From Candidatus Magasanikbacteria bacterium CG_4_10_14_0_2_um_filter_33_14 (GTDB lineage Bacteria > Patescibacteriota > Patescibacteriia > Magasanikbacterales > UBA922): 55,875 nucleotides of DNA. Made by a program: the position numbers and the translations under genes. Below are positions 1 through 55,875 of this stretch, piece by piece; positions within the stretch are counted from its first letter, which is position 1; every line of letters starts with the position of its first letter. The stretch covers positions 1 to 55,875 of the forward strand of contig PFPL01000070.1 in NCBI GenBank assembly GCA_002793035.1, in the 5' to 3' direction. Under the pieces are notes generated by a model. It was not told the origin of the DNA. It did no database searches and worked only from the letters and a program-made list of their open reading frames with translations.

Positions 1-70
1 TTTCTACCATCTCTACAAGAGATTTGAATTTTTCAGGAACTTCTACTTCCTTTTTTGTTTCTTCTGACAT
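1..70 (-). CDS. rplL: 50S ribosomal protein bL12 (L7/L12), N-terminal fragment
   Basis: Only the first 23 codons lie in the window; the gene runs off the left edge. The translation begins MSEETKKEVEVPEKFKSLVE, which resembles the N-terminal dimerisation domain of bL12, the multi-copy stalk protein that recruits translation factors to the large subunit. The identification rests mainly on its place directly downstream of rplJ on the same strand, the usual rplJ-rplL order. No Shine-Dalgarno sequence precedes the ATG; the upstream bases are A/T only. Confidence 0.85.
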   Translation of the reverse strand, partial: MSEETKKEVEVPEKFKSLVEMVE

Positions 71-109
71 AAATTTAATTTTATTAATATTATTATAATA
101 AGTTACATA

Positions 110-171
110 CGAATTTCGAAACCTTTCGAATCTACGAATTCGTACATTCGTAAGTATTCGTAATTCGAATG
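110..171. repeat. TTCG-rich short-repeat array in the rplJ-rplL spacer
   Basis: About 60 bases between the rplJ stop and the rplL start are built from repeated TTCG/CGAA units (CGAAT, TTCGAA, ATTCGTA variants), so the stretch can fold into several small overlapping hairpins. It is unlike the A/T-only sequence around it. The arrangement is visible directly; whether it tunes the L10:L12 ratio or is merely a dispersed intergenic repeat is not decidable here. Confidence 0.6.
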
Positions 172-174
172 TCT

Positions 175-696
175 TTACGCTTTGGCTTCTTTGATAGCGT
201 TCATTACGCCCACAAGTCCACGTAAGTTACCAGCTAGGACATTTACAAATCCAGAAACTGGAGCATTCAAAGTGCCTACCAATTGACCAAGCAATTGTTG
301 TTTGTTTGGGAGCATAGATAATTCTTGAACTTTTTCAGATGAAATAAAATTACCTTCCAAAATTCCACCAAACAATGAAACAATCTCATGACCTTTAGCA
401 AAACTCGCTACAACTTGAGCTGGAGCTACTTCATCTTCTTTTCCCAAGAAAACAGCAACACTTCCTTCAAATTGTTTGGTATCAACGTCAAGACCAGTAT
501 CTTTCAAAGCACGTTTCAACAATGTCTTTTTGGTAGCATAAACAGTGATGTTTTGCTCACGACATTTGTTACGTAATTCTTCTGATTCAGATACTTTTAG
601 ACCTTGATAGTTTGCAAAGACAGCTGATACAGAATTTTTCAAATCATTTGATAAATCCTCTATAGCTTGTTCTTTTTCTATTCTTGTTTTTGCCAT
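175..696 (-). CDS. rplJ: 50S ribosomal protein uL10
   Basis: The protein has 173 residues, a normal uL10 length. It binds 23S rRNA at the stalk base and carries bL12 dimers on its C-terminal helix. The N-terminus (MAKTRIEKEQAIEDLSNDLK) and the segments AVFANYQGLKVSESEELR and VYATKKTLLKRAL match the conserved rRNA-binding domain, and the C-terminal LRGLVGVMNAIKEAKA matches the stalk helix. It is followed by rplL and preceded by an L10 leader with a terminator hairpin, which indicates autoregulation by the L10-L12 complex. The ATG has no Shine-Dalgarno sequence in front of it. Confidence 0.97.
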   Translation of the reverse strand: MAKTRIEKEQAIEDLSNDLKNSVSAVFANYQGLKVSESEELRNKCREQNITVYATKKTLLKRALKDTGLDVDTKQFEGSVAVFLGKEDEVAPAQVVASFAKGHEIVSLFGGILEGNFISSEKVQELSMLPNKQQLLGQLVGTLNAPVSGFVNVLAGNLRGLVGVMNAIKEAKA

Positions 697-743
697 ACTT
701 GTCTAATTCTTTTTTACTGTCTTTTCAAAAAAGAAAATTGACA

Positions 744-768
744 ATAAAAAAAGTGGTTTAAAAACCAC
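744..768 (-). terminator. Intrinsic terminator of the L10 leader
   Basis: GTGGTTT and AAACCAC form a 7-bp stem on the minus strand, followed by TTTTTT. It lies 48 bases upstream of the rplJ start, so it acts as a conditional terminator (attenuator), not as the end of a gene. Confidence 0.75.
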
Positions 769-872
769 AGAACATTTTAGGAAATCGACCTTTTTACGAC
801 TAATATTAAAAAGTGTAAATTTTTTCCCTCGGCAGGATATTTAAGTCATTTCTGACGCCTGCTGTCTATGGT
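744..872 (-). ncRNA. Ribosomal protein L10 leader (autoregulatory 5' UTR)
   Basis: On the minus strand the region between the promoter and rplJ carries the signature elements of the L10 leader: the AGACAGCAGG motif near the 5' end and the CCTGCCGAGG motif about 30 bases later, which form the kink-turn-containing L10-L12 binding structure. It is followed by a terminator hairpin at 753-768 and a U-run. In bacteria with this leader, excess L10(L12)4 binds the RNA and favours termination. The transcript start near 872 is inferred from the promoter position. Confidence 0.85.
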
Positions 873-878
873 GCTGAT

Positions 879-907
879 ATAATACAATAATCTAGCTTTT
901 TTGTCAA
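879..907 (-). promoter_or_regulatory. Promoter of the rplJ-rplL operon
   Basis: The minus strand has a perfect -35 TTGACA (902-907), a 17-base spacer and a -10 TATTAT (879-884). This places the transcript start near 872, immediately before the first conserved L10-leader bases. Confidence 0.8.
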
Positions 908-941
908 GAATTAGCTGTGAATTGCTTGTTTTAGCTATAAT

Positions 942-971
942 TTGACAAAAATAACCCATCTATGCTATTAT
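942..971 (+). promoter_or_regulatory. Candidate promoter of the HelD-like gene
   Basis: TTGACA (942-947) and TATTAT (966-971) are separated by 18 bases on the plus strand, divergent from the rplJ promoter. It would give a leader of roughly 155 bases before the start codon at 1133. The 436-base gap 697-1132 therefore holds the L10 leader, two divergent promoters and this leader; I see no gene in it. Confidence 0.6.
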
Positions 972-1045
972 TTATTCATCAAAAATATTCTTAAAAGCGT
1001 TGGACAAGTCCAAAACTCCTAAAAATATTTTTCTTCACAATTTCA

Positions 1046-1117
1046 AAAAAATACCCTGAACCAAGGGATAATTATAAAAAAATAAATTATTCCAAGGTTC
1101 AAACAAGGGTATTTTTT
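1046..1117 (+). terminator. Long terminator-like hairpin in the leader of the HelD-like gene
   Basis: AAAAAATACCC (1046-1056) pairs with GGGTATTTTTT (1107-1117), GAACC (1058-1062) pairs with GGTTC (1096-1100), and an inner A/T-rich segment also pairs. The 3' arm runs straight into a T-rich stretch, so the RNA has the form of an intrinsic terminator, yet it lies only 15 bases before the start codon and after the predicted promoter. That position suggests attenuation of the downstream gene. A symmetric reading as a bidirectional terminator between divergent units is possible but less fitting, because no gene ends here. Confidence 0.6.
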
Positions 1118-1132
1118 AATTTTTATACATAT

Positions 1133-2932
1133 ATGGACCAAGCAAATAAACAAGCATACTTTGAACACGCTCAAAATAATTTGAATAGTGTTATTGAAGT
1201 AATAAAAGAAACATTGGAAAAAACAAAAAACAATGTAAACAAACTCAAAAAAAGTTTACACACCTTCAACGAAGATGACAAAATAGTCCAAGGAAAACTT
1301 CTAGAAATGAACAAAGAAAAATTGGAAGAACTAGATATCATGCAAGATTCCCCATATTTCAATAAGTGTAAAATAAATAATGAAACTATTTATATTGGTA
1401 AATTTTCACTGAGTGAACAAAGTATTTATTCTTGGATTAGTCCGATTGCCAAAATACGTTTCGAGCATCCAGGACAAGTTACTTATTCATTACCCGACAA
1501 AACTGAAAAAACAGGGACAATGCAAAGCAAAGATCAGTATATGATTACGGGCGGAAAAATTATTTATCTTTCGACTGAAACTTTGGGAAACCCACGAGAA
1601 CTTGTTTACCAAGATTATTTTTCCAATCAAAAAAAATCTTTTGTCCTACCAGAGATTGTATCTCAAATGGAAAAAGCTCAAGATACTGTAATCCGTGCCA
1701 ATTATAAAAATGCTTTGTTAATTTCAGGGCCAGCTGGATCTGGTAAGACTACACTAGCTCTTCATCGTGTCGCTTACCTACTCCAATCACCTGACGTGTC
1801 TGACAAATTCAATCCTAACAAAATATTAATATTAGTCCAAGATGCTGGCACCAAAGAATATTTTTCTCAACTTTTACCCGAACTTGGTATAAAAAATGTA
1901 GCTATAAATACTTTCCCTGACTGGGCGAAATCTGTCTTGGATATAAAAGATTTTCATTATCAAAATTCATTTGGAAATACAGAATTAGAAAGAGATCACT
2001 TTAGTTTTTACAAGTTACAAATACTAAAAAACTTATCTAATATCAAATACAAAAAAGACGTCTTCTCTACCCTAGAGCAAGTCTATGAAAACTTAGAAGA
2101 AAGTTACAAAGAAATATTTGCAAAACAAAAACAAGAAAAAATATTAGACAAAATAGACTTAACTATACTTTTGAAAATATTTAGACAAAGTAACGACTCT
2201 CTTTCAATCATGCAAGAATATTATCAACTGAAAAAGAAAGGTAGTAGTCTAAAAAAAATAGGACGCTTCCCTATCAGCTATGATTTGATTATTTTCGATG
2301 AATTTCAAAACTACTTACCAGAACAAATAAAAATAATAAAAAGCTGTCTCAATACAGAAAACAATGCTGTGATGTATGTCGGCGACATGAATCAAAAAAC
2401 TCAACTAGGCACCATCAATGATTGGTTAGAAATTGGCGAAAATCTAAAAGAAGAAAGAAAAGTGGTGCTAAACAAAGTCTATCGTAATAGTAAAGAAATT
2501 TTAGAATATATCAAGAAACTTGGATACTCAATTACAATACCAGACAATATAAAATCAGGAAGCCAAATAATAGAAAAAACTTTTGAAAATATTGATGAAG
2601 AAATAGACTTTATCAAAGAAAATTTAAACCAACAAGTTGTCACAGGTATTCTTATTAGAAATTATGCACACCTAAAAAATTACCAAGAAAAACTTAAGAA
2701 CACCAAAAATGTTCATATCTTACCTATGGATGAAATCCAAGGTCTAGAATTCGATACTGTATTTTTGGTAGGTATTAAAAAAGAAGATATTTTTAGTTCT
2801 CAAAGAATAGAAATAAAAGAATTGAGACAAGAAAAAGAAAAAATTGACAAAGACTTACTCTACGTTGCTTTGACTAGAGCTACCAACAATCTTTTTGTTT
2901 TGGGCACTGAAAAATTGTCAGATATTATTTAA
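1133..2932 (+). CDS. HelD-like superfamily 1 ATPase/helicase (RNA polymerase recycling type)
   Basis: This is a 599-residue UvrD/Rep-family protein. A charged N-terminal helical arm (residues 1-75) is followed by a domain with SPYFNKCKI, YIGKFSLSEQSIYSWISP and IAKIRFE, which resembles the characteristic N-terminal region of HelD. The Walker A motif GPAGSGKTT lies near residues 199-207, the Walker B variant DEFQ near 389, QGLEFD near 536 and the arginine-finger motif VALTRA near 580. HelD proteins bind RNA polymerase and release it from DNA or drugs; a generic DNA repair helicase is the alternative. It is shorter than most HelD proteins, which exceed 680 residues. The gene is preceded by a promoter and an attenuator-like hairpin, and its last 15 bases overlap the convergent kinase gene. 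Confidence 0.8.
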   Translation: MDQANKQAYFEHAQNNLNSVIEVIKETLEKTKNNVNKLKKSLHTFNEDDKIVQGKLLEMNKEKLEELDIMQDSPYFNKCKINNETIYIGKFSLSEQSIYSWISPIAKIRFEHPGQVTYSLPDKTEKTGTMQSKDQYMITGGKIIYLSTETLGNPRELVYQDYFSNQKKSFVLPEIVSQMEKAQDTVIRANYKNALLISGPAGSGKTTLALHRVAYLLQSPDVSDKFNPNKILILVQDAGTKEYFSQLLPELGIKNVAINTFPDWAKSVLDIKDFHYQNSFGNTELERDHFSFYKLQILKNLSNIKYKKDVFSTLEQVYENLEESYKEIFAKQKQEKILDKIDLTILLKIFRQSNDSLSIMQEYYQLKKKGSSLKKIGRFPISYDLIIFDEFQNYLPEQIKIIKSCLNTENNAVMYVGDMNQKTQLGTINDWLEIGENLKEERKVVLNKVYRNSKEILEYIKKLGYSITIPDNIKSGSQIIEKTFENIDEEIDFIKENLNQQVVTGILIRNYAHLKNYQEKLKNTKNVHILPMDEIQGLEFDTVFLVGIKKEDIFSSQRIEIKELRQEKEKIDKDLLYVALTRATNNLFVLGTEKLSDII

Positions 2933-3421
2933 AATTCTCTTTATAACAATCGGCTTTTCATTTTCAGTAGGAGGTTCAAATCTTGGTAACCAACTATCAA
3001 ACCATTTTTCAGTAATGTGAAAAGTACCTTGTGGGAGTTTTTTGTTTCTAATTTTTATTTGTTTACGAAGTTGTTCAAGAGGTACATCGATAAAATAAAG
3101 CTCAAATTCTGCTCCTATCTGGTCAGCTCTTTTGCGAAACAATATTCTTTCTTTCCAAGACCAAAACCCAAAATCAAGAACTACACTAACACCAGACTCC
3201 AAAACTTGTTTGGATATACTCCAAATGAATTCTTTGACCACTCTCTTCTTGGCACGATAATCTTCTCCAAAATCTCCGTCAAAACCAAAAAGATCTATCA
3301 TCCAGTCATCTGTAGAAAATCTAATAGCTTTGTATTGCTTTTCTAGTTTTTTTGCAAGAGTCGTCTTACCTGCTCCCACAAAACCAGAAATGATAATAAG
3401 TTTAGTTTTTTGTTTGGTCAT
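2918..3421 (-). CDS. P-loop ATPase/kinase (AAA_33, zeta-toxin-like fold)
   Basis: The 167-residue protein opens with IIISGFVGAGKTTLAKKLE, a Walker A motif (GFVGAGKTT) directly after the first strand. It continues with RFSTDDWMIDLFG and SVVLDFGFWSWKER, the layout of small-molecule or nucleotide kinases of the AAA_33/zeta family, in which an aspartate after the second strand acts on the substrate. EQLRKQIKIRNK resembles the LID arginine region. The substrate cannot be told. Its 3' end overlaps the HelD-like gene tail to tail by 15 bases. There is no Shine-Dalgarno sequence and no antitoxin-like partner gene, so a toxin role is unsupported. Confidence 0.8.
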   Translation of the reverse strand: MTKQKTKLIIISGFVGAGKTTLAKKLEKQYKAIRFSTDDWMIDLFGFDGDFGEDYRAKKRVVKEFIWSISKQVLESGVSVVLDFGFWSWKERILFRKRADQIGAEFELYFIDVPLEQLRKQIKIRNKKLPQGTFHITEKWFDSWLPRFEPPTENEKPIVIKRILNNI

Positions 3422-3517
3422 ACTTCAATTTTTTTTATAATTCATTTATTTATTTTATTATATCAATATTGTACTTACAAAACAAATAGTACTTTTAAAA
3501 TACCTACTAAAAAATGA

Positions 3518-3549
3518 ACACCCCGACAACGATAAGACGTGCGGGGTGT
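3518..3549 (-). terminator. Terminator downstream of the small Cys protein gene
   Basis: ACACCCCG (3518-3525) and CGGGGTGT (3542-3549) form an 8-bp G+C-rich stem. On the minus strand it lies about 30 bases past the stop codon at 3580 and is followed by a TTTTTT run. Confidence 0.7.
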
Positions 3550-3579
3550 AAAAGTAAATTGTATGAGACTACTGTTCTG

Positions 3580-3864
3580 TTAAAGACGCTCAATCATCTC
3601 CCCACAAAACAAGCAGTGCATACCGTTTTGGCTGTGGCAGAAACCAGAGTATGATTTCTCACAAACCCAACGTTCAGCTCCTTCTGGACGCAAGAAATCA
3701 ATCAACTCCCCGAGTGCACGATAGCAATCCCGAGGTTCGTCTCCAGATGGCTTCGGCATCTTCTCGCGAGTTTCCTCTGCAAGAAGCACAGCTTGCCGTC
3801 TCCGTCCACATTCAACCAAGACCATAGCTGACTCATAGAACCATTTGAAACGGTCTTCACTCAT
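3580..3864 (-). CDS. Small hypothetical Cys-rich protein (94 aa), G+C-richer than its neighbours
   Basis: I do not recognise the family. The start at 3864 (MSEDRFKWFYESAMVLVECG) is chosen because AGGAGGTG sits 5 bases upstream of it; a longer reading to 3906 lacks this. The body looks like an alpha-helical repeat segment, and the C-terminus holds four cysteines spaced C-x7-C-x7-C-x2-C with nearby histidines, a possible zinc site. Base composition and codon use (CGG, GGC, GCG, GAG codons) differ clearly from the A/T-rich neighbours. Together with the strong Shine-Dalgarno sequence this suggests horizontal acquisition. It is monocistronic, with its own terminator. Confidence 0.7.
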   Translation of the reverse strand: MSEDRFKWFYESAMVLVECGRRRQAVLLAEETREKMPKPSGDEPRDCYRALGELIDFLRPEGAERWVCEKSYSGFCHSQNGMHCLFCGEMIERL

Positions 3865-3928
3865 ATCGCCACCTCCTGTGTTTTTGACGATAAAATAACT
3901 TACCATAAAAAAACATAATTGTCAATAT

Positions 3929-3951
3929 AAAAAAAACTCCAATTTCTTGGA
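3929..3951 (-). terminator. Terminator of tRNA-Glu
   Basis: TCCAA and TTGGA with a four-base loop (3938-3951) form a stem on the minus strand followed by eight T residues (3929-3936). It lies about 30 bases past the tRNA-Glu 3' end. Confidence 0.7.
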
Positions 3952-3982
3952 ATTTTGCAGGTAGGTTGTTTATTAAAAATAG

Positions 3983-4054
3983 TAGTCCCAAGGGGAATTG
4001 AACCCCTGTTCCCAGGATGAAAACCTGGTGTCCTAACCACTAGACGATGGGACC
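3983..4054 (-). tRNA. tRNA-Glu (TTC anticodon)
   Basis: The minus strand folds into a 72-base cloverleaf. The acceptor stem is GGTCCCA/TGGGACT (first pair G-U), the D arm contains GTCTAGTGGTTAGGAC, the anticodon arm is CCAGG-TTTTCAT-CCTGG with anticodon TTC, and the T arm is AGGGG-TTCAATT-CCCCT. CCA is not encoded. Confidence 0.93.
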
Positions 4055-4082
4055 ATGATAGATATAAATCAAAGACGAAAAA

Positions 4083-4111
4083 ATTATACACAAAAACGTG
4101 ACAACTGTCAA
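4083..4111 (-). promoter_or_regulatory. Promoter of tRNA-Glu
   Basis: The minus strand has a perfect TTGACA (4106-4111), a 17-base spacer and a perfect TATAAT (4083-4088), about 29 bases before the tRNA 5' end. It is one of the two best promoter matches in the window. Confidence 0.85.
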
Positions 4112-4134
4112 TATATTAGTGTGAATATAAAAAG

Positions 4135-4170
4135 CTTACAAGGCTTACGAGGCCGACAAGGCTCACAAGG
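4135..4170. repeat. Four 9-bp tandem repeats (consensus CTTACAAGG)
   Basis: CTTACAAGG, CTTACGAGG, CCGACAAGG and CTCACAAGG follow one another without a gap, then CTTTTTTT. The array lies between the tRNA-Glu promoter and tsaD. The degenerate open frames across it are only a result of the repeat period being a multiple of three. Confidence 0.85.
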
Positions 4171-4225
4171 CTTTTTTTACTTGTTTTAATCACAGACTTA
4201 ATTGGAGCAAGTGTTTTTATGTTTT

Positions 4226-4257
4226 TTCCGCCCAAAGCGGATCCGCCTTGGGCGGAA
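4226..4257. repeat. 32-bp near-perfect G+C-rich palindrome
   Basis: TTCCGCCCAA (4226-4235) and TTGGGCGGAA (4248-4257) enclose a smaller palindrome with core CGGATCCG; only one base-pair position is unmatched. The 15-mer TCCGCCTTGGGCGGA at 4242-4256 recurs exactly at 38553-38567. No T-run follows, so it is not an ordinary terminator. It belongs with the other short palindromes at 32628, 32661 and 38481-38567. Confidence 0.85.
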
Positions 4258-4282
4258 TGTTTTAATATTCCTAAAAAGGCCC

Positions 4283-4311
4283 TTGAAAAAATCGCTAAAC
4301 TATGATTTAAT
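4283..4311 (+). promoter_or_regulatory. Candidate promoter of tsaD (leaderless arrangement)
   Basis: TTGAAA (4283-4288), a 17-base spacer and TTTAAT (4306-4311) place the transcript start around 4318, within a few bases of the tsaD ATG at 4321. That would give an essentially leaderless mRNA, consistent with the lack of a ribosome binding site. Confidence 0.5.
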
Positions 4312-4320
4312 ACAGTCCAT

Positions 4321-5376
4321 ATGAAAATACTTGGAATAGAATCATCCTGCGACGATACATCTATCTGTCTCATGGATATCACAGATGAAAAAATAGAGAT
4401 ACTAGCTGAAAAAACAGCCAGTCAAATTGATATACACAAAAAATACGGCGGAGTTATACCAGAAATTGCTGGACGCAAACATGCCGAGACTATCACTCCA
4501 GTAGTCGAGGAAATCATGAAAGATTTCGATAAACCTGATGCTATTGCGGTCACAGCGGGACCTGGACTTATCACAGGACTGATTGTAGGCGTCGAAACTG
4601 CCAAAACTCTGTCTTATCTATGGAATACTCCCCTTGTAGCTGTAAACCACATAGAAGGCCATATAAACAGCGTGAAGCTACATCTAGAAGCTGATAGCAC
4701 CTATCAAAAGCTCGACTTCCCTATTTTATCTCTAGTCGTCTCTGGCGGACACACTGAACTTATTTTATCTAAAGAAAAAGACCACTATGAAAAAATCGGT
4801 GGCACACGTGACGATGCCACTGGCGAAGCTTTTGATAAGATTGCCAAAATCGTAGGATTAGAATACCCAGGTGGACCAAAAATTTCTAAGCATGCTGTAG
4901 ATGGTAATCCAAAAGCTATCAAATTTCCTCGTCCAATGATGGATAGTGATGATTATGATATGAGCTTTTCTGGTCTCAAGACTGCGGCTCTTTATTGGCT
5001 ACAAGACAACGCTCCAAAAACAGAATCTAATACCTATTACCTAGAACCCAAAACCTTATCAGATTTTTGTGCCAGCTTCGAACAAGCTATCGTCGATGTC
5101 TTGGTTGAAAAGACTGTCCGAGCAATAACACAATACCAACCAAAAAATGTTTTACTTGTCGGTGGAGTTTCTGCCAATGCCAAACTTCGTGAAACTTTGA
5201 AAAATACTATTGAACACATTTCGGGTACAGACTTCCATCTCTCTGCTCTCAAATATTCTATGGACAACGCCGCCATGATTGCAGCAGCAGGCTACAACTA
5301 TGCAAAGGAAGGAAAGTTTACCAAGTGGCAAGATGTACAAGCTGATCCGAATTGGAAGGTTTATAATAAAAAATAA
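4321..5376 (+). CDS. tsaD: tRNA N6-adenosine threonylcarbamoyltransferase TsaD
   Basis: The 351-residue protein makes the t6A37 modification in tRNAs reading ANN codons, transferring the threonylcarbamoyl group from TC-AMP together with TsaB and TsaE, which are not in this window. It begins with the ASKHA-fold signature MKILGIESSCDDTS. KHAETITPVVEE and NHIEGHINS carry the metal-binding histidines, SGGHTEL the phosphate loop, and LLVGGVSANAKLR and MDNAAMIAAAGY the C-terminal nucleotide and metal motifs. Length is typical. The Nudix gene follows 9 bases after the stop codon and is probably cotranscribed. Confidence 0.97.
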   Translation: MKILGIESSCDDTSICLMDITDEKIEILAEKTASQIDIHKKYGGVIPEIAGRKHAETITPVVEEIMKDFDKPDAIAVTAGPGLITGLIVGVETAKTLSYLWNTPLVAVNHIEGHINSVKLHLEADSTYQKLDFPILSLVVSGGHTELILSKEKDHYEKIGGTRDDATGEAFDKIAKIVGLEYPGGPKISKHAVDGNPKAIKFPRPMMDSDDYDMSFSGLKTAALYWLQDNAPKTESNTYYLEPKTLSDFCASFEQAIVDVLVEKTVRAITQYQPKNVLLVGGVSANAKLRETLKNTIEHISGTDFHLSALKYSMDNAAMIAAAGYNYAKEGKFTKWQDVQADPNWKVYNKK

Positions 5377-5385
5377 TATTTATAT

Positions 5386-6018
5386 ATGTCTGAAAAATTA
5401 GAAATCTACGATTTAGATTCAAATCTTTTGAAAGTAGAAGATAGACAAATTTTTTATGATGAAATAAAAAATGAATTCAAAGAAACTGGAGAAATTACTA
5501 AAAAAGTAAAATCTATTAGACTTATTCTAATGAATTCTTCTGGCAGAATATACTTACAAAAAAGAAGTAAAATAAAAACAGAAAATGCAGGAAAGTACGA
5601 CAAAACAGTTGGTGAACATGTCTCAGCTGGAGATAGTTTTAACATGACAGTAATCAGAGAATGTGCCGAGGAATTAGGCTTCCCTGCCACAGTATTGGAC
5701 GAGGAAGAATTTAATAGAGCTATAAAAGTAACTAATTTAGAAATTATTGGTATATTTAAAAAAATAGAATTTTTACCAAATTTTGTATCTAAAAGGATTA
5801 TAAATAATGGAAGTAAAATACAACAACCTTACATGAGTTCTATGTACTTTGGTTATTATGACGGTCCAATCAAATTCGTAGATGGTGAAAGCTCTGGTAT
5901 AGAAGTATTTGCTTTAGACGAACTAGAAGAAGAAATAAAAGAAAACCCAGATAAATTCACAGAAGATATAAAATTAATGATAGAAAAATACAAAGAATTT
6001 CTAGTTCCAATAAAATAA
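5386..6018 (+). CDS. Nudix hydrolase, isopentenyl-diphosphate-isomerase-like
   Basis: The 210-residue protein has a recognisable Nudix box around residues 72-96: HVSAGDSF then VIRECAEELGF, which fits REuxEExGu; the upstream glutamate of the box is replaced by aspartate. The order (IRLILMNSSGRIYLQKRSK before the box, YFGYYDGPIKF after it) resembles the IDI-like Nudix branch, which includes diphosphate isomerases and hydrolases of nucleoside diphosphate derivatives. No isoprenoid genes lie nearby, so hydrolase is the safer call. It follows tsaD by 9 bases and is closed by a terminator. Confidence 0.82.
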   Translation: MSEKLEIYDLDSNLLKVEDRQIFYDEIKNEFKETGEITKKVKSIRLILMNSSGRIYLQKRSKIKTENAGKYDKTVGEHVSAGDSFNMTVIRECAEELGFPATVLDEEEFNRAIKVTNLEIIGIFKKIEFLPNFVSKRIINNGSKIQQPYMSSMYFGYYDGPIKFVDGESSGIEVFALDELEEEIKENPDKFTEDIKLMIEKYKEFLVPIK

Positions 6019-6023
6019 TATAT

Positions 6024-6046
6024 AAAACGCTTCCACAGCGTTTTTT
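6024..6046 (+). terminator. Terminator of the tsaD-Nudix unit
   Basis: AAAACGCT and AGCGTTTT form an 8-bp stem with a 5-base loop followed by a T-run, six bases after the Nudix stop codon. Confidence 0.85.
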
Positions 6047-6103
6047 TGTTTTTTACAAATTAGTAGCAATATGATAGAATTTTTATAAATGTAAGAATAA
6101 AAT

Positions 6104-6622
6104 ATGACTGACAAAATAACCATCTTTGGCTACGGCTCACTTATGAATTTAGATTTTTTATGTAAGACAGTCCCCAATGTTACAGATATAACTCCAGTAA
6201 TACTCCAAAACCATATTCGCATTTTCGAGACAGCCTCCACCACTCGCTTTGACAAAGACAATACTCCAGCGGCTGTGCTAAATATTACCGAACATAATGA
6301 AGCAAAAATAAATGGCGTTTGCTTCCATGTAGAACAAGACTACTTCGATGAACTGTTGGAAAGAGAAAAAGCTTATGAGCTAAGAGAAGTAATTGTGGAA
6401 ACTTGTGATACTGGAGAAAAAATGAAAGCCTTCGTTTTCGTAGATAAGATGAAACAAAAACAAAATTTTCTCTTTGATGAAAAAACTCAAATAGATTATC
6501 TAAATATTTGTTTAGAAGGTGCCAGACAGTTTGGAGAAGAATTTTATAGAATGTTTCTAGAAAGTACTCACATAAATAATAAAAAATTGATAGAGATTAA
6601 TGAAATAAAACATTTGTTATAA
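6104..6622 (+). CDS. Gamma-glutamylcyclotransferase-like (AIG2/GGCT fold) protein
   Basis: The 172-residue protein starts ITIFGYGSLMN, the YGSL loop that binds the substrate gamma-glutamyl group in GGCT-fold enzymes. It then carries INGVCFHVEQDYFDELLEREKAYE, where the glutamate of the LLxREK segment fits the catalytic acid. These enzymes release 5-oxoproline from gamma-glutamyl amines or peptides; the actual substrate is unknown. The C-terminal 60 residues are a charged helical extension. It opens a tight plus-strand run; the next start codon is one base after its stop codon. Confidence 0.8.
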   Translation: MTDKITIFGYGSLMNLDFLCKTVPNVTDITPVILQNHIRIFETASTTRFDKDNTPAAVLNITEHNEAKINGVCFHVEQDYFDELLEREKAYELREVIVETCDTGEKMKAFVFVDKMKQKQNFLFDEKTQIDYLNICLEGARQFGEEFYRMFLESTHINNKKLIEINEIKHLL

Positions 6623-6623
6623 T

Positions 6624-7646
6624 ATGTCATTAACAAAAAAAGAAGAAAGAATACTAAAATCCATCATCGTAGCTTCTGAAAACAATCCCAACAAACCAGA
6701 ATTCCCAGCTGACAATCCCAAATTTCCCGCCACACCAACTTATAAAATAAAAGTTTCAGGATTTCGCAATGTCTGGCTAAAAGACGAAAGCTACAATCCA
6801 ACAGGTACACATAAGGATAGAATGGCTTGGGAAATAATTGTGACTTACAAAGATTTTTTGTTATCAAAAAAAAGAGGAAACTTGAAAGGCAATCTACCAA
6901 CAATGTCTATAATATCTTCTGGTTCAGCTGCCGTTGCTATCCAAACTCAATTAAAAAAATACAACCTACCAAATATAAAAGTTTTACTCGATACAAACAC
7001 AGAAGAATACATCGTAAAATCTATAAAAAAACTAGGTTGTGAAATCTATAAAAAAGATTTAAGCAAAAAAGCTTTTTCTTGGCAAGAAATATTGAAATTT
7101 ACAGAAAATGAAAAAGGTTTTGACATTACTTCTAGTGAGGCACTCGACCCCACCACTAGATTTTATGATTGGCTAAGTTACGAGATAATAAACTCATCTC
7201 CAGATTATTGCTTCATACCTTTTGGTACGGGCAATCTGTTTGAAAATATTCTAAATATCACCAAAAAAGAAGTATCAACAAAACATCATGACTTGAGATT
7301 CAAAGGAAACTTAAAAAAACTTAGAAACTGTAATTTCATTGGCGCTACTTCAAATAATCACAAATCAAAAGCTATAAAACTATATTCACCACACTTACCT
7401 TTCGTACATTTTGATGAACAATGGATTAGACTTTATCGTACGGCTGGTTTCTGTGGACCAGAATCCAATGTTTATACAATAAAAGAAAAATATTTAGATG
7501 AAGCTCTAAAAATAGCTGAGTCACAAAATATATCTTGCGAACCTTCTGGTATCTCTGGTCTAGCACTACTACTACAACTAAAAGATAAAATAGATAAAAA
7601 TAAAAAAATACTCATTGTAAATACAGGTAAAACTAAATATAATTAA
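6624..7646 (+). CDS. PLP-dependent enzyme, threonine synthase/cysteine synthase-like (fold type II)
   Basis: The 340-residue protein has the fold type II lysine motif NPTGTHKDRMA, with K64 as the expected Schiff-base lysine. It also has an SSGSAAVAI segment in place of the usual SxGN phosphate-side loop and a glycine-rich FIPFGTGNLFENIL segment near residue 195. The C-terminal EPSGISGLALLLQL helix is typical of threonine synthases. Threonine synthase is usually longer (above 350 residues), and no homoserine pathway gene is near, so a lyase or amino-acid-modifying enzyme of the same superfamily is equally possible. It is linked without a gap to the GGCT-like gene. Confidence 0.8.
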   Translation: MSLTKKEERILKSIIVASENNPNKPEFPADNPKFPATPTYKIKVSGFRNVWLKDESYNPTGTHKDRMAWEIIVTYKDFLLSKKRGNLKGNLPTMSIISSGSAAVAIQTQLKKYNLPNIKVLLDTNTEEYIVKSIKKLGCEIYKKDLSKKAFSWQEILKFTENEKGFDITSSEALDPTTRFYDWLSYEIINSSPDYCFIPFGTGNLFENILNITKKEVSTKHHDLRFKGNLKKLRNCNFIGATSNNHKSKAIKLYSPHLPFVHFDEQWIRLYRTAGFCGPESNVYTIKEKYLDEALKIAESQNISCEPSGISGLALLLQLKDKIDKNKKILIVNTGKTKYN

Positions 7647-7652
7647 AATAAT

Positions 7653-8081
7653 ATGAACAAAATAAAAATAGAAATAGACAATAAAAAAATAAGTGTTTAC
7701 TCCAAAAAAATTTTGAGTAAAGATTATATACTAAAGCACGAATTTTATCGAGAAGAAATATCTAACATCGGTTTTTTTTCTAAACCTATGCACACAATTT
7801 CTGGCACTCATACCGATACAATACTAATTTGTAGTATAAAAAAAGAACAAACTCCAGAAAACCAATTTGTAATTACACCTCAGTATGCAGAAGAAATATT
7901 CAGAGAATTAAAAAATTACAAATATAATATTTCAAATGAAAAAGAAATGGGAAAAATAATAGAAGAAGCTAAACATATAAAAAAAGATGAAAAAATCTAT
8001 TTCAAAATGACTATATTTATGATTTTTGCTATTATCTTACTTGGTATTCTTATTCCACTCTTTATCTTATTAAAAAAATAA
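7653..8081 (+). CDS. Small hypothetical protein with a C-terminal membrane segment
   Basis: I do not recognise a family. The 142-residue protein has a mixed strand-rich soluble part (residues 1-110) and one hydrophobic helix (about 118-140, FMIFAIILLGILIPLFILL) ending with two lysines, so it is probably tail-anchored with the soluble part in the cytoplasm. It lies 6 bases after the PLP enzyme and 4 bases before the first DUF84 gene, so it belongs to the same transcript. Confidence 0.7.
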   Translation: MNKIKIEIDNKKISVYSKKILSKDYILKHEFYREEISNIGFFSKPMHTISGTHTDTILICSIKKEQTPENQFVITPQYAEEIFRELKNYKYNISNEKEMGKIIEEAKHIKKDEKIYFKMTIFMIFAIILLGILIPLFILLKK

Positions 8082-8085
8082 AATT

Positions 8086-8613
8086 ATGAAAACAGTAATC
8101 ATCGCCTCCAAAAATCCTGTCAAAATAGAAGCTGTCAAAATCGCTTTTGAAAAAATGTTTTTGCAAGAAAAATTTGAATTTATTGGTGAGTCCATCCCTT
8201 CTGGCGTCAGCGACCAACCAATGTCAGATGAAGAAACTTTGCAAGGTGCAACTAACCGAGCAAACAATGCCCAAACACAATTTCCTGATGCAGACTTCTG
8301 GGTTGGGCTAGAAGGTGGTCTAGAAAAAATAGAAGACGAAATGCATTCCTTTGCCTGGGCTGTAGTAAAATCTAGAGAAAAAATTGGCAAAGGCAAAGCT
8401 TGTACTTTCATCTTACCCAAAAAAGTAACAGAACTTATTGAACAAGGCTACGAGCTATCCGACGCCGATGATATTGTGTTTGATAGACAAAATTCCAAAC
8501 ACCAAAATGGTTCAGTGGGTATACTTACTCACGATGTTTTGACTAGAACAAGCTTTTATATAGATATGGTTACCTTTGCTCTTATCCCTTTCAAAAATCC
8601 AGATTTATACTAA
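8086..8613 (+). CDS. DUF84/YjjX-family non-canonical purine NTP phosphatase, copy 1
   Basis: The 175-residue protein has the family hallmarks ASKNPVKIEAVKIAFEKMF near the N-terminus, TLQGATNRANNA and FWVGLEGGLEK in the middle, and GKACTFILP and GSVGILTHDVLTR towards the C-terminus. YjjX proteins hydrolyse inosine and xanthosine triphosphates and so keep deaminated purines out of nucleic acids. The first 95 bases are identical to those of the next gene, while the rest has diverged, which indicates a tandem duplication with later sequence exchange at the 5' end. Confidence 0.88.
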   Translation: MKTVIIASKNPVKIEAVKIAFEKMFLQEKFEFIGESIPSGVSDQPMSDEETLQGATNRANNAQTQFPDADFWVGLEGGLEKIEDEMHSFAWAVVKSREKIGKGKACTFILPKKVTELIEQGYELSDADDIVFDRQNSKHQNGSVGILTHDVLTRTSFYIDMVTFALIPFKNPDLY

Positions 8614-8622
8614 TAAAAAAAT

Positions 8623-9147
8623 ATGAAAACAGTAATCATCGCCTCCAAAAATCCTGTCAAAATAGAAGCTGTCAAAATCGCTTTTGAAAAAATGTTTTTG
8701 CAAGAAAAATTTGAATTCATCGGCGAATCAATTCCTTCTGATGTCAACGCCCAGCCGATGAGCAATGAAGAAACTTTGCAAGGTGCTATGAATAGAGCAA
8801 TCAACGCACAATCTAAATTTCCTGAAGCTAATTTTTGGGTCGGACTCGAAGGTGGTCTAGAAAAAACAGACAATGATTTGGGATCAGTCGCTTGGGTAGT
8901 AATAAAAACAAAAGACAAAACTGGCAAAGCCAGAGCTTTGACTTTTATCTTACCAAAAGAAATTTCAAGACTAATAAATGAAGGAAAAGAAATGTCTGAG
9001 GCTAGTAATATTGTTTTTGGTGTTAATAATTCACAACATAGTGGAACAGTTGGTATTCTAACAAATGATATAATAACAAGAACTATAGACTATACAGAAA
9101 CAACAGTCTTAGCTCTTATACCTTTCAAAAATCCAGATTTATATTAA
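8623..9147 (+). CDS. DUF84/YjjX-family non-canonical purine NTP phosphatase, copy 2
   Basis: The 174-residue tandem paralogue keeps all the motifs of copy 1 (ASKNPVKIEAVKIAF, TLQGAMNRAINAQ, FWVGLEGGLEK, GTVGILTNDIITR) and the same C-terminal IPFKNPDLY. After base 95 the two genes differ at most third codon positions and by many substitutions. Two active copies side by side suggest specialisation for different nucleotides or formation of a heterodimer; both are inference. It starts 9 bases after copy 1 and is followed after one base by the deaminase gene. Confidence 0.88.
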   Translation: MKTVIIASKNPVKIEAVKIAFEKMFLQEKFEFIGESIPSDVNAQPMSNEETLQGAMNRAINAQSKFPEANFWVGLEGGLEKTDNDLGSVAWVVIKTKDKTGKARALTFILPKEISRLINEGKEMSEASNIVFGVNNSQHSGTVGILTNDIITRTIDYTETTVLALIPFKNPDLY

Positions 9148-9148
9148 T

Positions 9149-9604
9149 ATGAATCAAGAAACCAAAGAAAAACTCATAAGAATTGCCATAGCAGAAGCTG
9201 ACAAAGCAGTCAGAGAAGGTAATTCCCCTTTTGGTGCAGTACTCTCTGATATGGAAGGAAATGTAATTGCTACAGCTTATAACACCACCAACAACGATAT
9301 TGATCCAACAGCTCATGCTGAAATTAATTTGATTAGAAAAATCACAAAAAAACTAAAAGCAAAAGATCTAAGCAAATATTTTCTTGTGAGTAATGCTCAA
9401 TCTTATCCAATGTGTTTTGCAGCAGCCATAAAAGCAAAGATATCTAACTTTATTTATGGCTATGCCGAAGATCATACTTTAACACCAAAAATTACGGTAT
9501 TTGAAATGAATGAAAGATGCGAACAAAAAGCAAATATAGAAACAGGAATTCTAAAAGAAGAGTGCCAAAAACAAATTGAAGAAGCCAGAAAAATTGTGAA
9601 ATAA
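9149..9604 (+). CDS. Cytidine/guanine deaminase-superfamily protein with an altered zinc site
   Basis: The 151-residue protein resembles guanine deaminase and TadA-like enzymes: SPFGAVLSDMEGNVIATAYN, then PTAHAEINLIRK with the zinc ligand H56 and the proton-shuttle E58. The second motif, normally PCxxC, reads SYPMC here, so the first zinc cysteine is replaced by tyrosine (Y86, codon TAT at 9404-9406) while C89 is kept. A TAT to TGT change would restore it. Either the enzyme is inactive, uses another ligand, or the base is a sequencing error. It closes the run with the two NTP phosphatases, which fits purine salvage or house-cleaning. Confidence 0.82.
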   Translation: MNQETKEKLIRIAIAEADKAVREGNSPFGAVLSDMEGNVIATAYNTTNNDIDPTAHAEINLIRKITKKLKAKDLSKYFLVSNAQSYPMCFAAAIKAKISNFIYGYAEDHTLTPKITVFEMNERCEQKANIETGILKEECQKQIEEARKIVK

Positions 9605-9623
9605 ATTTGTTATTTATAAATTA

Positions 9624-9657
9624 AAAAAACACTGCTTTTACAACAGTGTTTTTTTGT
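9624..9657. terminator. Bidirectional terminator between the deaminase gene and ftsZ
   Basis: AAACACTG and CAGTGTTT form a stem flanked by an A-run on the left and a T-run on the right, so it works in both directions. It separates the plus-strand run 6104-9604 from ftsZ on the minus strand. Confidence 0.88.
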
Positions 9658-9684
9658 TTTCATGTTTTAATGCTTTAATGAAGA

Positions 9685-11013
9685 CTACATCCCCATTTTC
9701 TTTCTAATAAAAGCTGGAATTTCTAAATCTTCTTCATCACTCTTTGGCTTGGTACTTGTCTGATTGATAGTACTTGGTTTTGGTTGTTGTTTAGGTTGAG
9801 ACATAGAAGTATCTATATCCATATCCAACGAAGAACCCACACTTCTTCTACTAAAACCACTAGAACGTAAATTTTGTTGTTTTTCTCCCATGTCCAAAAT
9901 ATCTTCTTCAAAAAATTCTTCATCATCACTTTCTTTTACCACTTCTCTATTTTCTACCTTTTTATTGAAAATACTTGGTTTGAACATTGGACGCTTGGCA
10001 GTGAAAACTTCCATACCAGGATTATGAACATCAGCTTTTACACCTTTTGGAGCTACATCTCTATCCTCAAAACCAGTAGCCACCACAGTCACTCTCACTT
10101 CTTCTCCCATACTTTCATCAATCACAGCTCCAAAGATAACACGTACATCATCATCAGCTGAACTAGTAATAATCTTAGCGGCTTCAGCCACTTCTTGCAT
10201 ACCAAGATTGGTACCACCTGTAATTGAAAATAATATTCCTTTGGCTCCATCAATTGATACTTCTAATAGTGGACTAGAGATAGCAGACTTAGCTGCTTCT
10301 ACAGCTCTATTGTCACCACTACCAATACCTATACCCATGAGAGCTGAACCTGTGTCTGTCATGATAGTCTTCACATCAGCGAAATCGACATTGATAAGAC
10401 CAGGAACTGTAATAAGTTCAGAGATACCTTGGACACCTTGTCGGAGTACATCATCTACAATTTTGAAAGCATCAAGAAGACTTGTTTTTTTATCTATAAT
10501 TTGTAAAATTCTATCATTTGGAATTGTGATAACAGTATCTACATAACGAGCCAATTCCTCATAACCACTTTCTGCAATAGTTTTTCTTTGTGGACCTTCG
10601 AAAGTAAAAGGTTTTGTCACTACAGCCACAGTCAAGATTCCCATATCACGAGCAATCTCAGCAACCACAGGAGCAGCACCAGTACCAGTACCACCACCAA
10701 GACCACAGGTGATAAAGATCATGTCAGTATCTTTGAGTAATTCTCTAATTTCATTTTGTGATTCTTCAGCACTACGTTTGCCCAGCTCAGGATTCATACC
10801 AGCACCAAGACCACGAGTAACTGTCTTACCGATATGTAATTTCTTTTGAGCTGAATTGTGATGAAGAGCTTGAACATCTGTATTAAGAGCAACAAAATCT
10901 ACTCCACGAATTTTGCTATCTATCATTCTTTGGATAGCAGAATTGCCAGAACCCCCAACTCCGACTACTTTTATTTTTGCAAATGTTTCAATATCTGGTT
11001 TTACTTGTGGCAT
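9685..11013 (-). CDS. ftsZ: Cell division protein FtsZ
   Basis: This is the tubulin-like GTPase that forms the division ring. The start at 11013 (MPQVKPDIETFAKIKVVGVG) gives 442 residues; a 44-residue upstream extension in frame is rejected because it crosses the leader hairpins and is not FtsZ-like. Visible motifs are GVGGSGNSAIQRM near residue 20, the tubulin signature GGGTGTGAAP and the T7-loop region LINVDFADVKTIM. The C-terminal conserved peptide IPAFIRKKMGM, which binds FtsA, follows a disordered linker. ftsZ is the last gene of a minus-strand run that includes ftsA. There is no Shine-Dalgarno sequence; two alternative hairpins precede the ATG. Confidence 0.97.
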   Translation of the reverse strand: MPQVKPDIETFAKIKVVGVGGSGNSAIQRMIDSKIRGVDFVALNTDVQALHHNSAQKKLHIGKTVTRGLGAGMNPELGKRSAEESQNEIRELLKDTDMIFITCGLGGGTGTGAAPVVAEIARDMGILTVAVVTKPFTFEGPQRKTIAESGYEELARYVDTVITIPNDRILQIIDKKTSLLDAFKIVDDVLRQGVQGISELITVPGLINVDFADVKTIMTDTGSALMGIGIGSGDNRAVEAAKSAISSPLLEVSIDGAKGILFSITGGTNLGMQEVAEAAKIITSSADDDVRVIFGAVIDESMGEEVRVTVVATGFEDRDVAPKGVKADVHNPGMEVFTAKRPMFKPSIFNKKVENREVVKESDDEEFFEEDILDMGEKQQNLRSSGFSRRSVGSSLDMDIDTSMSQPKQQPKPSTINQTSTKPKSDEEDLEIPAFIRKKMGM

Positions 11014-11022
11014 AATATTATC

Positions 11023-11061
11023 TGAGTACTTTTTGTACTCAAATATATCTGATTTGAGTAC
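11023..11061 (-). promoter_or_regulatory. Two mutually exclusive hairpins in the ftsZ 5' leader
   Basis: On the minus-strand RNA a 10-bp perfect hairpin (GTACTCAAAT at 11052-11061 with ATTTGAGTAC at 11035-11044) can form. Alternatively a 7-bp hairpin TGAGTAC/GTACTCA with a five-A loop (11023-11041) can form 9 bases before the ATG. They share the segment 11035-11041, so only one can exist at a time. The geometry is visible; a switch controlling FtsZ translation is inference. Confidence 0.55.
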
Positions 11062-11195
11062 AATCTTTATTAACTGTATGTATATTTTACAAGCTTTTGA
11101 AAATAGTGTCAAGAAATATTTTATATTGAAAAATATCAACATCACATAAATTCCATTTTATTGTTTATATTAAGCAATATTAAACGTTTCCCATA

Positions 11196-11254
11196 GCTAA
11201 ATTGTCAAATTGTTAAATAGTCGTTTTGACAAGATAACAATTTGACAATTTAGC
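11196..11254. repeat. Perfect 20-bp inverted repeat between ftsA and ftsZ
   Basis: GCTAAATTGTCAAATTGTTA (11196-11215) and its exact reverse complement (11235-11254) flank a 19-base spacer. It is A/T-rich with no T-run directly after it, so it is a weak terminator candidate at best. It could be an RNA stability hairpin between two genes of one transcript or a small mobile remnant. The 323-base gap 11014-11336 contains this repeat and the ftsZ leader hairpins; I see no gene in it. Confidence 0.85.
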
Positions 11255-11336
11255 CATAAATCCCAGTATCACCTATAAACAAATAAAAAAAGACACTCTC
11301 TAAGAGCATCTAAATAATCAATCAAAAATATCTAAC

Positions 11337-12599
11337 CTACGGCATCAAATTCTTCAAAACATTACGAAGCTTGTCCCCTACTTTTGAACCTAGGTTGAAT
11401 GATGTTCTACGAGATCTCACACTTTGCAGTAAAGTACTTCCCCACTTTACCAGACCAATAGCTGAAGAAAAAGATACATCATTGGTCTTGCTACTAATAC
11501 TATCTAATCCCAAAGGATATCCCAAGGTAGCAGGTAAAGACAAAACATCTTTGGCAATATCTACCAGACCTTCAATCTTAGCACCACCTCCGATAAATAT
11601 AGCGCCAGCTGGCAACATACCACTTCTTTCAATACTTGCGAGTTCATCATCTACTTTTTCTAATATTTCACTAACACGTGCTTCAATGATTTCATTGATA
11701 TAAAGTCTAGTCACATCTTCAGATCTTTCTGATCCGAAATCTTTCAAATCTATTATTTCTTTTTTGTTTACGCCTTTGGTAACACAACTACCATATTCTA
11801 CTTTGACACGTTCTGCAATATCAATAGAAGTCTTAAGTCCCAAAGCTAAATCATTGGTAACATGTGATGAACCAATTGGAATAACAGTCGTATGCAAGAC
11901 ATCACCATCTTCATAAACCACTATACTTGTAGTTGGTCCTCCAATATTTATAACTACAGAACCAAGTTCTTTTTGTCTAGGACTTGTCACTACTTCACCA
12001 GATGCCAAAATAGACAAAACAAAATCATCTACATCAATACCAGCTCTATAAACAACTTTGGTAAGATTTTTTATATGTGAGCTAACACTGTGTATAATTT
12101 TTGTATCCACTTCAAGTCTGATACCTGTCATACCGACAGGGTCTTTGATACCAGTCTGACCATCCACTGCAAAACTACGTGGTAAAACATGTAAAATATC
12201 ATAATTGAGTGGTGTAGCAACAGCTTTGGCAGCGTCGACTGCTCTTTCAATATCATCTTCAGAAACTTCACCATCAGTACGAGAAACAGCGATGACTCCT
12301 TTACTCTCTTGTGAAATTATTTGAGTACCGGAGACACCAACCCAGACATGCTCAACTGGCAAACCAATTATTTTTTCTACTTGCTCAAGAGCATTAGAAA
12401 CAGATGAGACAGTATCTTCGATACTAACTATTTGTCCTTTTTGGACACCTTCTGCAGGAACTTCGATAGCAGCGATAATTTGAAGAGTTGGATTTTCTTC
12501 ATCTCTCATGCTAGAAAATTGCCCAACAGCAACTCTAATACTGCTAGATCCAATATCTAAACCAGTTATTATATCTGTCATATGTTTGTTTTTGGCCAT
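11337..12599 (-). CDS. ftsA: Cell division protein FtsA
   Basis: The 420-residue actin-like ATPase anchors FtsZ filaments to the membrane. It begins TDIITGLDIGSSSIRVAVGQ (phosphate-1 motif) and has the 1C subdomain region (HVLPRSFAVDGQTGIKDPVG). The second phosphate loop is SVVINIGGPTTSIVVYEDG and the adenosine motif is AIFIGGGAKIEGL. The C-terminal KVGDKLRNVLKNLMP is a basic amphipathic helix fitting the membrane-targeting sequence. It lies 29 bases downstream of dgkA and 323 bases upstream of ftsZ. No Shine-Dalgarno sequence is visible. Confidence 0.96.
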   Translation of the reverse strand: MAKNKHMTDIITGLDIGSSSIRVAVGQFSSMRDEENPTLQIIAAIEVPAEGVQKGQIVSIEDTVSSVSNALEQVEKIIGLPVEHVWVGVSGTQIISQESKGVIAVSRTDGEVSEDDIERAVDAAKAVATPLNYDILHVLPRSFAVDGQTGIKDPVGMTGIRLEVDTKIIHSVSSHIKNLTKVVYRAGIDVDDFVLSILASGEVVTSPRQKELGSVVINIGGPTTSIVVYEDGDVLHTTVIPIGSSHVTNDLALGLKTSIDIAERVKVEYGSCVTKGVNKKEIIDLKDFGSERSEDVTRLYINEIIEARVSEILEKVDDELASIERSGMLPAGAIFIGGGAKIEGLVDIAKDVLSLPATLGYPLGLDSISSKTNDVSFSSAIGLVKWGSTLLQSVRSRRTSFNLGSKVGDKLRNVLKNLMP

Positions 12600-12628
12600 A
12601 ATTTTTTGATATGTGATATATTATAGCA

Positions 12629-13000
12629 TTATTTGCTTATTAGCTCAAATATATATGGATAAAAAATCATTACTCCCACAACAATAGACCCAAAAGAAGC
12701 CAAAAATACGACTCCGGCCATAATGTCTTTCAAAACTTTTACGTGTATATCCAAGCGTGGTTTCAAAACATCCAAAAATCTTTCAATAGTAGTATTAAAC
12801 ATTTCTAAAGAAAGTATAAATGTAATCAAAAGTAAAACTACTATTTGTTCAGAGTGATTAAGTCCTAAAATAAACATCAAAACAATAATAAACAATGCAA
12901 AGAAAACTTCTATTCTAAAATTCTGTTCACGTTTAAACGTATAATGAAGTCCTTTCAAAGCATAAAAAAAACTTTTTTTTAATTTTACTGGATTTATCAT
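12629..13000 (-). CDS. dgkA: Diacylglycerol/undecaprenol kinase family protein
   Basis: The 123-residue membrane protein has the DgkA layout: an N-terminal amphipathic segment (FFYALKGLHYTFKREQNFRIE) and three membrane helices. The conserved active-site segment is SLEMFNTTIERFLDVL, with the catalytic glutamates and asparagine. In Gram-positive-type bacteria the enzyme phosphorylates undecaprenol and so recycles the lipid carrier for cell-wall and glycan synthesis, which fits the sugar-transferase and glycan genes at 33856-42066. Its start overlaps the ybeY stop in an ATGA arrangement, indicating translational coupling. Confidence 0.92.
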   Translation of the reverse strand: MINPVKLKKSFFYALKGLHYTFKREQNFRIEVFFALFIIVLMFILGLNHSEQIVVLLLITFILSLEMFNTTIERFLDVLKPRLDIHVKVLKDIMAGVVFLASFGSIVVGVMIFYPYIFELISK

Positions 13001-13428
13001 ATTAGATTTTTTACAAATTTTTCTTGCATTGCAAACATAATTTTAGCATCTTTTTCTTCCATATGATCAAATCCTAAAATATGCAATACTCCATGAACCA
13101 ACATTCTAGTCATTTCTTCACGTGCTGAAATGTTGTTTTCTTTTGCCTGTCTTTTTATCTGAGGCAAACAAATAAAAATATCACCAAAATCTTTTTCACC
13201 TATTTGAAAAATTTCTTCACCTTCTTCAAGAGCAAAAGATATTACATCAGTTACTTTATCTTTACCACGATAATTTTTGTTTATTTCTCTTATTTTTTTG
13301 TCCCCTACTACATTTACACTTATAGAACCATCTTTCTTATTTTTCTTAAGCACATAAAAAACTATCTCCTTAATTTTTTTATCAGATAACAAATTTTTTT
13401 TTACAGTTTTAAAAATACTACATTCCAT
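12997..13428 (-). CDS. ybeY: Endoribonuclease YbeY (16S rRNA maturation)
   Basis: The 143-residue protein contains the zinc-binding signature HGVLHILGFDH followed by MEEKDAKIMFAMQE. NYRGKDKVTDVISFAL in the middle is also diagnostic of YbeY. The enzyme takes part in 16S rRNA 3'-end processing and ribosome quality control. Length is normal. The gene overlaps dgkA by 4 bases and begins 3 bases after the stop codon of the 400-residue calcium-repeat protein, so it is read from the same transcript as the surface-protein genes. Confidence 0.95.
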   Translation of the reverse strand: MECSIFKTVKKNLLSDKKIKEIVFYVLKKNKKDGSISVNVVGDKKIREINKNYRGKDKVTDVISFALEEGEEIFQIGEKDFGDIFICLPQIKRQAKENNISAREEMTRMLVHGVLHILGFDHMEEKDAKIMFAMQEKFVKNLI

Positions 13429-13431
13429 ATA

Positions 13432-14634
13432 TTATATATTTTCAGTAGTACTAGTAGAATCAGGAAAAATTATTTCTACAGAAGAAGTAACAGTACTTGT
13501 TGTAGTATTACTTTCTATATCCATATTAACATCAGGAAAAACAGTTTGTTCAGGTAAAGAAGTATTGGTCTTTTGTATTCTAAAAGATTGATACATCATT
13601 TGCATTATATGTCTAAATACCACAGGACCTCTATCATCGGTATGATATATCATCACATAAACATAACTTTCATCCTCAAAATAAGCAACTAAACTATCCT
13701 TACGTACAAAAGCTTCTTCAGAAAAACGATTGGTAAAAGATGATAAATCATTATAATTTTGTCCTTCGGCATATCTACTAAACCAACTTACAAATTGTTG
13801 ACCTGGTGTTTTGGCAAAAAATCTTACTTCTACATATTCTCCGGTGCTAGCACTAAAAAGAACTTGGGATTCTTGAATGTCCACAGATCCTCTTTGCCAA
13901 CTTAAAGGATAATAAAGGCGATAACCTGTTATAGGATTTTGATATTCTTTTACCAAACCAGAATCAATCAACCTAACAGGGGCTTGCCCTTTAGGATTAT
14001 ACAAATTATACACTTCTTGTCCATCATAATAATTGTCACCATCACTATCCCAAGTACCACTATCTGTATCAAAAATTTCTTCTTCAATATCTGTGAGACT
14101 ATCAGCATCAATGTCAGATGCATCTGTGGTTAAAATTGGTAAAAATTCTAAAAAAACATTATCCAATGCTGTAGTAGACGTAGTAGTTTCTGTTTTAATT
14201 GTAGAAGTAACAAGCTGATCAGTACTAGAAACTACAGTATTTGTGTTGTTACCTATATTTGTTTCATTATTTTTTGTTGTATTCTGAAAATTTTGATTAT
14301 TTTGTTCTACCAATGTATTTTGAGTAACAAAATAATCCTTTAGATAATACCAAGATATACCAGCTACCGCCAAAACAAAAATAATTATTGAATAAATCCA
14401 CCAAAGTTTGGCATTACCTTTTTTTTGTGTTGTTTTTACTGGTTTTTTTACTACTACTTTCTTTTTTTCAGGTTCTTTTTTATCTTGTATATCTTTTTTT
14501 TCAGTTTCATAATTATGATAAATATCAGGATCTTGTCCACCATAAAAAATATCTGGCATCGAAATGATACTCAAATCATCATATTTTTTTTCTTCGTTCT
14601 TTTTTTTATTCTTTTTCTTGCCAAACATACACAA
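13432..14634 (-). CDS. Membrane-anchored protein with a degenerate thrombospondin type 3 repeat and a C-terminal globular domain
   Basis: The 400-residue protein has a Lys-rich cytoplasmic N-terminus, one membrane helix (about residues 78-96, WWIYSIIIFVLAVAGISWYY) and a Thr/Asn-rich linker. A calcium-repeat segment follows (DIDADSLTDIEEEIFDTDSG and DSDGDNYYDGQEVY), then a beta-rich domain starting at YQNPITGYRLYYPLSWQRGS that recalls PsbP/YiaD-type accessory folds. It is probably exposed outside the membrane. Two further proteins with the same membrane-linker-repeat plan are encoded upstream (14652-16064). The exact role is unknown. Starts at the first or third codon (MCMFGKKK or MFGKKK) are both possible. 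Confidence 0.8.
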   Translation of the reverse strand: MCMFGKKKNKKKNEEKKYDDLSIISMPDIFYGGQDPDIYHNYETEKKDIQDKKEPEKKKVVVKKPVKTTQKKGNAKLWWIYSIIIFVLAVAGISWYYLKDYFVTQNTLVEQNNQNFQNTTKNNETNIGNNTNTVVSSTDQLVTSTIKTETTTSTTALDNVFLEFLPILTTDASDIDADSLTDIEEEIFDTDSGTWDSDGDNYYDGQEVYNLYNPKGQAPVRLIDSGLVKEYQNPITGYRLYYPLSWQRGSVDIQESQVLFSASTGEYVEVRFFAKTPGQQFVSWFSRYAEGQNYNDLSSFTNRFSEEAFVRKDSLVAYFEDESYVYVMIYHTDDRGPVVFRHIMQMMYQSFRIQKTNTSLPEQTVFPDVNMDIESNTTTSTVTSSVEIIFPDSTSTTENI

Positions 14635-14651
14635 AAAAATATATGTTACTA

Positions 14652-15608
14652 TTAATTAGATGTGGTACTTGCACTGATAGTTGTTGTTGGAACCTCAAAT
14701 AACTTACCAGGACCAATAGGACTATATCCATTTTTTATTTCTGTACCATCTTCATAATCATCACCATCTGTATCAGGATTAAGAGGATCTGTCTTCCAAA
14801 TCAAGACTTCATCTGAATCATTTAAACCATCTCCATCAGTATCCCAATTTAGAGGATCTGTACCAAGTTCTGTTTCTCTGATATCATCTAACCCATCACC
14901 ATCAGTATCAAGATTACCACCTTCGATAATTTCGTTCGTCAAATCTGTACTTGAAGACGTGTTATCATTACTAGTATTATCTTCAACAATTACAGGAGTT
15001 TTATCTTCTACTTGATTACTATTTTGATTATCATTAGTATTTGTCTGAGTATTCTCTATATTGGCAAAAGTATCTTTTTGACCACTATCTTTAATGAAAG
15101 AAAAATAAATCCAAGTACTTCCTGAACCCAAAACCAAAACTACTACAAAAATAACAATCCAAATAATCATTTTTTTGCTACCTACAGGTTCACTCATTTG
15201 TGAAGAATGATTTGTATTTTCACTAGCTCCAACTCCTGTAGGAGGTAATATAGTTTGATAAGAGCTACCCTCACTTGTAGGACTAGGTGCTACAGGTTGA
15301 GGAACTGACATATCATTAACAGGTGCTACAGAATCATCTGTACTAGAAAACATATCATCCACTTTTTTTTCTGAAACAAAATTATCATTATCTACTTTTG
15401 GTTTCAAAACTCCAGCATCCAAAGCAGAATTTCCAAAAGGTGTTTCTTCTTTAAGAGTGAAATTTTCTTCCGTTGGATCTACCGCATTAACGATACCAGG
15501 ACTAACAGAAGTATCTTCATCTACAGAATCGAAAATATCATCATTATCTGCTAAAGGCAAATTAGATGGTATGGAATTAGAATTACTTGTAGGATTGTCA
15601 TCAAACAT
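14652..15608 (-). CDS. Membrane protein with thrombospondin type 3 calcium-binding repeats (318 aa)
   Basis: A low-complexity acidic, Ser/Pro-rich N-terminal half (residues 1-140) precedes one membrane helix (about 146-170, KKMIIWIVIFVVVLVLGSGS). A Thr/Asn linker follows, then three DxDGDGxxD repeats (LDTDGDGLDDIRETELGTDP, WDTDGDGLNDSDEVLIWKTDP and PDTDGDDYEDGTEIKNGYSP). These repeats bind calcium through the aspartates and form a rigid stalk in thrombospondin-like proteins. The long N-terminal half is probably cytoplasmic. It lies between two relatives on the same transcript. Function unknown; structural or adhesion-related is inference. Confidence 0.85.
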   Translation of the reverse strand: MFDDNPTSNSNSIPSNLPLADNDDIFDSVDEDTSVSPGIVNAVDPTEENFTLKEETPFGNSALDAGVLKPKVDNDNFVSEKKVDDMFSSTDDSVAPVNDMSVPQPVAPSPTSEGSSYQTILPPTGVGASENTNHSSQMSEPVGSKKMIIWIVIFVVVLVLGSGSTWIYFSFIKDSGQKDTFANIENTQTNTNDNQNSNQVEDKTPVIVEDNTSNDNTSSSTDLTNEIIEGGNLDTDGDGLDDIRETELGTDPLNWDTDGDGLNDSDEVLIWKTDPLNPDTDGDDYEDGTEIKNGYSPIGPGKLFEVPTTTISASTTSN

Positions 15609-15629
15609 AGAAAAAATTAAAAATATAAT

Positions 15630-16064
15630 TTATTTAAGAGGGTCATAACCACTATTTATTTCAACAGCATCATTGTAACCATCCCCATCAGTATCTGCCA
15701 AAAGAGGATTAGTCTTGTAATCTTCTATTTCTACTTTATCAGATATACCATCGAAATCAGTATCCGACTCAAATTTGTTTGTGCCAAGAGTATCTTCTTC
15801 ATCGTCAGTCAAGCCATCTCCGTCTTTGTCACTTGCATACCACTCTGGAATAACTTCTGGTTTAGCAGGCAAGACAATAGTCTCTTCAGTTATATTTTCA
15901 GAATTTCCATTATTATTTTCACTATTCACAGATACATTCCCAGAATTTTGTGGATTGTTTATTGTTTTATTTTCCTTGTATCTATTATAAAAGAAAAAGA
16001 CGAAATATACAATGATAACAACAAGGATAAACAAAGACAAAATGTAAATTATTTTTTTATTCAT
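15630..16064 (-). CDS. Short membrane protein with thrombospondin type 3 repeats (144 aa)
   Basis: This is the smallest of three consecutive relatives. It has an N-terminal membrane helix (residues 4-26, KIIYILSLFILVVIIVYFVF), an Asn-rich linker and three calcium repeats (SDKDGDGLTDDEEDTLGTNK, SDTDFDGISDKVEIEDYKTNP and ADTDGDGYNDAVEINSGYDP). It lacks the cytoplasmic extension and the C-terminal domain of its neighbours, so it looks like the minimal unit from which the others were elaborated, or a trimmed copy. It starts 8 bases after the stop of its upstream neighbour's relative position, that is, directly before the giant gene's stop region on the transcript. Confidence 0.85.
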   Translation of the reverse strand: MNKKIIYILSLFILVVIIVYFVFFFYNRYKENKTINNPQNSGNVSVNSENNNGNSENITEETIVLPAKPEVIPEWYASDKDGDGLTDDEEDTLGTNKFESDTDFDGISDKVEIEDYKTNPLLADTDGDGYNDAVEINSGYDPLK

Positions 16065-16072
16065 AATTAAAG

Positions 16073-19000
16073 TTAGTTACAAGGTTGCGTATTTGGAATA
16101 TTGTCACGCATTTGACATTCTTGTGTCACAATTGCACCTCCATAGTCAGAAGCAAATCCAGGTTGTAAAGGAATATACAAACCAGGGCCAACTGAAATAC
16201 TATTGATTATTCCTTGACCAATAGGTTGAATAATAGCATTATGCCCAGAAAATACATAGAAATTAAAGACATGCCAATAAGGGGCTCCTTCATTGATAGA
16301 AGTTTGTGCATTACTAATGCTAAAAGTATAATCAGGTTTGTAAACAGAATTTTCAGGATCATCTTTGTCGACTTTTGGTAAATAAACATCTACCCACACT
16401 TCGTCACTTAATCTACTATTGATTTGTACGTTTGGAGATGTGACATAAAAACCAACAGCATCATTTTCAGAAAAATTAGACTTAGAAAAATCGAAAGTAT
16501 AAGCTTGTATTTGTGTTTTGTCCGTTTTTATTATCGGATGAACCCAAGAAAAATTATTCCCAGTCAAAACATCTCCATACATATTACAATTCGCAGAAGG
16601 TACCCAATAATTATTTATATCTTTTTCTATTTTACCACACTTATTTTCATTACTTATATTATTGAATTTTACATTTTCCAAAATAGAAAACTTATCATAC
16701 ATAAAATTACCAACAAAATCATAACTATTATTTACTTCAACATTACTTCTGATTACTACCCGAATTTGTCCAGAAGGAACAGCATGAGACATAACTACAT
16801 CATTTTTTACTTCATTATCTTCACCATTTACAGGATAATCAAACAAATCACCCAAACCAGCTGTAGACCAATTACTTACATTATACTCCGGACTATTAGA
16901 ATTTTGATAAACACTACTTGGTATAGAGTTGAAAAATAATTTGTAATCACCATTACACATAGGATTAGTCTCGATACCTTTTGCCAAATTTGGTTGAGTA
17001 GCACCTGCATCTTTCAATAAATAATAATAATCAAATGGATTTATATAACTAGATGCAAAATTAAAATTAATAAGTCTATTACCTAATATACTATACCTTT
17101 TATCCGTTGGATTTGGCACGACTTTTTTATACAATATAACTGACTGACCACTTGCAATATTATATCCATTACCGGTACCTTTTATCAAAGGATTCAATAT
17201 AGCTAATTGTGGTTGTGGTAAACCAACATCAACACCACAGGTAATACATTGATTTTTTAAATCTTGACAATTGTTGGCACATTGAAAACTTCCCTTTTGT
17301 GTTTCACTACAACTTATTGTACTAGACTGTGTATCATCATGAGTATAGACAATTGTTTGTTTACCATTTGCATCAAGTTTGTAGTCACAAGCTTCTAACC
17401 AGTTGCCCGAGATATCTTTGTCAACAGTTCCATTTCCACATCTTTGAGAAGCTTCAACAGTTTTTATTACACAAGTATTACTACAATATGTACAAGAATT
17501 ATTATATTCAGGAGTACATGCCACACCATTTTGACTAGCACCCAAATCACACTGCTCTGCACCAGAAATTTCTCCATCACCACAGTAAGCAGACGCAGTT
17601 TCTACAGAAGTATTTGGATCGCTAATTGGCGCACCATTTTCAGTACAATCATTTTTACAAAGATCATTATTATTGGTATTACCATCATCACAACTTTCAA
17701 AACTCCACTGAGTAATTCCATCACCACAATATCCCCCATTTGCAGTACAATCAAATGAACAACTATTAGCTTTATTGAAAGAATATGTTGGATCAGGTAT
17801 AGATAAACAAGAACTTACACTTACAGTATATTGTAAATCAGAACAATCTGAATCAAAACTACAGTTTACAGCACTTTGACCTTCATCAACCTTACATTTA
17901 CCAAATTTACCAACTTCATTTACACAAAAACTAGCCGCTTTTATACTACAATCGTTATCATCATTACAAGTCAAATTTTTATTGTTTGCACAAAAACCTA
18001 ACTGATATATAGATTCAGCCTTATCACAAAATTCATTTTCTTCTTTTGTACCATTTCCACAATAAGCCAATCTATTGGTACAGCTATCATTACAATAACC
18101 ATAACTACCATTGGAAATACCATCATCACAAACTTCAAGTCCCTCAATTATTCCGTTACCACACTTTGTAGCACTAGCTTCACAAGAAGATGCCAAATTC
18201 CACCTACAGGTATTAGCATTACAAGTTGCAGTAGCTCTCTTATCTGCAGAACAAATATTACCATTACTATCATAAGAAAATAGTTTGGTACTTCCTGGTG
18301 GTTCACATTCTTCACCACTAGCGTAATTCACAACACCATCTCCACAAACACCAGAATTGCCGCTTACAATATCTCCAGGTTTACAAAGACCACCAAATTT
18401 TATTTTATTTTGATTTATATATCTATTTACAAAATCAGCATCTTGAGAACTTTGTAAGTATTCAAAAGGGGCATATATTTCATAACTCTTGGTACTACTA
18501 ACAAATTGATACTCATAAACTTGTGAAAATTGAGGACAAGTATATGTGACCTCTTGAACATTCCAACAAGTAAGTAAATCATTATCACCACAACCAACCC
18601 AATCATTTATAGGATCTTGAGCTACAGTTCCTGCATAACTATTCAATAATCCCCAAGAATTTTGCCATTTAGAAGTAGTATAACCAGTAATATAAGACCC
18701 ACTATCCAAATTAGCTACAAAAGTATCTTTACCAAAATCAGAATTGAAATACTTGTCTAAATTGAAAGATGATAAACGTAAACCAACAAGTCTATTCAAA
18801 TCTCTATAAAATTTAGTTTTTTCATTTGAACAATGACCTGATGTACCTATTAATGAAACACCACTACCATCACGACAGTCAAAATCTGTTTGACAATCTA
18901 TATTAGTAATATTATGACCAACATCAGAACGAATAATAGAACTATCAGAATAACTATTAGGTAAACATTTATTATGTTCTGTCATTTTTGTATTAAAATT

Positions 19001-22000
19001 CAAATTATTAATAATTTGTTCAAAAACCAAACTACTACTTCTATTAGAGTTATCACTCAGACTAAATAATATTACATAATTATATACAGTACCTAAAGAA
19101 TTGATAGTTTTATCTACATCAAAGACACTTATATAGTAATTTTTACTATCGCTCAAGGCTTCATAACCAGCAACACTAGTAAGTTGCATATCTCCTAAAT
19201 CACCAAATTTATCAATGTACCAATTTTCCAAACTACGTGGTTGACCTTTGAAATCTGGTGTATTTTCAAAAATTTGAATACCTACAGCATCTGTTGTATC
19301 TTGAGAAAATAATAAATAACTACGAAGAGAAGTATCCCCAAGACCATATTCTTCAGGATTATCTACATAAACGACATCATTGAAAAGAGGTAAATCATCT
19401 GAAATTTCCAAAGGATTACCTTCATCAGCACAATAAAGGAAAGAAAAGTTAAATTTGTCTTCTGCAAATTTTCCATTCAAAGAAACATCTCTGAAACTTG
19501 GATCAGATAAAACAGTATTATGTGATGGCCAAGGATTAGAACAAAAGAAGGCTTGCAACTTAAATACTTTAGCAAAAGTTTCTCCTACTTGTGATTTATT
19601 TGTATCAATATCTTTGGTTATTTCCACTTTAGCCAAAGCATCAATACTACCTTCAACTCCTTTTGGTGAAATATCTATGATTTTTAAATCTGTATTAGTT
19701 ATATTGAAAATATCATTTTCTGAAGGATACCAAGAGTAAGTCCATTCATAAGCATCTGGTACAGGTACTATAAGTTGTCCATTATTTTTACTTACAACAT
19801 TTATGGTAAATTCTTGACTACTATTTGGCGAATAAAAAACTTTACTAACAGGGCTGACATCGATATGATCTATTTTACAAAGTTGGTCACCTGTTTTAAA
19901 TAACCAAGAATCTTTTATATCATTTGAATCTTGTGCAGTATCTTTTAAACCAACACCGTTTGAATCTTTGATACCATTTTTACCACCCTGAAGAATAACT
20001 AAAACATATACATTTGAATCCAATAATTCAGGGAGAATCAAACCTGCTTGAGTAGCAGAAACATATTCTTTATTTTCACCTTGTGCACCAGCTACATAAT
20101 CATAAACATATTTAATATTAGTTCTTGGTCGGATATCTGTAGCACACCAAGTAATATCTCCACTAAGATGATTGTTTTCATCCACAGGAGCTGCAAACAC
20201 TTTCAAAGAAAATAAATTTGCAAAGAAAGATTTGATATGATTCCAAATATTTCCCCAGAAACCAACATTCTCAGAAGGAGCAATAGCTAAATAAGAATTT
20301 ATTTGTTCTGTAATGTCTCTTTGTCCATGATCCTCACACTTGTAATCAACATAACCATCATTTTTATCATAACCTTCAATTATCAAAATGTTATCATTGA
20401 AAGACAATTTATCCATCTGTCTATCAAAATCTACTTCCAAATAAGTATTACGACATACGGCTTCTCCACCACCAATACCAGCATTGACAGCTGGGTATTG
20501 TCCACTTCTTATAGGTCTATTATAACAACAAGAATTAGTAGCCACACCTAACCCATTATTAGGATTATTTGGACAATTGTTATAAGTATTCTCTAATGCT
20601 CCATCATATTCTTTGTAACCACACATCAAATCATATTCTCCTTCTCCTCTAGCACCCGTAACAGCCTTGATTTGTTTGTTACCTTCTAAATCAGAAGAAT
20701 AATAATTTATAGGTTTAGCAAAAATTTTTGTAGTCATTTTGTCAACAACTTCCATAGATACGCCACCTTCAAAGTTACCCAAAGCTGTAACTAATTGAGT
20801 TGGACTAGAACCTAAAGCATTACCACCTTGAGAAACAGGTAATTCGCAATTATAACGACTAGAACTACCATCAAAATATATACTACTTGGTTCACCTATA
20901 TCATTTTTACCATCTCCACAAACAGAAGGTTCACTATAAGAAAGTGAAGAACCTGACCAAGTACAATCATTGTTACAACCTTCGTCACCCTTTTTACATT
21001 GTTTCAAATCAAGATTATCACATACATTCTTGAGTAAACACCTATTATCACATGTATTTTCATCTGCGCCATCAGTACCAATTTCACATTCTTCGCCAGC
21101 TTCTACAGTACCATTACCACAAATACTCAAAGCTCTATTACAAGCATTACGTCTTTGTTCATTACTTGCAACATAGTTTCTATCACACCAACTTTGAGAC
21201 AAACTAGTACCTGAGTTAAGACAACTATTTGAACATTTTAATTTGCTATTTGGATCATTTATATCACAATCCTCACCTGTGGTAACAGATCCACTACCAC
21301 ACACAGGAGCATTTATATCTCCTGTAGCAGAGCTACTAGAACCTATTCTTAAACAAGTACCCGAACAATATTGTGCAGACAAATCATCAGTAGCGGGATC
21401 ACACTCTTCACCAATTTTATAATCCACAATACCATCACCACAACTGTCAGCACTATTACCTGGACGTAAACAATTGTAAGTACAACTCACACCGACTATT
21501 TCAGAAGAAATATTGATATCACAATCTTCACCAGAATCAACAACACCATTCCCACAAATAGCATAATTTTGAGATTCTTCTCTTGTAATATCACTACCCG
21601 CAGGTAAACAAGAAGATGTACAAATATTATCATTGTAATTTCCAGAAATATGAAAGTTGGTAACTTCCGCTACCTTTGGATCTTCTACAGACCACTGCCA
21701 ACCATAATCCCAAGGATCTAATAATTGTCCTTTTGTACTACAGGCATCTACTTCACCACGAGCAGAAACAGTATAAGTATTTTTTTGACCTACATAATAT
21801 GCTGCAAATGGATCAGGAGTGACTTCTACACTATTTACAATACAAGGCTCTGAAGAAGCTTTTGTTTTGAACTTCCATTCTGTGGCCACAGCACTATTTC
21901 CCAATTGTTCTACACCACTCTTTAGTCCTCCACTTGAATAGATTTTGTCATTCAAAACTTTCACTAAATACCAAGTACTAGTAGCCAAATTATTACTAGC

Positions 22001-25000
22001 AAATTTCAAATATTTTTCATTACTAAGACTAGAAATTGTAAAATTAATAGGAGTCAAAGAATCACTAGCACAATTTTCATTAGCACATTCAAACAATCTA
22101 AGGCCTCCATCATCATAAGTACTTGGCAACATTATTTGATTAAATTCCATTCCAATCTCAGCATTGAGACAAACTTCGGTACAAACAGGCCATTTACTTA
22201 CTACTTGAGGATTTCCCAAATCAACTTTTATAGTACTCTTAGCTTCAATGTTGTCTACAGCTTGAGTAACCTCTTTATGACTCAATGACAAAGAATTTAT
22301 TGTTCCGTAAAATAAGTATTTATCATTCAAACTTTGACTAACTACCATAGGTGAACCTATAGTTAATTCACTATTATTTGCAATTGAGCTATAGTCAAAT
22401 GAAATTGTTTCAGTATTTAGAGATACAATCACCTTCCCTGTTTCTTCAGATTTTACACTAAGAACATTCTCTTGATTATTAAGAGATAAATCAAAATCAT
22501 GATTGACACTTCCCGTTATTTTAAAGTTCAAAATAGCATTTTTACTCGTACCATCATTTGATACAAACTGCGTGATAAGAGCATTACCATGTGGCAAAAT
22601 ATTTTTTATAAAATTAACAATTTTTCTTTCCCAATTTCCATCCAAATTTTTTATAAAACCAGATGTAGAAGTAGGAATATCAGCCAAAGTAAATTTTATA
22701 GTAAAATCAAAATTACCATCTTGAAAATAAGAAGAATACGCAGATGTCTTGAAAGCATCTTCTCTACTATTGATAGTATAAGGCTTTACTTTATCCAAAT
22801 CTTCTAGAATATCAGAAGTCACAGTAATAGTATCACCTACTCGTCCATTTTCTAAATTTAATTTAGCATAAATAGAAGTACCTGCAGGACTATTTTCCCA
22901 AGCAGTTACTTTTCCACGAGAATTTTGGTATTTTTCCAAATCATCATTGGACTTTAGTGCTGTCGCAGCAGGATTATTGCCATCTTCAATAGCTACAGGA
23001 CCCCATTGCCAAGGCTTATCATCTACATTTAAAACAATACATTCTTGATTGGCTATACCATAAACATCGAAATACTTTGGATGAATATTAGGATTGGAAT
23101 CTTCAAATAATTGTGCCAAATTATAAGTAAGTGGCCAACGTACATCTTGCACAACACCCAAAAGACGTGTTGTATATTCAGATGGATTGATACCGGCACC
23201 AACCAAAGTACAAATATCATCCATGCCACCTGTTCTAAAATCAAAACAATAAGAATAATTTCCACCAGCGATATCACAACTCTTGGTACTTTCTAAATTT
23301 TCATTTTTCTCAACAGTTGAACCAAATTCCGATACTATTTTTTTGGACCTAAGTTCACTTGATAATGCTACACGATACCAAGTCTGAGTAGGCAAAGTAT
23401 TTTGTCCATTTAATTTGAAAATCAAAGTATTATCAACACTACTATCAATCACAAATTGAGAAGTTACGTCAGTTTCATTATTACAATCTATTGCACTGAA
23501 ATTCCCTCCACAAGAAAATACTTTTACATTTTGAGTATTTACAGTAGAAGTATCGACAGGCAAACTAAAGACCACTTGAACCTGAGCATTGATACAAGTA
23601 CTATTGCCAGAAGTTCTATCTGACCAAGGAGTTGGAGAAGGAACAACCGTGTTACTACCCGGTTCACATTGTTCTAAGACTTCAAACCTTTCAGGAATTT
23701 TACCAGTAGCAAATCTCCAAGCATAACCAGCTTCACGTAAAGTATCACGACAAATCATATCCCCATCTTTCCAAACACCTGCTTCTGGGCCAGATTGACA
23801 ACACTGATATCCAGAATTAGATAAATCAGGTTGACCTGGTAAACGGCAATCAACTACTTCATAATTTATTCCATTACTAAAATGATCATTAGCAGATACA
23901 ACAATAGGGCCCGAAGACATAGACAATCCTGTTGCTTCATCCACAGGTATCTTTACTTTTAATTCTTTACCAGCTTTGATAGTTTGAAATTCTGTATTTT
24001 TTAACCAAGTATTATAATCATCTTCACTAGCACTATCTTGCCAAAAATAAAATTCTGGATTAGCTGACAAATTATCACCTTTTATAGTCATATATTGACC
24101 ATTTGGAAGTGGAGCAGAACCACTATTTGGTGTTATTTTACAAATACTTGGCAAAAGATTACCCTCTACTATTTTTATAGACGCATTAGCTTCACTTGAT
24201 TTGCCATCCGTTCTAGTAACAACGATATTATAGTCAGCAGCAGCTACATCCTCTGGAATTTTTACTATAATCTGGTCATCTTCCCAAGTAGTGCCACAAT
24301 ACACTGGTGGCATCTGAGTATCAGTAGAGTTTGAACCATTTAACAGAGAAACAACTCCTTCTCCCCCACCAAAATCTTTACCAGAAATAGTAATATAACT
24401 TCCAGGTGTAGTTTCAGTTGGATTTACTTGGGTTACAACAGGGAAAGTAGTGTTATTAGTTTCCAAAACATTGAAAATGACAGTATTACTTTTTTGACCA
24501 TTTACTTCTACATAAACTGCATTTTTACCAGGGTTTGCAAAAGGTACTGTAGAACTAATAGTTTGATCAGACCAATTTCTTATACCAGAATTAGTAGAGC
24601 CAAAAACCAAACGACCACCAGATTGAGAATCACCAAAAGCTTTTCCAGTAGCTACTACAGCAGTTTTTGGTTCAGCTGAAATAACATTTTCTTGACCTTC
24701 GACATTCACAGCACAAAGACCAGGTCTTTTATTTTCATTATATTTAAATAATCCTAAGTTTGGACCAAAATTATCATTTGAAAAATCTACAAATTTATTA
24801 AAAGCTGAAGGAGTATGATACAAAGTAGCTACTTCAATATCTGAAAGTACTCTATTCCAAATATTTACTTCATCAATAAAACCTTTATAAAATTGAGCTG
24901 AACCACTATTATTCGCACCAACAGTCAAAGCATCAGCATTGCCAGTAAAAAATTGAGTTTTGACAGTAAATACTAATTTTCCATCAACATACAATTTTCT

Positions 25001-27214
25001 GTTTTCTCCATCAAAAACCAAACCAACCAAATGCCATTCACCATCTACCACTTTAACACCCGAATCAATAACTTGTCCTCCTGGCCTACCATCATTGTAC
25101 CATTCACCAACTGCCAAATTATTTCCAGATACAAAAATACCAAAAGTACCACTTCTAGCAATAATAGTATCATGATAAACACTAGGTGCAGATTTATTTA
25201 TCCAAGCAAAGGCTGAACCTTTTGCTAAATCAAAAATACTTCCAGGAGAAACAGTTTTTCTCAAAAAACCTGAATCTACAATTTCTACTCCATCAATATC
25301 AGCATCTTTATCAAAATCAAATGCCTTAGAAAATTTACCAGCTTTATTAAATTTAAGATTACCCACTAATTCCAAATTATTATTGGCACCACTAGTATCA
25401 GAAATAGTTGTACCTTCAGTTTCATCTAAATGTAAATTCAAAATACGCCCTTCTAATAAAGAATCAGGATAAAGAGGATAATCCTCAGTGCCAGATAAAC
25501 CACGAGAAAGTTCTGAGTTTCTAATAGAAATAGAAGGATCCACAGATTCAGCTCCTTCAGGTATTTCAGGTACTTCTGCTATAACCCAACTATCATGCCA
25601 AACATCATTACCTCGACACTGTGCCAGACTTACAGGCACACTTACTTTTTCTCCATCAATATTATAATTAAAATATATTTCACCATCACTATTACCAAAA
25701 TTTCTACCTTGAATAGTAATCCAATTGCCAGGAGCACCATCCATAGCTTCTACTTTTTCAATATATGGCCATTTTTTACAAACACAATCACCTGTACCCG
25801 AACAAAGATTATCATTGGTATCTAAACATTTTAGAGAAATAGAACACTGATTTTGATTACTACAAGCAGAACCAAGTGCACCTCCACAACTACCACCTGA
25901 ATCGATATCAGTTTCATTTCCATCTTTCACACCATTGTCACAATTGGCAGCAACTACTTGAAATTTCAATTGTGAATTGACAATATTACTATCAATATCA
26001 TGAGCAGCAACATTTAAAACATAATTACTATTTGGTACCAAATCAGCTTTTACCAAATAACCATAATCGAAACTAAAAGCCTGACTAGATCCTTGTGCTA
26101 CAGGTGGAGCATTTACATAGGTTTTCAAAACATTTTCAGGAGAATCTTCTTTGAAGATTGTTAAGACAACATAAGAACCACCACCATAATTAACATTTTC
26201 ACGATCATTCATCGCAACAGTGACTGGATACTCACGACCAGAAACAATACGAACACTCTCACCTGTTTGGTTGTCCAAAGTAACAGCATTAACTATTGGA
26301 GCCACAGTATCTGCAAAATTTGTTTCATCTCCAACTTTGAAAGCAGCATCATTTGGGAAATCACCACAATCAGTAGTAGTTTCTAATTCATTACCATTTT
26401 TATCTTTTACTTGCAAAACTGTCACCGTATAATTACCTGTGATTAAACAATGCGCAATATCACAAGCACCGTTATCTTTTGGAACAGCTTCTATAACATA
26501 ATTATTTTCTTTGAAACTAATTTCAAATTCACCAGTAATATCATTACCGTCTTTTTCAATTTTTATAGCATTAGCGATATCACTTCCAATAGGTTTACTA
26601 AATAGAGCTCTTACAATACCATTGTTCATACCAAGGACATCGCCATCTTTAGTACTTGGGGTAATACTTTTAACAATAAAATGTTTTGCACTACAAGATT
26701 GTTCAGGATAATTGTTGGTATGATCCTGACAATAAGAAGTATTGTGATAAGTATCATAAAAATCAGTCCCCGGTGTATCACAATCCCCATCCAAAGTAGT
26801 ATCAATTCCATCAGTAGTGACTAAGCCTGTAGCTGCTGATAATTTATTCAAAACAAATTTTGTAATACCAAAAGCAGACAAAATGATTACTAAACCAATT
26901 ACACTATTGATAAGAATTTTACGAGCACGACTTACTTTTTCATCATCCCCTCCAGCTGTCATATAAGTAAAACCACCATAAAGAACCAAAACAACAGCTA
27001 TAATACCAAGTAATCCCAAAACTGTATTGATAATTTTGACAACAGTCACACGTAAATCACTATTACCAAGAGCTACATTTTGGTCAATTATATCTACCCC
27101 TAAAGTATCAGCATTCTGTGCCAAAACAGGCACACTAAAAACACCCAATAAAACAAAGGCAAATACAAAACCTAGTAATAAAAATTTAAAGTTTTTGTTT
27201 TGGAAAAATTTCAT
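16073..27214 (-). CDS. Giant surface protein (3713 aa) with a T4SS-pilin-like N-terminal hairpin, TIG, LamG, Big_5-like and Cys-rich repeats
   Basis: A signal peptide (residues 1-32) is followed by two membrane helices (about 50-80 and 95-120, around FTYMTAGGDDEKVSRARKIL), which match the VirB2-like T4SS_pilin domain found in Parcubacteria. The ectodomain then shows TIG-like segments near residues 485, 925 and 1020, a LamG/concanavalin-like domain near 585-800 (LNLHLDETEGTTISD, YKGFIDEVNIWNRVLSD) and Big_5-like units near 1210, 1680 and 2255. Two blocks of Cys repeats of the CGNGxxExxExCD type lie near 1885-2100 and 2960-3265, about eleven copies in all. There is no C-terminal anchor, so the pilin hairpin must hold it in the membrane. 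An adhesin or host-contact role is inference. The gene occupies 20 percent of the window and is uninterrupted. Confidence 0.88.
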   Translation of the reverse strand: MKFFQNKNFKFLLLGFVFAFVLLGVFSVPVLAQNADTLGVDIIDQNVALGNSDLRVTVVKIINTVLGLLGIIAVVLVLYGGFTYMTAGGDDEKVSRARKILINSVIGLVIILSAFGITKFVLNKLSAATGLVTTDGIDTTLDGDCDTPGTDFYDTYHNTSYCQDHTNNYPEQSCSAKHFIVKSITPSTKDGDVLGMNNGIVRALFSKPIGSDIANAIKIEKDGNDITGEFEISFKENNYVIEAVPKDNGACDIAHCLITGNYTVTVLQVKDKNGNELETTTDCGDFPNDAAFKVGDETNFADTVAPIVNAVTLDNQTGESVRIVSGREYPVTVAMNDRENVNYGGGSYVVLTIFKEDSPENVLKTYVNAPPVAQGSSQAFSFDYGYLVKADLVPNSNYVLNVAAHDIDSNIVNSQLKFQVVAANCDNGVKDGNETDIDSGGSCGGALGSACSNQNQCSISLKCLDTNDNLCSGTGDCVCKKWPYIEKVEAMDGAPGNWITIQGRNFGNSDGEIYFNYNIDGEKVSVPVSLAQCRGNDVWHDSWVIAEVPEIPEGAESVDPSISIRNSELSRGLSGTEDYPLYPDSLLEGRILNLHLDETEGTTISDTSGANNNLELVGNLKFNKAGKFSKAFDFDKDADIDGVEIVDSGFLRKTVSPGSIFDLAKGSAFAWINKSAPSVYHDTIIARSGTFGIFVSGNNLAVGEWYNDGRPGGQVIDSGVKVVDGEWHLVGLVFDGENRKLYVDGKLVFTVKTQFFTGNADALTVGANNSGSAQFYKGFIDEVNIWNRVLSDIEVATLYHTPSAFNKFVDFSNDNFGPNLGLFKYNENKRPGLCAVNVEGQENVISAEPKTAVVATGKAFGDSQSGGRLVFGSTNSGIRNWSDQTISSTVPFANPGKNAVYVEVNGQKSNTVIFNVLETNNTTFPVVTQVNPTETTPGSYITISGKDFGGGEGVVSLLNGSNSTDTQMPPVYCGTTWEDDQIIVKIPEDVAAADYNIVVTRTDGKSSEANASIKIVEGNLLPSICKITPNSGSAPLPNGQYMTIKGDNLSANPEFYFWQDSASEDDYNTWLKNTEFQTIKAGKELKVKIPVDEATGLSMSSGPIVVSANDHFSNGINYEVVDCRLPGQPDLSNSGYQCCQSGPEAGVWKDGDMICRDTLREAGYAWRFATGKIPERFEVLEQCEPGSNTVVPSPTPWSDRTSGNSTCINAQVQVVFSLPVDTSTVNTQNVKVFSCGGNFSAIDCNNETDVTSQFVIDSSVDNTLIFKLNGQNTLPTQTWYRVALSSELRSKKIVSEFGSTVEKNENLESTKSCDIAGGNYSYCFDFRTGGMDDICTLVGAGINPSEYTTRLLGVVQDVRWPLTYNLAQLFEDSNPNIHPKYFDVYGIANQECIVLNVDDKPWQWGPVAIEDGNNPAATALKSNDDLEKYQNSRGKVTAWENSPAGTSIYAKLNLENGRVGDTITVTSDILEDLDKVKPYTINSREDAFKTSAYSSYFQDGNFDFTIKFTLADIPTSTSGFIKNLDGNWERKIVNFIKNILPHGNALITQFVSNDGTSKNAILNFKITGSVNHDFDLSLNNQENVLSVKSEETGKVIVSLNTETISFDYSSIANNSELTIGSPMVVSQSLNDKYLFYGTINSLSLSHKEVTQAVDNIEAKSTIKVDLGNPQVVSKWPVCTEVCLNAEIGMEFNQIMLPSTYDDGGLRLFECANENCASDSLTPINFTISSLSNEKYLKFASNNLATSTWYLVKVLNDKIYSSGGLKSGVEQLGNSAVATEWKFKTKASSEPCIVNSVEVTPDPFAAYYVGQKNTYTVSARGEVDACSTKGQLLDPWDYGWQWSVEDPKVAEVTNFHISGNYNDNICTSSCLPAGSDITREESQNYAICGNGVVDSGEDCDINISSEIVGVSCTYNCLRPGNSADSCGDGIVDYKIGEECDPATDDLSAQYCSGTCLRIGSSSSATGDINAPVCGSGSVTTGEDCDINDPNSKLKCSNSCLNSGTSLSQSWCDRNYVASNEQRRNACNRALSICGNGTVEAGEECEIGTDGADENTCDNRCLLKNVCDNLDLKQCKKGDEGCNNDCTWSGSSLSYSEPSVCGDGKNDIGEPSSIYFDGSSSRYNCELPVSQGGNALGSSPTQLVTALGNFEGGVSMEVVDKMTTKIFAKPINYYSSDLEGNKQIKAVTGARGEGEYDLMCGYKEYDGALENTYNNCPNNPNNGLGVATNSCCYNRPIRSGQYPAVNAGIGGGEAVCRNTYLEVDFDRQMDKLSFNDNILIIEGYDKNDGYVDYKCEDHGQRDITEQINSYLAIAPSENVGFWGNIWNHIKSFFANLFSLKVFAAPVDENNHLSGDITWCATDIRPRTNIKYVYDYVAGAQGENKEYVSATQAGLILPELLDSNVYVLVILQGGKNGIKDSNGVGLKDTAQDSNDIKDSWLFKTGDQLCKIDHIDVSPVSKVFYSPNSSQEFTINVVSKNNGQLIVPVPDAYEWTYSWYPSENDIFNITNTDLKIIDISPKGVEGSIDALAKVEITKDIDTNKSQVGETFAKVFKLQAFFCSNPWPSHNTVLSDPSFRDVSLNGKFAEDKFNFSFLYCADEGNPLEISDDLPLFNDVVYVDNPEEYGLGDTSLRSYLLFSQDTTDAVGIQIFENTPDFKGQPRSLENWYIDKFGDLGDMQLTSVAGYEALSDSKNYYISVFDVDKTINSLGTVYNYVILFSLSDNSNRSSSLVFEQIINNLNFNTKMTEHNKCLPNSYSDSSIIRSDVGHNITNIDCQTDFDCRDGSGVSLIGTSGHCSNEKTKFYRDLNRLVGLRLSSFNLDKYFNSDFGKDTFVANLDSGSYITGYTTSKWQNSWGLLNSYAGTVAQDPINDWVGCGDNDLLTCWNVQEVTYTCPQFSQVYEYQFVSSTKSYEIYAPFEYLQSSQDADFVNRYINQNKIKFGGLCKPGDIVSGNSGVCGDGVVNYASGEECEPPGSTKLFSYDSNGNICSADKRATATCNANTCRWNLASSCEASATKCGNGIIEGLEVCDDGISNGSYGYCNDSCTNRLAYCGNGTKEENEFCDKAESIYQLGFCANNKNLTCNDDNDCSIKAASFCVNEVGKFGKCKVDEGQSAVNCSFDSDCSDLQYTVSVSSCLSIPDPTYSFNKANSCSFDCTANGGYCGDGITQWSFESCDDGNTNNNDLCKNDCTENGAPISDPNTSVETASAYCGDGEISGAEQCDLGASQNGVACTPEYNNSCTYCSNTCVIKTVEASQRCGNGTVDKDISGNWLEACDYKLDANGKQTIVYTHDDTQSSTISCSETQKGSFQCANNCQDLKNQCITCGVDVGLPQPQLAILNPLIKGTGNGYNIASGQSVILYKKVVPNPTDKRYSILGNRLINFNFASSYINPFDYYYLLKDAGATQPNLAKGIETNPMCNGDYKLFFNSIPSSVYQNSNSPEYNVSNWSTAGLGDLFDYPVNGEDNEVKNDVVMSHAVPSGQIRVVIRSNVEVNNSYDFVGNFMYDKFSILENVKFNNISNENKCGKIEKDINNYWVPSANCNMYGDVLTGNNFSWVHPIIKTDKTQIQAYTFDFSKSNFSENDAVGFYVTSPNVQINSRLSDEVWVDVYLPKVDKDDPENSVYKPDYTFSISNAQTSINEGAPYWHVFNFYVFSGHNAIIQPIGQGIINSISVGPGLYIPLQPGFASDYGGAIVTQECQMRDNIPNTQPCN

Positions 27215-27217
27215 AAA

Positions 27218-29290
27218 TTAGTTACTATAATCACTTGGACTGTTGACTTTCAAAGTATCTAAACAAGTGTTTAGACTATCTGTACTTTCTATAGTTGAAT
27301 AAATACAAGATGTATCACTGTCAGCATTAAGATTGACTGTACTACAATTTGTTTTAGATGTTATGTTGCCATCTCCATCATATTCAATCACACATGCTTG
27401 ACCTGACATAGGACCAAACCCAGGATAAAAACAATTTTGATGTGAATCTTGTAAAGTATGAGGAATAGTCGGGAAATAATATAAGTCCAAACCATTTGGT
27501 CCAAATTCTCTATGTTCTATTTTTAGATTAGTTTTGTCATCAATATCAGTTGAAATTGTTCTAAACCAAATATCATCTAACTTGTCAGCAGTAGAACAAG
27601 GATCTTCAACATTAGCAGCATCAGCACAAACTTTTTCTGGATACTCTACCAAATTAATATTTTCGATACTACTATACAATAATTTTTTACTAAAATTTAA
27701 TTCCAAATTTGTATCAGAAGCTACTCCAGATGTTTCAGGATTTGGAGTTATAGTAGTGATATAAGGTGAACTTTTATCAATTTTATTGATAATTTTGAAA
27801 TCCCAAAAATAATTATCTGGAGTTTTTTCATCATTTGAAATAATTTTGGAGTCAACAATAGGTGGTTTTACCAATTCATTTGATTCGTTAATAGGATTGT
27901 CTAGTGCATTCAAAGCCAAATCATAAACACCTGTAAAAGCTTCAGCTTCAAAAGGAGCACCTGCATTGCCACTAGGTTCTGCTGTACGAACCAAAGCCGT
28001 GAAATCTTTAATACAATATGGATCTGACTCAGGACAAGAAATAGGTAAACAATATTTGACTTGACCACAACTATTTTGACCACAACTTTCTGTTGGAATA
28101 AATTCTACAGTTTTGTAACCATTGCTTGGTTTCCAAATACCTGCAACAAGTTTCCCTTCTGTATTTATAATTAAATTATCAAAAATGCCACCATCTTCCA
28201 CTACACCACCAACGGTAGTAGGATCAATAGGCTCATTAAAATTAATTTTAATAACACTATCTTTGGTATCTACTTCACCTGCAGAAGGTGAAACCTTGAC
28301 GACATAAGGAGGTGTCAAATCCAAATTTGTAGATGTTTGAAAATCCCAAGCATAAGGTCTTGGTAAAACACTTTCATTAGTATTTGGTTTTTTTATTTCA
28401 GTAGACAAAACGACAGTATAATCTATATTCTCACTAGCACTACCCAAATTTTCACTTGGTTTCAATACCAAACTAAAAGCATTCAAATCAGCATCATAAG
28501 CAACTTTGGCAATAGCAGGAACTCCTGCATTTTCATTGCCAATATTAGCCAAGATGTCAATCTTCACAGCTGTAGTTTTTAAAGTATCACAAACTTTTTG
28601 TCCTTCCGCAGTTGTAATACAATCACCATAGTAAGGAATACTACTAGGACCACACTCTAAGGTAGGCCCAGACAAATCGCTATTCCAACAAGTATTGTTT
28701 CCATTATTTACGATAGTAGCAGGATCAAAAGGAACATTGAAAGTAACAACAACAGAAGTATTACGAGCTACCTCTTTTTGATTTCTATAGGGATAATGAT
28801 CCTTAATAATTCTACCAAGAGAACCAGAACCACTAAAAGTCTGAATGGCAGGAGGTAAAACAGGTGCACTACTTACTTGTCCACCACCGGCTTGTGTATT
28901 TAGTAATTTATCAAATACAAATTTGACAATAGCAAAAGCTGATAAAATAACTACCAAACCAATTACTGCATTTATAATGATTTTTTTTGCGGTAGCTACT
29001 TTGCCATCGTCTCCACCAGAAGTCATCCAAATAAAACCAGCATAAACAATAAGAGAAACAGCAATTACACCAAGTAAAGCTAAAACAGTATTGATAATAC
29101 GAATGATGATAACACGTAAATCAGTAGAGGCTAACGCAGCATTTTGATCAATTACATCTATTCCCAATGTATCTGTTGCACTTTGTGCAAAAACTTGTGA
29201 AGAAAACCCTAAAATAACAAAAAATACCATGATAGCGAAAACTATTAGGCTTTTTTTAGAAAAATGAATTTTACGAGTCCAAGGTAGCAT
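27218..29290 (-). CDS. Surface protein (690 aa) with a T4SS-pilin-like hairpin and Big_5-like domains
   Basis: This is a paralogue of the giant protein. The signal peptide and hairpin (TLGIDVIDQNAALASTDLRV, then AGFIWMTSGGDDGKVATAKK) are strongly similar to the giant's. The ectodomain carries three Big_5-like units (PYRNQKEVARNTSVVVTFNV, PPYVVKVSPSAGEVDTKDSV and SPYITTITPNPETSGVASDT). It ends in a Cys-containing tail, NTCLDTLKVNSPSDYSN. Its stop codon lies 3 bases before the giant's start codon, so they are cotranscribed. No frameshift joins them, since each has its own signal peptide. AAGGA about 6 bases before the ATG is a weak ribosome binding site. It is the first gene of the run down to ftsZ. 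Confidence 0.87.
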   Translation of the reverse strand: MLPWTRKIHFSKKSLIVFAIMVFFVILGFSSQVFAQSATDTLGIDVIDQNAALASTDLRVIIIRIINTVLALLGVIAVSLIVYAGFIWMTSGGDDGKVATAKKIIINAVIGLVVILSAFAIVKFVFDKLLNTQAGGGQVSSAPVLPPAIQTFSGSGSLGRIIKDHYPYRNQKEVARNTSVVVTFNVPFDPATIVNNGNNTCWNSDLSGPTLECGPSSIPYYGDCITTAEGQKVCDTLKTTAVKIDILANIGNENAGVPAIAKVAYDADLNAFSLVLKPSENLGSASENIDYTVVLSTEIKKPNTNESVLPRPYAWDFQTSTNLDLTPPYVVKVSPSAGEVDTKDSVIKINFNEPIDPTTVGGVVEDGGIFDNLIINTEGKLVAGIWKPSNGYKTVEFIPTESCGQNSCGQVKYCLPISCPESDPYCIKDFTALVRTAEPSGNAGAPFEAEAFTGVYDLALNALDNPINESNELVKPPIVDSKIISNDEKTPDNYFWDFKIINKIDKSSPYITTITPNPETSGVASDTNLELNFSKKLLYSSIENINLVEYPEKVCADAANVEDPCSTADKLDDIWFRTISTDIDDKTNLKIEHREFGPNGLDLYYFPTIPHTLQDSHQNCFYPGFGPMSGQACVIEYDGDGNITSKTNCSTVNLNADSDTSCIYSTIESTDSLNTCLDTLKVNSPSDYSN

Positions 29291-29339
29291 GGGAAATCCT
29301 TAGAAACGAAATTATTAAATTTTATGTTTGTTTTTGTAA

Positions 29340-29362
29340 CAATAAAGACTTTGTCTTTATTG
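29340..29362. other. 10-bp hairpin after the yqeY stop codon
   Basis: CAATAAAGAC (29340-29349) and GTCTTTATTG (29353-29362) form a perfect stem with a TTT loop. In the minus-strand direction no proper T-run follows, so termination is doubtful and yqeY may read through into the surface-protein genes 77 bases downstream. Confidence 0.6.
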
Positions 29363-29367
29363 TCTTT

Positions 29368-29814
29368 TTATTTTGTAAGAACTTGTTTGACCATTTTACT
29401 GACAATATTTCCATCAGTACGTCCTTTTAATTGAGCCATCGCGAGACCCATCACTCTACCGAAGTCACTATTACTAACATCTCCTATTTCAGCCACGATT
29501 TTTTCTATTTCTTTCAAAACGTCATCTTCTGATAATTGTTCTGGCAAATATTCAGAAATCATAGATATCTCTCTTTTATTATTTTCTACCAAATCTTCTC
29601 TACCACCACGAGCAAAATCTTGCATAGCATCGTTTAATTGTTTGACTTGTTTTTGTAGTACTTCCACTACTTCTTCATCAGATAATTCTTTCTGTTTTGC
29701 TATGCTTTCATTTTTTAAAACAGAAAGAACCACCTGTAATACAGACAGTCTTTCTTTCTCATGATTTTTACGCGCTTCCAATTGATTTTTTTTGAGTTGT
29801 TCAATCAAGGACAT
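29368..29814 (-). CDS. yqeY: GatB/YqeY domain protein
   Basis: The 148-residue helical protein matches the stand-alone YqeY family, which shares its fold with the tRNA-binding tail of the amidotransferase subunit GatB. Segments include RLSVLQVVLSVLKNESIAKQ, SDEEVVEVLQKQVKQLNDAM, EISMISEYLPEQLSEDDVLK and GRVMGLAMAQLKGRTDGNIV. The role is thought to be tRNA-related but is not firmly known. It follows rpsU by 8 bases, an rpsU-yqeY pairing seen in many bacteria. Confidence 0.93.
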   Translation of the reverse strand: MSLIEQLKKNQLEARKNHEKERLSVLQVVLSVLKNESIAKQKELSDEEVVEVLQKQVKQLNDAMQDFARGGREDLVENNKREISMISEYLPEQLSEDDVLKEIEKIVAEIGDVSNSDFGRVMGLAMAQLKGRTDGNIVSKMVKQVLTK

Positions 29815-29822
29815 AAAAATTA

Positions 29823-30068
29823 TTATCTTCTACGTTTTTTCTTGTAGTCTTCTTCTGGTAATTTACCAGTTTTACGCAAAAGGTCTGTCTTAACATTTTT
29901 CTTTACCTTAGAGACAGTCAATTTACGGACGACATTTTTACTTTGCTTAGCTGTAAAATATTGAATTTTACGAGCTTGCAAAATCGTGCCAGAACGTTGC
30001 CATTGTTGTTTCACTCTACGAATGAAAGCCTCAAATGACTCATTCTTTTTACGTTTTAAATCTGACAT
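29823..30068 (-). CDS. rpsU: 30S ribosomal protein bS21
   Basis: The 81-residue basic protein matches bS21: KKNESFEAFIRRVKQQWQRS and the C-terminal KKKRRR tail. It is slightly longer than the classical 71 residues. bS21 sits next to the anti-Shine-Dalgarno end of 16S rRNA and influences start-site recognition. Unusually for this window, its ATG is preceded by a strong Shine-Dalgarno sequence (GGAGGTGA, 9 bases upstream) held in the loop and 3' arm of a small hairpin. yqeY follows 8 bases later. Confidence 0.93.
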   Translation of the reverse strand: MSDLKRKKNESFEAFIRRVKQQWQRSGTILQARKIQYFTAKQSKNVVRKLTVSKVKKNVKTDLLRKTGKLPEEDYKKKRRR

Positions 30069-30075
30069 AATTTGT

Positions 30076-30094
30076 ATTCACCTCCCCAGTGAAT
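30076..30094 (-). promoter_or_regulatory. Strong Shine-Dalgarno of rpsU inside a hairpin
   Basis: On the minus strand ATTCAC and GTGAAT form a 6-bp stem around the loop TGGGGAG, so part of GGAGGTGA is in the loop and part in the stem. The sequence matches the anti-Shine-Dalgarno core over 8 bases. Almost every other gene in the window has an A/T-only leader. Confidence 0.75.
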
Positions 30095-30115
30095 TTATAT
30101 AAATAAGTTATTATT

Positions 30116-30144
30116 ATAATACACTATTTTTTGGCTTTAGTCAA
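30116..30144 (-). promoter_or_regulatory. Promoter of rpsU-yqeY
   Basis: TTGACT (30139-30144), a 17-base spacer and TATTAT (30116-30121) on the minus strand place the transcript start near 30109 and give a leader of about 40 bases that contains the Shine-Dalgarno hairpin. Confidence 0.75.
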
Positions 30145-30180
30145 ATAAAATAGCCTACTCCAAACTGTGGAAAAGTATTA

Positions 30181-30213
30181 AAAAACAGACCCTTATTATT
30201 AGTCTGTTTTTGT
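30181..30213 (-). terminator. Terminator of hisS
   Basis: AACAGAC and GTCTGTT form the stem, with T-runs on both sides, 20 bases past the hisS stop codon. In the plus direction it would also function. Confidence 0.85.
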
Positions 30214-30232
30214 TTTTTAAATTAGAAGTATA

Positions 30233-31675
30233 CTAAGCTTGTAAAATCTTTTTAACAAAGTTAGCTATTTTCTTTTGATCTACTACTTCTTGAATACCAG
30301 AGTCCATGTTACGCACCAAAATACTTCCATCTTGAACTTCTTTTTGTCCCAAAATAAGAGTATGTGTAGCACCTATCTTATTGGCCATTTCCATCTGTGC
30401 TTTGAGAGATGACTTAGCCAAATTATGATAAACAGTTATACCTTCTCTACGTAAAAATTCTAAAATGTATAAAGATTTTTTATTAGCCTGTATTCCCAAC
30501 TGAGCGAAAAAAACTTTGTTTTTCTTTTCTTCTACAGGTTTTTGACCTTCTCTTTCCAATTTTTCTTGTCTCTTTCTCAAAATCATAACAACTCTATCCA
30601 GACCTAAAGAGAATCCTGCAGCAGGTGTAGGTTGCCCACCCAATTGTTCAATAAGACCATCATAACGTCCACCACCACCAAGAGCCAGATTTGAAAATTC
30701 TTCATCATCAGCATAAAGTTCAAAAACAGTATTAGAATAATAATCTAAACCACGTACCAATTTTGAATTCAAAACATAAGGGATTTCAGCTTCATCTAAA
30801 TATTCAAGCACATCTGTAAAGAATTTTTTAGATTCAGGACTAAGCCAATCCAATATTTGAGGAGCTTCTTCCATCACTTCAATATCTTCTTTTTCTTTGG
30901 AATCCAAAATACGAAGTGGATTTTTGTTGATACGTTTCTTTGATTCTTCACTCAAATAACTTCTCTTACTACGCAAATAACCAACCAGTTCAACAATATA
31001 ATTTTGTCTATCTTCCAAAGTACCAATACTATTTATGTTTACTACAGTGTCAATTCCCAAATCACGTAAAGTATTATAAGCTACTGAGATTAATTCAGCA
31101 TCTACAACAGGACCACTATCTCCAATTGTTTCACAACCACTTTGATAAAATTGACGAAAACGCCCAGCTTGAGGTCTATCGTGTCTAAACATTTGACCAT
31201 GATACCAAACTTTAACCGGTTGTGGTAAAGCTTGCATACCATTTTCAATATAAGAACGAGCCATAGAAGCTGTCATTTCAGGACGAAGACATACTTTACT
31301 ACCATCTTTATCCTCAAAAAGATACATTTCTTTGTCCACTACATCAGTTCCTTTGCCAATAGATCTAATAAATAAATTTGCTTGTTCCAAAATAGGTGTT
31401 TCAACATAAGAAAATCCATAACTATTGGAAACATTTCTAATAACAGAATAAACGTTTTGCCATATTACACCATTTTTAGGTGTAATATCACGCATACCAC
31501 GTAAAGTATTGTAAGTTATTTTTTTATCCTTTTTTTCAACAGATTTTTTCACTTCTTTTTTGACAGTACTAGTACTAGCAGATTTTATTGTTGTTTTAGG
31601 ACTCACTTTACTTTTATTAGTAGTTTTTGTAGTCTTAGTCTTTTTAGCAGTAGTTTTGGTAGATTTACTTGGCAT
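30233..31675 (-). CDS. hisS: Histidyl-tRNA synthetase with a basic N-terminal extension
   Basis: The 480-residue class II synthetase charges tRNA-His. Motif 1 lies in SYVETPILEQANLFIRS, motif 2 in KVCLRPEMTASMAR and FRHDRPQAGRFRQFYQSGCE, the histidine-specific LVRGLDYYSNTVFELY follows, and motif 3 is ALGGGGRYDGL. The anticodon-binding domain fills the last 95 residues (VFFAQLGIQANKKSLYILEF). About 55 residues before the catalytic core are almost only Lys, Thr, Ser and Val (SKSTKTTAKKTKTTKTTNKS and onward), a histone-H1-like tail that is not part of the usual enzyme; a start at a later codon would remove it, but no alternative ATG is near. Confidence 0.96.
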   Translation of the reverse strand: MPSKSTKTTAKKTKTTKTTNKSKVSPKTTIKSASTSTVKKEVKKSVEKKDKKITYNTLRGMRDITPKNGVIWQNVYSVIRNVSNSYGFSYVETPILEQANLFIRSIGKGTDVVDKEMYLFEDKDGSKVCLRPEMTASMARSYIENGMQALPQPVKVWYHGQMFRHDRPQAGRFRQFYQSGCETIGDSGPVVDAELISVAYNTLRDLGIDTVVNINSIGTLEDRQNYIVELVGYLRSKRSYLSEESKKRINKNPLRILDSKEKEDIEVMEEAPQILDWLSPESKKFFTDVLEYLDEAEIPYVLNSKLVRGLDYYSNTVFELYADDEEFSNLALGGGGRYDGLIEQLGGQPTPAAGFSLGLDRVVMILRKRQEKLEREGQKPVEEKKNKVFFAQLGIQANKKSLYILEFLRREGITVYHNLAKSSLKAQMEMANKIGATHTLILGQKEVQDGSILVRNMDSGIQEVVDQKKIANFVKKILQA

Positions 31676-31758
31676 AATTTTTATTTATTTATTTATATTA
31701 TTATATTTTCTATGTAATTTTTTAATTTCTATATTTATAAAAAAAATGTAATCAATGT

Positions 31759-32415
31759 CTAAACTTTATTTTCATTAAGAGTTATATTATATTGTGGCAA
31801 ATCAAAAGAAGAAATTCTATCAAAAGGCCAACCACGTAACCAAACTTTACCTACGATAGCATCACGAGAAATAGCTCCAAAACGGCGTGAATCAAAACTA
31901 GCACCACGATTATCACCCAAAACAAAATATTGATCAGAACCCAAAGTAAGACTAATAGAACCACTAGTATCAATTTCATTTAAATAATTTTCACTTAAGA
32001 TCAAACCTTTTGGATTATCATTATTATAAATAATTACTTTACCATTTTCTATTTTTACTCTTTCTCCTGGTAAAGCAATAATTCTTTTCAAATAAAAATC
32101 AGTACTAACAGGTGAATCCAAAACAATTACTTCTCCTCTAGCAGGTTCTCTAAATCTATAAGTGATCTCATCAATTATCAAATAATCACTTTCATAAAAA
32201 TTTGGTTCCATAGATTGACCTTTTACAGAAAAAGGTTTAAAGAGAAAATAACGTATCACAAAAATAGTGATACAAGCCAAAATACCTATTTTTATAAGTT
32301 CTAAGAAAAATAAACCAGCTTTACTAAGAGAGCCTTTTTCATATACTTCATCATTGCTATTATCAAAGTTTGTGTCTTCTACCAAATTATCTTTTTTTTC
32401 AAAATCTTCAGACAT
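31759..32415 (-). CDS. lepB: Signal peptidase I
   Basis: The 218-residue enzyme removes signal peptides from exported proteins. A 30-residue acidic cytoplasmic tail is followed by one membrane helix (about 41-60, IKIGILACITIFVIRYFLF). The catalytic serine S68 lies in VKGQSMEPNF and the general-base lysine K110 in FYLKRIIALPGERV. The third conserved box is YFVLGDNRGASFDSRRFG. It would process the numerous secreted proteins encoded here. It is expressed from its own promoter at 32452-32480. Confidence 0.96.
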   Translation of the reverse strand: MSEDFEKKDNLVEDTNFDNSNDEVYEKGSLSKAGLFFLELIKIGILACITIFVIRYFLFKPFSVKGQSMEPNFYESDYLIIDEITYRFREPARGEVIVLDSPVSTDFYLKRIIALPGERVKIENGKVIIYNNDNPKGLILSENYLNEIDTSGSISLTLGSDQYFVLGDNRGASFDSRRFGAISRDAIVGKVWLRGWPFDRISSFDLPQYNITLNENKV

Positions 32416-32451
32416 AAAAGAATAAATAATGTTAATTACCTTCTAGAGAGA

Positions 32452-32480
32452 ATTATATACTAAAATTAGAGAAAATGCAA
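32452..32480 (-). promoter_or_regulatory. Promoter of lepB
   Basis: The minus strand has TTGCAT (32475-32480), a 17-base spacer and a perfect TATAAT (32452-32457), about 36 bases before the lepB ATG. Confidence 0.75.
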
Positions 32481-32558
32481 GTGTTAGCCGAAACTTACAA
32501 AATTGAGAAATAAGTTATGAACTTATCTATATAATATATTATAAAAAATACAAAAACA

Positions 32559-32587
32559 TTGACATTTTCTCCAAAATATTATATATT
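32559..32587 (+). promoter_or_regulatory. Promoter in front of the broken tRNA and tRNA-Val
   Basis: A perfect TTGACA (32559-32564), a 17-base spacer and TATATT (32582-32587) lie about 19 bases before the first base of the tRNA-like fragment, so the fragment and tRNA-Val would be transcribed together. Confidence 0.75.
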
Positions 32588-32627
32588 ATCACACGTCAAA
32601 TTCATGACCATATAGCTCAGTTGGTTA

Positions 32628-32647
32628 CCTGCCTGACGGCAGGCAGG
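32628..32647. repeat. Short palindrome 1 in the broken tRNA
   Basis: CCTGCCTG-ACGG-CAGGCAGG is a perfect 8-bp inverted repeat with a four-base loop. Removing it restores the D arm GCTC...GAGC exactly, which shows a clean 20-base insertion. Confidence 0.9.
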
Positions 32648-32660
32648 GAGCGCTACATTG

Positions 32661-32678
32661 ATCCCGACTGGTCGGGAT
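32661..32678. repeat. Short palindrome 2 in the broken tRNA
   Basis: ATCCCGAC-TG-GTCGGGAT is a perfect 8-bp inverted repeat with a two-base loop lying in what was the anticodon loop and 3' anticodon strand. It has a different sequence from palindrome 1 but the same size class and G+C-rich character. Confidence 0.9.
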
Positions 32679-32697
32679 AGAGGTCAGAAATAAATAT

Positions 32698-32771
32698 GAA
32701 CCCGTAGCTCAGTTGGTTAGAGCGCTACATTGACATTGTAGAGGTCCCCAGTTCGAATCTGGGCGGGTTCA
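32698..32771 (+). tRNA. tRNA-Val (GAC anticodon)
   Basis: A complete 74-base cloverleaf: acceptor GAACCCG/CGGGTTC, D arm GCTC...GAGC, anticodon arm CTACA-TTGACAT-TGTAG (GAC), T arm CCCAG-TTCGAAT-CTGGG and discriminator A. CCA is not encoded. It begins only 11 bases after the broken tRNA. Confidence 0.95.
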
Positions 32772-32812
32772 CAAAGTATAAATAAAAATAAACAAGCCTC
32801 TGGATAAAATAC

Positions 32813-32841
32813 TTGAAATTTTTCTAAAAGTAGTTTATAAT
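32813..32841 (+). promoter_or_regulatory. Promoter of tRNA-Ile
   Basis: TTGAAA (32813-32818), a 17-base spacer and a perfect TATAAT (32836-32841) lie 17 bases before the tRNA-Ile 5' end. Confidence 0.8.
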
Positions 32842-32858
32842 AGCCAGGCAAATAATAA

Positions 32859-32932
32859 GGGCGTGTAGCTCAGATGGTTAGAGCGCAACACTGATAATGT
32901 TGAGGTCCTCGGTTCGATTCCAAGCACGCCCA
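32859..32932 (+). tRNA. tRNA-Ile (GAT anticodon)
   Basis: A complete 74-base cloverleaf: acceptor GGGCGTG/CACGCCC, D arm GCTC...GAGC, anticodon arm CAACA-CTGATAA-TGTTG (GAT), T loop TTCGATT and discriminator A. The T stem (CTCGG/CCAAG) has a C-G to C-A irregularity at one end. CCA is not encoded. Confidence 0.94.
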
Positions 32933-32979
32933 CGAAAAATAGCAAGTTAATTGTTGCTATCTCGTGGAAAGACCACAAA

Positions 32980-33006
32980 AAAACTCCTAATTTTAGGAGT
33001 TTTTTG
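32980..33006. terminator. Terminator between tRNA-Ile and the YtxH-like gene
   Basis: AAACTCCTAA and TTAGGAGTTT form a long stem with flanking A- and T-runs, which works in both directions and separates the plus-strand tRNAs from the minus-strand genes to the right. Confidence 0.88.
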
Positions 33007-33029
33007 TTTTATTTATTAATAAACAATTT

Positions 33030-33365
33030 TTATTTCTTAACAATTTTCTTTTTAGAAACGCCTTTGGAATGATTTTTCCATTGAGATTTTACAACTTTTT
33101 CTATCATATCACGCATACTATCTAATAAATCATTTTCTACAGCATATTTATTCACAGCTTGTTCTACAAATTGATAATACTTTGTTTTGGTCATCTTGTC
33201 CCAACCTTCTGAGGCTATTACTTTTTCTTTTACATCATCATAAACATCACCAGCACTGTCCATCAAATTGTTGCGAACTTCTTTACCTTTTTTGGTAGCA
33301 TTGAGCCAGACCAAACCAGCACCCAATAATCCTCCCAAAAAAAGACCTTTTTTAAATTTACCCAT
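33030..33365 (-). CDS. YtxH-like small membrane-associated protein
   Basis: The 111-residue protein has a short glycine-rich hydrophobic segment (KKGLFLGGLLGAGLVWLNAT) directly followed by KKGKEVRNNLMDSAGDVYDD, the pattern of YtxH-domain proteins. An amphipathic helical body and a strongly basic tail (KGVSKKKIVKK) follow. YtxH proteins are often stress-related in Firmicutes; the function here is unknown. It is separated from the next gene by an A/T-rich repeat. Confidence 0.7.
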   Translation of the reverse strand: MGKFKKGLFLGGLLGAGLVWLNATKKGKEVRNNLMDSAGDVYDDVKEKVIASEGWDKMTKTKYYQFVEQAVNKYAVENDLLDSMRDMIEKVVKSQWKNHSKGVSKKKIVKK

Positions 33366-33371
33366 ACAATT

Positions 33372-33406
33372 TAGATTATTAGATTAATTGATTATTAGAT
33401 TATTGG
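33372..33406. repeat. Left arm of imperfect inverted repeats flanking the four-helix-bundle gene
   Basis: About 35 bases built from TAGATTATT and GATTAAT units match the reverse complement of 33811-33845 at roughly 28 of 35 positions by eye. The A/T-rich composition lowers the significance. Confidence 0.5.
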
Positions 33407-33408
33407 TA

Positions 33409-33795
33409 TTAATCTTTTTTACATTTTTGTAAATAAGCAATATAACCATTTAATTTTTTCTTTATTTTTTCACAAAGTTCAATTAGATGTTCAATGCTTC
33501 CTTCTTTTTTTATATATTTCAAATCTTTTATATAAATAAGATGATCTCGTGTTTCATCCAATGATCCTCTTGCTTGCCTACAAAATTGTATATTCTCTTG
33601 ATAATGAAATCTTCCGTGGCCTTCAGCAATATTTGCACCAACAGACGAAGAAGATCTTCTTATTTGACTTACCACATTATATTTTTCTTCATAAGGTAAA
33701 AATTTACAAATTATTCCTACCTTCATTCTCAATTCATGAGACAATTTCCAAACGTCTAAATTGGTAAAATCTTGATATTTATTGTTTCCCTCCAT
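33409..33795 (-). CDS. Four-helix-bundle protein (23S rRNA intervening-sequence/Avd-like family)
   Basis: The 128-residue protein matches the family of small four-helix proteins first found inside 23S rRNA insertions: FTNLDVWKLSHELRMKVGII, then VSQIRRSSSSVGANIAEGHG in helix 2, CRQARGSLDETRDHLIYIKD in helix 3, and IEHLIELCEKIKKKLNGYIA in helix 4. Relatives form pentamers and serve as accessory proteins (Avd) in diversity-generating retroelements, but no reverse transcriptase or template repeat is present here, so this is a free-standing copy. Imperfect inverted repeats flank it on both sides, which hints at past mobility. Confidence 0.9.
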   Translation of the reverse strand: MEGNNKYQDFTNLDVWKLSHELRMKVGIICKFLPYEEKYNVVSQIRRSSSSVGANIAEGHGRFHYQENIQFCRQARGSLDETRDHLIYIKDLKYIKKEGSIEHLIELCEKIKKKLNGYIAYLQKCKKD

Positions 33796-33810
33796 AGATA
33801 AACTAATAAT

Positions 33811-33845
33811 CTATTAATCCAATAAACCATTAATCCTTAATCTAT
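33811..33845. repeat. Right arm of imperfect inverted repeats flanking the four-helix-bundle gene
   Basis: The segment CTATTAATCCAATAAACC and the following ATTAATCCTTAATCTA match, in reverse complement, the left arm at 33372-33406. The two arms lie just outside the stop and start codons of the gene. Confidence 0.5.
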
Positions 33846-33855
33846 TATAACAAAT

Positions 33856-35016
33856 TTAACCATTGTCAACAAGTTCATTGTAAACATCATCCAATTTTTT
33901 TACAATATTTTTCCAAGAATATTTTTCAACAGCCACATCTCTCACGCCCCTTTTCCAAGAAGGTATTTGATCTTTTTGTGAAAAATAATCTTTTATCAAA
34001 CCAGATAATTCTTTGTAATTTTTTATGGTAAAAATTTCTCCACCATCTTTGGCTACGGTTCTCACTCCTGGCAAATCACTAGCTATTACAGGCACACCAC
34101 TAGCCATAGCTTCTAACAAGACTACTCCAAAAGCTTCTGCTGTATTGATGGAAGGCAGTACAAATAAATCTGCCAAATTATAATACTTTGGTAAATCTTC
34201 ATCAGACGCAAAACCTACAAAATTTGTAATATCCTCCAACCCCATACCTTTTGCTTGCAATATAAATCTTTCTTTTAGTTCCCCATCACCTACAAAAACA
34301 ACTTGCACATCCAAATTATTTTCTTTCAAGATAAACAATGCTTTTAATAATATTTCTATCCCTTTGAAATAATGCGCCACATCCATACCACCAACAAACA
34401 ATATTGTTGACAAATCTTTATCCAAATTATGTTTTTGTAACAAGACCTCATTTTTTTCCCTTGGTACAAAATTATCTATATCCACACCAAAAGGAATTTC
34501 TACAAATTTTTCTTTATTTTTTTCAAAAAAATTCCTAGCATCACTATGCTCAATATAATCAAAAGAGCTTACCAATATTTTATCAGCCACACTAAGAATT
34601 TTTGGCATCCAAAATTTGGCATACATCTTGAAAATAAAACCTTTTATTCCATCTCCTCTAGTATCCATATGATATGTCACAACCAAAGGCTTTTTAGGAT
34701 TTTTCAATTTCCATTTACGTACCAGATTGGCAGTACCAAAAAAAGGATAGTGCAAATGTACTATATCAAAACTATCAAGTTCTTTGGCTACAGTTGGCAT
34801 ATAAGCAGCATTACCATAATACAATGGAGCAGCTAATCTGCGAGCAAAATCCTGATTTTTTTCAAGTTCTTTTTTATCTGGTTCTACAGCATATTGTGGG
34901 GTAAATACTTCTACATCATGACCAAGCAACGACAAAAAACTAGCCATCTGAAAAGCAGTGTTCCCCATTCCACCATAATATGGTGGATATGTACAGACAA
35001 TGTGAGCTATTTTCAT
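33856..35016 (-). CDS. Glycosyltransferase family 4 protein
   Basis: The 386-residue GT-B enzyme transfers a sugar from an activated donor. The N-terminal IAHIVCTYPPYYGGMGNTAF contains the GGMG acceptor-side loop. The C-terminal domain has the donor-binding motif EAFGVVLLEAMASGVPVIAS (E-x7-E) near residue 290 and ILFVGGMDVAHYFKGIEILL near 205. The acceptor is unknown. It is the last gene of a five-gene minus-strand glycan operon and begins 4 bases after the kinase-like gene's stop codon. Confidence 0.93.
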   Translation of the reverse strand: MKIAHIVCTYPPYYGGMGNTAFQMASFLSLLGHDVEVFTPQYAVEPDKKELEKNQDFARRLAAPLYYGNAAYMPTVAKELDSFDIVHLHYPFFGTANLVRKWKLKNPKKPLVVTYHMDTRGDGIKGFIFKMYAKFWMPKILSVADKILVSSFDYIEHSDARNFFEKNKEKFVEIPFGVDIDNFVPREKNEVLLQKHNLDKDLSTILFVGGMDVAHYFKGIEILLKALFILKENNLDVQVVFVGDGELKERFILQAKGMGLEDITNFVGFASDEDLPKYYNLADLFVLPSINTAEAFGVVLLEAMASGVPVIASDLPGVRTVAKDGGEIFTIKNYKELSGLIKDYFSQKDQIPSWKRGVRDVAVEKYSWKNIVKKLDDVYNELVDNG

Positions 35017-35020
35017 AAAA

Positions 35021-36379
35021 TTATTCTTCTTGTTTATTTACACCCGTCATTTCCCAATCAATGATATAAAACTGTGGTTTACCATCTTCACCTGGTTCTA
35101 TTTTACCGTCTTTATCCATTTTCATCAAAATATTGCGTGGTTCTATATCAACATGTTTTATACCAGCTTGTTTCATTTTTTCTGTGACATTTTTAATAAA
35201 TTCTTCATAAGGTTTAGTGTAAGGTGCGCCGAATTTTTCGGTTTCATATTCATCTACATGTTTTTCAAATCCTTCACTTTCAAAGTCACCACGTCTTTTG
35301 TTTACTCTCGTATTATATTTATTTATTTCATCTGGATTCACAAATTTTTTATCAAGTTGTTCAAAAACTTGTCTGTAAATCACTAAAAAATTTTCTTCTA
35401 AAGAATAATCTTTCTTCCTATTTAGTTCTATTAATTCTTCTAAATCAAAAAAAGATAAAATCATTTTTAAATACTCAAAACAAAAATCTTGTTTAGATAT
35501 TTCAATATTTTTTCTACAAACTAAATCATAAATGGAAGAAGCTAAACTACCTTTTATTTTTATAATATAATTTATCATTTCTTCACTATAGCTTTTAAAC
35601 ATTTCGCGTCTATGATATTCATAATCACGATAAATATCAGCACAAATTGAATCTGACAAATCAATTAAATAGTATTCCTTCCATTCATTACCCTCTAAAT
35701 AATATTGCGTAACATCTTTTTTCCGAAGCGTACTAAAATAATCGCTATTTTGTATTCTAAATTCCAATAATGAAGTTGTGCTCTCTAAATATTCAAATAA
35801 TAAATAAGTATTACCCCTGTCTTTTATATAACCAAATGGCTTTGGTGTAGGAATTCCCACATCAAAGGATTTTTTTGCCAATTTATACTCTTCCGTATCA
35901 GAAACTAGTACTTTTCGCTGCTCAACTCTCTTCACTAGCACTTTTTTATCACAAAAATCCACAATCTTTACACGACTAATATCATAAGGTTCATCTATAA
36001 TCTCTCCAATAGTTTTACCTTCTGGCAGCCCCTTATGAGTCTCTATACCACGATCAACCAATGGTAAATTTTCAATAAACTCAGTTGGATTTTTTAATAA
36101 TTCCAAATATTCTTCAGAAGACTCTATTTCATTTTTAAAAATAGTACCAAGGTGTATTTCTTGTGTAACCTCTTTTTCCAGTTTATAAAACACTGGTTTT
36201 TCTTCGTTGAGTCTATATAAATCCTCATTTTCTTCAGCCTTTCTCAAAATTTTGGCAGCAGGATTCGACGGTTCGAATTCTTCATCATACTTTGCTCTTT
36301 GCCTCAATTTCAAATAAACATCCGACAACCTCTGGCGTTTTTCAAAATCTGAAATATGTACTTTTCCTGTTTCTGACAT
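35021..36379 (-). CDS. Protein-kinase-like phosphotransferase (APH/lipopolysaccharide-kinase-like), unknown substrate
   Basis: The 452-residue protein is not of a family I can name, but it has a kinase-like active site. KKVLVKRVE (K150) fits the N-lobe lysine and NTYLLFEYLE (191-199) the hinge. Near the C-terminus, KHVDIEPRNIL gives H409, D411 (catalytic base) and N416, and YIIDWEMTG gives the metal-binding D441. About 210 residues lie between hinge and catalytic loop, more than usual. The N-terminal 130 residues are charged and helical. Lying between DUF2304 and GT4 genes, with 4-base gaps on both sides, it may phosphorylate a glycan or its lipid carrier; protein kinase activity is an alternative. 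Confidence 0.7.
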   Translation of the reverse strand: MSETGKVHISDFEKRQRLSDVYLKLRQRAKYDEEFEPSNPAAKILRKAEENEDLYRLNEEKPVFYKLEKEVTQEIHLGTIFKNEIESSEEYLELLKNPTEFIENLPLVDRGIETHKGLPEGKTIGEIIDEPYDISRVKIVDFCDKKVLVKRVEQRKVLVSDTEEYKLAKKSFDVGIPTPKPFGYIKDRGNTYLLFEYLESTTSLLEFRIQNSDYFSTLRKKDVTQYYLEGNEWKEYYLIDLSDSICADIYRDYEYHRREMFKSYSEEMINYIIKIKGSLASSIYDLVCRKNIEISKQDFCFEYLKMILSFFDLEELIELNRKKDYSLEENFLVIYRQVFEQLDKKFVNPDEINKYNTRVNKRRGDFESEGFEKHVDEYETEKFGAPYTKPYEEFIKNVTEKMKQAGIKHVDIEPRNILMKMDKDGKIEPGEDGKPQFYIIDWEMTGVNKQEE

Positions 36380-36383
36380 ATTA

Positions 36384-36710
36384 TTATTTTTTCAAACTTT
36401 CTTTTCTTACGACATCGGTCAAATCTCTTTTCAATCCTTCAATCTTGATATTCATTTTAAAAACTAGATAAAATAAACAAGCAATAGAAATATAAATAAC
36501 AAGATCAACACCTCTACCAATACCCACGTACTCAGCCAAAATTTGAGTACTGTTTGGCCAAAAAACAACTAGCGTAATTACCAACCACAAAACAATCCAA
36601 AAAAAAGTAGCTTTTGGTCCTAATAAAGTTTTTTGCTTTTTGTTCCAAACAGTAAAAATAGCTGATAATGCTAACAAGGCAAAAATGATTTTGAAGATGA
36701 GTAGTAACAT
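36384..36710 (-). CDS. DUF2304 family membrane protein
   Basis: The 108-residue protein has three membrane helices (IFKIIFALLALSAIFTVWN, then FFWIVLWLVITLVVFW, then VDLVIYISIACLFYLVF) and a conserved tail (KIEGLKRDLTDVVRKESLKK) with the arginine typical of DUF2304. These proteins are commonly encoded next to polyprenol-phosphate glycosyltransferases and are thought to assist them at the membrane. That pairing is seen here with the GT2 gene just upstream in the transcript. Confidence 0.85.
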   Translation of the reverse strand: MLLLIFKIIFALLALSAIFTVWNKKQKTLLGPKATFFWIVLWLVITLVVFWPNSTQILAEYVGIGRGVDLVIYISIACLFYLVFKMNIKIEGLKRDLTDVVRKESLKK

Positions 36711-36764
36711 ACAAAATAGTAAAAAGTAAAAATTGATAAGTGATTAAGTGATAAAGTTTCAAAT

Positions 36765-37424
36765 TTATTTTAAAAATTTCCCCAAAAACAAATCTTTTAC
36801 AATCTTCAATCCCCCACCAATTCCTTGTCCATATTCATGATAAATAACTTTAACAGGAAATTCCACATAATTCAAATTATGTTTCCTAGTCAACCCCATA
36901 ATCTCTGTCGCATGAGCCATCCCATTTTGAGTGATTTTTATTTTTTCAAGTGCATTCCTATTCAAAATTCTAAAACCATTTTGTGAATCTTTTAGAGATA
37001 CTACACCAAATAATTTGTTTATAAAACGACCTATTGGTAATAAGAAATACTTTTTTAAAAAAGGAACTTTACTTCTATTGTCGAGAAAACGAGAACCAAA
37101 AAGAATATCAGCTTTACTTTCTTTTAGCTTTTCCAAAGCAGGTGCAATATCTTCTACACAAAACTGTCCATCACCATCAAAATGTAAAACATAATCAACA
37201 CCAATACTTCTTGCATACTCATGTCCAGTCTCAAGAGCCGCACCTTGTCCCAAATTTATTTTGTGTTGTAATACCATAGCACCACTTTGTGTGGCTTCTC
37301 CAATCGTATTATCCCTAGATTTATCATCTACTACAATAACACTATCTACAGATTTCAACAAATCAGAGACTACTTGAGCAATACGTTTTTCTTCATTATA
37401 AGCAGGCACTATAGCTATAAACAT
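36765..37424 (-). CDS. Glycosyltransferase family 2 (polyprenol-phosphate sugar synthase-like)
   Basis: The 219-residue GT-A enzyme begins FIAIVPAYNEEKRIAQVVSD and has SVIVVDDKSRDNT and LHFDGDGQFCVEDI with the metal-binding aspartates. QNGFRILNR and VIYHEYGQGIGGGLKIVKDL follow, as in dolichol-phosphate mannose synthase-like proteins. It probably charges a polyprenyl phosphate with a sugar at the inner membrane face. It has no membrane helix of its own, which fits cooperation with the adjacent DUF2304 protein. It follows the epimerase gene by 5 bases. Confidence 0.92.
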   Translation of the reverse strand: MFIAIVPAYNEEKRIAQVVSDLLKSVDSVIVVDDKSRDNTIGEATQSGAMVLQHKINLGQGAALETGHEYARSIGVDYVLHFDGDGQFCVEDIAPALEKLKESKADILFGSRFLDNRSKVPFLKKYFLLPIGRFINKLFGVVSLKDSQNGFRILNRNALEKIKITQNGMAHATEIMGLTRKHNLNYVEFPVKVIYHEYGQGIGGGLKIVKDLFLGKFLK

Positions 37425-37429
37425 AATAA

Positions 37430-38452
37430 TTAACCTTTAAAACCATAATTTTCTTTACTAGCCAAAGTATATTCGATAGTACGACGTAATCCTTCTTCCA
37501 GACGTACCAAAGGTATCCACTCCAATTTATCTTTAGCTCTACGCAAATCTGGCAAACCTTTTTTACTAAGATACATTAGTGGTTCTTCATATACAATTTG
37601 AGAAGTAGAATTTGTCATGGCAATAATTTTCTCAGCAATTTCTGTGATTTTATGAGATTCATCAAGTCCCAAATTAACAATGTTTACTTCTGGTCCAGTA
37701 GACATAAGTCTTACCAAACCATCAACCATATCTGAAACATAACAAAGAGCTTCCTCTGCCTGTCCATCACCATAAACAACCAAATCTCGACCTTCGATAG
37801 CATTCAAAATAAAATCTGGAAGCAATAGACCATCACGCAATCTCATACGAGGTCCATAAGTAGTAAATATACGAGCGATCTTAGCATCTATACCATAGAC
37901 TTGTTTATAAGTCTCGATACAAGTCTCAGCGAATCTCTTACCTTCATTGTAACAACTACGAGGAGACATATGATCAACAATACCCTTATAATCTTCTGAA
38001 AAAATCTTTTGATCTTCAGTCACAGAACCATAAACCACAGAACTAGAACCAAAAACATATTTAGCACGATATTCTACTGCTAAATCAAGAGTATTGAGCA
38101 TAGCCTTAGAATTTGACCAAAGAGAATGAATCTTCAACTGTTCAAAATTCTTTTGACTAGTAGGACAAGCCATGTGATAAATTTCTTGAATACCTTGAAA
38201 ACGTACCTGAAATTTGTCTAACTCTGGAAAATCTTTCAAATCTATTTTTTCATTGACATCATACTTGATAAATTCAAAATCCGGATATTGTAATAAATGT
38301 TGAATATTTGAAATATCAGAATGAGATAAATCATCCATACAAATGACATTGGCTTCTTTCAAGAGTCTTTCACAAAGATGAGAACCAATAAAGCCAGCTC
38401 CACCTGTCACAAGCACGTTTTTTTTCTCAAAAATTTGCATGTTATTTTGCAT
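37430..38452 (-). CDS. NAD-dependent nucleotide-sugar epimerase/decarboxylase (UDP-xylose synthase-like)
   Basis: The 340-residue extended short-chain dehydrogenase has the NAD-binding motif VTGGAGFIGSHL (residues 15-26) and the serine row GSSSVVYG near 135. The catalytic pair Y168/K172 lies in MSPRSCYNEGKRFAE. The PRSCYNEGKR context resembles UDP-glucuronate decarboxylases, but dTDP- or UDP-sugar epimerases or dehydratases cannot be excluded. It is first in the five-gene glycan operon and supplies a modified sugar nucleotide. The ATG at 38452 has an in-frame alternative at codon 5. Confidence 0.9.
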   Translation of the reverse strand: MQNNMQIFEKKNVLVTGGAGFIGSHLCERLLKEANVICMDDLSHSDISNIQHLLQYPDFEFIKYDVNEKIDLKDFPELDKFQVRFQGIQEIYHMACPTSQKNFEQLKIHSLWSNSKAMLNTLDLAVEYRAKYVFGSSSVVYGSVTEDQKIFSEDYKGIVDHMSPRSCYNEGKRFAETCIETYKQVYGIDAKIARIFTTYGPRMRLRDGLLLPDFILNAIEGRDLVVYGDGQAEEALCYVSDMVDGLVRLMSTGPEVNIVNLGLDESHKITEIAEKIIAMTNSTSQIVYEEPLMYLSKKGLPDLRRAKDKLEWIPLVRLEEGLRRTIEYTLASKENYGFKG

Positions 38453-38480
38453 ATATTTAGGCTAAAATTAGAAATAAACT

Positions 38481-38567
38481 ACCTCGCAGCAAGCTGACGA
38501 GGTATAAGAAGGAACATCTCCGTAGCAAGCTACGGGAAATTAAACCCTCTCGTCCGCCTTGGGCGGA
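38481..38567. repeat. Three consecutive short G+C-rich palindromes
   Basis: Three hairpins stand in a row between the subtilase and epimerase genes: ACCTCGCAGC-AA-GCTGACGAGGT (38481-38503, one bulged base), CCGTAGC-AA-GCTACGG (38520-38535) and TCCGCC-TTG-GGCGGA (38553-38567). The third is identical over 15 bases to part of the palindrome at 4226-4257. None is followed by a clear T-run. They differ sharply in composition from the A/T-rich surroundings. Confidence 0.88.
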
Positions 38568-38593
38568 TTAAAAATGAAAATGTAAAAATCAAA

Positions 38594-40603
38594 TTATTTT
38601 TGTGTAAGCATGGTAAAAACTTGTCCATAATTGGCACCTGCAAAAGGATAGCTTTCATTCAAAAAATTACCCGACAAAGTCATCACACGTAAAGGTGTTT
38701 CACTATCTTTTGGTGTAAACACAAAATCCAAATTACCATCCAAATCATAATCTGCCACCGCAAAATTGAAACCTTTTCTATAAGAAGATGGATAAACATT
38801 TATATTATAACTTTCTATACCGTCACTAGAAAAAACTCTAATCCAAGCAGAACTATTTTTTCTAGAAGCCAAAATATATTCATTGTTGCCATCTCTATCC
38901 AAATCTAAAGACATTATTTGTCCTACCAATATTTTATTAGTCTCAAAACTATTTAACACCACAAAATTACTATCCAAAATTTCTACATAGGTCTTATAGC
39001 CTTTTACATAAGCCACATCAAGATAACCATCACCAATATAGACACTCACTCCATCATGAGAGCTATCTTTTTTATAAGTATTCACCAGATTACCATTTAT
39101 ATCAAATACATACAAATAAATATTACTTGAGAATTTTGGAGCCAAAACTATTTTAAGATCTTTACTATAATTAATATTTTTAGAATCATTTATATAACCA
39201 ACAGCCAAATCATAATCACCTTCTAAATTAATTTTTATTTTATTCAAAAGACTCAATTTATCATCAAAAAATTTCACCATTTTTTTATGATCACTATCTG
39301 TTGAAAGAGTTATGTTTTGAAAATTTCCATCAAAATCTTGCAACAAAAAAGCATCTTCAATACCAACAAAATCAGAAATATTTTCTTGTATTTTATTTGC
39401 TACCAACTCTTTTTTGGACAAATTACTAGAAACTAAAACGACAGACATCTTTTCCAAAGTACTGTCAACAGGAACATTTTCTTGAGCAGGTGTTTGTATA
39501 TCTGAGATGTTGCTAATACTAGCCATAGCCTTGTCTATCTGCAATAATCCTACACCAAAAAGGTCAGCATAAGTTTTTTCATCATCATTTGGAGTATGAT
39601 GTACCGTACTAAAAATAGTATTTATAATTTGTTCATTCGTAAAATTTGGTTTTACACTTTTTATAAGAGCAATAGCCCCTGTGACAAAAGGAGCCGAAAA
39701 AGAAGTACCGTTCCAACCTTTATTTACACTATATGAATCAGCCAAACCATTGGTAGGTGAAAAACGTAAAGTAGAATGAATATCTACACCAGGAGCAGTA
39801 ATATCAATACAATTTGATCCTATATTAGAAAAAATAGCCAAATGATGACTTTCTTCTATAGCACTAACACCTAGAACTTCATTGTTTCCAGAAGAAACAT
39901 CAGAACAAACAGGATATTGAGGACTATAATTTAGGGCTAACCTATTGTTACCAGCAGCCGCCACCACAAAAACTCCATTTTTATAAGCATAGTCTACCGC
40001 TTTCTGCAAAGGTCCTTCATCCCCGTCACCAACTACACTTATATTTATTACATCAGCTCCATTATCCACGGCATAATAGATAGCATTTACCAAAGGTCCA
40101 AAGTCACCACTACCATCATTACCAATAACTTTCAAATTCATCAAACTTACATTCCAATTAATTCCAGCACCATCTAAACCATTGTTTCCTTTGGCACCGA
40201 TGATACCAGCAATAACAGTGGCATGATTAAATACACCATCTTCTTTTTGAGATGCGGTAAGATTGTCCACATTAGGACGTGGGTTATTATTATGGTCCAA
40301 AAAGTTCCAACCATAATAATCATCTACATAACCATTGTTATCATCATCGATATTATTGTTTGGTATTTCAGCATTATTTACCCAAAGATTATCTCTTAAA
40401 TCAGGATGAAAGCTATCGAAGCCATTGTCGATAATTGCTACCACGACATCTTTGGAGCCAGTACTATAATCCCAAGCTTTATACACACCTGTATGCTCAA
40501 AAGACCACTGTGCAAAATAAGGATCATTTGGGGTTTTTGCCAAGGCAAAAACAGGTATACACAAAACACCTAATACCAACAAAAAATAACTAAAAATCTT
40601 CAT
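38594..40603 (-). CDS. Secreted subtilisin-like serine protease (S8) with C-terminal FG-GAP/VCBS-like repeats
   Basis: The 669-residue protein has a signal peptide (about 1-22, MKIFSYFLLVLGVLCIPVFA) and an intact S8 triad: D59 in VVVAIIDNGFDSFHPDL, H127 in FNHATVIAGIIGAKGNNG and S301 in GWNGTSFSAPFVTGAI, with the oxyanion asparagine N219 in AAAGNN. There is no clear propeptide domain. After residue 390 beta-rich repeats contain calcium-type motifs (DLDRDGNNEYILASR and DYDLDGNLDFVFTPKD), as in FG-GAP/VCBS propellers that bind ligands or the cell surface. It is probably cell-associated or secreted and could process surface proteins or serve nutrient acquisition. It has its own promoter at 40647-40675. 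Confidence 0.94.
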   Translation of the reverse strand: MKIFSYFLLVLGVLCIPVFALAKTPNDPYFAQWSFEHTGVYKAWDYSTGSKDVVVAIIDNGFDSFHPDLRDNLWVNNAEIPNNNIDDDNNGYVDDYYGWNFLDHNNNPRPNVDNLTASQKEDGVFNHATVIAGIIGAKGNNGLDGAGINWNVSLMNLKVIGNDGSGDFGPLVNAIYYAVDNGADVINISVVGDGDEGPLQKAVDYAYKNGVFVVAAAGNNRLALNYSPQYPVCSDVSSGNNEVLGVSAIEESHHLAIFSNIGSNCIDITAPGVDIHSTLRFSPTNGLADSYSVNKGWNGTSFSAPFVTGAIALIKSVKPNFTNEQIINTIFSTVHHTPNDDEKTYADLFGVGLLQIDKAMASISNISDIQTPAQENVPVDSTLEKMSVVLVSSNLSKKELVANKIQENISDFVGIEDAFLLQDFDGNFQNITLSTDSDHKKMVKFFDDKLSLLNKIKINLEGDYDLAVGYINDSKNINYSKDLKIVLAPKFSSNIYLYVFDINGNLVNTYKKDSSHDGVSVYIGDGYLDVAYVKGYKTYVEILDSNFVVLNSFETNKILVGQIMSLDLDRDGNNEYILASRKNSSAWIRVFSSDGIESYNINVYPSSYRKGFNFAVADYDLDGNLDFVFTPKDSETPLRVMTLSGNFLNESYPFAGANYGQVFTMLTQK

Positions 40604-40641
40604 AAACTTGTTTTTTGTACTAAATTATGCTAAATTATTTA

Positions 40642-40670
40642 TGTTAATTATAACAAAAATATACTATACT
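40642..40670 (+). promoter_or_regulatory. Candidate promoter of the sugar transferase gene (near-leaderless)
   Basis: TGTTAA (40642-40647), a 17-base spacer and TATACT (40665-40670) on the plus strand place the start of transcription at or next to the ATG at 40678. The -35 match is weak. It overlaps the opposing subtilase promoter. Confidence 0.45.
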
Positions 40671-40675
40671 GACAA
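40647..40675 (-). promoter_or_regulatory. Promoter of the subtilase gene
   Basis: TTGTCA (40670-40675), a 17-base spacer and a perfect TATAAT (40647-40652) on the minus strand, with a leader of about 37 bases to the ATG at 40603. Confidence 0.75.
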
Positions 40676-40677
40676 AT

Positions 40678-42066
40678 ATGAAATTCTGGTACAGGATGAA
40701 ACAACTTATACTTCTCTCGATAGATATACTATTATTCTATTTCTCTTTGTGGTTAGCTCTCGCTATACGTAATTTGAGTTTCACAAATACCGAACAAATA
40801 CATACTTTACTCCCTATTTTTTCTGGTATTTTTTTACTTTGGATAGTACTAAAATATATAAATGGTCTTTATGATTTCAAAAAAATAGGCCAAAGAAATT
40901 TCATCAGTATACACATCCAAACGACTATTGTTTCATTTTTCTTAAGTATTGCAATTTTATATTTTTTTCCTACTTCAGATGTAAATCCTAAAACAATTTT
41001 ATTTCTAAATGTAATTATTGCTTATTTATTGACTTTTTTATGGCGTAAATTATATGTCGTTATTATCAGCAACGAAAAATTGAAAGCCCATATTTTATTT
41101 TTGGATTATAATGAAGAAGTACAAGAAATAATAGACATCTTAAAAAAACAAAAAACTTTAGGTTATATAGTAAAATCTATCAGAGATGTAGATAACAAAT
41201 TAAAACAAGAAAAATTAGAAAACATTCATATATATGATGAACATACAAATATAGCAGATATAGTGGCAAATGATAAAATAAATATTATAGTTACACACAA
41301 TAATTTGAATAAAAATGAAAATCTAACTCAAGAACTTTATCAACTATTATTTAAACAAATAAAAATAATAAGTATCTCAAATTTTTATGAAAGTGTCACA
41401 GGTAGAATCCCTCCTTCAGCTTTTTATAAATCTTGGTTTTTACAATACTTGTCTGACTTAGACAAACCTATTTATAACAAATTTACAAGATTATTGGACT
41501 TTATATCAATTTTATTTTTTGGTTTTTTATTTATTGTTTTTTTACCTTTTATTGCTCTATCTATAAAACTAAATTCCAAAGGTAAAATATTTTTCAAACA
41601 AAAAAGACTAGGACAAAATGGAAAAGTATTTTGGATGTACAAATTTCGTACGATGTATTCACTTGCAGAAGATGGCAGTGCAGAAATGCATGGTGCCGAA
41701 TTTGCACAAAAAAATGATAAAAGAATTACTTCTACAGGTAAATTCTTAAGAAAAACTCGTTTGGATGAACTACCTCAAATAATAAATCTAATTAAAAGTG
41801 AAATCACAATCATAGGGCCAAGACCAGAAAGACCAGAAATTACTCAAAATTTACAAGAAAAAATGCCATACTACAACTTAAGACACGTCTTAAAACCAGG
41901 TATTACAGGATGGGCTCAAGTACACCAAAACTATACAGACACAATGGAAACTTCTCTACAAAAATTCCAATATGACCTCTTTTATATAAAAAACAGATCT
42001 ATTTTACTAGACCTATCAATACTGCTAAAAACGGTCAATGTAATATTAAGAGCAATGGGACAATAG
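40678..42066 (+). CDS. Undecaprenyl-phosphate sugar phosphotransferase (polyprenyl glycosylphosphotransferase)
   Basis: The 462-residue membrane enzyme starts glycan assembly by moving a sugar-1-phosphate onto undecaprenyl phosphate. Four N-terminal membrane helices (residues 8-120) are followed by a degenerate nucleotide-binding-like middle domain and a fifth hydrophobic segment (about 280-302). The bacterial sugar transferase domain follows: FFKQKRLGQNGKVFWMYKFR, TRLDELPQIINLIKSEIT, IIGPRPERPE and LKPGITGWAQVH. It is transcribed away from the subtilase gene and closed by a terminator. It would begin the glycan that the 33856-38452 operon elaborates, and it depends on the lipid carrier recycled by DgkA. 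Confidence 0.95.
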   Translation: MKFWYRMKQLILLSIDILLFYFSLWLALAIRNLSFTNTEQIHTLLPIFSGIFLLWIVLKYINGLYDFKKIGQRNFISIHIQTTIVSFFLSIAILYFFPTSDVNPKTILFLNVIIAYLLTFLWRKLYVVIISNEKLKAHILFLDYNEEVQEIIDILKKQKTLGYIVKSIRDVDNKLKQEKLENIHIYDEHTNIADIVANDKINIIVTHNNLNKNENLTQELYQLLFKQIKIISISNFYESVTGRIPPSAFYKSWFLQYLSDLDKPIYNKFTRLLDFISILFFGFLFIVFLPFIALSIKLNSKGKIFFKQKRLGQNGKVFWMYKFRTMYSLAEDGSAEMHGAEFAQKNDKRITSTGKFLRKTRLDELPQIINLIKSEITIIGPRPERPEITQNLQEKMPYYNLRHVLKPGITGWAQVHQNYTDTMETSLQKFQYDLFYIKNRSILLDLSILLKTVNVILRAMGQ

Positions 42067-42089
42067 TAAACAATTAAAAAATTTCAAAC

Positions 42090-42120
42090 AAAAAACATTG
42101 TACTACTACAATGTTTTTTA
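42090..42120. terminator. Bidirectional terminator after the sugar transferase gene
   Basis: AAAAACATTGTA and TACAATGTTTTT form a 12-bp stem with flanking A- and T-runs, ending both the plus-strand sugar transferase unit and the minus-strand envelope operon. Confidence 0.9.
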
Positions 42121-42141
42121 TTTGCCATATATAAATCTAAA

Positions 42142-44589
42142 CTATTTTTTTTCTTTCTCCAAATCCAATTTTTTCAAAGATTCATCTCTAACTAAAATAC
42201 CACCTGTTCCCTGAGTAACTTTGGAAGAAAAATCAAGAAGTGGACTTTTCTTTTTATCATATTTTTCTTTTTCATAAGTTACATAATATTTACTTGGTCC
42301 AAGCAAAACAGCATACCTACCTTTACGATCAGAGACTGTAGTCTCTATCAATTTGTTAAAAGCCGCATCAAATACTCTAACAGCTACATTTGACAAAGGT
42401 TTTTCTTCCCCATGTGCTGTAATAACACCAAAAGAAGATGGTAGTTTTACGAAAGAAAAATGACGTATAGTCATAAATAATACAAATTGAAATATTACCA
42501 AAGCACCAACCCACCAAACAGGTGTAATAATAAAAGAAACAACACTAAATACCAAGCCAATAGTACTCAAAACAGAACGAACTACTTTGTGAGACTTGTC
42601 CCTCATAATTTGTAAATAACTTCTATCTTTTTCTATTGGATCCAAAGGGATATTATAATTTATTTCTGAAGCATCACTTACCTTTATATCCTCACCATGG
42701 TAAAGATTGATAAAAGCACTATCCTCACTTACATTTTGCAAATGCTCTGAAAAACCAGTATATCCATTTTTTGTCACTTGTATCTTATAATTACCTGGTT
42801 GAGCTGACAAAATATAACGACCATCAGTATCAGTTACTACAGAACGTACTACTTTGTTTGTTGCAACATCAATAAGACGCACAGATGCTAAATCAATTGG
42901 TTTTTTAGTAAAAGCATTATACAAAACTCCCCATTTTTTTTGCTTCTTACGTCTAAATACTAAGAAAAATTGTCCAAAAAATACTCTAAACAAATTCACA
43001 ATATTTACAAAACCAAAACCAGAAGAAGCCACATTGACCACAGCTACAGTAGCTACAACAGGTGTGACGACTGTTTTGTTTACCTTTTCTACTTCTGGAT
43101 TATTTACAACTTCAGCAACTTTATTAGTAATGATTTGTACATTTTCTGATACTTTTTTAGTAGCTATTTGTACATTTTTTGTAATACTGTCAGTTACATT
43201 ATTAATTTTTTCTTGTACATTTTCTACAGTGTTTTTGACACTCTCAACAATATTTGGGATTGTACTACTAGAAAAAATCTTTTCTATTGTTGAGCTACTA
43301 TTAGTTCCACCCGTAATTGGTATAGTATCCACTTCGGTATTATCTGTTGTATTTCCACCAGAACTTACACCGTCTCCTGTATTTCCAGTATTACTATCAG
43401 TTGTTTCCGTATTTTCTGTATTATTTATATTTTCTGTTTCTTCTGGTGGTTGGTTTTCCTCAGGTGGTACCTCTTCAGGAGGTATCTCCTCAGGTGGATT
43501 TTCTACTTGAGGTGCAGGAATAGACAAATTACTAGTCAACGAAGCACCACTAATATTACCAGCAGCATCTTTTGCTTTAGCCGACAAACTATAATTTCCA
43601 GGACTAAAAATACTTGAAAAAGTATAAGACCAATTACCTTGCGCATTAGCATTTGTAGTATAAGTACTTACCTCAGCCAAAGACACGACTCCAGAGGCTT
43701 GGGTACCTATAGTAGTCTTGGTAATTATTATTTGAGCATTAGCTTCAGCTGTACCATAAATTTTTGGAGGCCTAATAGCTACACCATTTTCTACACCATT
43801 ATCTATTTGAGAAATAATAGGAATATTAGGAGCCGTAGTATCTAAAATTATTGAATCAGAGGCATCTACAATACCATATTGATTTTTAAAACGAACATAT
43901 ACATTTTTATTTCCATCCCCAGATGACAAAGTAAATTGAGTAGAACTAACAATATCTAAAAATGTAGCATTAGAAAAATTGTTACTATTAGATATAGCAT
44001 AACTATCTACATAGTCTGTGACAAAATCCAAATTTATAATTAAATTATTTGTATACTGGCCACCATTATTTATCTGAATAGCACCTGTCGGTAAATTTTC
44101 TTCTGTTGTTGTCGGTGTTGTCTCTACAGGTGGAGGATCCTCTACAGGTGGTGGAGTACTACCCCCACCTCCCCCACTAGTTGGTGTAGGAGCCCAATCA
44201 GTTTGAACATCACAATTTGTACAATCAAAAGTCAAAGTTCCTATACTATCTCCAGTAGCATTACCACTAAAAACACCACTACTAATAGATACACCAGAAA
44301 AATTTATCCAACCCAATCCCTCACCCCAAGCATATCCCGACAAATTACCTTGACCATCATTGGCAACACCACCATTACTTGGATTCATTTTTATCCAACC
44401 ATTAGTACTCGACCAAGCATATCCTGTCAAAGCACTATCACTTACGACTGTATCTTTGAAACTTATCCAACCGACATTATTACTCCAAGCATAATAATGA
44501 CTAGCCAAGATAGTACCCGCAAAAATCGTTGTTGGCAATAAAAAGACAAATAACAAAAAAGAAAGAAATATTGTCAATCGTCTTTTCAT
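42142..44589 (-). CDS. Large envelope protein (815 aa) with WSxNxGWI repeats, Ig-like domain and carboxypeptidase-regulatory-like domains
   Basis: A signal peptide (1-25) is followed by three repeats (HYYAWSNNVGWISF, GYAWSSTNGWIKM and GYAWGEGLGWINFSG), typical of Parcubacteria surface proteins. A GGGGGS/Pro linker, an Ig-like unit (LDTTAPNIPIISQIDNGVEN) and a Pro/Glu then Thr/Asn linker follow. A helical segment with repeated VxxKVxENVQ heptads follows near 460-510, with membrane helices near 515-545 and 670-700. Two regulatory-like beta domains (VLYNAFTKKPIDLASVRLID and VITAHGEEKPLSNVAVRVFD) flank the second helix pair. It is probably anchored with its N-terminal part outside. It is last in the envelope operon, 13 bases after the LytR_C protein gene. 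Function unknown. Confidence 0.82.
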   Translation of the reverse strand: MKRRLTIFLSFLLFVFLLPTTIFAGTILASHYYAWSNNVGWISFKDTVVSDSALTGYAWSSTNGWIKMNPSNGGVANDGQGNLSGYAWGEGLGWINFSGVSISSGVFSGNATGDSIGTLTFDCTNCDVQTDWAPTPTSGGGGGSTPPPVEDPPPVETTPTTTEENLPTGAIQINNGGQYTNNLIINLDFVTDYVDSYAISNSNNFSNATFLDIVSSTQFTLSSGDGNKNVYVRFKNQYGIVDASDSIILDTTAPNIPIISQIDNGVENGVAIRPPKIYGTAEANAQIIITKTTIGTQASGVVSLAEVSTYTTNANAQGNWSYTFSSIFSPGNYSLSAKAKDAAGNISGASLTSNLSIPAPQVENPPEEIPPEEVPPEENQPPEETENINNTENTETTDSNTGNTGDGVSSGGNTTDNTEVDTIPITGGTNSSSTIEKIFSSSTIPNIVESVKNTVENVQEKINNVTDSITKNVQIATKKVSENVQIITNKVAEVVNNPEVEKVNKTVVTPVVATVAVVNVASSGFGFVNIVNLFRVFFGQFFLVFRRKKQKKWGVLYNAFTKKPIDLASVRLIDVATNKVVRSVVTDTDGRYILSAQPGNYKIQVTKNGYTGFSEHLQNVSEDSAFINLYHGEDIKVSDASEINYNIPLDPIEKDRSYLQIMRDKSHKVVRSVLSTIGLVFSVVSFIITPVWWVGALVIFQFVLFMTIRHFSFVKLPSSFGVITAHGEEKPLSNVAVRVFDAAFNKLIETTVSDRKGRYAVLLGPSKYYVTYEKEKYDKKKSPLLDFSSKVTQGTGGILVRDESLKKLDLEKEKK

Positions 44590-44602
44590 AAAAAAATAAA
44601 AA

Positions 44603-45385
44603 TTATTTACCTAAGATTATTAATATATCAGCATCCGGTTTGATTTCACCTTCTGGTAAAGTTTCTACTTTAGCTCCTAGCAAACTTGCCAAACCACTAA
44701 CCTCAATTGGATACTGTTCAGAAATATCTACTACAATATTTTGTTTATAATCTTGTTTTGAAGCATTACTAAGGATTGTTGTTTTGTAATCTGGATATTT
44801 TAATTTAACAAAACTTTCGGTCTGTGCAGACAAATTTGCCACATCAGTACCATTATAGTAAGCAATTCTAAGGGAACTAGTTACAACAATTTCTTCTTGA
44901 TTAACTATATCTTCATTTATATTAACAGCATTCTTCCCCAAATCATTTTGGATTTCATCATTTATAAATATTGGTCCAACTTTTATAATCTTATTGGTTG
45001 AAGGTCTATAAATAATTGCTTGTGAGGCTTTTGGGAAAATTAATAATTTATCATTATCCTCTACTCCACTAAAAAAAGCCTGATCCTGTAATTTACTTTT
45101 GTCCAAGACTGTTGCCATAGTTGGCGCTTCATCACTTGGTAAAAGCATCAACTTTCCCACAGATTTCAAAGTAGTATCTAGTTCTTTTTGAGAAGTAATA
45201 TCAGGATCTTTTTTTAGTTGACTATACTTATTATAAAAATAATAAGAACCAAACATACCTGCTAACATAAATATAATCAACAAAAAAATAACAAAGTTTT
45301 TTCCATTACTTTTACGGACTTTATGAACACGAACAGATTCAACATGTCTATTTGGTGTTGATGTGTTATTTTGTAAATCTTCCAT
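44603..45385 (-). CDS. LytR_C-domain envelope protein (260 aa)
   Basis: One N-terminal membrane helix (about 30-51, FVIFLLIIFMLAGMFGSYYF) follows a basic cytoplasmic tail. A middle domain with VGKLMLLPSDEAPTMATVLD and QAIIYRPSTNKIIKVGPIFI is shared with the next upstream gene. The last 95 residues (SLRIAYYNGTDVANLSAQTE to ADILIILGK) match the LytR_C domain found at the end of LytR-CpsA-Psr wall-glycopolymer ligases. No LCP catalytic domain is present, so it may be an accessory or scaffolding protein for envelope assembly. It lies in a four-gene operon. Confidence 0.85.
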   Translation of the reverse strand: MEDLQNNTSTPNRHVESVRVHKVRKSNGKNFVIFLLIIFMLAGMFGSYYFYNKYSQLKKDPDITSQKELDTTLKSVGKLMLLPSDEAPTMATVLDKSKLQDQAFFSGVEDNDKLLIFPKASQAIIYRPSTNKIIKVGPIFINDEIQNDLGKNAVNINEDIVNQEEIVVTSSLRIAYYNGTDVANLSAQTESFVKLKYPDYKTTILSNASKQDYKQNIVVDISEQYPIEVSGLASLLGAKVETLPEGEIKPDADILIILGK

Positions 45386-45402
45386 AATTTTTTAGATAAA
45401 AT

Positions 45403-45870
45403 TTATTTATTAATATCAATATTTGATTCTGTACTAGTACTGTCTACATAAACAGGTCCAACATTAATTAATTTGTTTTCACTTGGTCTATATATAATTG
45501 CTTTACTTTGATAAATCAAGACTTTATCACCATTTTGAGAATTGATAAAAAACTTTTGTTGTTCAGCCAAAGAATTAGCATCATTGACAGTACCAACCAC
45601 TGGTTCTTGATCTTCTGGCAAAGATATTAATTTACCAATAGTTTTCACCAACTTGTCTGCTTCAATTTTAGCCACTTCTTCTTGAGCAGCAGGATCTTTC
45701 AACATACGTAACTCTCTTTGTGCGCTTATATAACTAAATAAAAGATAAAAAACTCCAAGTATTGCCAAAATAATAACAACAAATATAATCATTCTATTAT
45801 TTTTTCTTCTTTTTTGGAAACTACTCTCTATTTTTTTATTTAAGACAGGCATTTTTTTTTCTTCATCCAT
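45403..45870 (-). CDS. Paralogue of the LytR_C protein without the LytR_C domain (155 aa)
   Basis: It has the same plan as its neighbour: basic N-terminus, one membrane helix (about 26-48, MIIFVVIILAILGVFYLLFS), a short coiled helix and the shared domain with IGKLISLPEDQEPVVGTVND and KAIIYRPSENKLINVGPVYV. The chain ends with an acidic Ser/Thr tail where the neighbour continues into LytR_C. It arose by tandem duplication followed by loss or gain of the C-terminal domain. I do not recognise the shared domain; it may be extracellular. Confidence 0.82.
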   Translation of the reverse strand: MDEEKKMPVLNKKIESSFQKRRKNNRMIIFVVIILAILGVFYLLFSYISAQRELRMLKDPAAQEEVAKIEADKLVKTIGKLISLPEDQEPVVGTVNDANSLAEQQKFFINSQNGDKVLIYQSKAIIYRPSENKLINVGPVYVDSTSTESNIDINK

Positions 45871-45896
45871 ACTTTTATTTATTAATAAATAATTTT

Positions 45897-48800
45897 TTAA
45901 TTATTAGTTGATGTTGTTGTTTCTATAATATTTTCTTCTGTACTTGTAACCAATGGCTCAACAATTTCTTCTTGAATAACATTGATTACTTCCTCTGTAG
46001 AAGTAGTAGTATTACTTTCAGTTGAACTAGTCAAAGTATCATCTAGTATGAGTCCATTATCTTCTAAATAATTGTTGGCTAAATCAGTCAAATTATCAGA
46101 ACTACTACTATTACTTCCAATATTATTAATTATTGTTTCAGATGATTGAGAAGTCACTTGACCAAAAGCATGCCAGTTAATCACCACATCTTGACCTTGT
46201 ACAGGTCTAATACGAATAGTAAATCCTGTAGTATCCACACTCTCAACAAAATATGTATCTAGAGTTACATCACTAGCCAAAGTCAAATTGACAATTGGTG
46301 AAGCAGTGAATTCTTGTGAAAATTCTATTCTTACAGCATTCTCACCAGCCAATATAACAGCAGAGCCAACATTGTCAATACCAAAGGTAACATGATTTGT
46401 AAAAGTAACATTTTGAGAAAAAGTAAGCATATTACTTTGGTTCATTTGCCCGACAAATTCATCAAGACCTCCTGTCAAAAGTAAAGCATTATAAACATCC
46501 AGTTGTTGCTTAAGTTCTTTCACCCCCTCTAAGGCTAGAGCTCCAAGTTTAGAATATTGAATACCCCATGAACCATGATTACCTTCCCTTAATTCATCAC
46601 TACCAACAGTAACAGCTTCGGGAAATACTTCGTAAAGTTCTTGTGCAATAGCACCTACATCATGTGTACCACTAGCTTTCCAATCAAAAGAAACCGCTCT
46701 ATAATTATCTATTCTAGACAAAACATTTAAATCCACAATATTTTCTTTTAATCTTTCATCAGAAAAACTGGACCATCCTCCACTAGATCCTTGAGTCAAA
46801 TAAACACCACTCTCAGTACTACTACCCGCTATATAAAAATTATCATCATTTTTATCCAGAGCCATGGTCCACATGGTTGTAGTATTATGATCAAATTCAA
46901 CAGTGATCCATGATGTTGTTGACGCAGTATTATCATGCAATGTCAGACCACCTGCAATAGACATGGCACTGCCAAATAATGAATTTCCACCAACGACTAG
47001 TCCATTTCCTATGTACGCATCATTCCCCACATCAAAATCTTCTGTTACAGATATATTATTAGAGTTAATATTACCAATATTCGCTGTTGGGGCCTCTATC
47101 CCAGTTATATCTAATATTTCAATACCATCATCGTCAAATCCAGCGATATACACGTACTTTCCTGATATATCTAAAGTACTTGCACCACCAAAAGCAGTAC
47201 CAGCACTATCTAACAAATATGTAACATGTGTGGGATTGGTAGGATCTGAAATATCTGCAATCTCAATACCTTCAAAAGCAGAAACAACATAAGCATAATT
47301 TCCTGCTATTTTTACATCACTAGCTCCATTTAATGCTGTAGATCCCCCTTCTAATAAAGAACCAACTTGTATAGGATTGGTAGGATCTGAAATATTTAAT
47401 ACAGCAAGACCTTCATTGTAAGAAGCTACATATGCATATTTACCTGAAACATATATTGATTTAGGAAAATCAAGTGTAGTGTCAACAGTATCTGCCAATT
47501 TTCCGACATGCGTTGGATTTGTAGGGTCTGATATATCTAATATCTCGATTCCATTATCTATTACTGAAACCACATACGCATAGTGACCTGAAACCGTAAT
47601 ATTAATAGCACCATTGAGTAACATCGTCCCATCATCTGTAGTAGAACTCATATGCTTAGGATTTGTAGGATCTGAAATATCTAAAATCTCAACACCCTCA
47701 GTATATGAAGCAACATACGCATATTGCCCTGACACATCAATTGCACGAGCCGATGCCAATGCCGTGCCTGCTGTATCAGTAATAGAACCAACATGTACAG
47801 GGTCAGAAGGATTAGAAACATCAACAATACCCACACCATTATCACCCTGAGAAGCAATGTACGCATACTTACCTGCAACGATAATATCGTTTCCTTTCAA
47901 AGCAGATGTTATCGTATCAGCTAAAGAACCAACATGTGTTGGACTACTCGGATCTGATACATCCAATATTTCCATACCATACTCTGGCCAATTTGTAGCG
48001 GCATAAAGATATTTTCCATGCACATCCAATCCATATATAGTATCTAAAGTAGTGGAAGCAGTATCAAATACAGAAGCAAGATGAACAGGATCACTCCCCA
48101 CCGTCTGCGTAAAACTCCCACTCGCAAGATGAAAAGCAGATTGTGGAGTCGTCGTACCCACACCAATATTGCCTTCTTTATCTATAAAAAATCTTGCTGT
48201 ACTACTTGCGGTATCTTTTATATAAAAATTTTTCGTTCCATCAGCATTGTAGTCTTGACCGATGTTCCAATTGTCTAGTGAAAGAGCAGCTCTTTCAGAA
48301 GTACCATCAGAAGATGGTGTGATATAAAGTGCTGTTTCAGTTGCTCCAGTTACACCATCGATAGTAAATTGATAACCTGGAGTAGAACTTGCAATACCTA
48401 CATTTCCAGAATCTAGCAAAGTCAATAAATTAGCCGACTTGGCCTTATTACTTATTTGTAAGGGATGCGGTGGTGCTGTATCTGCTGTACCATTTACAGA
48501 GACACCATTTCCACCCACTTGAAAACGCGCAGCGTTACCAACTCTAAATTCCAAATCGGCAGTGCCAGAATTTGGAACATTAAATAATGTTTGTTGTGCC
48601 CAACCAAGAAAAGCATAGTTAGAGGCACTAGGAGTACCACCACCCAACCAAAGTCCAGAATAAGTAGCTTCAGCACCCGGTAAACCACCCAATCTTGCAC
48701 TTGATCCTGTTGAGTTGACAACAATAGCACCGGTTGTAGTAACATTGGTGAAAAAACCCGTTGACTGAGTAGTGGCACCAACTGCGGTACCATCTATAAC

Positions 48801-50912
48801 ACCCCCTGTTATGGAAACATTGTTTGAATTTTGAGTAGATATAGTTCCAAGGCCAAGGTTAGTGCGAGCCGTGACGGCATTACTCAAATCAGACAAATCA
48901 TTGCTATCAAGCAACCAATGTGAAGATGAAGCAGTAACTATATCGTAAGTACTATTCCAATTGGTAGTGCTAACAGTCAGTGGGATATTGTAACCACTTG
49001 TCAAACTAAATTGACCATTTGTATTATTGTAAGTTAATCCCAATGCATTTGATGATAAAAGTGCTAAAGCTTCGGTACTCGTCACATAACCACTGTTGTT
49101 GTTAAAAAGTGAAATATTTTCTCCTTCAACCATTATATTATCTGCCAAACTTGAACTAACTATTTTTGTACCATTCCACACACCTGAAACGATTGTCCCA
49201 AGTGTTGTAATATTTGAGCTTCCAGCCCAAGTGGATAAGGCGGTGTTTTCAACACTACCAAGACCAAGTGAAGTGCGTGCTGTTGAATCAGATTCTGCAA
49301 CCCATTCACCATCTTTACCAACAATAAAAGCATCTTCTGTGATAGTAAGCCCTGCGATATTAAATAGACCCAAGTTATAAGCTTGTACATTAGTCCCAAT
49401 AGCTAGACCCAAATTAGTTCTTGCGGTAGTTGCGTTATTTAAATCTGACAAATTATTGGTGATAGCCAAATAAGTATTTGAAGCTGTGGTTGTGGCTAGA
49501 TATGTTGAAGAAACGGCTGTCCAAATTGGATCTGTTTCACTATAACTTGTTAAATATCCTTGAATTGAATGATCCCCCCATCCAAAAGCTGTATCCCAAT
49601 TTGTTGATGAAGCATTTACAATATTGTAAGCATCATTCCAATTGGTACTACTTACTGTTGTTGGAATCTCATAACCACTAGCTATACTAATCACACCATC
49701 TGCATAATTCAAGGCTAAGCCTGAAGTCGAAATCGCTGCTTTTGCCAAACTTGTCGCTTGGGTTGTCGTTACATAATTTGAATCATTTGTTAACAATGAA
49801 ACATTCTCACCTGACAACATTACATTACTTGCCAAGTATGTACTGGCTATTGCACTACCTTGCCATGTTCCACTTCCTATTGTTCCAACTGTTGTTATGT
49901 TTCCACTTCCTGCCCAGTTAGATAAACCTGTATTTGTTACATAAGTTGAACTTACTGAATTCCAAATTGGATCTGTTTCACTATAACTTGTCAAATATCC
50001 AATACCAGCATGATCCCCCCAGCCAAAAGCTGTATCCCAATTTGTTGATGAAGCATTTACAATATTATAAGCATTATTCCAATTTGTACTACTTGCTGTA
50101 TTTGGAATCTCATAACCTGTTGTCAAACTAAATTGACCGTTTGTATTATTGTAAGTTAATCCCAATGCATTTGATGATAAAAGTGCTAAAGCTTCGGTAC
50201 TCGTCACATAACCACTGTTGTTATTAAAAAGTGAAATATTTTCTCCCTCAAGCATGACATTACTGGCCAAGTTGCCACTCGTGATGGCTGTACCATTCCA
50301 AACACCAGAAATGATTGTCCCAAGTGTTGTAATATTTGAACTTCCAGACCAAATGGACAATGCTGTGTTTTCAACATTTCCCAAACCTAAAGTTGTTTTT
50401 ACTGTTGAAGAAGATTGAGCTGTCCAATTGGCTCCATCACTAACGATGAAATTACCATTGGTAAGAGAAAGACCAGCTATATCTGCTAAACCAGAATTGT
50501 AGGCTTGGATATCAGTACCTATTACCAAACCAAGATTTGAACGAGCGGTAGAACTACTAGCAACATCAGACAAATTATTTCCAGAAAGTAAATCCCCACC
50601 TCCTGGGATACTATCCCAAACAATTGACGAACCTGTGGACTTCAAAAACTGACCATTTAATCCAATATTCAATAAGCCAAAACTATCTGTAGTACTTGCA
50701 AACAAAAGATCTCCCACAGAATAGGTAGAAGTTGTCAAAGAAACTGAAGGATAAACACCACAATCGACGTCAGTTGGCAAACAAGCAGGATCAAGAGTTT
50801 CACCAGGTGAATATAATGCAGCAAAAGAATTTTTTGGAAATAACAAAAATATGCCTATGATTAAGCCATAAATCAAAATTCCTTTTACACTTGAATTTTT
50901 ATTACCATGCAT
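45897..50912 (-). CDS. Giant surface/fibre protein (1671 aa) with repeats, a seven-bladed LVIVD propeller and an S74 chaperone domain
   Basis: The start at 50912 (MHGNKNSSVKGILIYGLIIG) places the signal peptide at the N-terminus; a 14-residue longer reading is less likely. The N-terminal half (70-700) repeats units such as GYLTSYSETDPIW, SSNITTLGTI and SGVWNGTAI, resembling phage-tail-fibre or adhesin shafts. Seven units of the form GKYAYVASxxxGxEILDISD (about 965-1275) predict a seven-bladed LVIVD propeller. FSDERLKENIVDL and YRAVSFDWK (about 1380-1470) are the S74 intramolecular chaperone, which in phage fibres helps trimerise the shaft and is cleaved off; here about 170 Ser/Thr-rich residues follow it. 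An adhesive fibre is inference. It is first in its operon. Confidence 0.87.
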   Translation of the reverse strand: MHGNKNSSVKGILIYGLIIGIFLLFPKNSFAALYSPGETLDPACLPTDVDCGVYPSVSLTTSTYSVGDLLFASTTDSFGLLNIGLNGQFLKSTGSSIVWDSIPGGGDLLSGNNLSDVASSSTARSNLGLVIGTDIQAYNSGLADIAGLSLTNGNFIVSDGANWTAQSSSTVKTTLGLGNVENTALSIWSGSSNITTLGTIISGVWNGTAITSGNLASNVMLEGENISLFNNNSGYVTSTEALALLSSNALGLTYNNTNGQFSLTTGYEIPNTASSTNWNNAYNIVNASSTNWDTAFGWGDHAGIGYLTSYSETDPIWNSVSSTYVTNTGLSNWAGSGNITTVGTIGSGTWQGSAIASTYLASNVMLSGENVSLLTNDSNYVTTTQATSLAKAAISTSGLALNYADGVISIASGYEIPTTVSSTNWNDAYNIVNASSTNWDTAFGWGDHSIQGYLTSYSETDPIWTAVSSTYLATTTASNTYLAITNNLSDLNNATTARTNLGLAIGTNVQAYNLGLFNIAGLTITEDAFIVGKDGEWVAESDSTARTSLGLGSVENTALSTWAGSSNITTLGTIVSGVWNGTKIVSSSLADNIMVEGENISLFNNNSGYVTSTEALALLSSNALGLTYNNTNGQFSLTSGYNIPLTVSTTNWNSTYDIVTASSSHWLLDSNDLSDLSNAVTARTNLGLGTISTQNSNNVSITGGVIDGTAVGATTQSTGFFTNVTTTGAIVVNSTGSSARLGGLPGAEATYSGLWLGGGTPSASNYAFLGWAQQTLFNVPNSGTADLEFRVGNAARFQVGGNGVSVNGTADTAPPHPLQISNKAKSANLLTLLDSGNVGIASSTPGYQFTIDGVTGATETALYITPSSDGTSERAALSLDNWNIGQDYNADGTKNFYIKDTASSTARFFIDKEGNIGVGTTTPQSAFHLASGSFTQTVGSDPVHLASVFDTASTTLDTIYGLDVHGKYLYAATNWPEYGMEILDVSDPSSPTHVGSLADTITSALKGNDIIVAGKYAYIASQGDNGVGIVDVSNPSDPVHVGSITDTAGTALASARAIDVSGQYAYVASYTEGVEILDISDPTNPKHMSSTTDDGTMLLNGAINITVSGHYAYVVSVIDNGIEILDISDPTNPTHVGKLADTVDTTLDFPKSIYVSGKYAYVASYNEGLAVLNISDPTNPIQVGSLLEGGSTALNGASDVKIAGNYAYVVSAFEGIEIADISDPTNPTHVTYLLDSAGTAFGGASTLDISGKYVYIAGFDDDGIEILDITGIEAPTANIGNINSNNISVTEDFDVGNDAYIGNGLVVGGNSLFGSAMSIAGGLTLHDNTASTTSWITVEFDHNTTTMWTMALDKNDDNFYIAGSSTESGVYLTQGSSGGWSSFSDERLKENIVDLNVLSRIDNYRAVSFDWKASGTHDVGAIAQELYEVFPEAVTVGSDELREGNHGSWGIQYSKLGALALEGVKELKQQLDVYNALLLTGGLDEFVGQMNQSNMLTFSQNVTFTNHVTFGIDNVGSAVILAGENAVRIEFSQEFTASPIVNLTLASDVTLDTYFVESVDTTGFTIRIRPVQGQDVVINWHAFGQVTSQSSETIINNIGSNSSSSDNLTDLANNYLEDNGLILDDTLTSSTESNTTTSTEEVINVIQEEIVEPLVTSTEENIIETTTSTNN
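49001..49124 (-). repeat. Copy 1 of a 124-bp nearly identical repeat inside the fibre gene
   Basis: This segment matches 50122-50245 with only two or three differences, although the flanking repeat units have diverged. It encodes SLFNNNSGYVTSTEALALLS and the following residues. The high identity over one module points to a recent duplication or gene conversion. Confidence 0.85.
50122..50245 (-). repeat. Copy 2 of the 124-bp nearly identical repeat inside the fibre gene
   Basis: See the partner at 49001-49124. The two copies lie 1.1 kb apart in direct orientation, so recombination between them would delete or duplicate whole shaft modules in frame. Confidence 0.85.
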
Positions 50913-50975
50913 AGATACTATGCGAAAAATACATTGAAAATAGAACTTTATCAATGCATCAAATTTATGTGATAT

Positions 50976-51004
50976 ATTATACCATTTTTTGACTAAATTG
51001 ACTA
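50976..51004 (-). promoter_or_regulatory. Promoter of the envelope operon (fibre protein onward)
   Basis: A perfect TATAAT (50976-50981) preceded by TGG forms an extended -10 element, with a moderate -35 TAGTCA (50999-51004) at 17 bases. The leader to the ATG at 50912 is about 57 bases and ends in a small hairpin (GCATAG-TAT-CTATGC) that contains the start codon. Confidence 0.7.
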
Positions 51005-51026
51005 TTGTTTTGTGTATAACTTTTAC

Positions 51027-51062
51027 AAAAAAACAACCTCGTATAAGAGATTGTTTTTTTGT
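51027..51062 (-). terminator. Terminator of htrA
   Basis: AAAAAACAA and TTGTTTTTT with an inner CTC/GAG pairing form a stem followed by a T-run on the minus strand, 14 bases after the htrA stop codon. Confidence 0.8.
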
Positions 51063-51075
51063 TTAAAGTTTCAGC

Positions 51076-52332
51076 TTATTTTACATCATCAGGAAACTGT
51101 TCTAGCTTCAATTTTATAGTTTTTTCATTACCTTTATGTAAAATTTTTATTTCTATTTCATCCCCGATATTATATTTACCAATCATATTTACAAGAGAGT
51201 GGTTTTCATCTATTTTTTGACCAGCAAACTCCAAAATTATATCATTTTCTACAAGTCCTGCTTTATCTGCTGGTGAACCGGGTATGACGGCTAACTCATC
51301 TTGAGTCGTACCACGTTGAATTATAACTCCATAATCAACTGACAAATTATTAGTTTTTTGCATTTGTTTGTTGATGGGAGTATATCTAATTCCAAGCCAA
51401 GGTCTAACAATTTTACCAGTTTCTCTGACAGATTGAATTGTCTTTTTGACACTGTTTATAGGAATTGCAAAACCTACAAGCTGTCCTTCTTGTGAAACAG
51501 CTGTATTTATACCGATTACATTTCCAGCCATATCGAGCAATGGCCCTCCAGAATTTCCCGGATTTATAGCCGCATCAGTCTGAATAGCTTCTTCCAAAAC
51601 CTCACTAGAACCACTTCCATTTCCAGCCTCTACTCTTCTTCCCTTACCACTAACCACGCCACGTGTGACAGTATTGCCATATTCTGCAAGAGCATTACCA
51701 ATAGCAATGACAGTTTGACCTATTTTCAATTGATCTGAATCACCCAATTCTAATGTTGGCAAATCTTTTGCTTCAATTTTTAGCAACGCGACATCATTGA
51801 CTGGATCTTTGGCCAAGACTTCGGCATCATATTCTGTACCATCTGATAAAGCTACAGAATATACAGCATCCTCATCATCTACTACATGACGATTGGTTAC
51901 TATTAGACCATCTGAACTAATAATAAAACCGCTACCACCTCCAACCCTCTGTAAATTACTTTTATCATCATTCTTATCATTTTTATCTTGAGGTTGTGTC
52001 TGAGGTTCCAACTGATTGAAAGGAAAACCTAAATCAAAAAAACCATTAAAAGAAAAATTATTTTGTCTTTGTATTTGTGAAATGTCTTTACTGATTATAA
52101 TGCTCACAACAGCTTTGTTGGCTTTTTCCACCACAGTTACCGTTTGGTCTGAATTGAAACTATAAGAAACATCAGTCGACACAACATTATTTTTTAAATT
52201 AGTTATAGAAGGCAAATATTTTGTACCTAAACTAAAAAACAAAGCCATTGTCAAAATTCCCCCAACAACACCAGAAACCATACTAATAATTACTAGTGTA
52301 AAATATTTTTTGTACAAATTTTCTTTTTCCAT
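51076..52332 (-). CDS. htrA: HtrA/DegP-like membrane-anchored serine protease with PDZ domain
   Basis: The 418-residue S1C protease takes part in envelope protein quality control. One N-terminal membrane helix (about 11-36, FTLVIISMVSGVVGGILTMA) anchors it. The triad is intact: H149 in DGLIVTNRHVVDDE, D180 in DPVNDVALLKIE and S261 in NPGNSGGPLLDMAG. A single PDZ domain (about 310-415) includes VIPGSPADKAGLVENDIILE. The linker at 100-130 is Gln/Asp/Lys-rich. With so many exported giant proteins encoded nearby, it probably degrades misfolded surface proteins. Confidence 0.96.
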   Translation of the reverse strand: MEKENLYKKYFTLVIISMVSGVVGGILTMALFFSLGTKYLPSITNLKNNVVSTDVSYSFNSDQTVTVVEKANKAVVSIIISKDISQIQRQNNFSFNGFFDLGFPFNQLEPQTQPQDKNDKNDDKSNLQRVGGGSGFIISSDGLIVTNRHVVDDEDAVYSVALSDGTEYDAEVLAKDPVNDVALLKIEAKDLPTLELGDSDQLKIGQTVIAIGNALAEYGNTVTRGVVSGKGRRVEAGNGSGSSEVLEEAIQTDAAINPGNSGGPLLDMAGNVIGINTAVSQEGQLVGFAIPINSVKKTIQSVRETGKIVRPWLGIRYTPINKQMQKTNNLSVDYGVIIQRGTTQDELAVIPGSPADKAGLVENDIILEFAGQKIDENHSLVNMIGKYNIGDEIEIKILHKGNEKTIKLKLEQFPDDVK

Positions 52333-52381
52333 AGCAAAAAATAATTTAATTAACCCTCAAATATGAGAGTAGAAAAAATAA

Positions 52382-52400
52382 AAAAACAACACTGTTTTTG
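52382..52400 (-). terminator. Terminator after the 139-residue membrane protein
   Basis: AAAAACA and TGTTTTT with an ACAC loop form a short stem that is followed by a T-run in the minus direction. The stem is A/T-rich, so its strength is uncertain. Confidence 0.6.
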
Positions 52401-52441
52401 TATACAATATTACGCAAACAAATAAATTTTTCTTTCAAATA

Positions 52442-52861
52442 TTATTTTGTAGAATTCAAGAGGTCTTTAATCTGGGATACATCAAAACCATTTGTTCCTA
52501 AATATTGACCAAAATACTCTTGAAATTTAGCCAAAATTTCTGGCCAATAAAGAAAACCAATCAAAATAGGAGCAATAATTATAAACAAACGTAAATAATT
52601 TCCAATCACAATCATGGTAAGACGACGTTTTATTTTTTTATTTTGGTTATATATTACTTGAGACCACTTAATATTTTTTTCTACCAATTCTTGCAAAGTA
52701 CCACGATTGATATGAGCCTCTTCTTCTTTTTCTTGACGAGGATGTTTGGTACCATAAAATTTTGGACCAACATACTCTGGAACATCTTCCTGATTATTTT
52801 CTTCAACTTTTGTACTTTGTATTTCTTTTTCTTCTTCTTTTTTTATTTTTTCTTTATCCAT
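52442..52861 (-). CDS. Small membrane protein of unknown function (139 aa)
   Basis: I do not recognise a family. A strongly acidic/basic mixed N-terminus (KKEEEKEIQSTKVEENNQED) and a helical part with IKWSQVIYNQNKKIKRRLTM precede one hydrophobic region (about 79-103, MIVIGNYLRLFIIIAPILIGFLYWP), which could be one or two membrane passes. An amphipathic C-terminus (ILAKFQEYFGQYLG) follows. It starts 19 bases after the nrdR stop codon, so the two are probably cotranscribed. Confidence 0.7.
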   Translation of the reverse strand: MDKEKIKKEEEKEIQSTKVEENNQEDVPEYVGPKFYGTKHPRQEKEEEAHINRGTLQELVEKNIKWSQVIYNQNKKIKRRLTMIVIGNYLRLFIIIAPILIGFLYWPEILAKFQEYFGQYLGTNGFDVSQIKDLLNSTK

Positions 52862-52880
52862 ACATTTTATAAATTACAAA

Positions 52881-53324
52881 TTAAAGCGAGTTTACTTCTT
52901 TTTTGAAAGTGCTAACATCTTCAAAAGCACGATAAATAGAAGCAAAACGTATATAAGCTATCTTATCAAATTTTTTCAAATGTTTCATAACAATTTCTCC
53001 TATTTCTGTACTAGCGATTTCTTTCTTATTTCTTTTTTGAATATCACGCTCAATATTGTGAATCATTCTGTCAAAATTTTCTTGCAAAAAAGGACGTTTG
53101 GAAAGTGACTGCATAATCCCTTTTTCAATTTTTATACGAGAATAGGCCTCACGTTTACCATCATTTTTGACAACGATAATATCAAGCAACTCCATTTCTT
53201 CCATAGTAGAAAAACGATATTGACACTTGATACATTCGCGACGACGTCGAACAGCAAAACCATCTTGTGTCAAACGAGAGTCAACCACCTTGGTTTCTTT
53301 TGAATTACAAACGGGACATTGCAT
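52881..53324 (-). CDS. nrdR: Transcriptional repressor NrdR
   Basis: The 147-residue protein has the N-terminal zinc ribbon (MQCPVCNSKETKVVDSRL, then RRRRECIKCQYRFSTMEEME) and an ATP-cone domain (IIVVKNDGKREAYSRIKIEK to the end). NrdR represses ribonucleotide reductase genes when dATP is high by binding NrdR boxes. No reductase gene lies in this window. Length is typical. Confidence 0.96.
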   Translation of the reverse strand: MQCPVCNSKETKVVDSRLTQDGFAVRRRRECIKCQYRFSTMEEMELLDIIVVKNDGKREAYSRIKIEKGIMQSLSKRPFLQENFDRMIHNIERDIQKRNKKEIASTEIGEIVMKHLKKFDKIAYIRFASIYRAFEDVSTFKKEVNSL

Positions 53325-53381
53325 AAAGTAAAGATAATCTTGATTATTATCACAAATTATACATCAAAACTCAAATAAATA

Positions 53382-53410
53382 AAAATAACCAAGGATAATT
53401 TGGTTATTTT
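53382..53410 (-). terminator. Terminator downstream of the Cys-rich lipoprotein gene
   Basis: AAAATAACCAA and TTGGTTATTTT form an 11-bp stem followed by a T-rich stretch on the minus strand. A second, G+C-rich stem (TGGCGCG 53465-53471 with CGCGCCA 53486-53492) lies between it and the gene. Confidence 0.75.
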
Positions 53411-53516
53411 AGCTATTTTTTACCTACACAATATTCCTTTCCACAAGAAATATTCTGTAGGGAATGGCGCGAGTTCCCTCAAATCCGCGCCAAAGTCCCT
53501 TGTCTATTTGCTTGTT

Positions 53517-54326
53517 CTACGGTGATTTGCAACCCGCCAATCCGATCCCCCAGCACTGTCCACTATGGCAAGTACTATTGGTGCAGGAATTGCCGTCGTC
53601 ACAAACAGTACCTTCAGGTTGAAGGTCATAAATGCACCTCCAGTCAGCAGCGAACGGAGCGACATCCGTCTCATAGCAACCATAATCAAGTCCCGACAAA
53701 CAGTTCAACTGCTGACACTTATTTGCGACACAGATACTGTCATTCCAACAATTATCATCGTGACGACAATCCACAGGGCGCTGAGAACTACACTCCTGAG
53801 ATGAAGTATACTTCGTAAAACAGACATGCCTATAAGGCTGACTATAATCGAAACATTCCAACGAAATATCCGACTGTGGACATGTGAATTGGATACACTG
53901 CCCACTCTCGCATGTCTCGTCCTCACCACATTCTGAATCTTCAGTGCAGCAGTCAGTGTCGCCAGGTATAAAACCATTGACACAACACCCTCGTACACTA
54001 CAAGAAGAGACAAAACATGAATCTCCTGTTGGGAGACAAGCTGGCTTTCCAGGTCCACACTCTTGCACCCCAGCACCGCACGACGACTTGTGCCAGACAT
54101 CGGAAAAAAGGAAAACATCCTCCTCCGACGAGTTGGTATCGATGAAATTGGTTTCATCCACAACAGTGTCGCCGACGTATGAATCGGCAACATCATCATG
54201 ATGAAGAACATCTCCCGCATCCTCGACAGCATCATAAATGATGCCATCTTTGGACACAGTGTAGCTACCGTAAGTACAGGAAGCGAAGAGAAGAGAGACA
54301 AAAACGATAATAATGTTGCGAATCAT
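53517..54326 (-). CDS. Cys-rich lipoprotein (269 aa), G+C-richer than its neighbours
   Basis: A lipoprotein signal peptide ends in the lipobox LLFASC (C17), so the protein is lipid-anchored. An acidic linker (about 20-80, rich in Asp and Val) leads to a Cys-rich region with spaced CxxxxxC units such as CGAGVQECGPGKPACLPTG, CTEDSECGEDETCESGQC, CRHDDNCWNDSICVANKC and CDDGNSCTNSTCHSGQC. These resemble disulfide-stabilised repeats seen in myxobacterial and Parcubacteria surface proteins and the Cys blocks of the giant protein. GGGAG lies 8 bases before the ATG. Codon use and composition differ clearly from the A/T-rich neighbours, pointing to horizontal acquisition. Ligand unknown. Confidence 0.85.
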   Translation of the reverse strand: MIRNIIIVFVSLLFASCTYGSYTVSKDGIIYDAVEDAGDVLHHDDVADSYVGDTVVDETNFIDTNSSEEDVFLFSDVWHKSSCGAGVQECGPGKPACLPTGDSCFVSSCSVRGCCVNGFIPGDTDCCTEDSECGEDETCESGQCIQFTCPQSDISLECFDYSQPYRHVCFTKYTSSQECSSQRPVDCRHDDNCWNDSICVANKCQQLNCLSGLDYGCYETDVAPFAADWRCIYDLQPEGTVCDDGNSCTNSTCHSGQCWGIGLAGCKSP

Positions 54327-54615
54327 GTGATTTCTCCCGCGTTAGACGCAAAAAAAGTATAACAGACGTCGACCGACATGGTGACATCTCTCAATCTCAA
54401 ATAGAAGTCTTTAGCTTTGGAAAAAAATACGTCCTTAAAAAATGAAGAACAAATTTATTCCCAAAGCTATAAAAAACAAGCAAATTGTCAAAGAACTTAT
54501 ACTAAACTAGTACCACATTTTGGCTAAAAAGTCAATAGCTAAGCCTAAAAAAATTAAATAAAAACAACTTCCAAATAGAAATTGTTTTAATAAATTGAAA
54601 TAAGTATGAAAAATT
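54327..54615. other. Intergenic region between the lipoprotein gene and dnaE
   Basis: The right 40 bases hold the dnaE terminator. TATACT near 54355 (minus strand) may be the -10 element of the lipoprotein promoter; no convincing -35 is visible. I see no gene here. Confidence 0.5.
54561..54590 (-). terminator. Terminator of dnaE
   Basis: AAAACAA (54561-54567) and TTGTTTT (54582-54588) form a stem followed by TTTTTATTT on the minus strand, 26 bases after the dnaE stop codon. Confidence 0.7.
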
Positions 54616-55875
54616 TTATTTTACTTCCAAACTAATATTTTCGACAATCTTCTTCAATTCTTCTTCAAAATTTTCTGAATAATCAACCATGAAATTAGTC
54701 TTCATTTTTTCTGTTCCAATTTGAAAATAAACCAAATATTCTCCTTTATTTTCTTGCAAAAAAGATTTTATTTTATCCAAATTTTCGGTCAAATCATTTT
54801 TACTAATATTTATAATAACATATTTATCAGGTTTTGTACTAATTTTTTCTTCTTTAGCCCTGCTAATAGGTACCAAATAAGCACTGACTTCAGCGATATT
54901 TTGCTTAGTCAAAACATAAGCTTTTTCTACAAAAATCTTATTATCCCCTTCTTCTTTTGGAGTCTTACCAACTACACAAACAACATTTCCTTCTACCCAA
55001 GAATTTTTGGTTTCTTCATAAGTCTTTGGAAATATCAAAAGTTCTATCCTACCACTCATATCTTGCACACTAGCAAACATCATGGTCTTACCTTTTTTGG
55101 TAATCATCTTTTTCAAAGAGTCAATCACACCACCAACAACCACCCAAGAATCTCTGTCCATAGTCTCTACTTCAGCTACGGTAATGACTTTATTTTCCAA
55201 AAATTTTTCATAGTAAGCAAAAGGATGCGAAGAAACATAAATACTTAATAAGTTTTTTTCCCAAGCAAGTTTTTGTTCCATCGTGGCTGGTTCAGCACTC
55301 TGCAAAGTTATTTTGGAATCCACATCAATAGAAGTACCTGCAAAAAGAGAATCTTGATTGGTATTTTTGTTTTCTCTACCTTGACGAAGATATAGTAAAA
55401 TATTTTCACTACTAGCCATAAGTACAGCTCTGTCAATACCAAAACAATCTAATGCTCCAGATTGAGCTAAACTTTCTATAGATTTTTTGTTCAAATCTTT
55501 ATCCTCTACTCTATCAATCAAATCTTCCAAACTTTTGTAAGATCCATTTTCTTTTCTTTCGCGATAAATCACTTCACAAATATGTTCACCCACATTTTTG
55601 ATACCACTCAGCCCAAAACGAATACGCCCTTTTTCACCAGGCTTGGAAACCATCGCAAAAGATTTGAAACTCTCGTTGACATCCGGTGGTAAAACATCGA
55701 TTTCAAGACGACGACACTCCCCTACAATAGCCGAGACTTTTTCAGCATCTCCTGATTCAGCCTGAAGTACCGCTGTCATGTACTGCACGGGGTAGTGTGC
55801 TTTCATGTAAGACGTTTGATAAGCTACAATACCATAACTAGCCGCATGAGCTTTGTTGAAACCGTAAGCAGCAAA
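54616..55875 (-). CDS. dnaE: DNA polymerase III alpha subunit, C-terminal part
   Basis: The gene enters from the right edge of the window without a start codon; 420 residues are visible. The first residues (FAAYGFNKAHAASYGIVAYQ, then TSYMKAHYPVQYMTAVLQAE) are the conserved end of the catalytic fingers region. The helix-hairpin-helix region follows (IRFGLSGIKNVGEHI and SIESLAQSGALDCFG), then the OB fold (WVVVGGVIDSLKKMITKKGK with FASVQDMSGRIELLIFP) and a short C-terminal domain. This is the replicative polymerase subunit. No frameshift is visible. A start at 55806 would be wrong because the frame is open and homologous to the window edge. Confidence 0.96.
   Translation of the reverse strand, partial: FAAYGFNKAHAASYGIVAYQTSYMKAHYPVQYMTAVLQAESGDAEKVSAIVGECRRLEIDVLPPDVNESFKSFAMVSKPGEKGRIRFGLSGIKNVGEHICEVIYRERKENGSYKSLEDLIDRVEDKDLNKKSIESLAQSGALDCFGIDRAVLMASSENILLYLRQGRENKNTNQDSLFAGTSIDVDSKITLQSAEPATMEQKLAWEKNLLSIYVSSHPFAYYEKFLENKVITVAEVETMDRDSWVVVGGVIDSLKKMITKKGKTMMFASVQDMSGRIELLIFPKTYEETKNSWVEGNVVCVVGKTPKEEGDNKIFVEKAYVLTKQNIAEVSAYLVPISRAKEEKISTKPDKYVIINISKNDLTENLDKIKSFLQENKGEYLVYFQIGTEKMKTNFMVDYSENFEEELKKIVENISLEVK

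Follow-up and report, generated by a model that had tools for sequence, protein, structure and literature searches.

The fragment at positions 32606-32686 of a 55,875-nt contig of Candidatus Magasanikbacteria (PFPL01000070.1; this whole stretch is called the window here) is the broken 5' part of a tRNA-Val gene. It is probably what remains, after decay and loss of the ORF, of a GIY-YIG homing-type element that inserts into tRNA genes, the functional tRNA being restored by an intact copy. Dead tRNA copies, hairpins, an adjacent intact tRNA, association with GIY-YIG ORFs, a patchy distribution and purifying selection on the ORF were all observed in the sequences, mostly metagenome assemblies, that make up our evidence; from these we infer cutting and homing, as well as what the hairpins do.

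A broken tRNA-Val copy in the window

The fragment consists, in this order, of GACCATATAGCTCAGTTGGTTA, the palindrome HP1 (CCTGCCTGACGGCAGGCAGG), GAGCGCTACATTGA, TCCCGACTGGTCGGGA and TAGAGGTC, and is separated by a linker of 11 bases after 32686 from an intact tRNA-Val(GAC) at 32698-32772. The sequence, ARAGORN and Rfam agree with the original prediction of a tRNA-like fragment 11 bases 5' of an intact tRNA-Val, although neither ARAGORN nor Rfam calls the dead copy itself a tRNA. The locus comprises the following features:

32559..32587, + strand: sigma-70-like site TTGACA-17-TATATT, 5' of the dead copy and the intact tRNA-Val; consensus match only
32606..32627, + strand: dead tRNA-Val copy, acceptor 5' strand and D-arm to GGTTA; direct repeat of 32698-32719, last 16 nt identical
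32628..32647, + strand: HP1 palindrome, between the D-loop and the 3' D-stem; same place in relatives G001, G003 and G030
32648..32661, + strand: dead tRNA-Val copy, 3' D-stem, anticodon stem and start of the anticodon loop; 100% repeat of 32720-32733
32661..32678, + strand: HP2 palindrome ATCCCGACTGGTCGGGAT, in the anticodon loop; 18 bases including flanking A/T, which extend the core TCCCGACTGGTCGGGA (32662-32677)
32678..32685, + strand: end of the dead tRNA-Val copy, TAGAGGTC, 3' anticodon stem and variable loop; the copy stops here
32698..32772, + strand: intact tRNA-Val(GAC), the functional copy (ARAGORN; Rfam tRNA, 72 bits)
32859..32933, + strand: intact neighbouring tRNA-Ile(GAT), with no dead copy (ARAGORN)

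The palindrome-free parts of the fragment repeat the intact tRNA-Val (24 nt at 83%, the last 16 being identical, then 14 nt at 100%), and the two repeat blocks are offset by exactly 20 bases, the length of HP1. The fragment is a decayed tRNA copy with hairpins in its loops, as had been proposed. Both palindromes, of 20 bases at the D-loop edge and 18 bases in the anticodon arm, were found as described and are beyond chance, since 0.00 and 0.03 matches are expected in shuffles. HP1 pairs with itself at 9 of 10 positions, and on both strands of the window HP1 and HP2 match only their own sites at up to three mismatches.

The 3' half is indeed lost, the T-arm and 3' acceptor strand being absent from the window copy. 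This absence speaks against a split or intron-containing tRNA rejoined after transcription, a reading that was already ranked lower in the original prediction and that we find hardly credible: both halves are kept, with complementary arms between them, at L012, L048 and L249, but nearly all cases have an intact tRNA nearby, and intron families gave no match between 31500 and 34000 at E-values up to 1. A permuted tRNA was rejected because not all tRNA parts are present, and a group I or group II intron within the tRNA because of the same intron search. An integrase-type element in the tRNA gene was also discarded, as no integrase occurs among the listed ORFs of at least 80 aa in 28000-37000, which by inspection are housekeeping-like, and the repeated unit (~90 bp) covers the 5' part of the tRNA, not its 3' end.

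A dead copy is found near six of 29 related tRNA-Val(GAC) loci, among them those of G001, G003 and G004, from the same genus, and G030, from another genus, and is missing from the other 23. The tRNA-like region occurs in G000, G001 and G003, and in G030 with a different anticodon arm. Conservation with covariation was not found in these relatives: HP1 is kept, and outside it the fragment decays in G003 with no compensatory change. These observations bear on the possibility that the hairpin region is a functional leader RNA, kept to control transcription or processing of tRNA-Val. Such a role would suit a region that is shared by these genomes, separates a promoter-like site from the tRNA, and folds well (-34 kcal/mol, z = -2.9). 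However, its absence from most relatives and its uncompensated decay count against it, as do equivalent dead copies downstream of tRNAs, where a leader role is impossible, and we hold it to be very improbable. The promoter predicted earlier could be upheld only in part: the sigma-70-like site matches the consensus at 11 of 12 positions, but promoter-like matches in the region hardly exceed chance (4 versus 2.6 in shuffles).

In G001, HP2-like arms (TCCCGAT/ATCGGGA) flank the intact tRNA-Val, and the 3' half of an outer dead tRNA comes next, with further hairpins in its T-loop. The outer dead remnant of G001/G003 matches the window tRNA-Val at 30/33 and 17/18 positions, whereas the nested intact tRNA-Val matches that of G004 at 73/75 and that of the window at only 62/73, which supports the replacement of a displaced native gene by a different tRNA-Val.

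Recurrence of broken tRNA copies and dispersal of HP1

The census of the window's own genome, built on stretches of it, identified a partial same-strand dead copy within 700 bp of 13 of the 38 testable tRNAs, versus 0/38 in the opposite-strand control. At these and other loci, upstream dead copies retain the 5' end of the tRNA and downstream ones the 3' end, with the hairpin inside, and they are near-identical to the intact neighbour. Their hairpins have several unrelated sequences: the HP2-like TCCCGA..TCGGGA, which this genome also has in further dead tRNA copies, CCCCGC..GCGGGG and TCCGCC..GGCGGA are all unrelated to HP1. A split tRNA-Asn of the same genome has an intact tRNA-Asn within it, bounded by TCCCGAT and ATCGGGA (L249, contig C30), a cassette of ~95 bases in total; tRNAs nested between inverted repeats within a split copy of the same tRNA also occur at L012, L048 and L098. 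The clearest two-sided cases are a tRNA-Asp in G004 (L211) and a tRNA-Cys in G002 (L209), where dead copies flank a GIY-YIG ORF and an intact tRNA. For tRNA-Cys, the order dead-ORF-intact-dead in G002 becomes ORF-intact-dead in G004 and intact-dead in G000, which has no ORF, and this series suggests ORF loss.

A class-wide scan for a tRNA D-loop followed by HP1 found the junction GGT(T)A|GAGC occupied by HP1 at 12 sites in seven genomes, with no hit for the reversed-pattern control. Extending the scan to ~85,000 named genomes yielded 67 stretches, and 66 of 71 matches in named genomes are genuine broken tRNAs; the scan pattern requires both D-loop and HP1, so these counts are uninformative on other loops or hairpins. 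The broken genes span Patescibacteria, Omnitrophota, Bacteroidota, Nitrospirae and others, and include tRNAs for Val, Met, Lys, Ile, Thr, Phe, Asn, Asp and His, so that the idea of tRNA genes serving as insertion sites holds recurrently, for many tRNA species and several phyla. Isolates such as Sinomicrobium (L079) and Sediminicola luteus (L074) are among the many independent assemblies with the pattern, making an assembly artefact unlikely as its sole cause. An intact tRNA lies within 700 bp downstream of 54 of the 66 broken tRNAs. A fixed rule found a GIY-YIG ORF between the broken and intact tRNA at 13 loci; L117 and L122, whose ORF frames start before the limit of the rule, join them by inspection, giving at least 15 HP1 loci with an intervening ORF, and L118 is truncated at a contig end.

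Tandem duplication of tRNA genes, by slippage or unequal recombination, does occur and would leave near-identical neighbours such as these, which could then decay and gain hairpins by chance or mutation, for instance through template switching at cruciforms. It leaves unexplained, though, why the same 20-base palindrome sits at the same position across phyla, why tRNAs are nested between inverted repeats inside split copies and why GIY-YIG ORFs occupy the same slot. Recurrence in unrelated lineages already disfavours this explanation, which we judge improbable.

Longer insertions were also seen. In two Omnitrophota loci (L069 and L093), the tRNA D-arm and HP1 are followed by a long insertion that is similar in both. 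At L041 (G019, contig C55, 1-1300), the leader, the 5' part of tRNA-Asp and HP1 form three tandem copies, the first with a GIY-YIG ORF, followed by a tRNA-Asp with a long insertion behind its anticodon loop that looks group I intron-like by eye; no intron family reached the gathering score at L041, L069, L093, L249 or L012, the few loci searched.

HP1 is dispersed among the relatives, with 0-16 copies per genome and presence in 26 of 59, versus 0 for the control. Near tRNAs, most HP1 copies (54 inspected in all) sit within broken tRNA copies, in the D-, T- or anticodon loop, but HP1 is also present within otherwise full-length tRNA copies (L088, L094); one HP1 splits another palindrome precisely at its midpoint (L196), and some are away from both tRNAs and GIY-YIG ORFs. 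When the flanks of HP1 were joined, they matched nearby sequence at 23 or more of 30 positions for 11 of 54 copies, versus 0 of 168 null draws, two of the 11 being AT-rich, opposite-strand matches that may mean nothing. Breakpoints of dead copies fell at loops in 39 of 70 cases versus 41% expected (p = 0.008, for breakpoints that are not independent), so that loop preference is only moderate. Two earlier proposals are modified. It holds generally that tRNA copies have hairpins in their loops, but with just this moderate preference; and the supposed tRNA gene hit twice is a decayed copy, but one standing as a dead duplicate beside a putative rescue copy, in an arrangement that is recurrent and GIY-YIG-linked.

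Dispersal, the variety of loops, the insertion at a palindrome centre and the occurrence in full-length copies would all fit hairpins that are themselves mobile, that is, REP-like palindromes for which the hairpin loops in tRNAs and other repeats are insertion sites and to which a nuclease may supply mobility in trans. Dead copies would then be ordinary tandem duplicates that tolerate insertions, and GIY-YIG ORFs passengers or the trans-acting mobiliser. We consider this rather unlikely, because unrelated hairpins take the same role, a pattern unexplained by one insertion sequence, and because a same-strand GIY-YIG ORF between dead and intact copies remains unaccounted for. RAYT-kind Y1 transposases do not track HP1 either: their numbers showed no significant correlation across 16 genomes (rho 0.40), G010 having 15 HP1 and no Y1_Tnp hits, and a RAYT was therefore rejected as its mobiliser.

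Small GIY-YIG ORFs and the proposed element

The GIY-YIG nuclease ORFs of the related loci are ~80 codons long and carry PF01541 (E-values from 1e-14 to 2e-18); the window contains none. Of the 48 small GIY-YIG ORFs in 16 related genomes, 20 are located no more than 300 bp from a tRNA, invariably on its strand, compared with roughly one expected by chance (an estimate from ~40 tRNAs per Mb). Values of dN/dS of 0.16-0.23 in four pairs indicate purifying selection. Besides the HP1 loci, an ORF separates the intact from the displaced copy of the same tRNA at L132, L209, L211 and L246. The numbers of HP1 and of small GIY-YIG ORFs correlate across 16 genomes (rho 0.74, p = 0.001, uncorrected for kinship), more closely than those of HP1 and Y1 transposases. 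The protein tree is poorly resolved, with 3 of 25 inner branches well supported, and the intermixing of Omnitrophota and Nitrospirota in it hints at horizontal spread without proving it.

We propose that the full element, as seen at related loci, would comprise the ~80-codon ORF plus sequence of the invaded tRNA, either a whole intact copy or just the part that it lacks. The nuclease would cut a conserved loop motif of the tRNA gene, and repair of the break would copy the element into the cut site, leaving the resident tRNA as one or two partial copies while the sequence carried by the element keeps tRNA function. Short GC-rich hairpins would come to occupy the loops of the dead copies, probably rendering them uncuttable, non-functional as tRNAs and poor partners for recombination that deletes the element. 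In the window, the ORF would be gone and the dead copy, the 11-base linker and the intact tRNA would remain; an old ORF-less remnant is the best-supported reading of this locus.

Some observations oppose homing. Most dead-intact pairs have no ORF, and in the window's own genome the association holds for only part of the GIY-YIG ORFs. Since HP1 also occurs off tRNAs and GIY-YIG ORFs, it could be a dispersed repeat in its own right, for which dead copies are just a place to settle. It is possible, but tentative, that minimal GIY-YIG nucleases and GC-rich hairpins form a joint selfish system, in which loops would be opened by the nuclease, hairpins would act as cut-proof seals and the carried tRNA would rescue the host; it would be a natural analogue of rescue-type gene drives, with essential tRNA genes as its route across phyla.

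Patescibacteria and other uncultured lineages contain numerous small GIY-YIG ORFs that have no known role, and for many of them a plausible one would be that of selfish tRNA-gene elements sparing their host via a replacement copy. Such elements would account for tRNA fragments and GC palindromes overlooked by annotation, and would offer small nucleases aimed at conserved tRNA-gene motifs. They would also extend to bacterial chromosomes both the rescue logic seen in fungal mitochondria and the cutting of tRNA genes that characterises phage SegB.

Related systems and ORFs outside tRNA genes

SegB of phages T4/T6 is a free-standing GIY-YIG homing endonuclease of tRNA regions that cuts within tRNA genes at RAWTSGAAC, the complement of a T-loop sequence, and drives tandem tRNA-segB duplication (PMC13096335). 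The loci described here share with it a GIY-YIG domain gene beside tRNA genes, tandem units of tRNA and nuclease gene and many tRNA isotypes, but they are found in bacterial genomes, their putative nuclease comprises the catalytic domain only (~80 aa) and their dead copies contain hairpins. Fungal mitochondrial mobile ORFs with duplicated gene ends, such as those of Glomus atp9 (a GIY-YIG ORF) and Allomyces atp6, supply a replacement for one end of a gene, whose native end then lies displaced and unused (PMC3630166). Our loci likewise have a nuclease ORF between an intact and a displaced copy and may replace a native part; they differ in being bacterial, in targeting tRNAs (and one protein gene, glyS), in having hairpins in the displaced part and in being sometimes nested in inverted repeats. 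A GIY-YIG homing-type element with a rescue copy is the best-supported explanation, and the case for it leans on these two precedents.

In rRNA genes of the CPR, GIY-YIG-encoding insertions match neither group I nor group II introns and lie mostly at the tops or bases of stem-loops; the words tRNA, hairpin and palindrome do not appear in the main text of that work (PMC11270868). The bacterial group and domain family are the same as here, but the target is rRNA, not tRNA. The open-access literature that we searched contained no report of the bacterial tRNA arrangement, which may have been described elsewhere. REP/RAYT systems resemble it in their short dispersed palindromes and in a single-domain nuclease as possible mobiliser, but the nuclease fold is different and the cognate Y1 transposase was not found in G010 despite its many HP1 copies. 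Rickettsia palindromic elements are palindromic repeats inside genes, but they are far longer and lie in kept genes, whereas the hairpins here have 16-20 bases and lie in dead copies.

The direct-repeat test revealed no general duplication of the flanks of GIY-YIG ORFs located away from tRNAs, so the rescue pattern applies to tRNA sites and one protein-gene case. In the latter, found by eye (L128; G000, contig C11, ~17246-17449), a GIY-YIG ORF overlaps the end of glyS, and a second glyS tail behind it, with 75% DNA identity, reads as RDTMEQERISIENLEQYFSSKF and is broken by a 37-base hairpin. It is the in-frame tail rather than the displaced tail that is closer to the relatives, unlike in the mitochondrial precedent; this counts against homing, and glyS was rejected as proof of a foreign rescue copy. 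A native displaced copy and a foreign functional copy are supported at the Val locus of G001/G003 and not at glyS.

At L132, on contig C11 of the window's own genome, the GIY-YIG ORF upstream of tRNA-Val(TAC) extends into the tRNA gene, the 5' part of which encodes the last residues of the ORF, APSSVG; similar C-terminal tails were observed at L064, L067, L102 and L111. Another ORF away from tRNAs (L234; G005, contig C15) has a perfect 49-base direct repeat at both sides, which contains another common palindrome.
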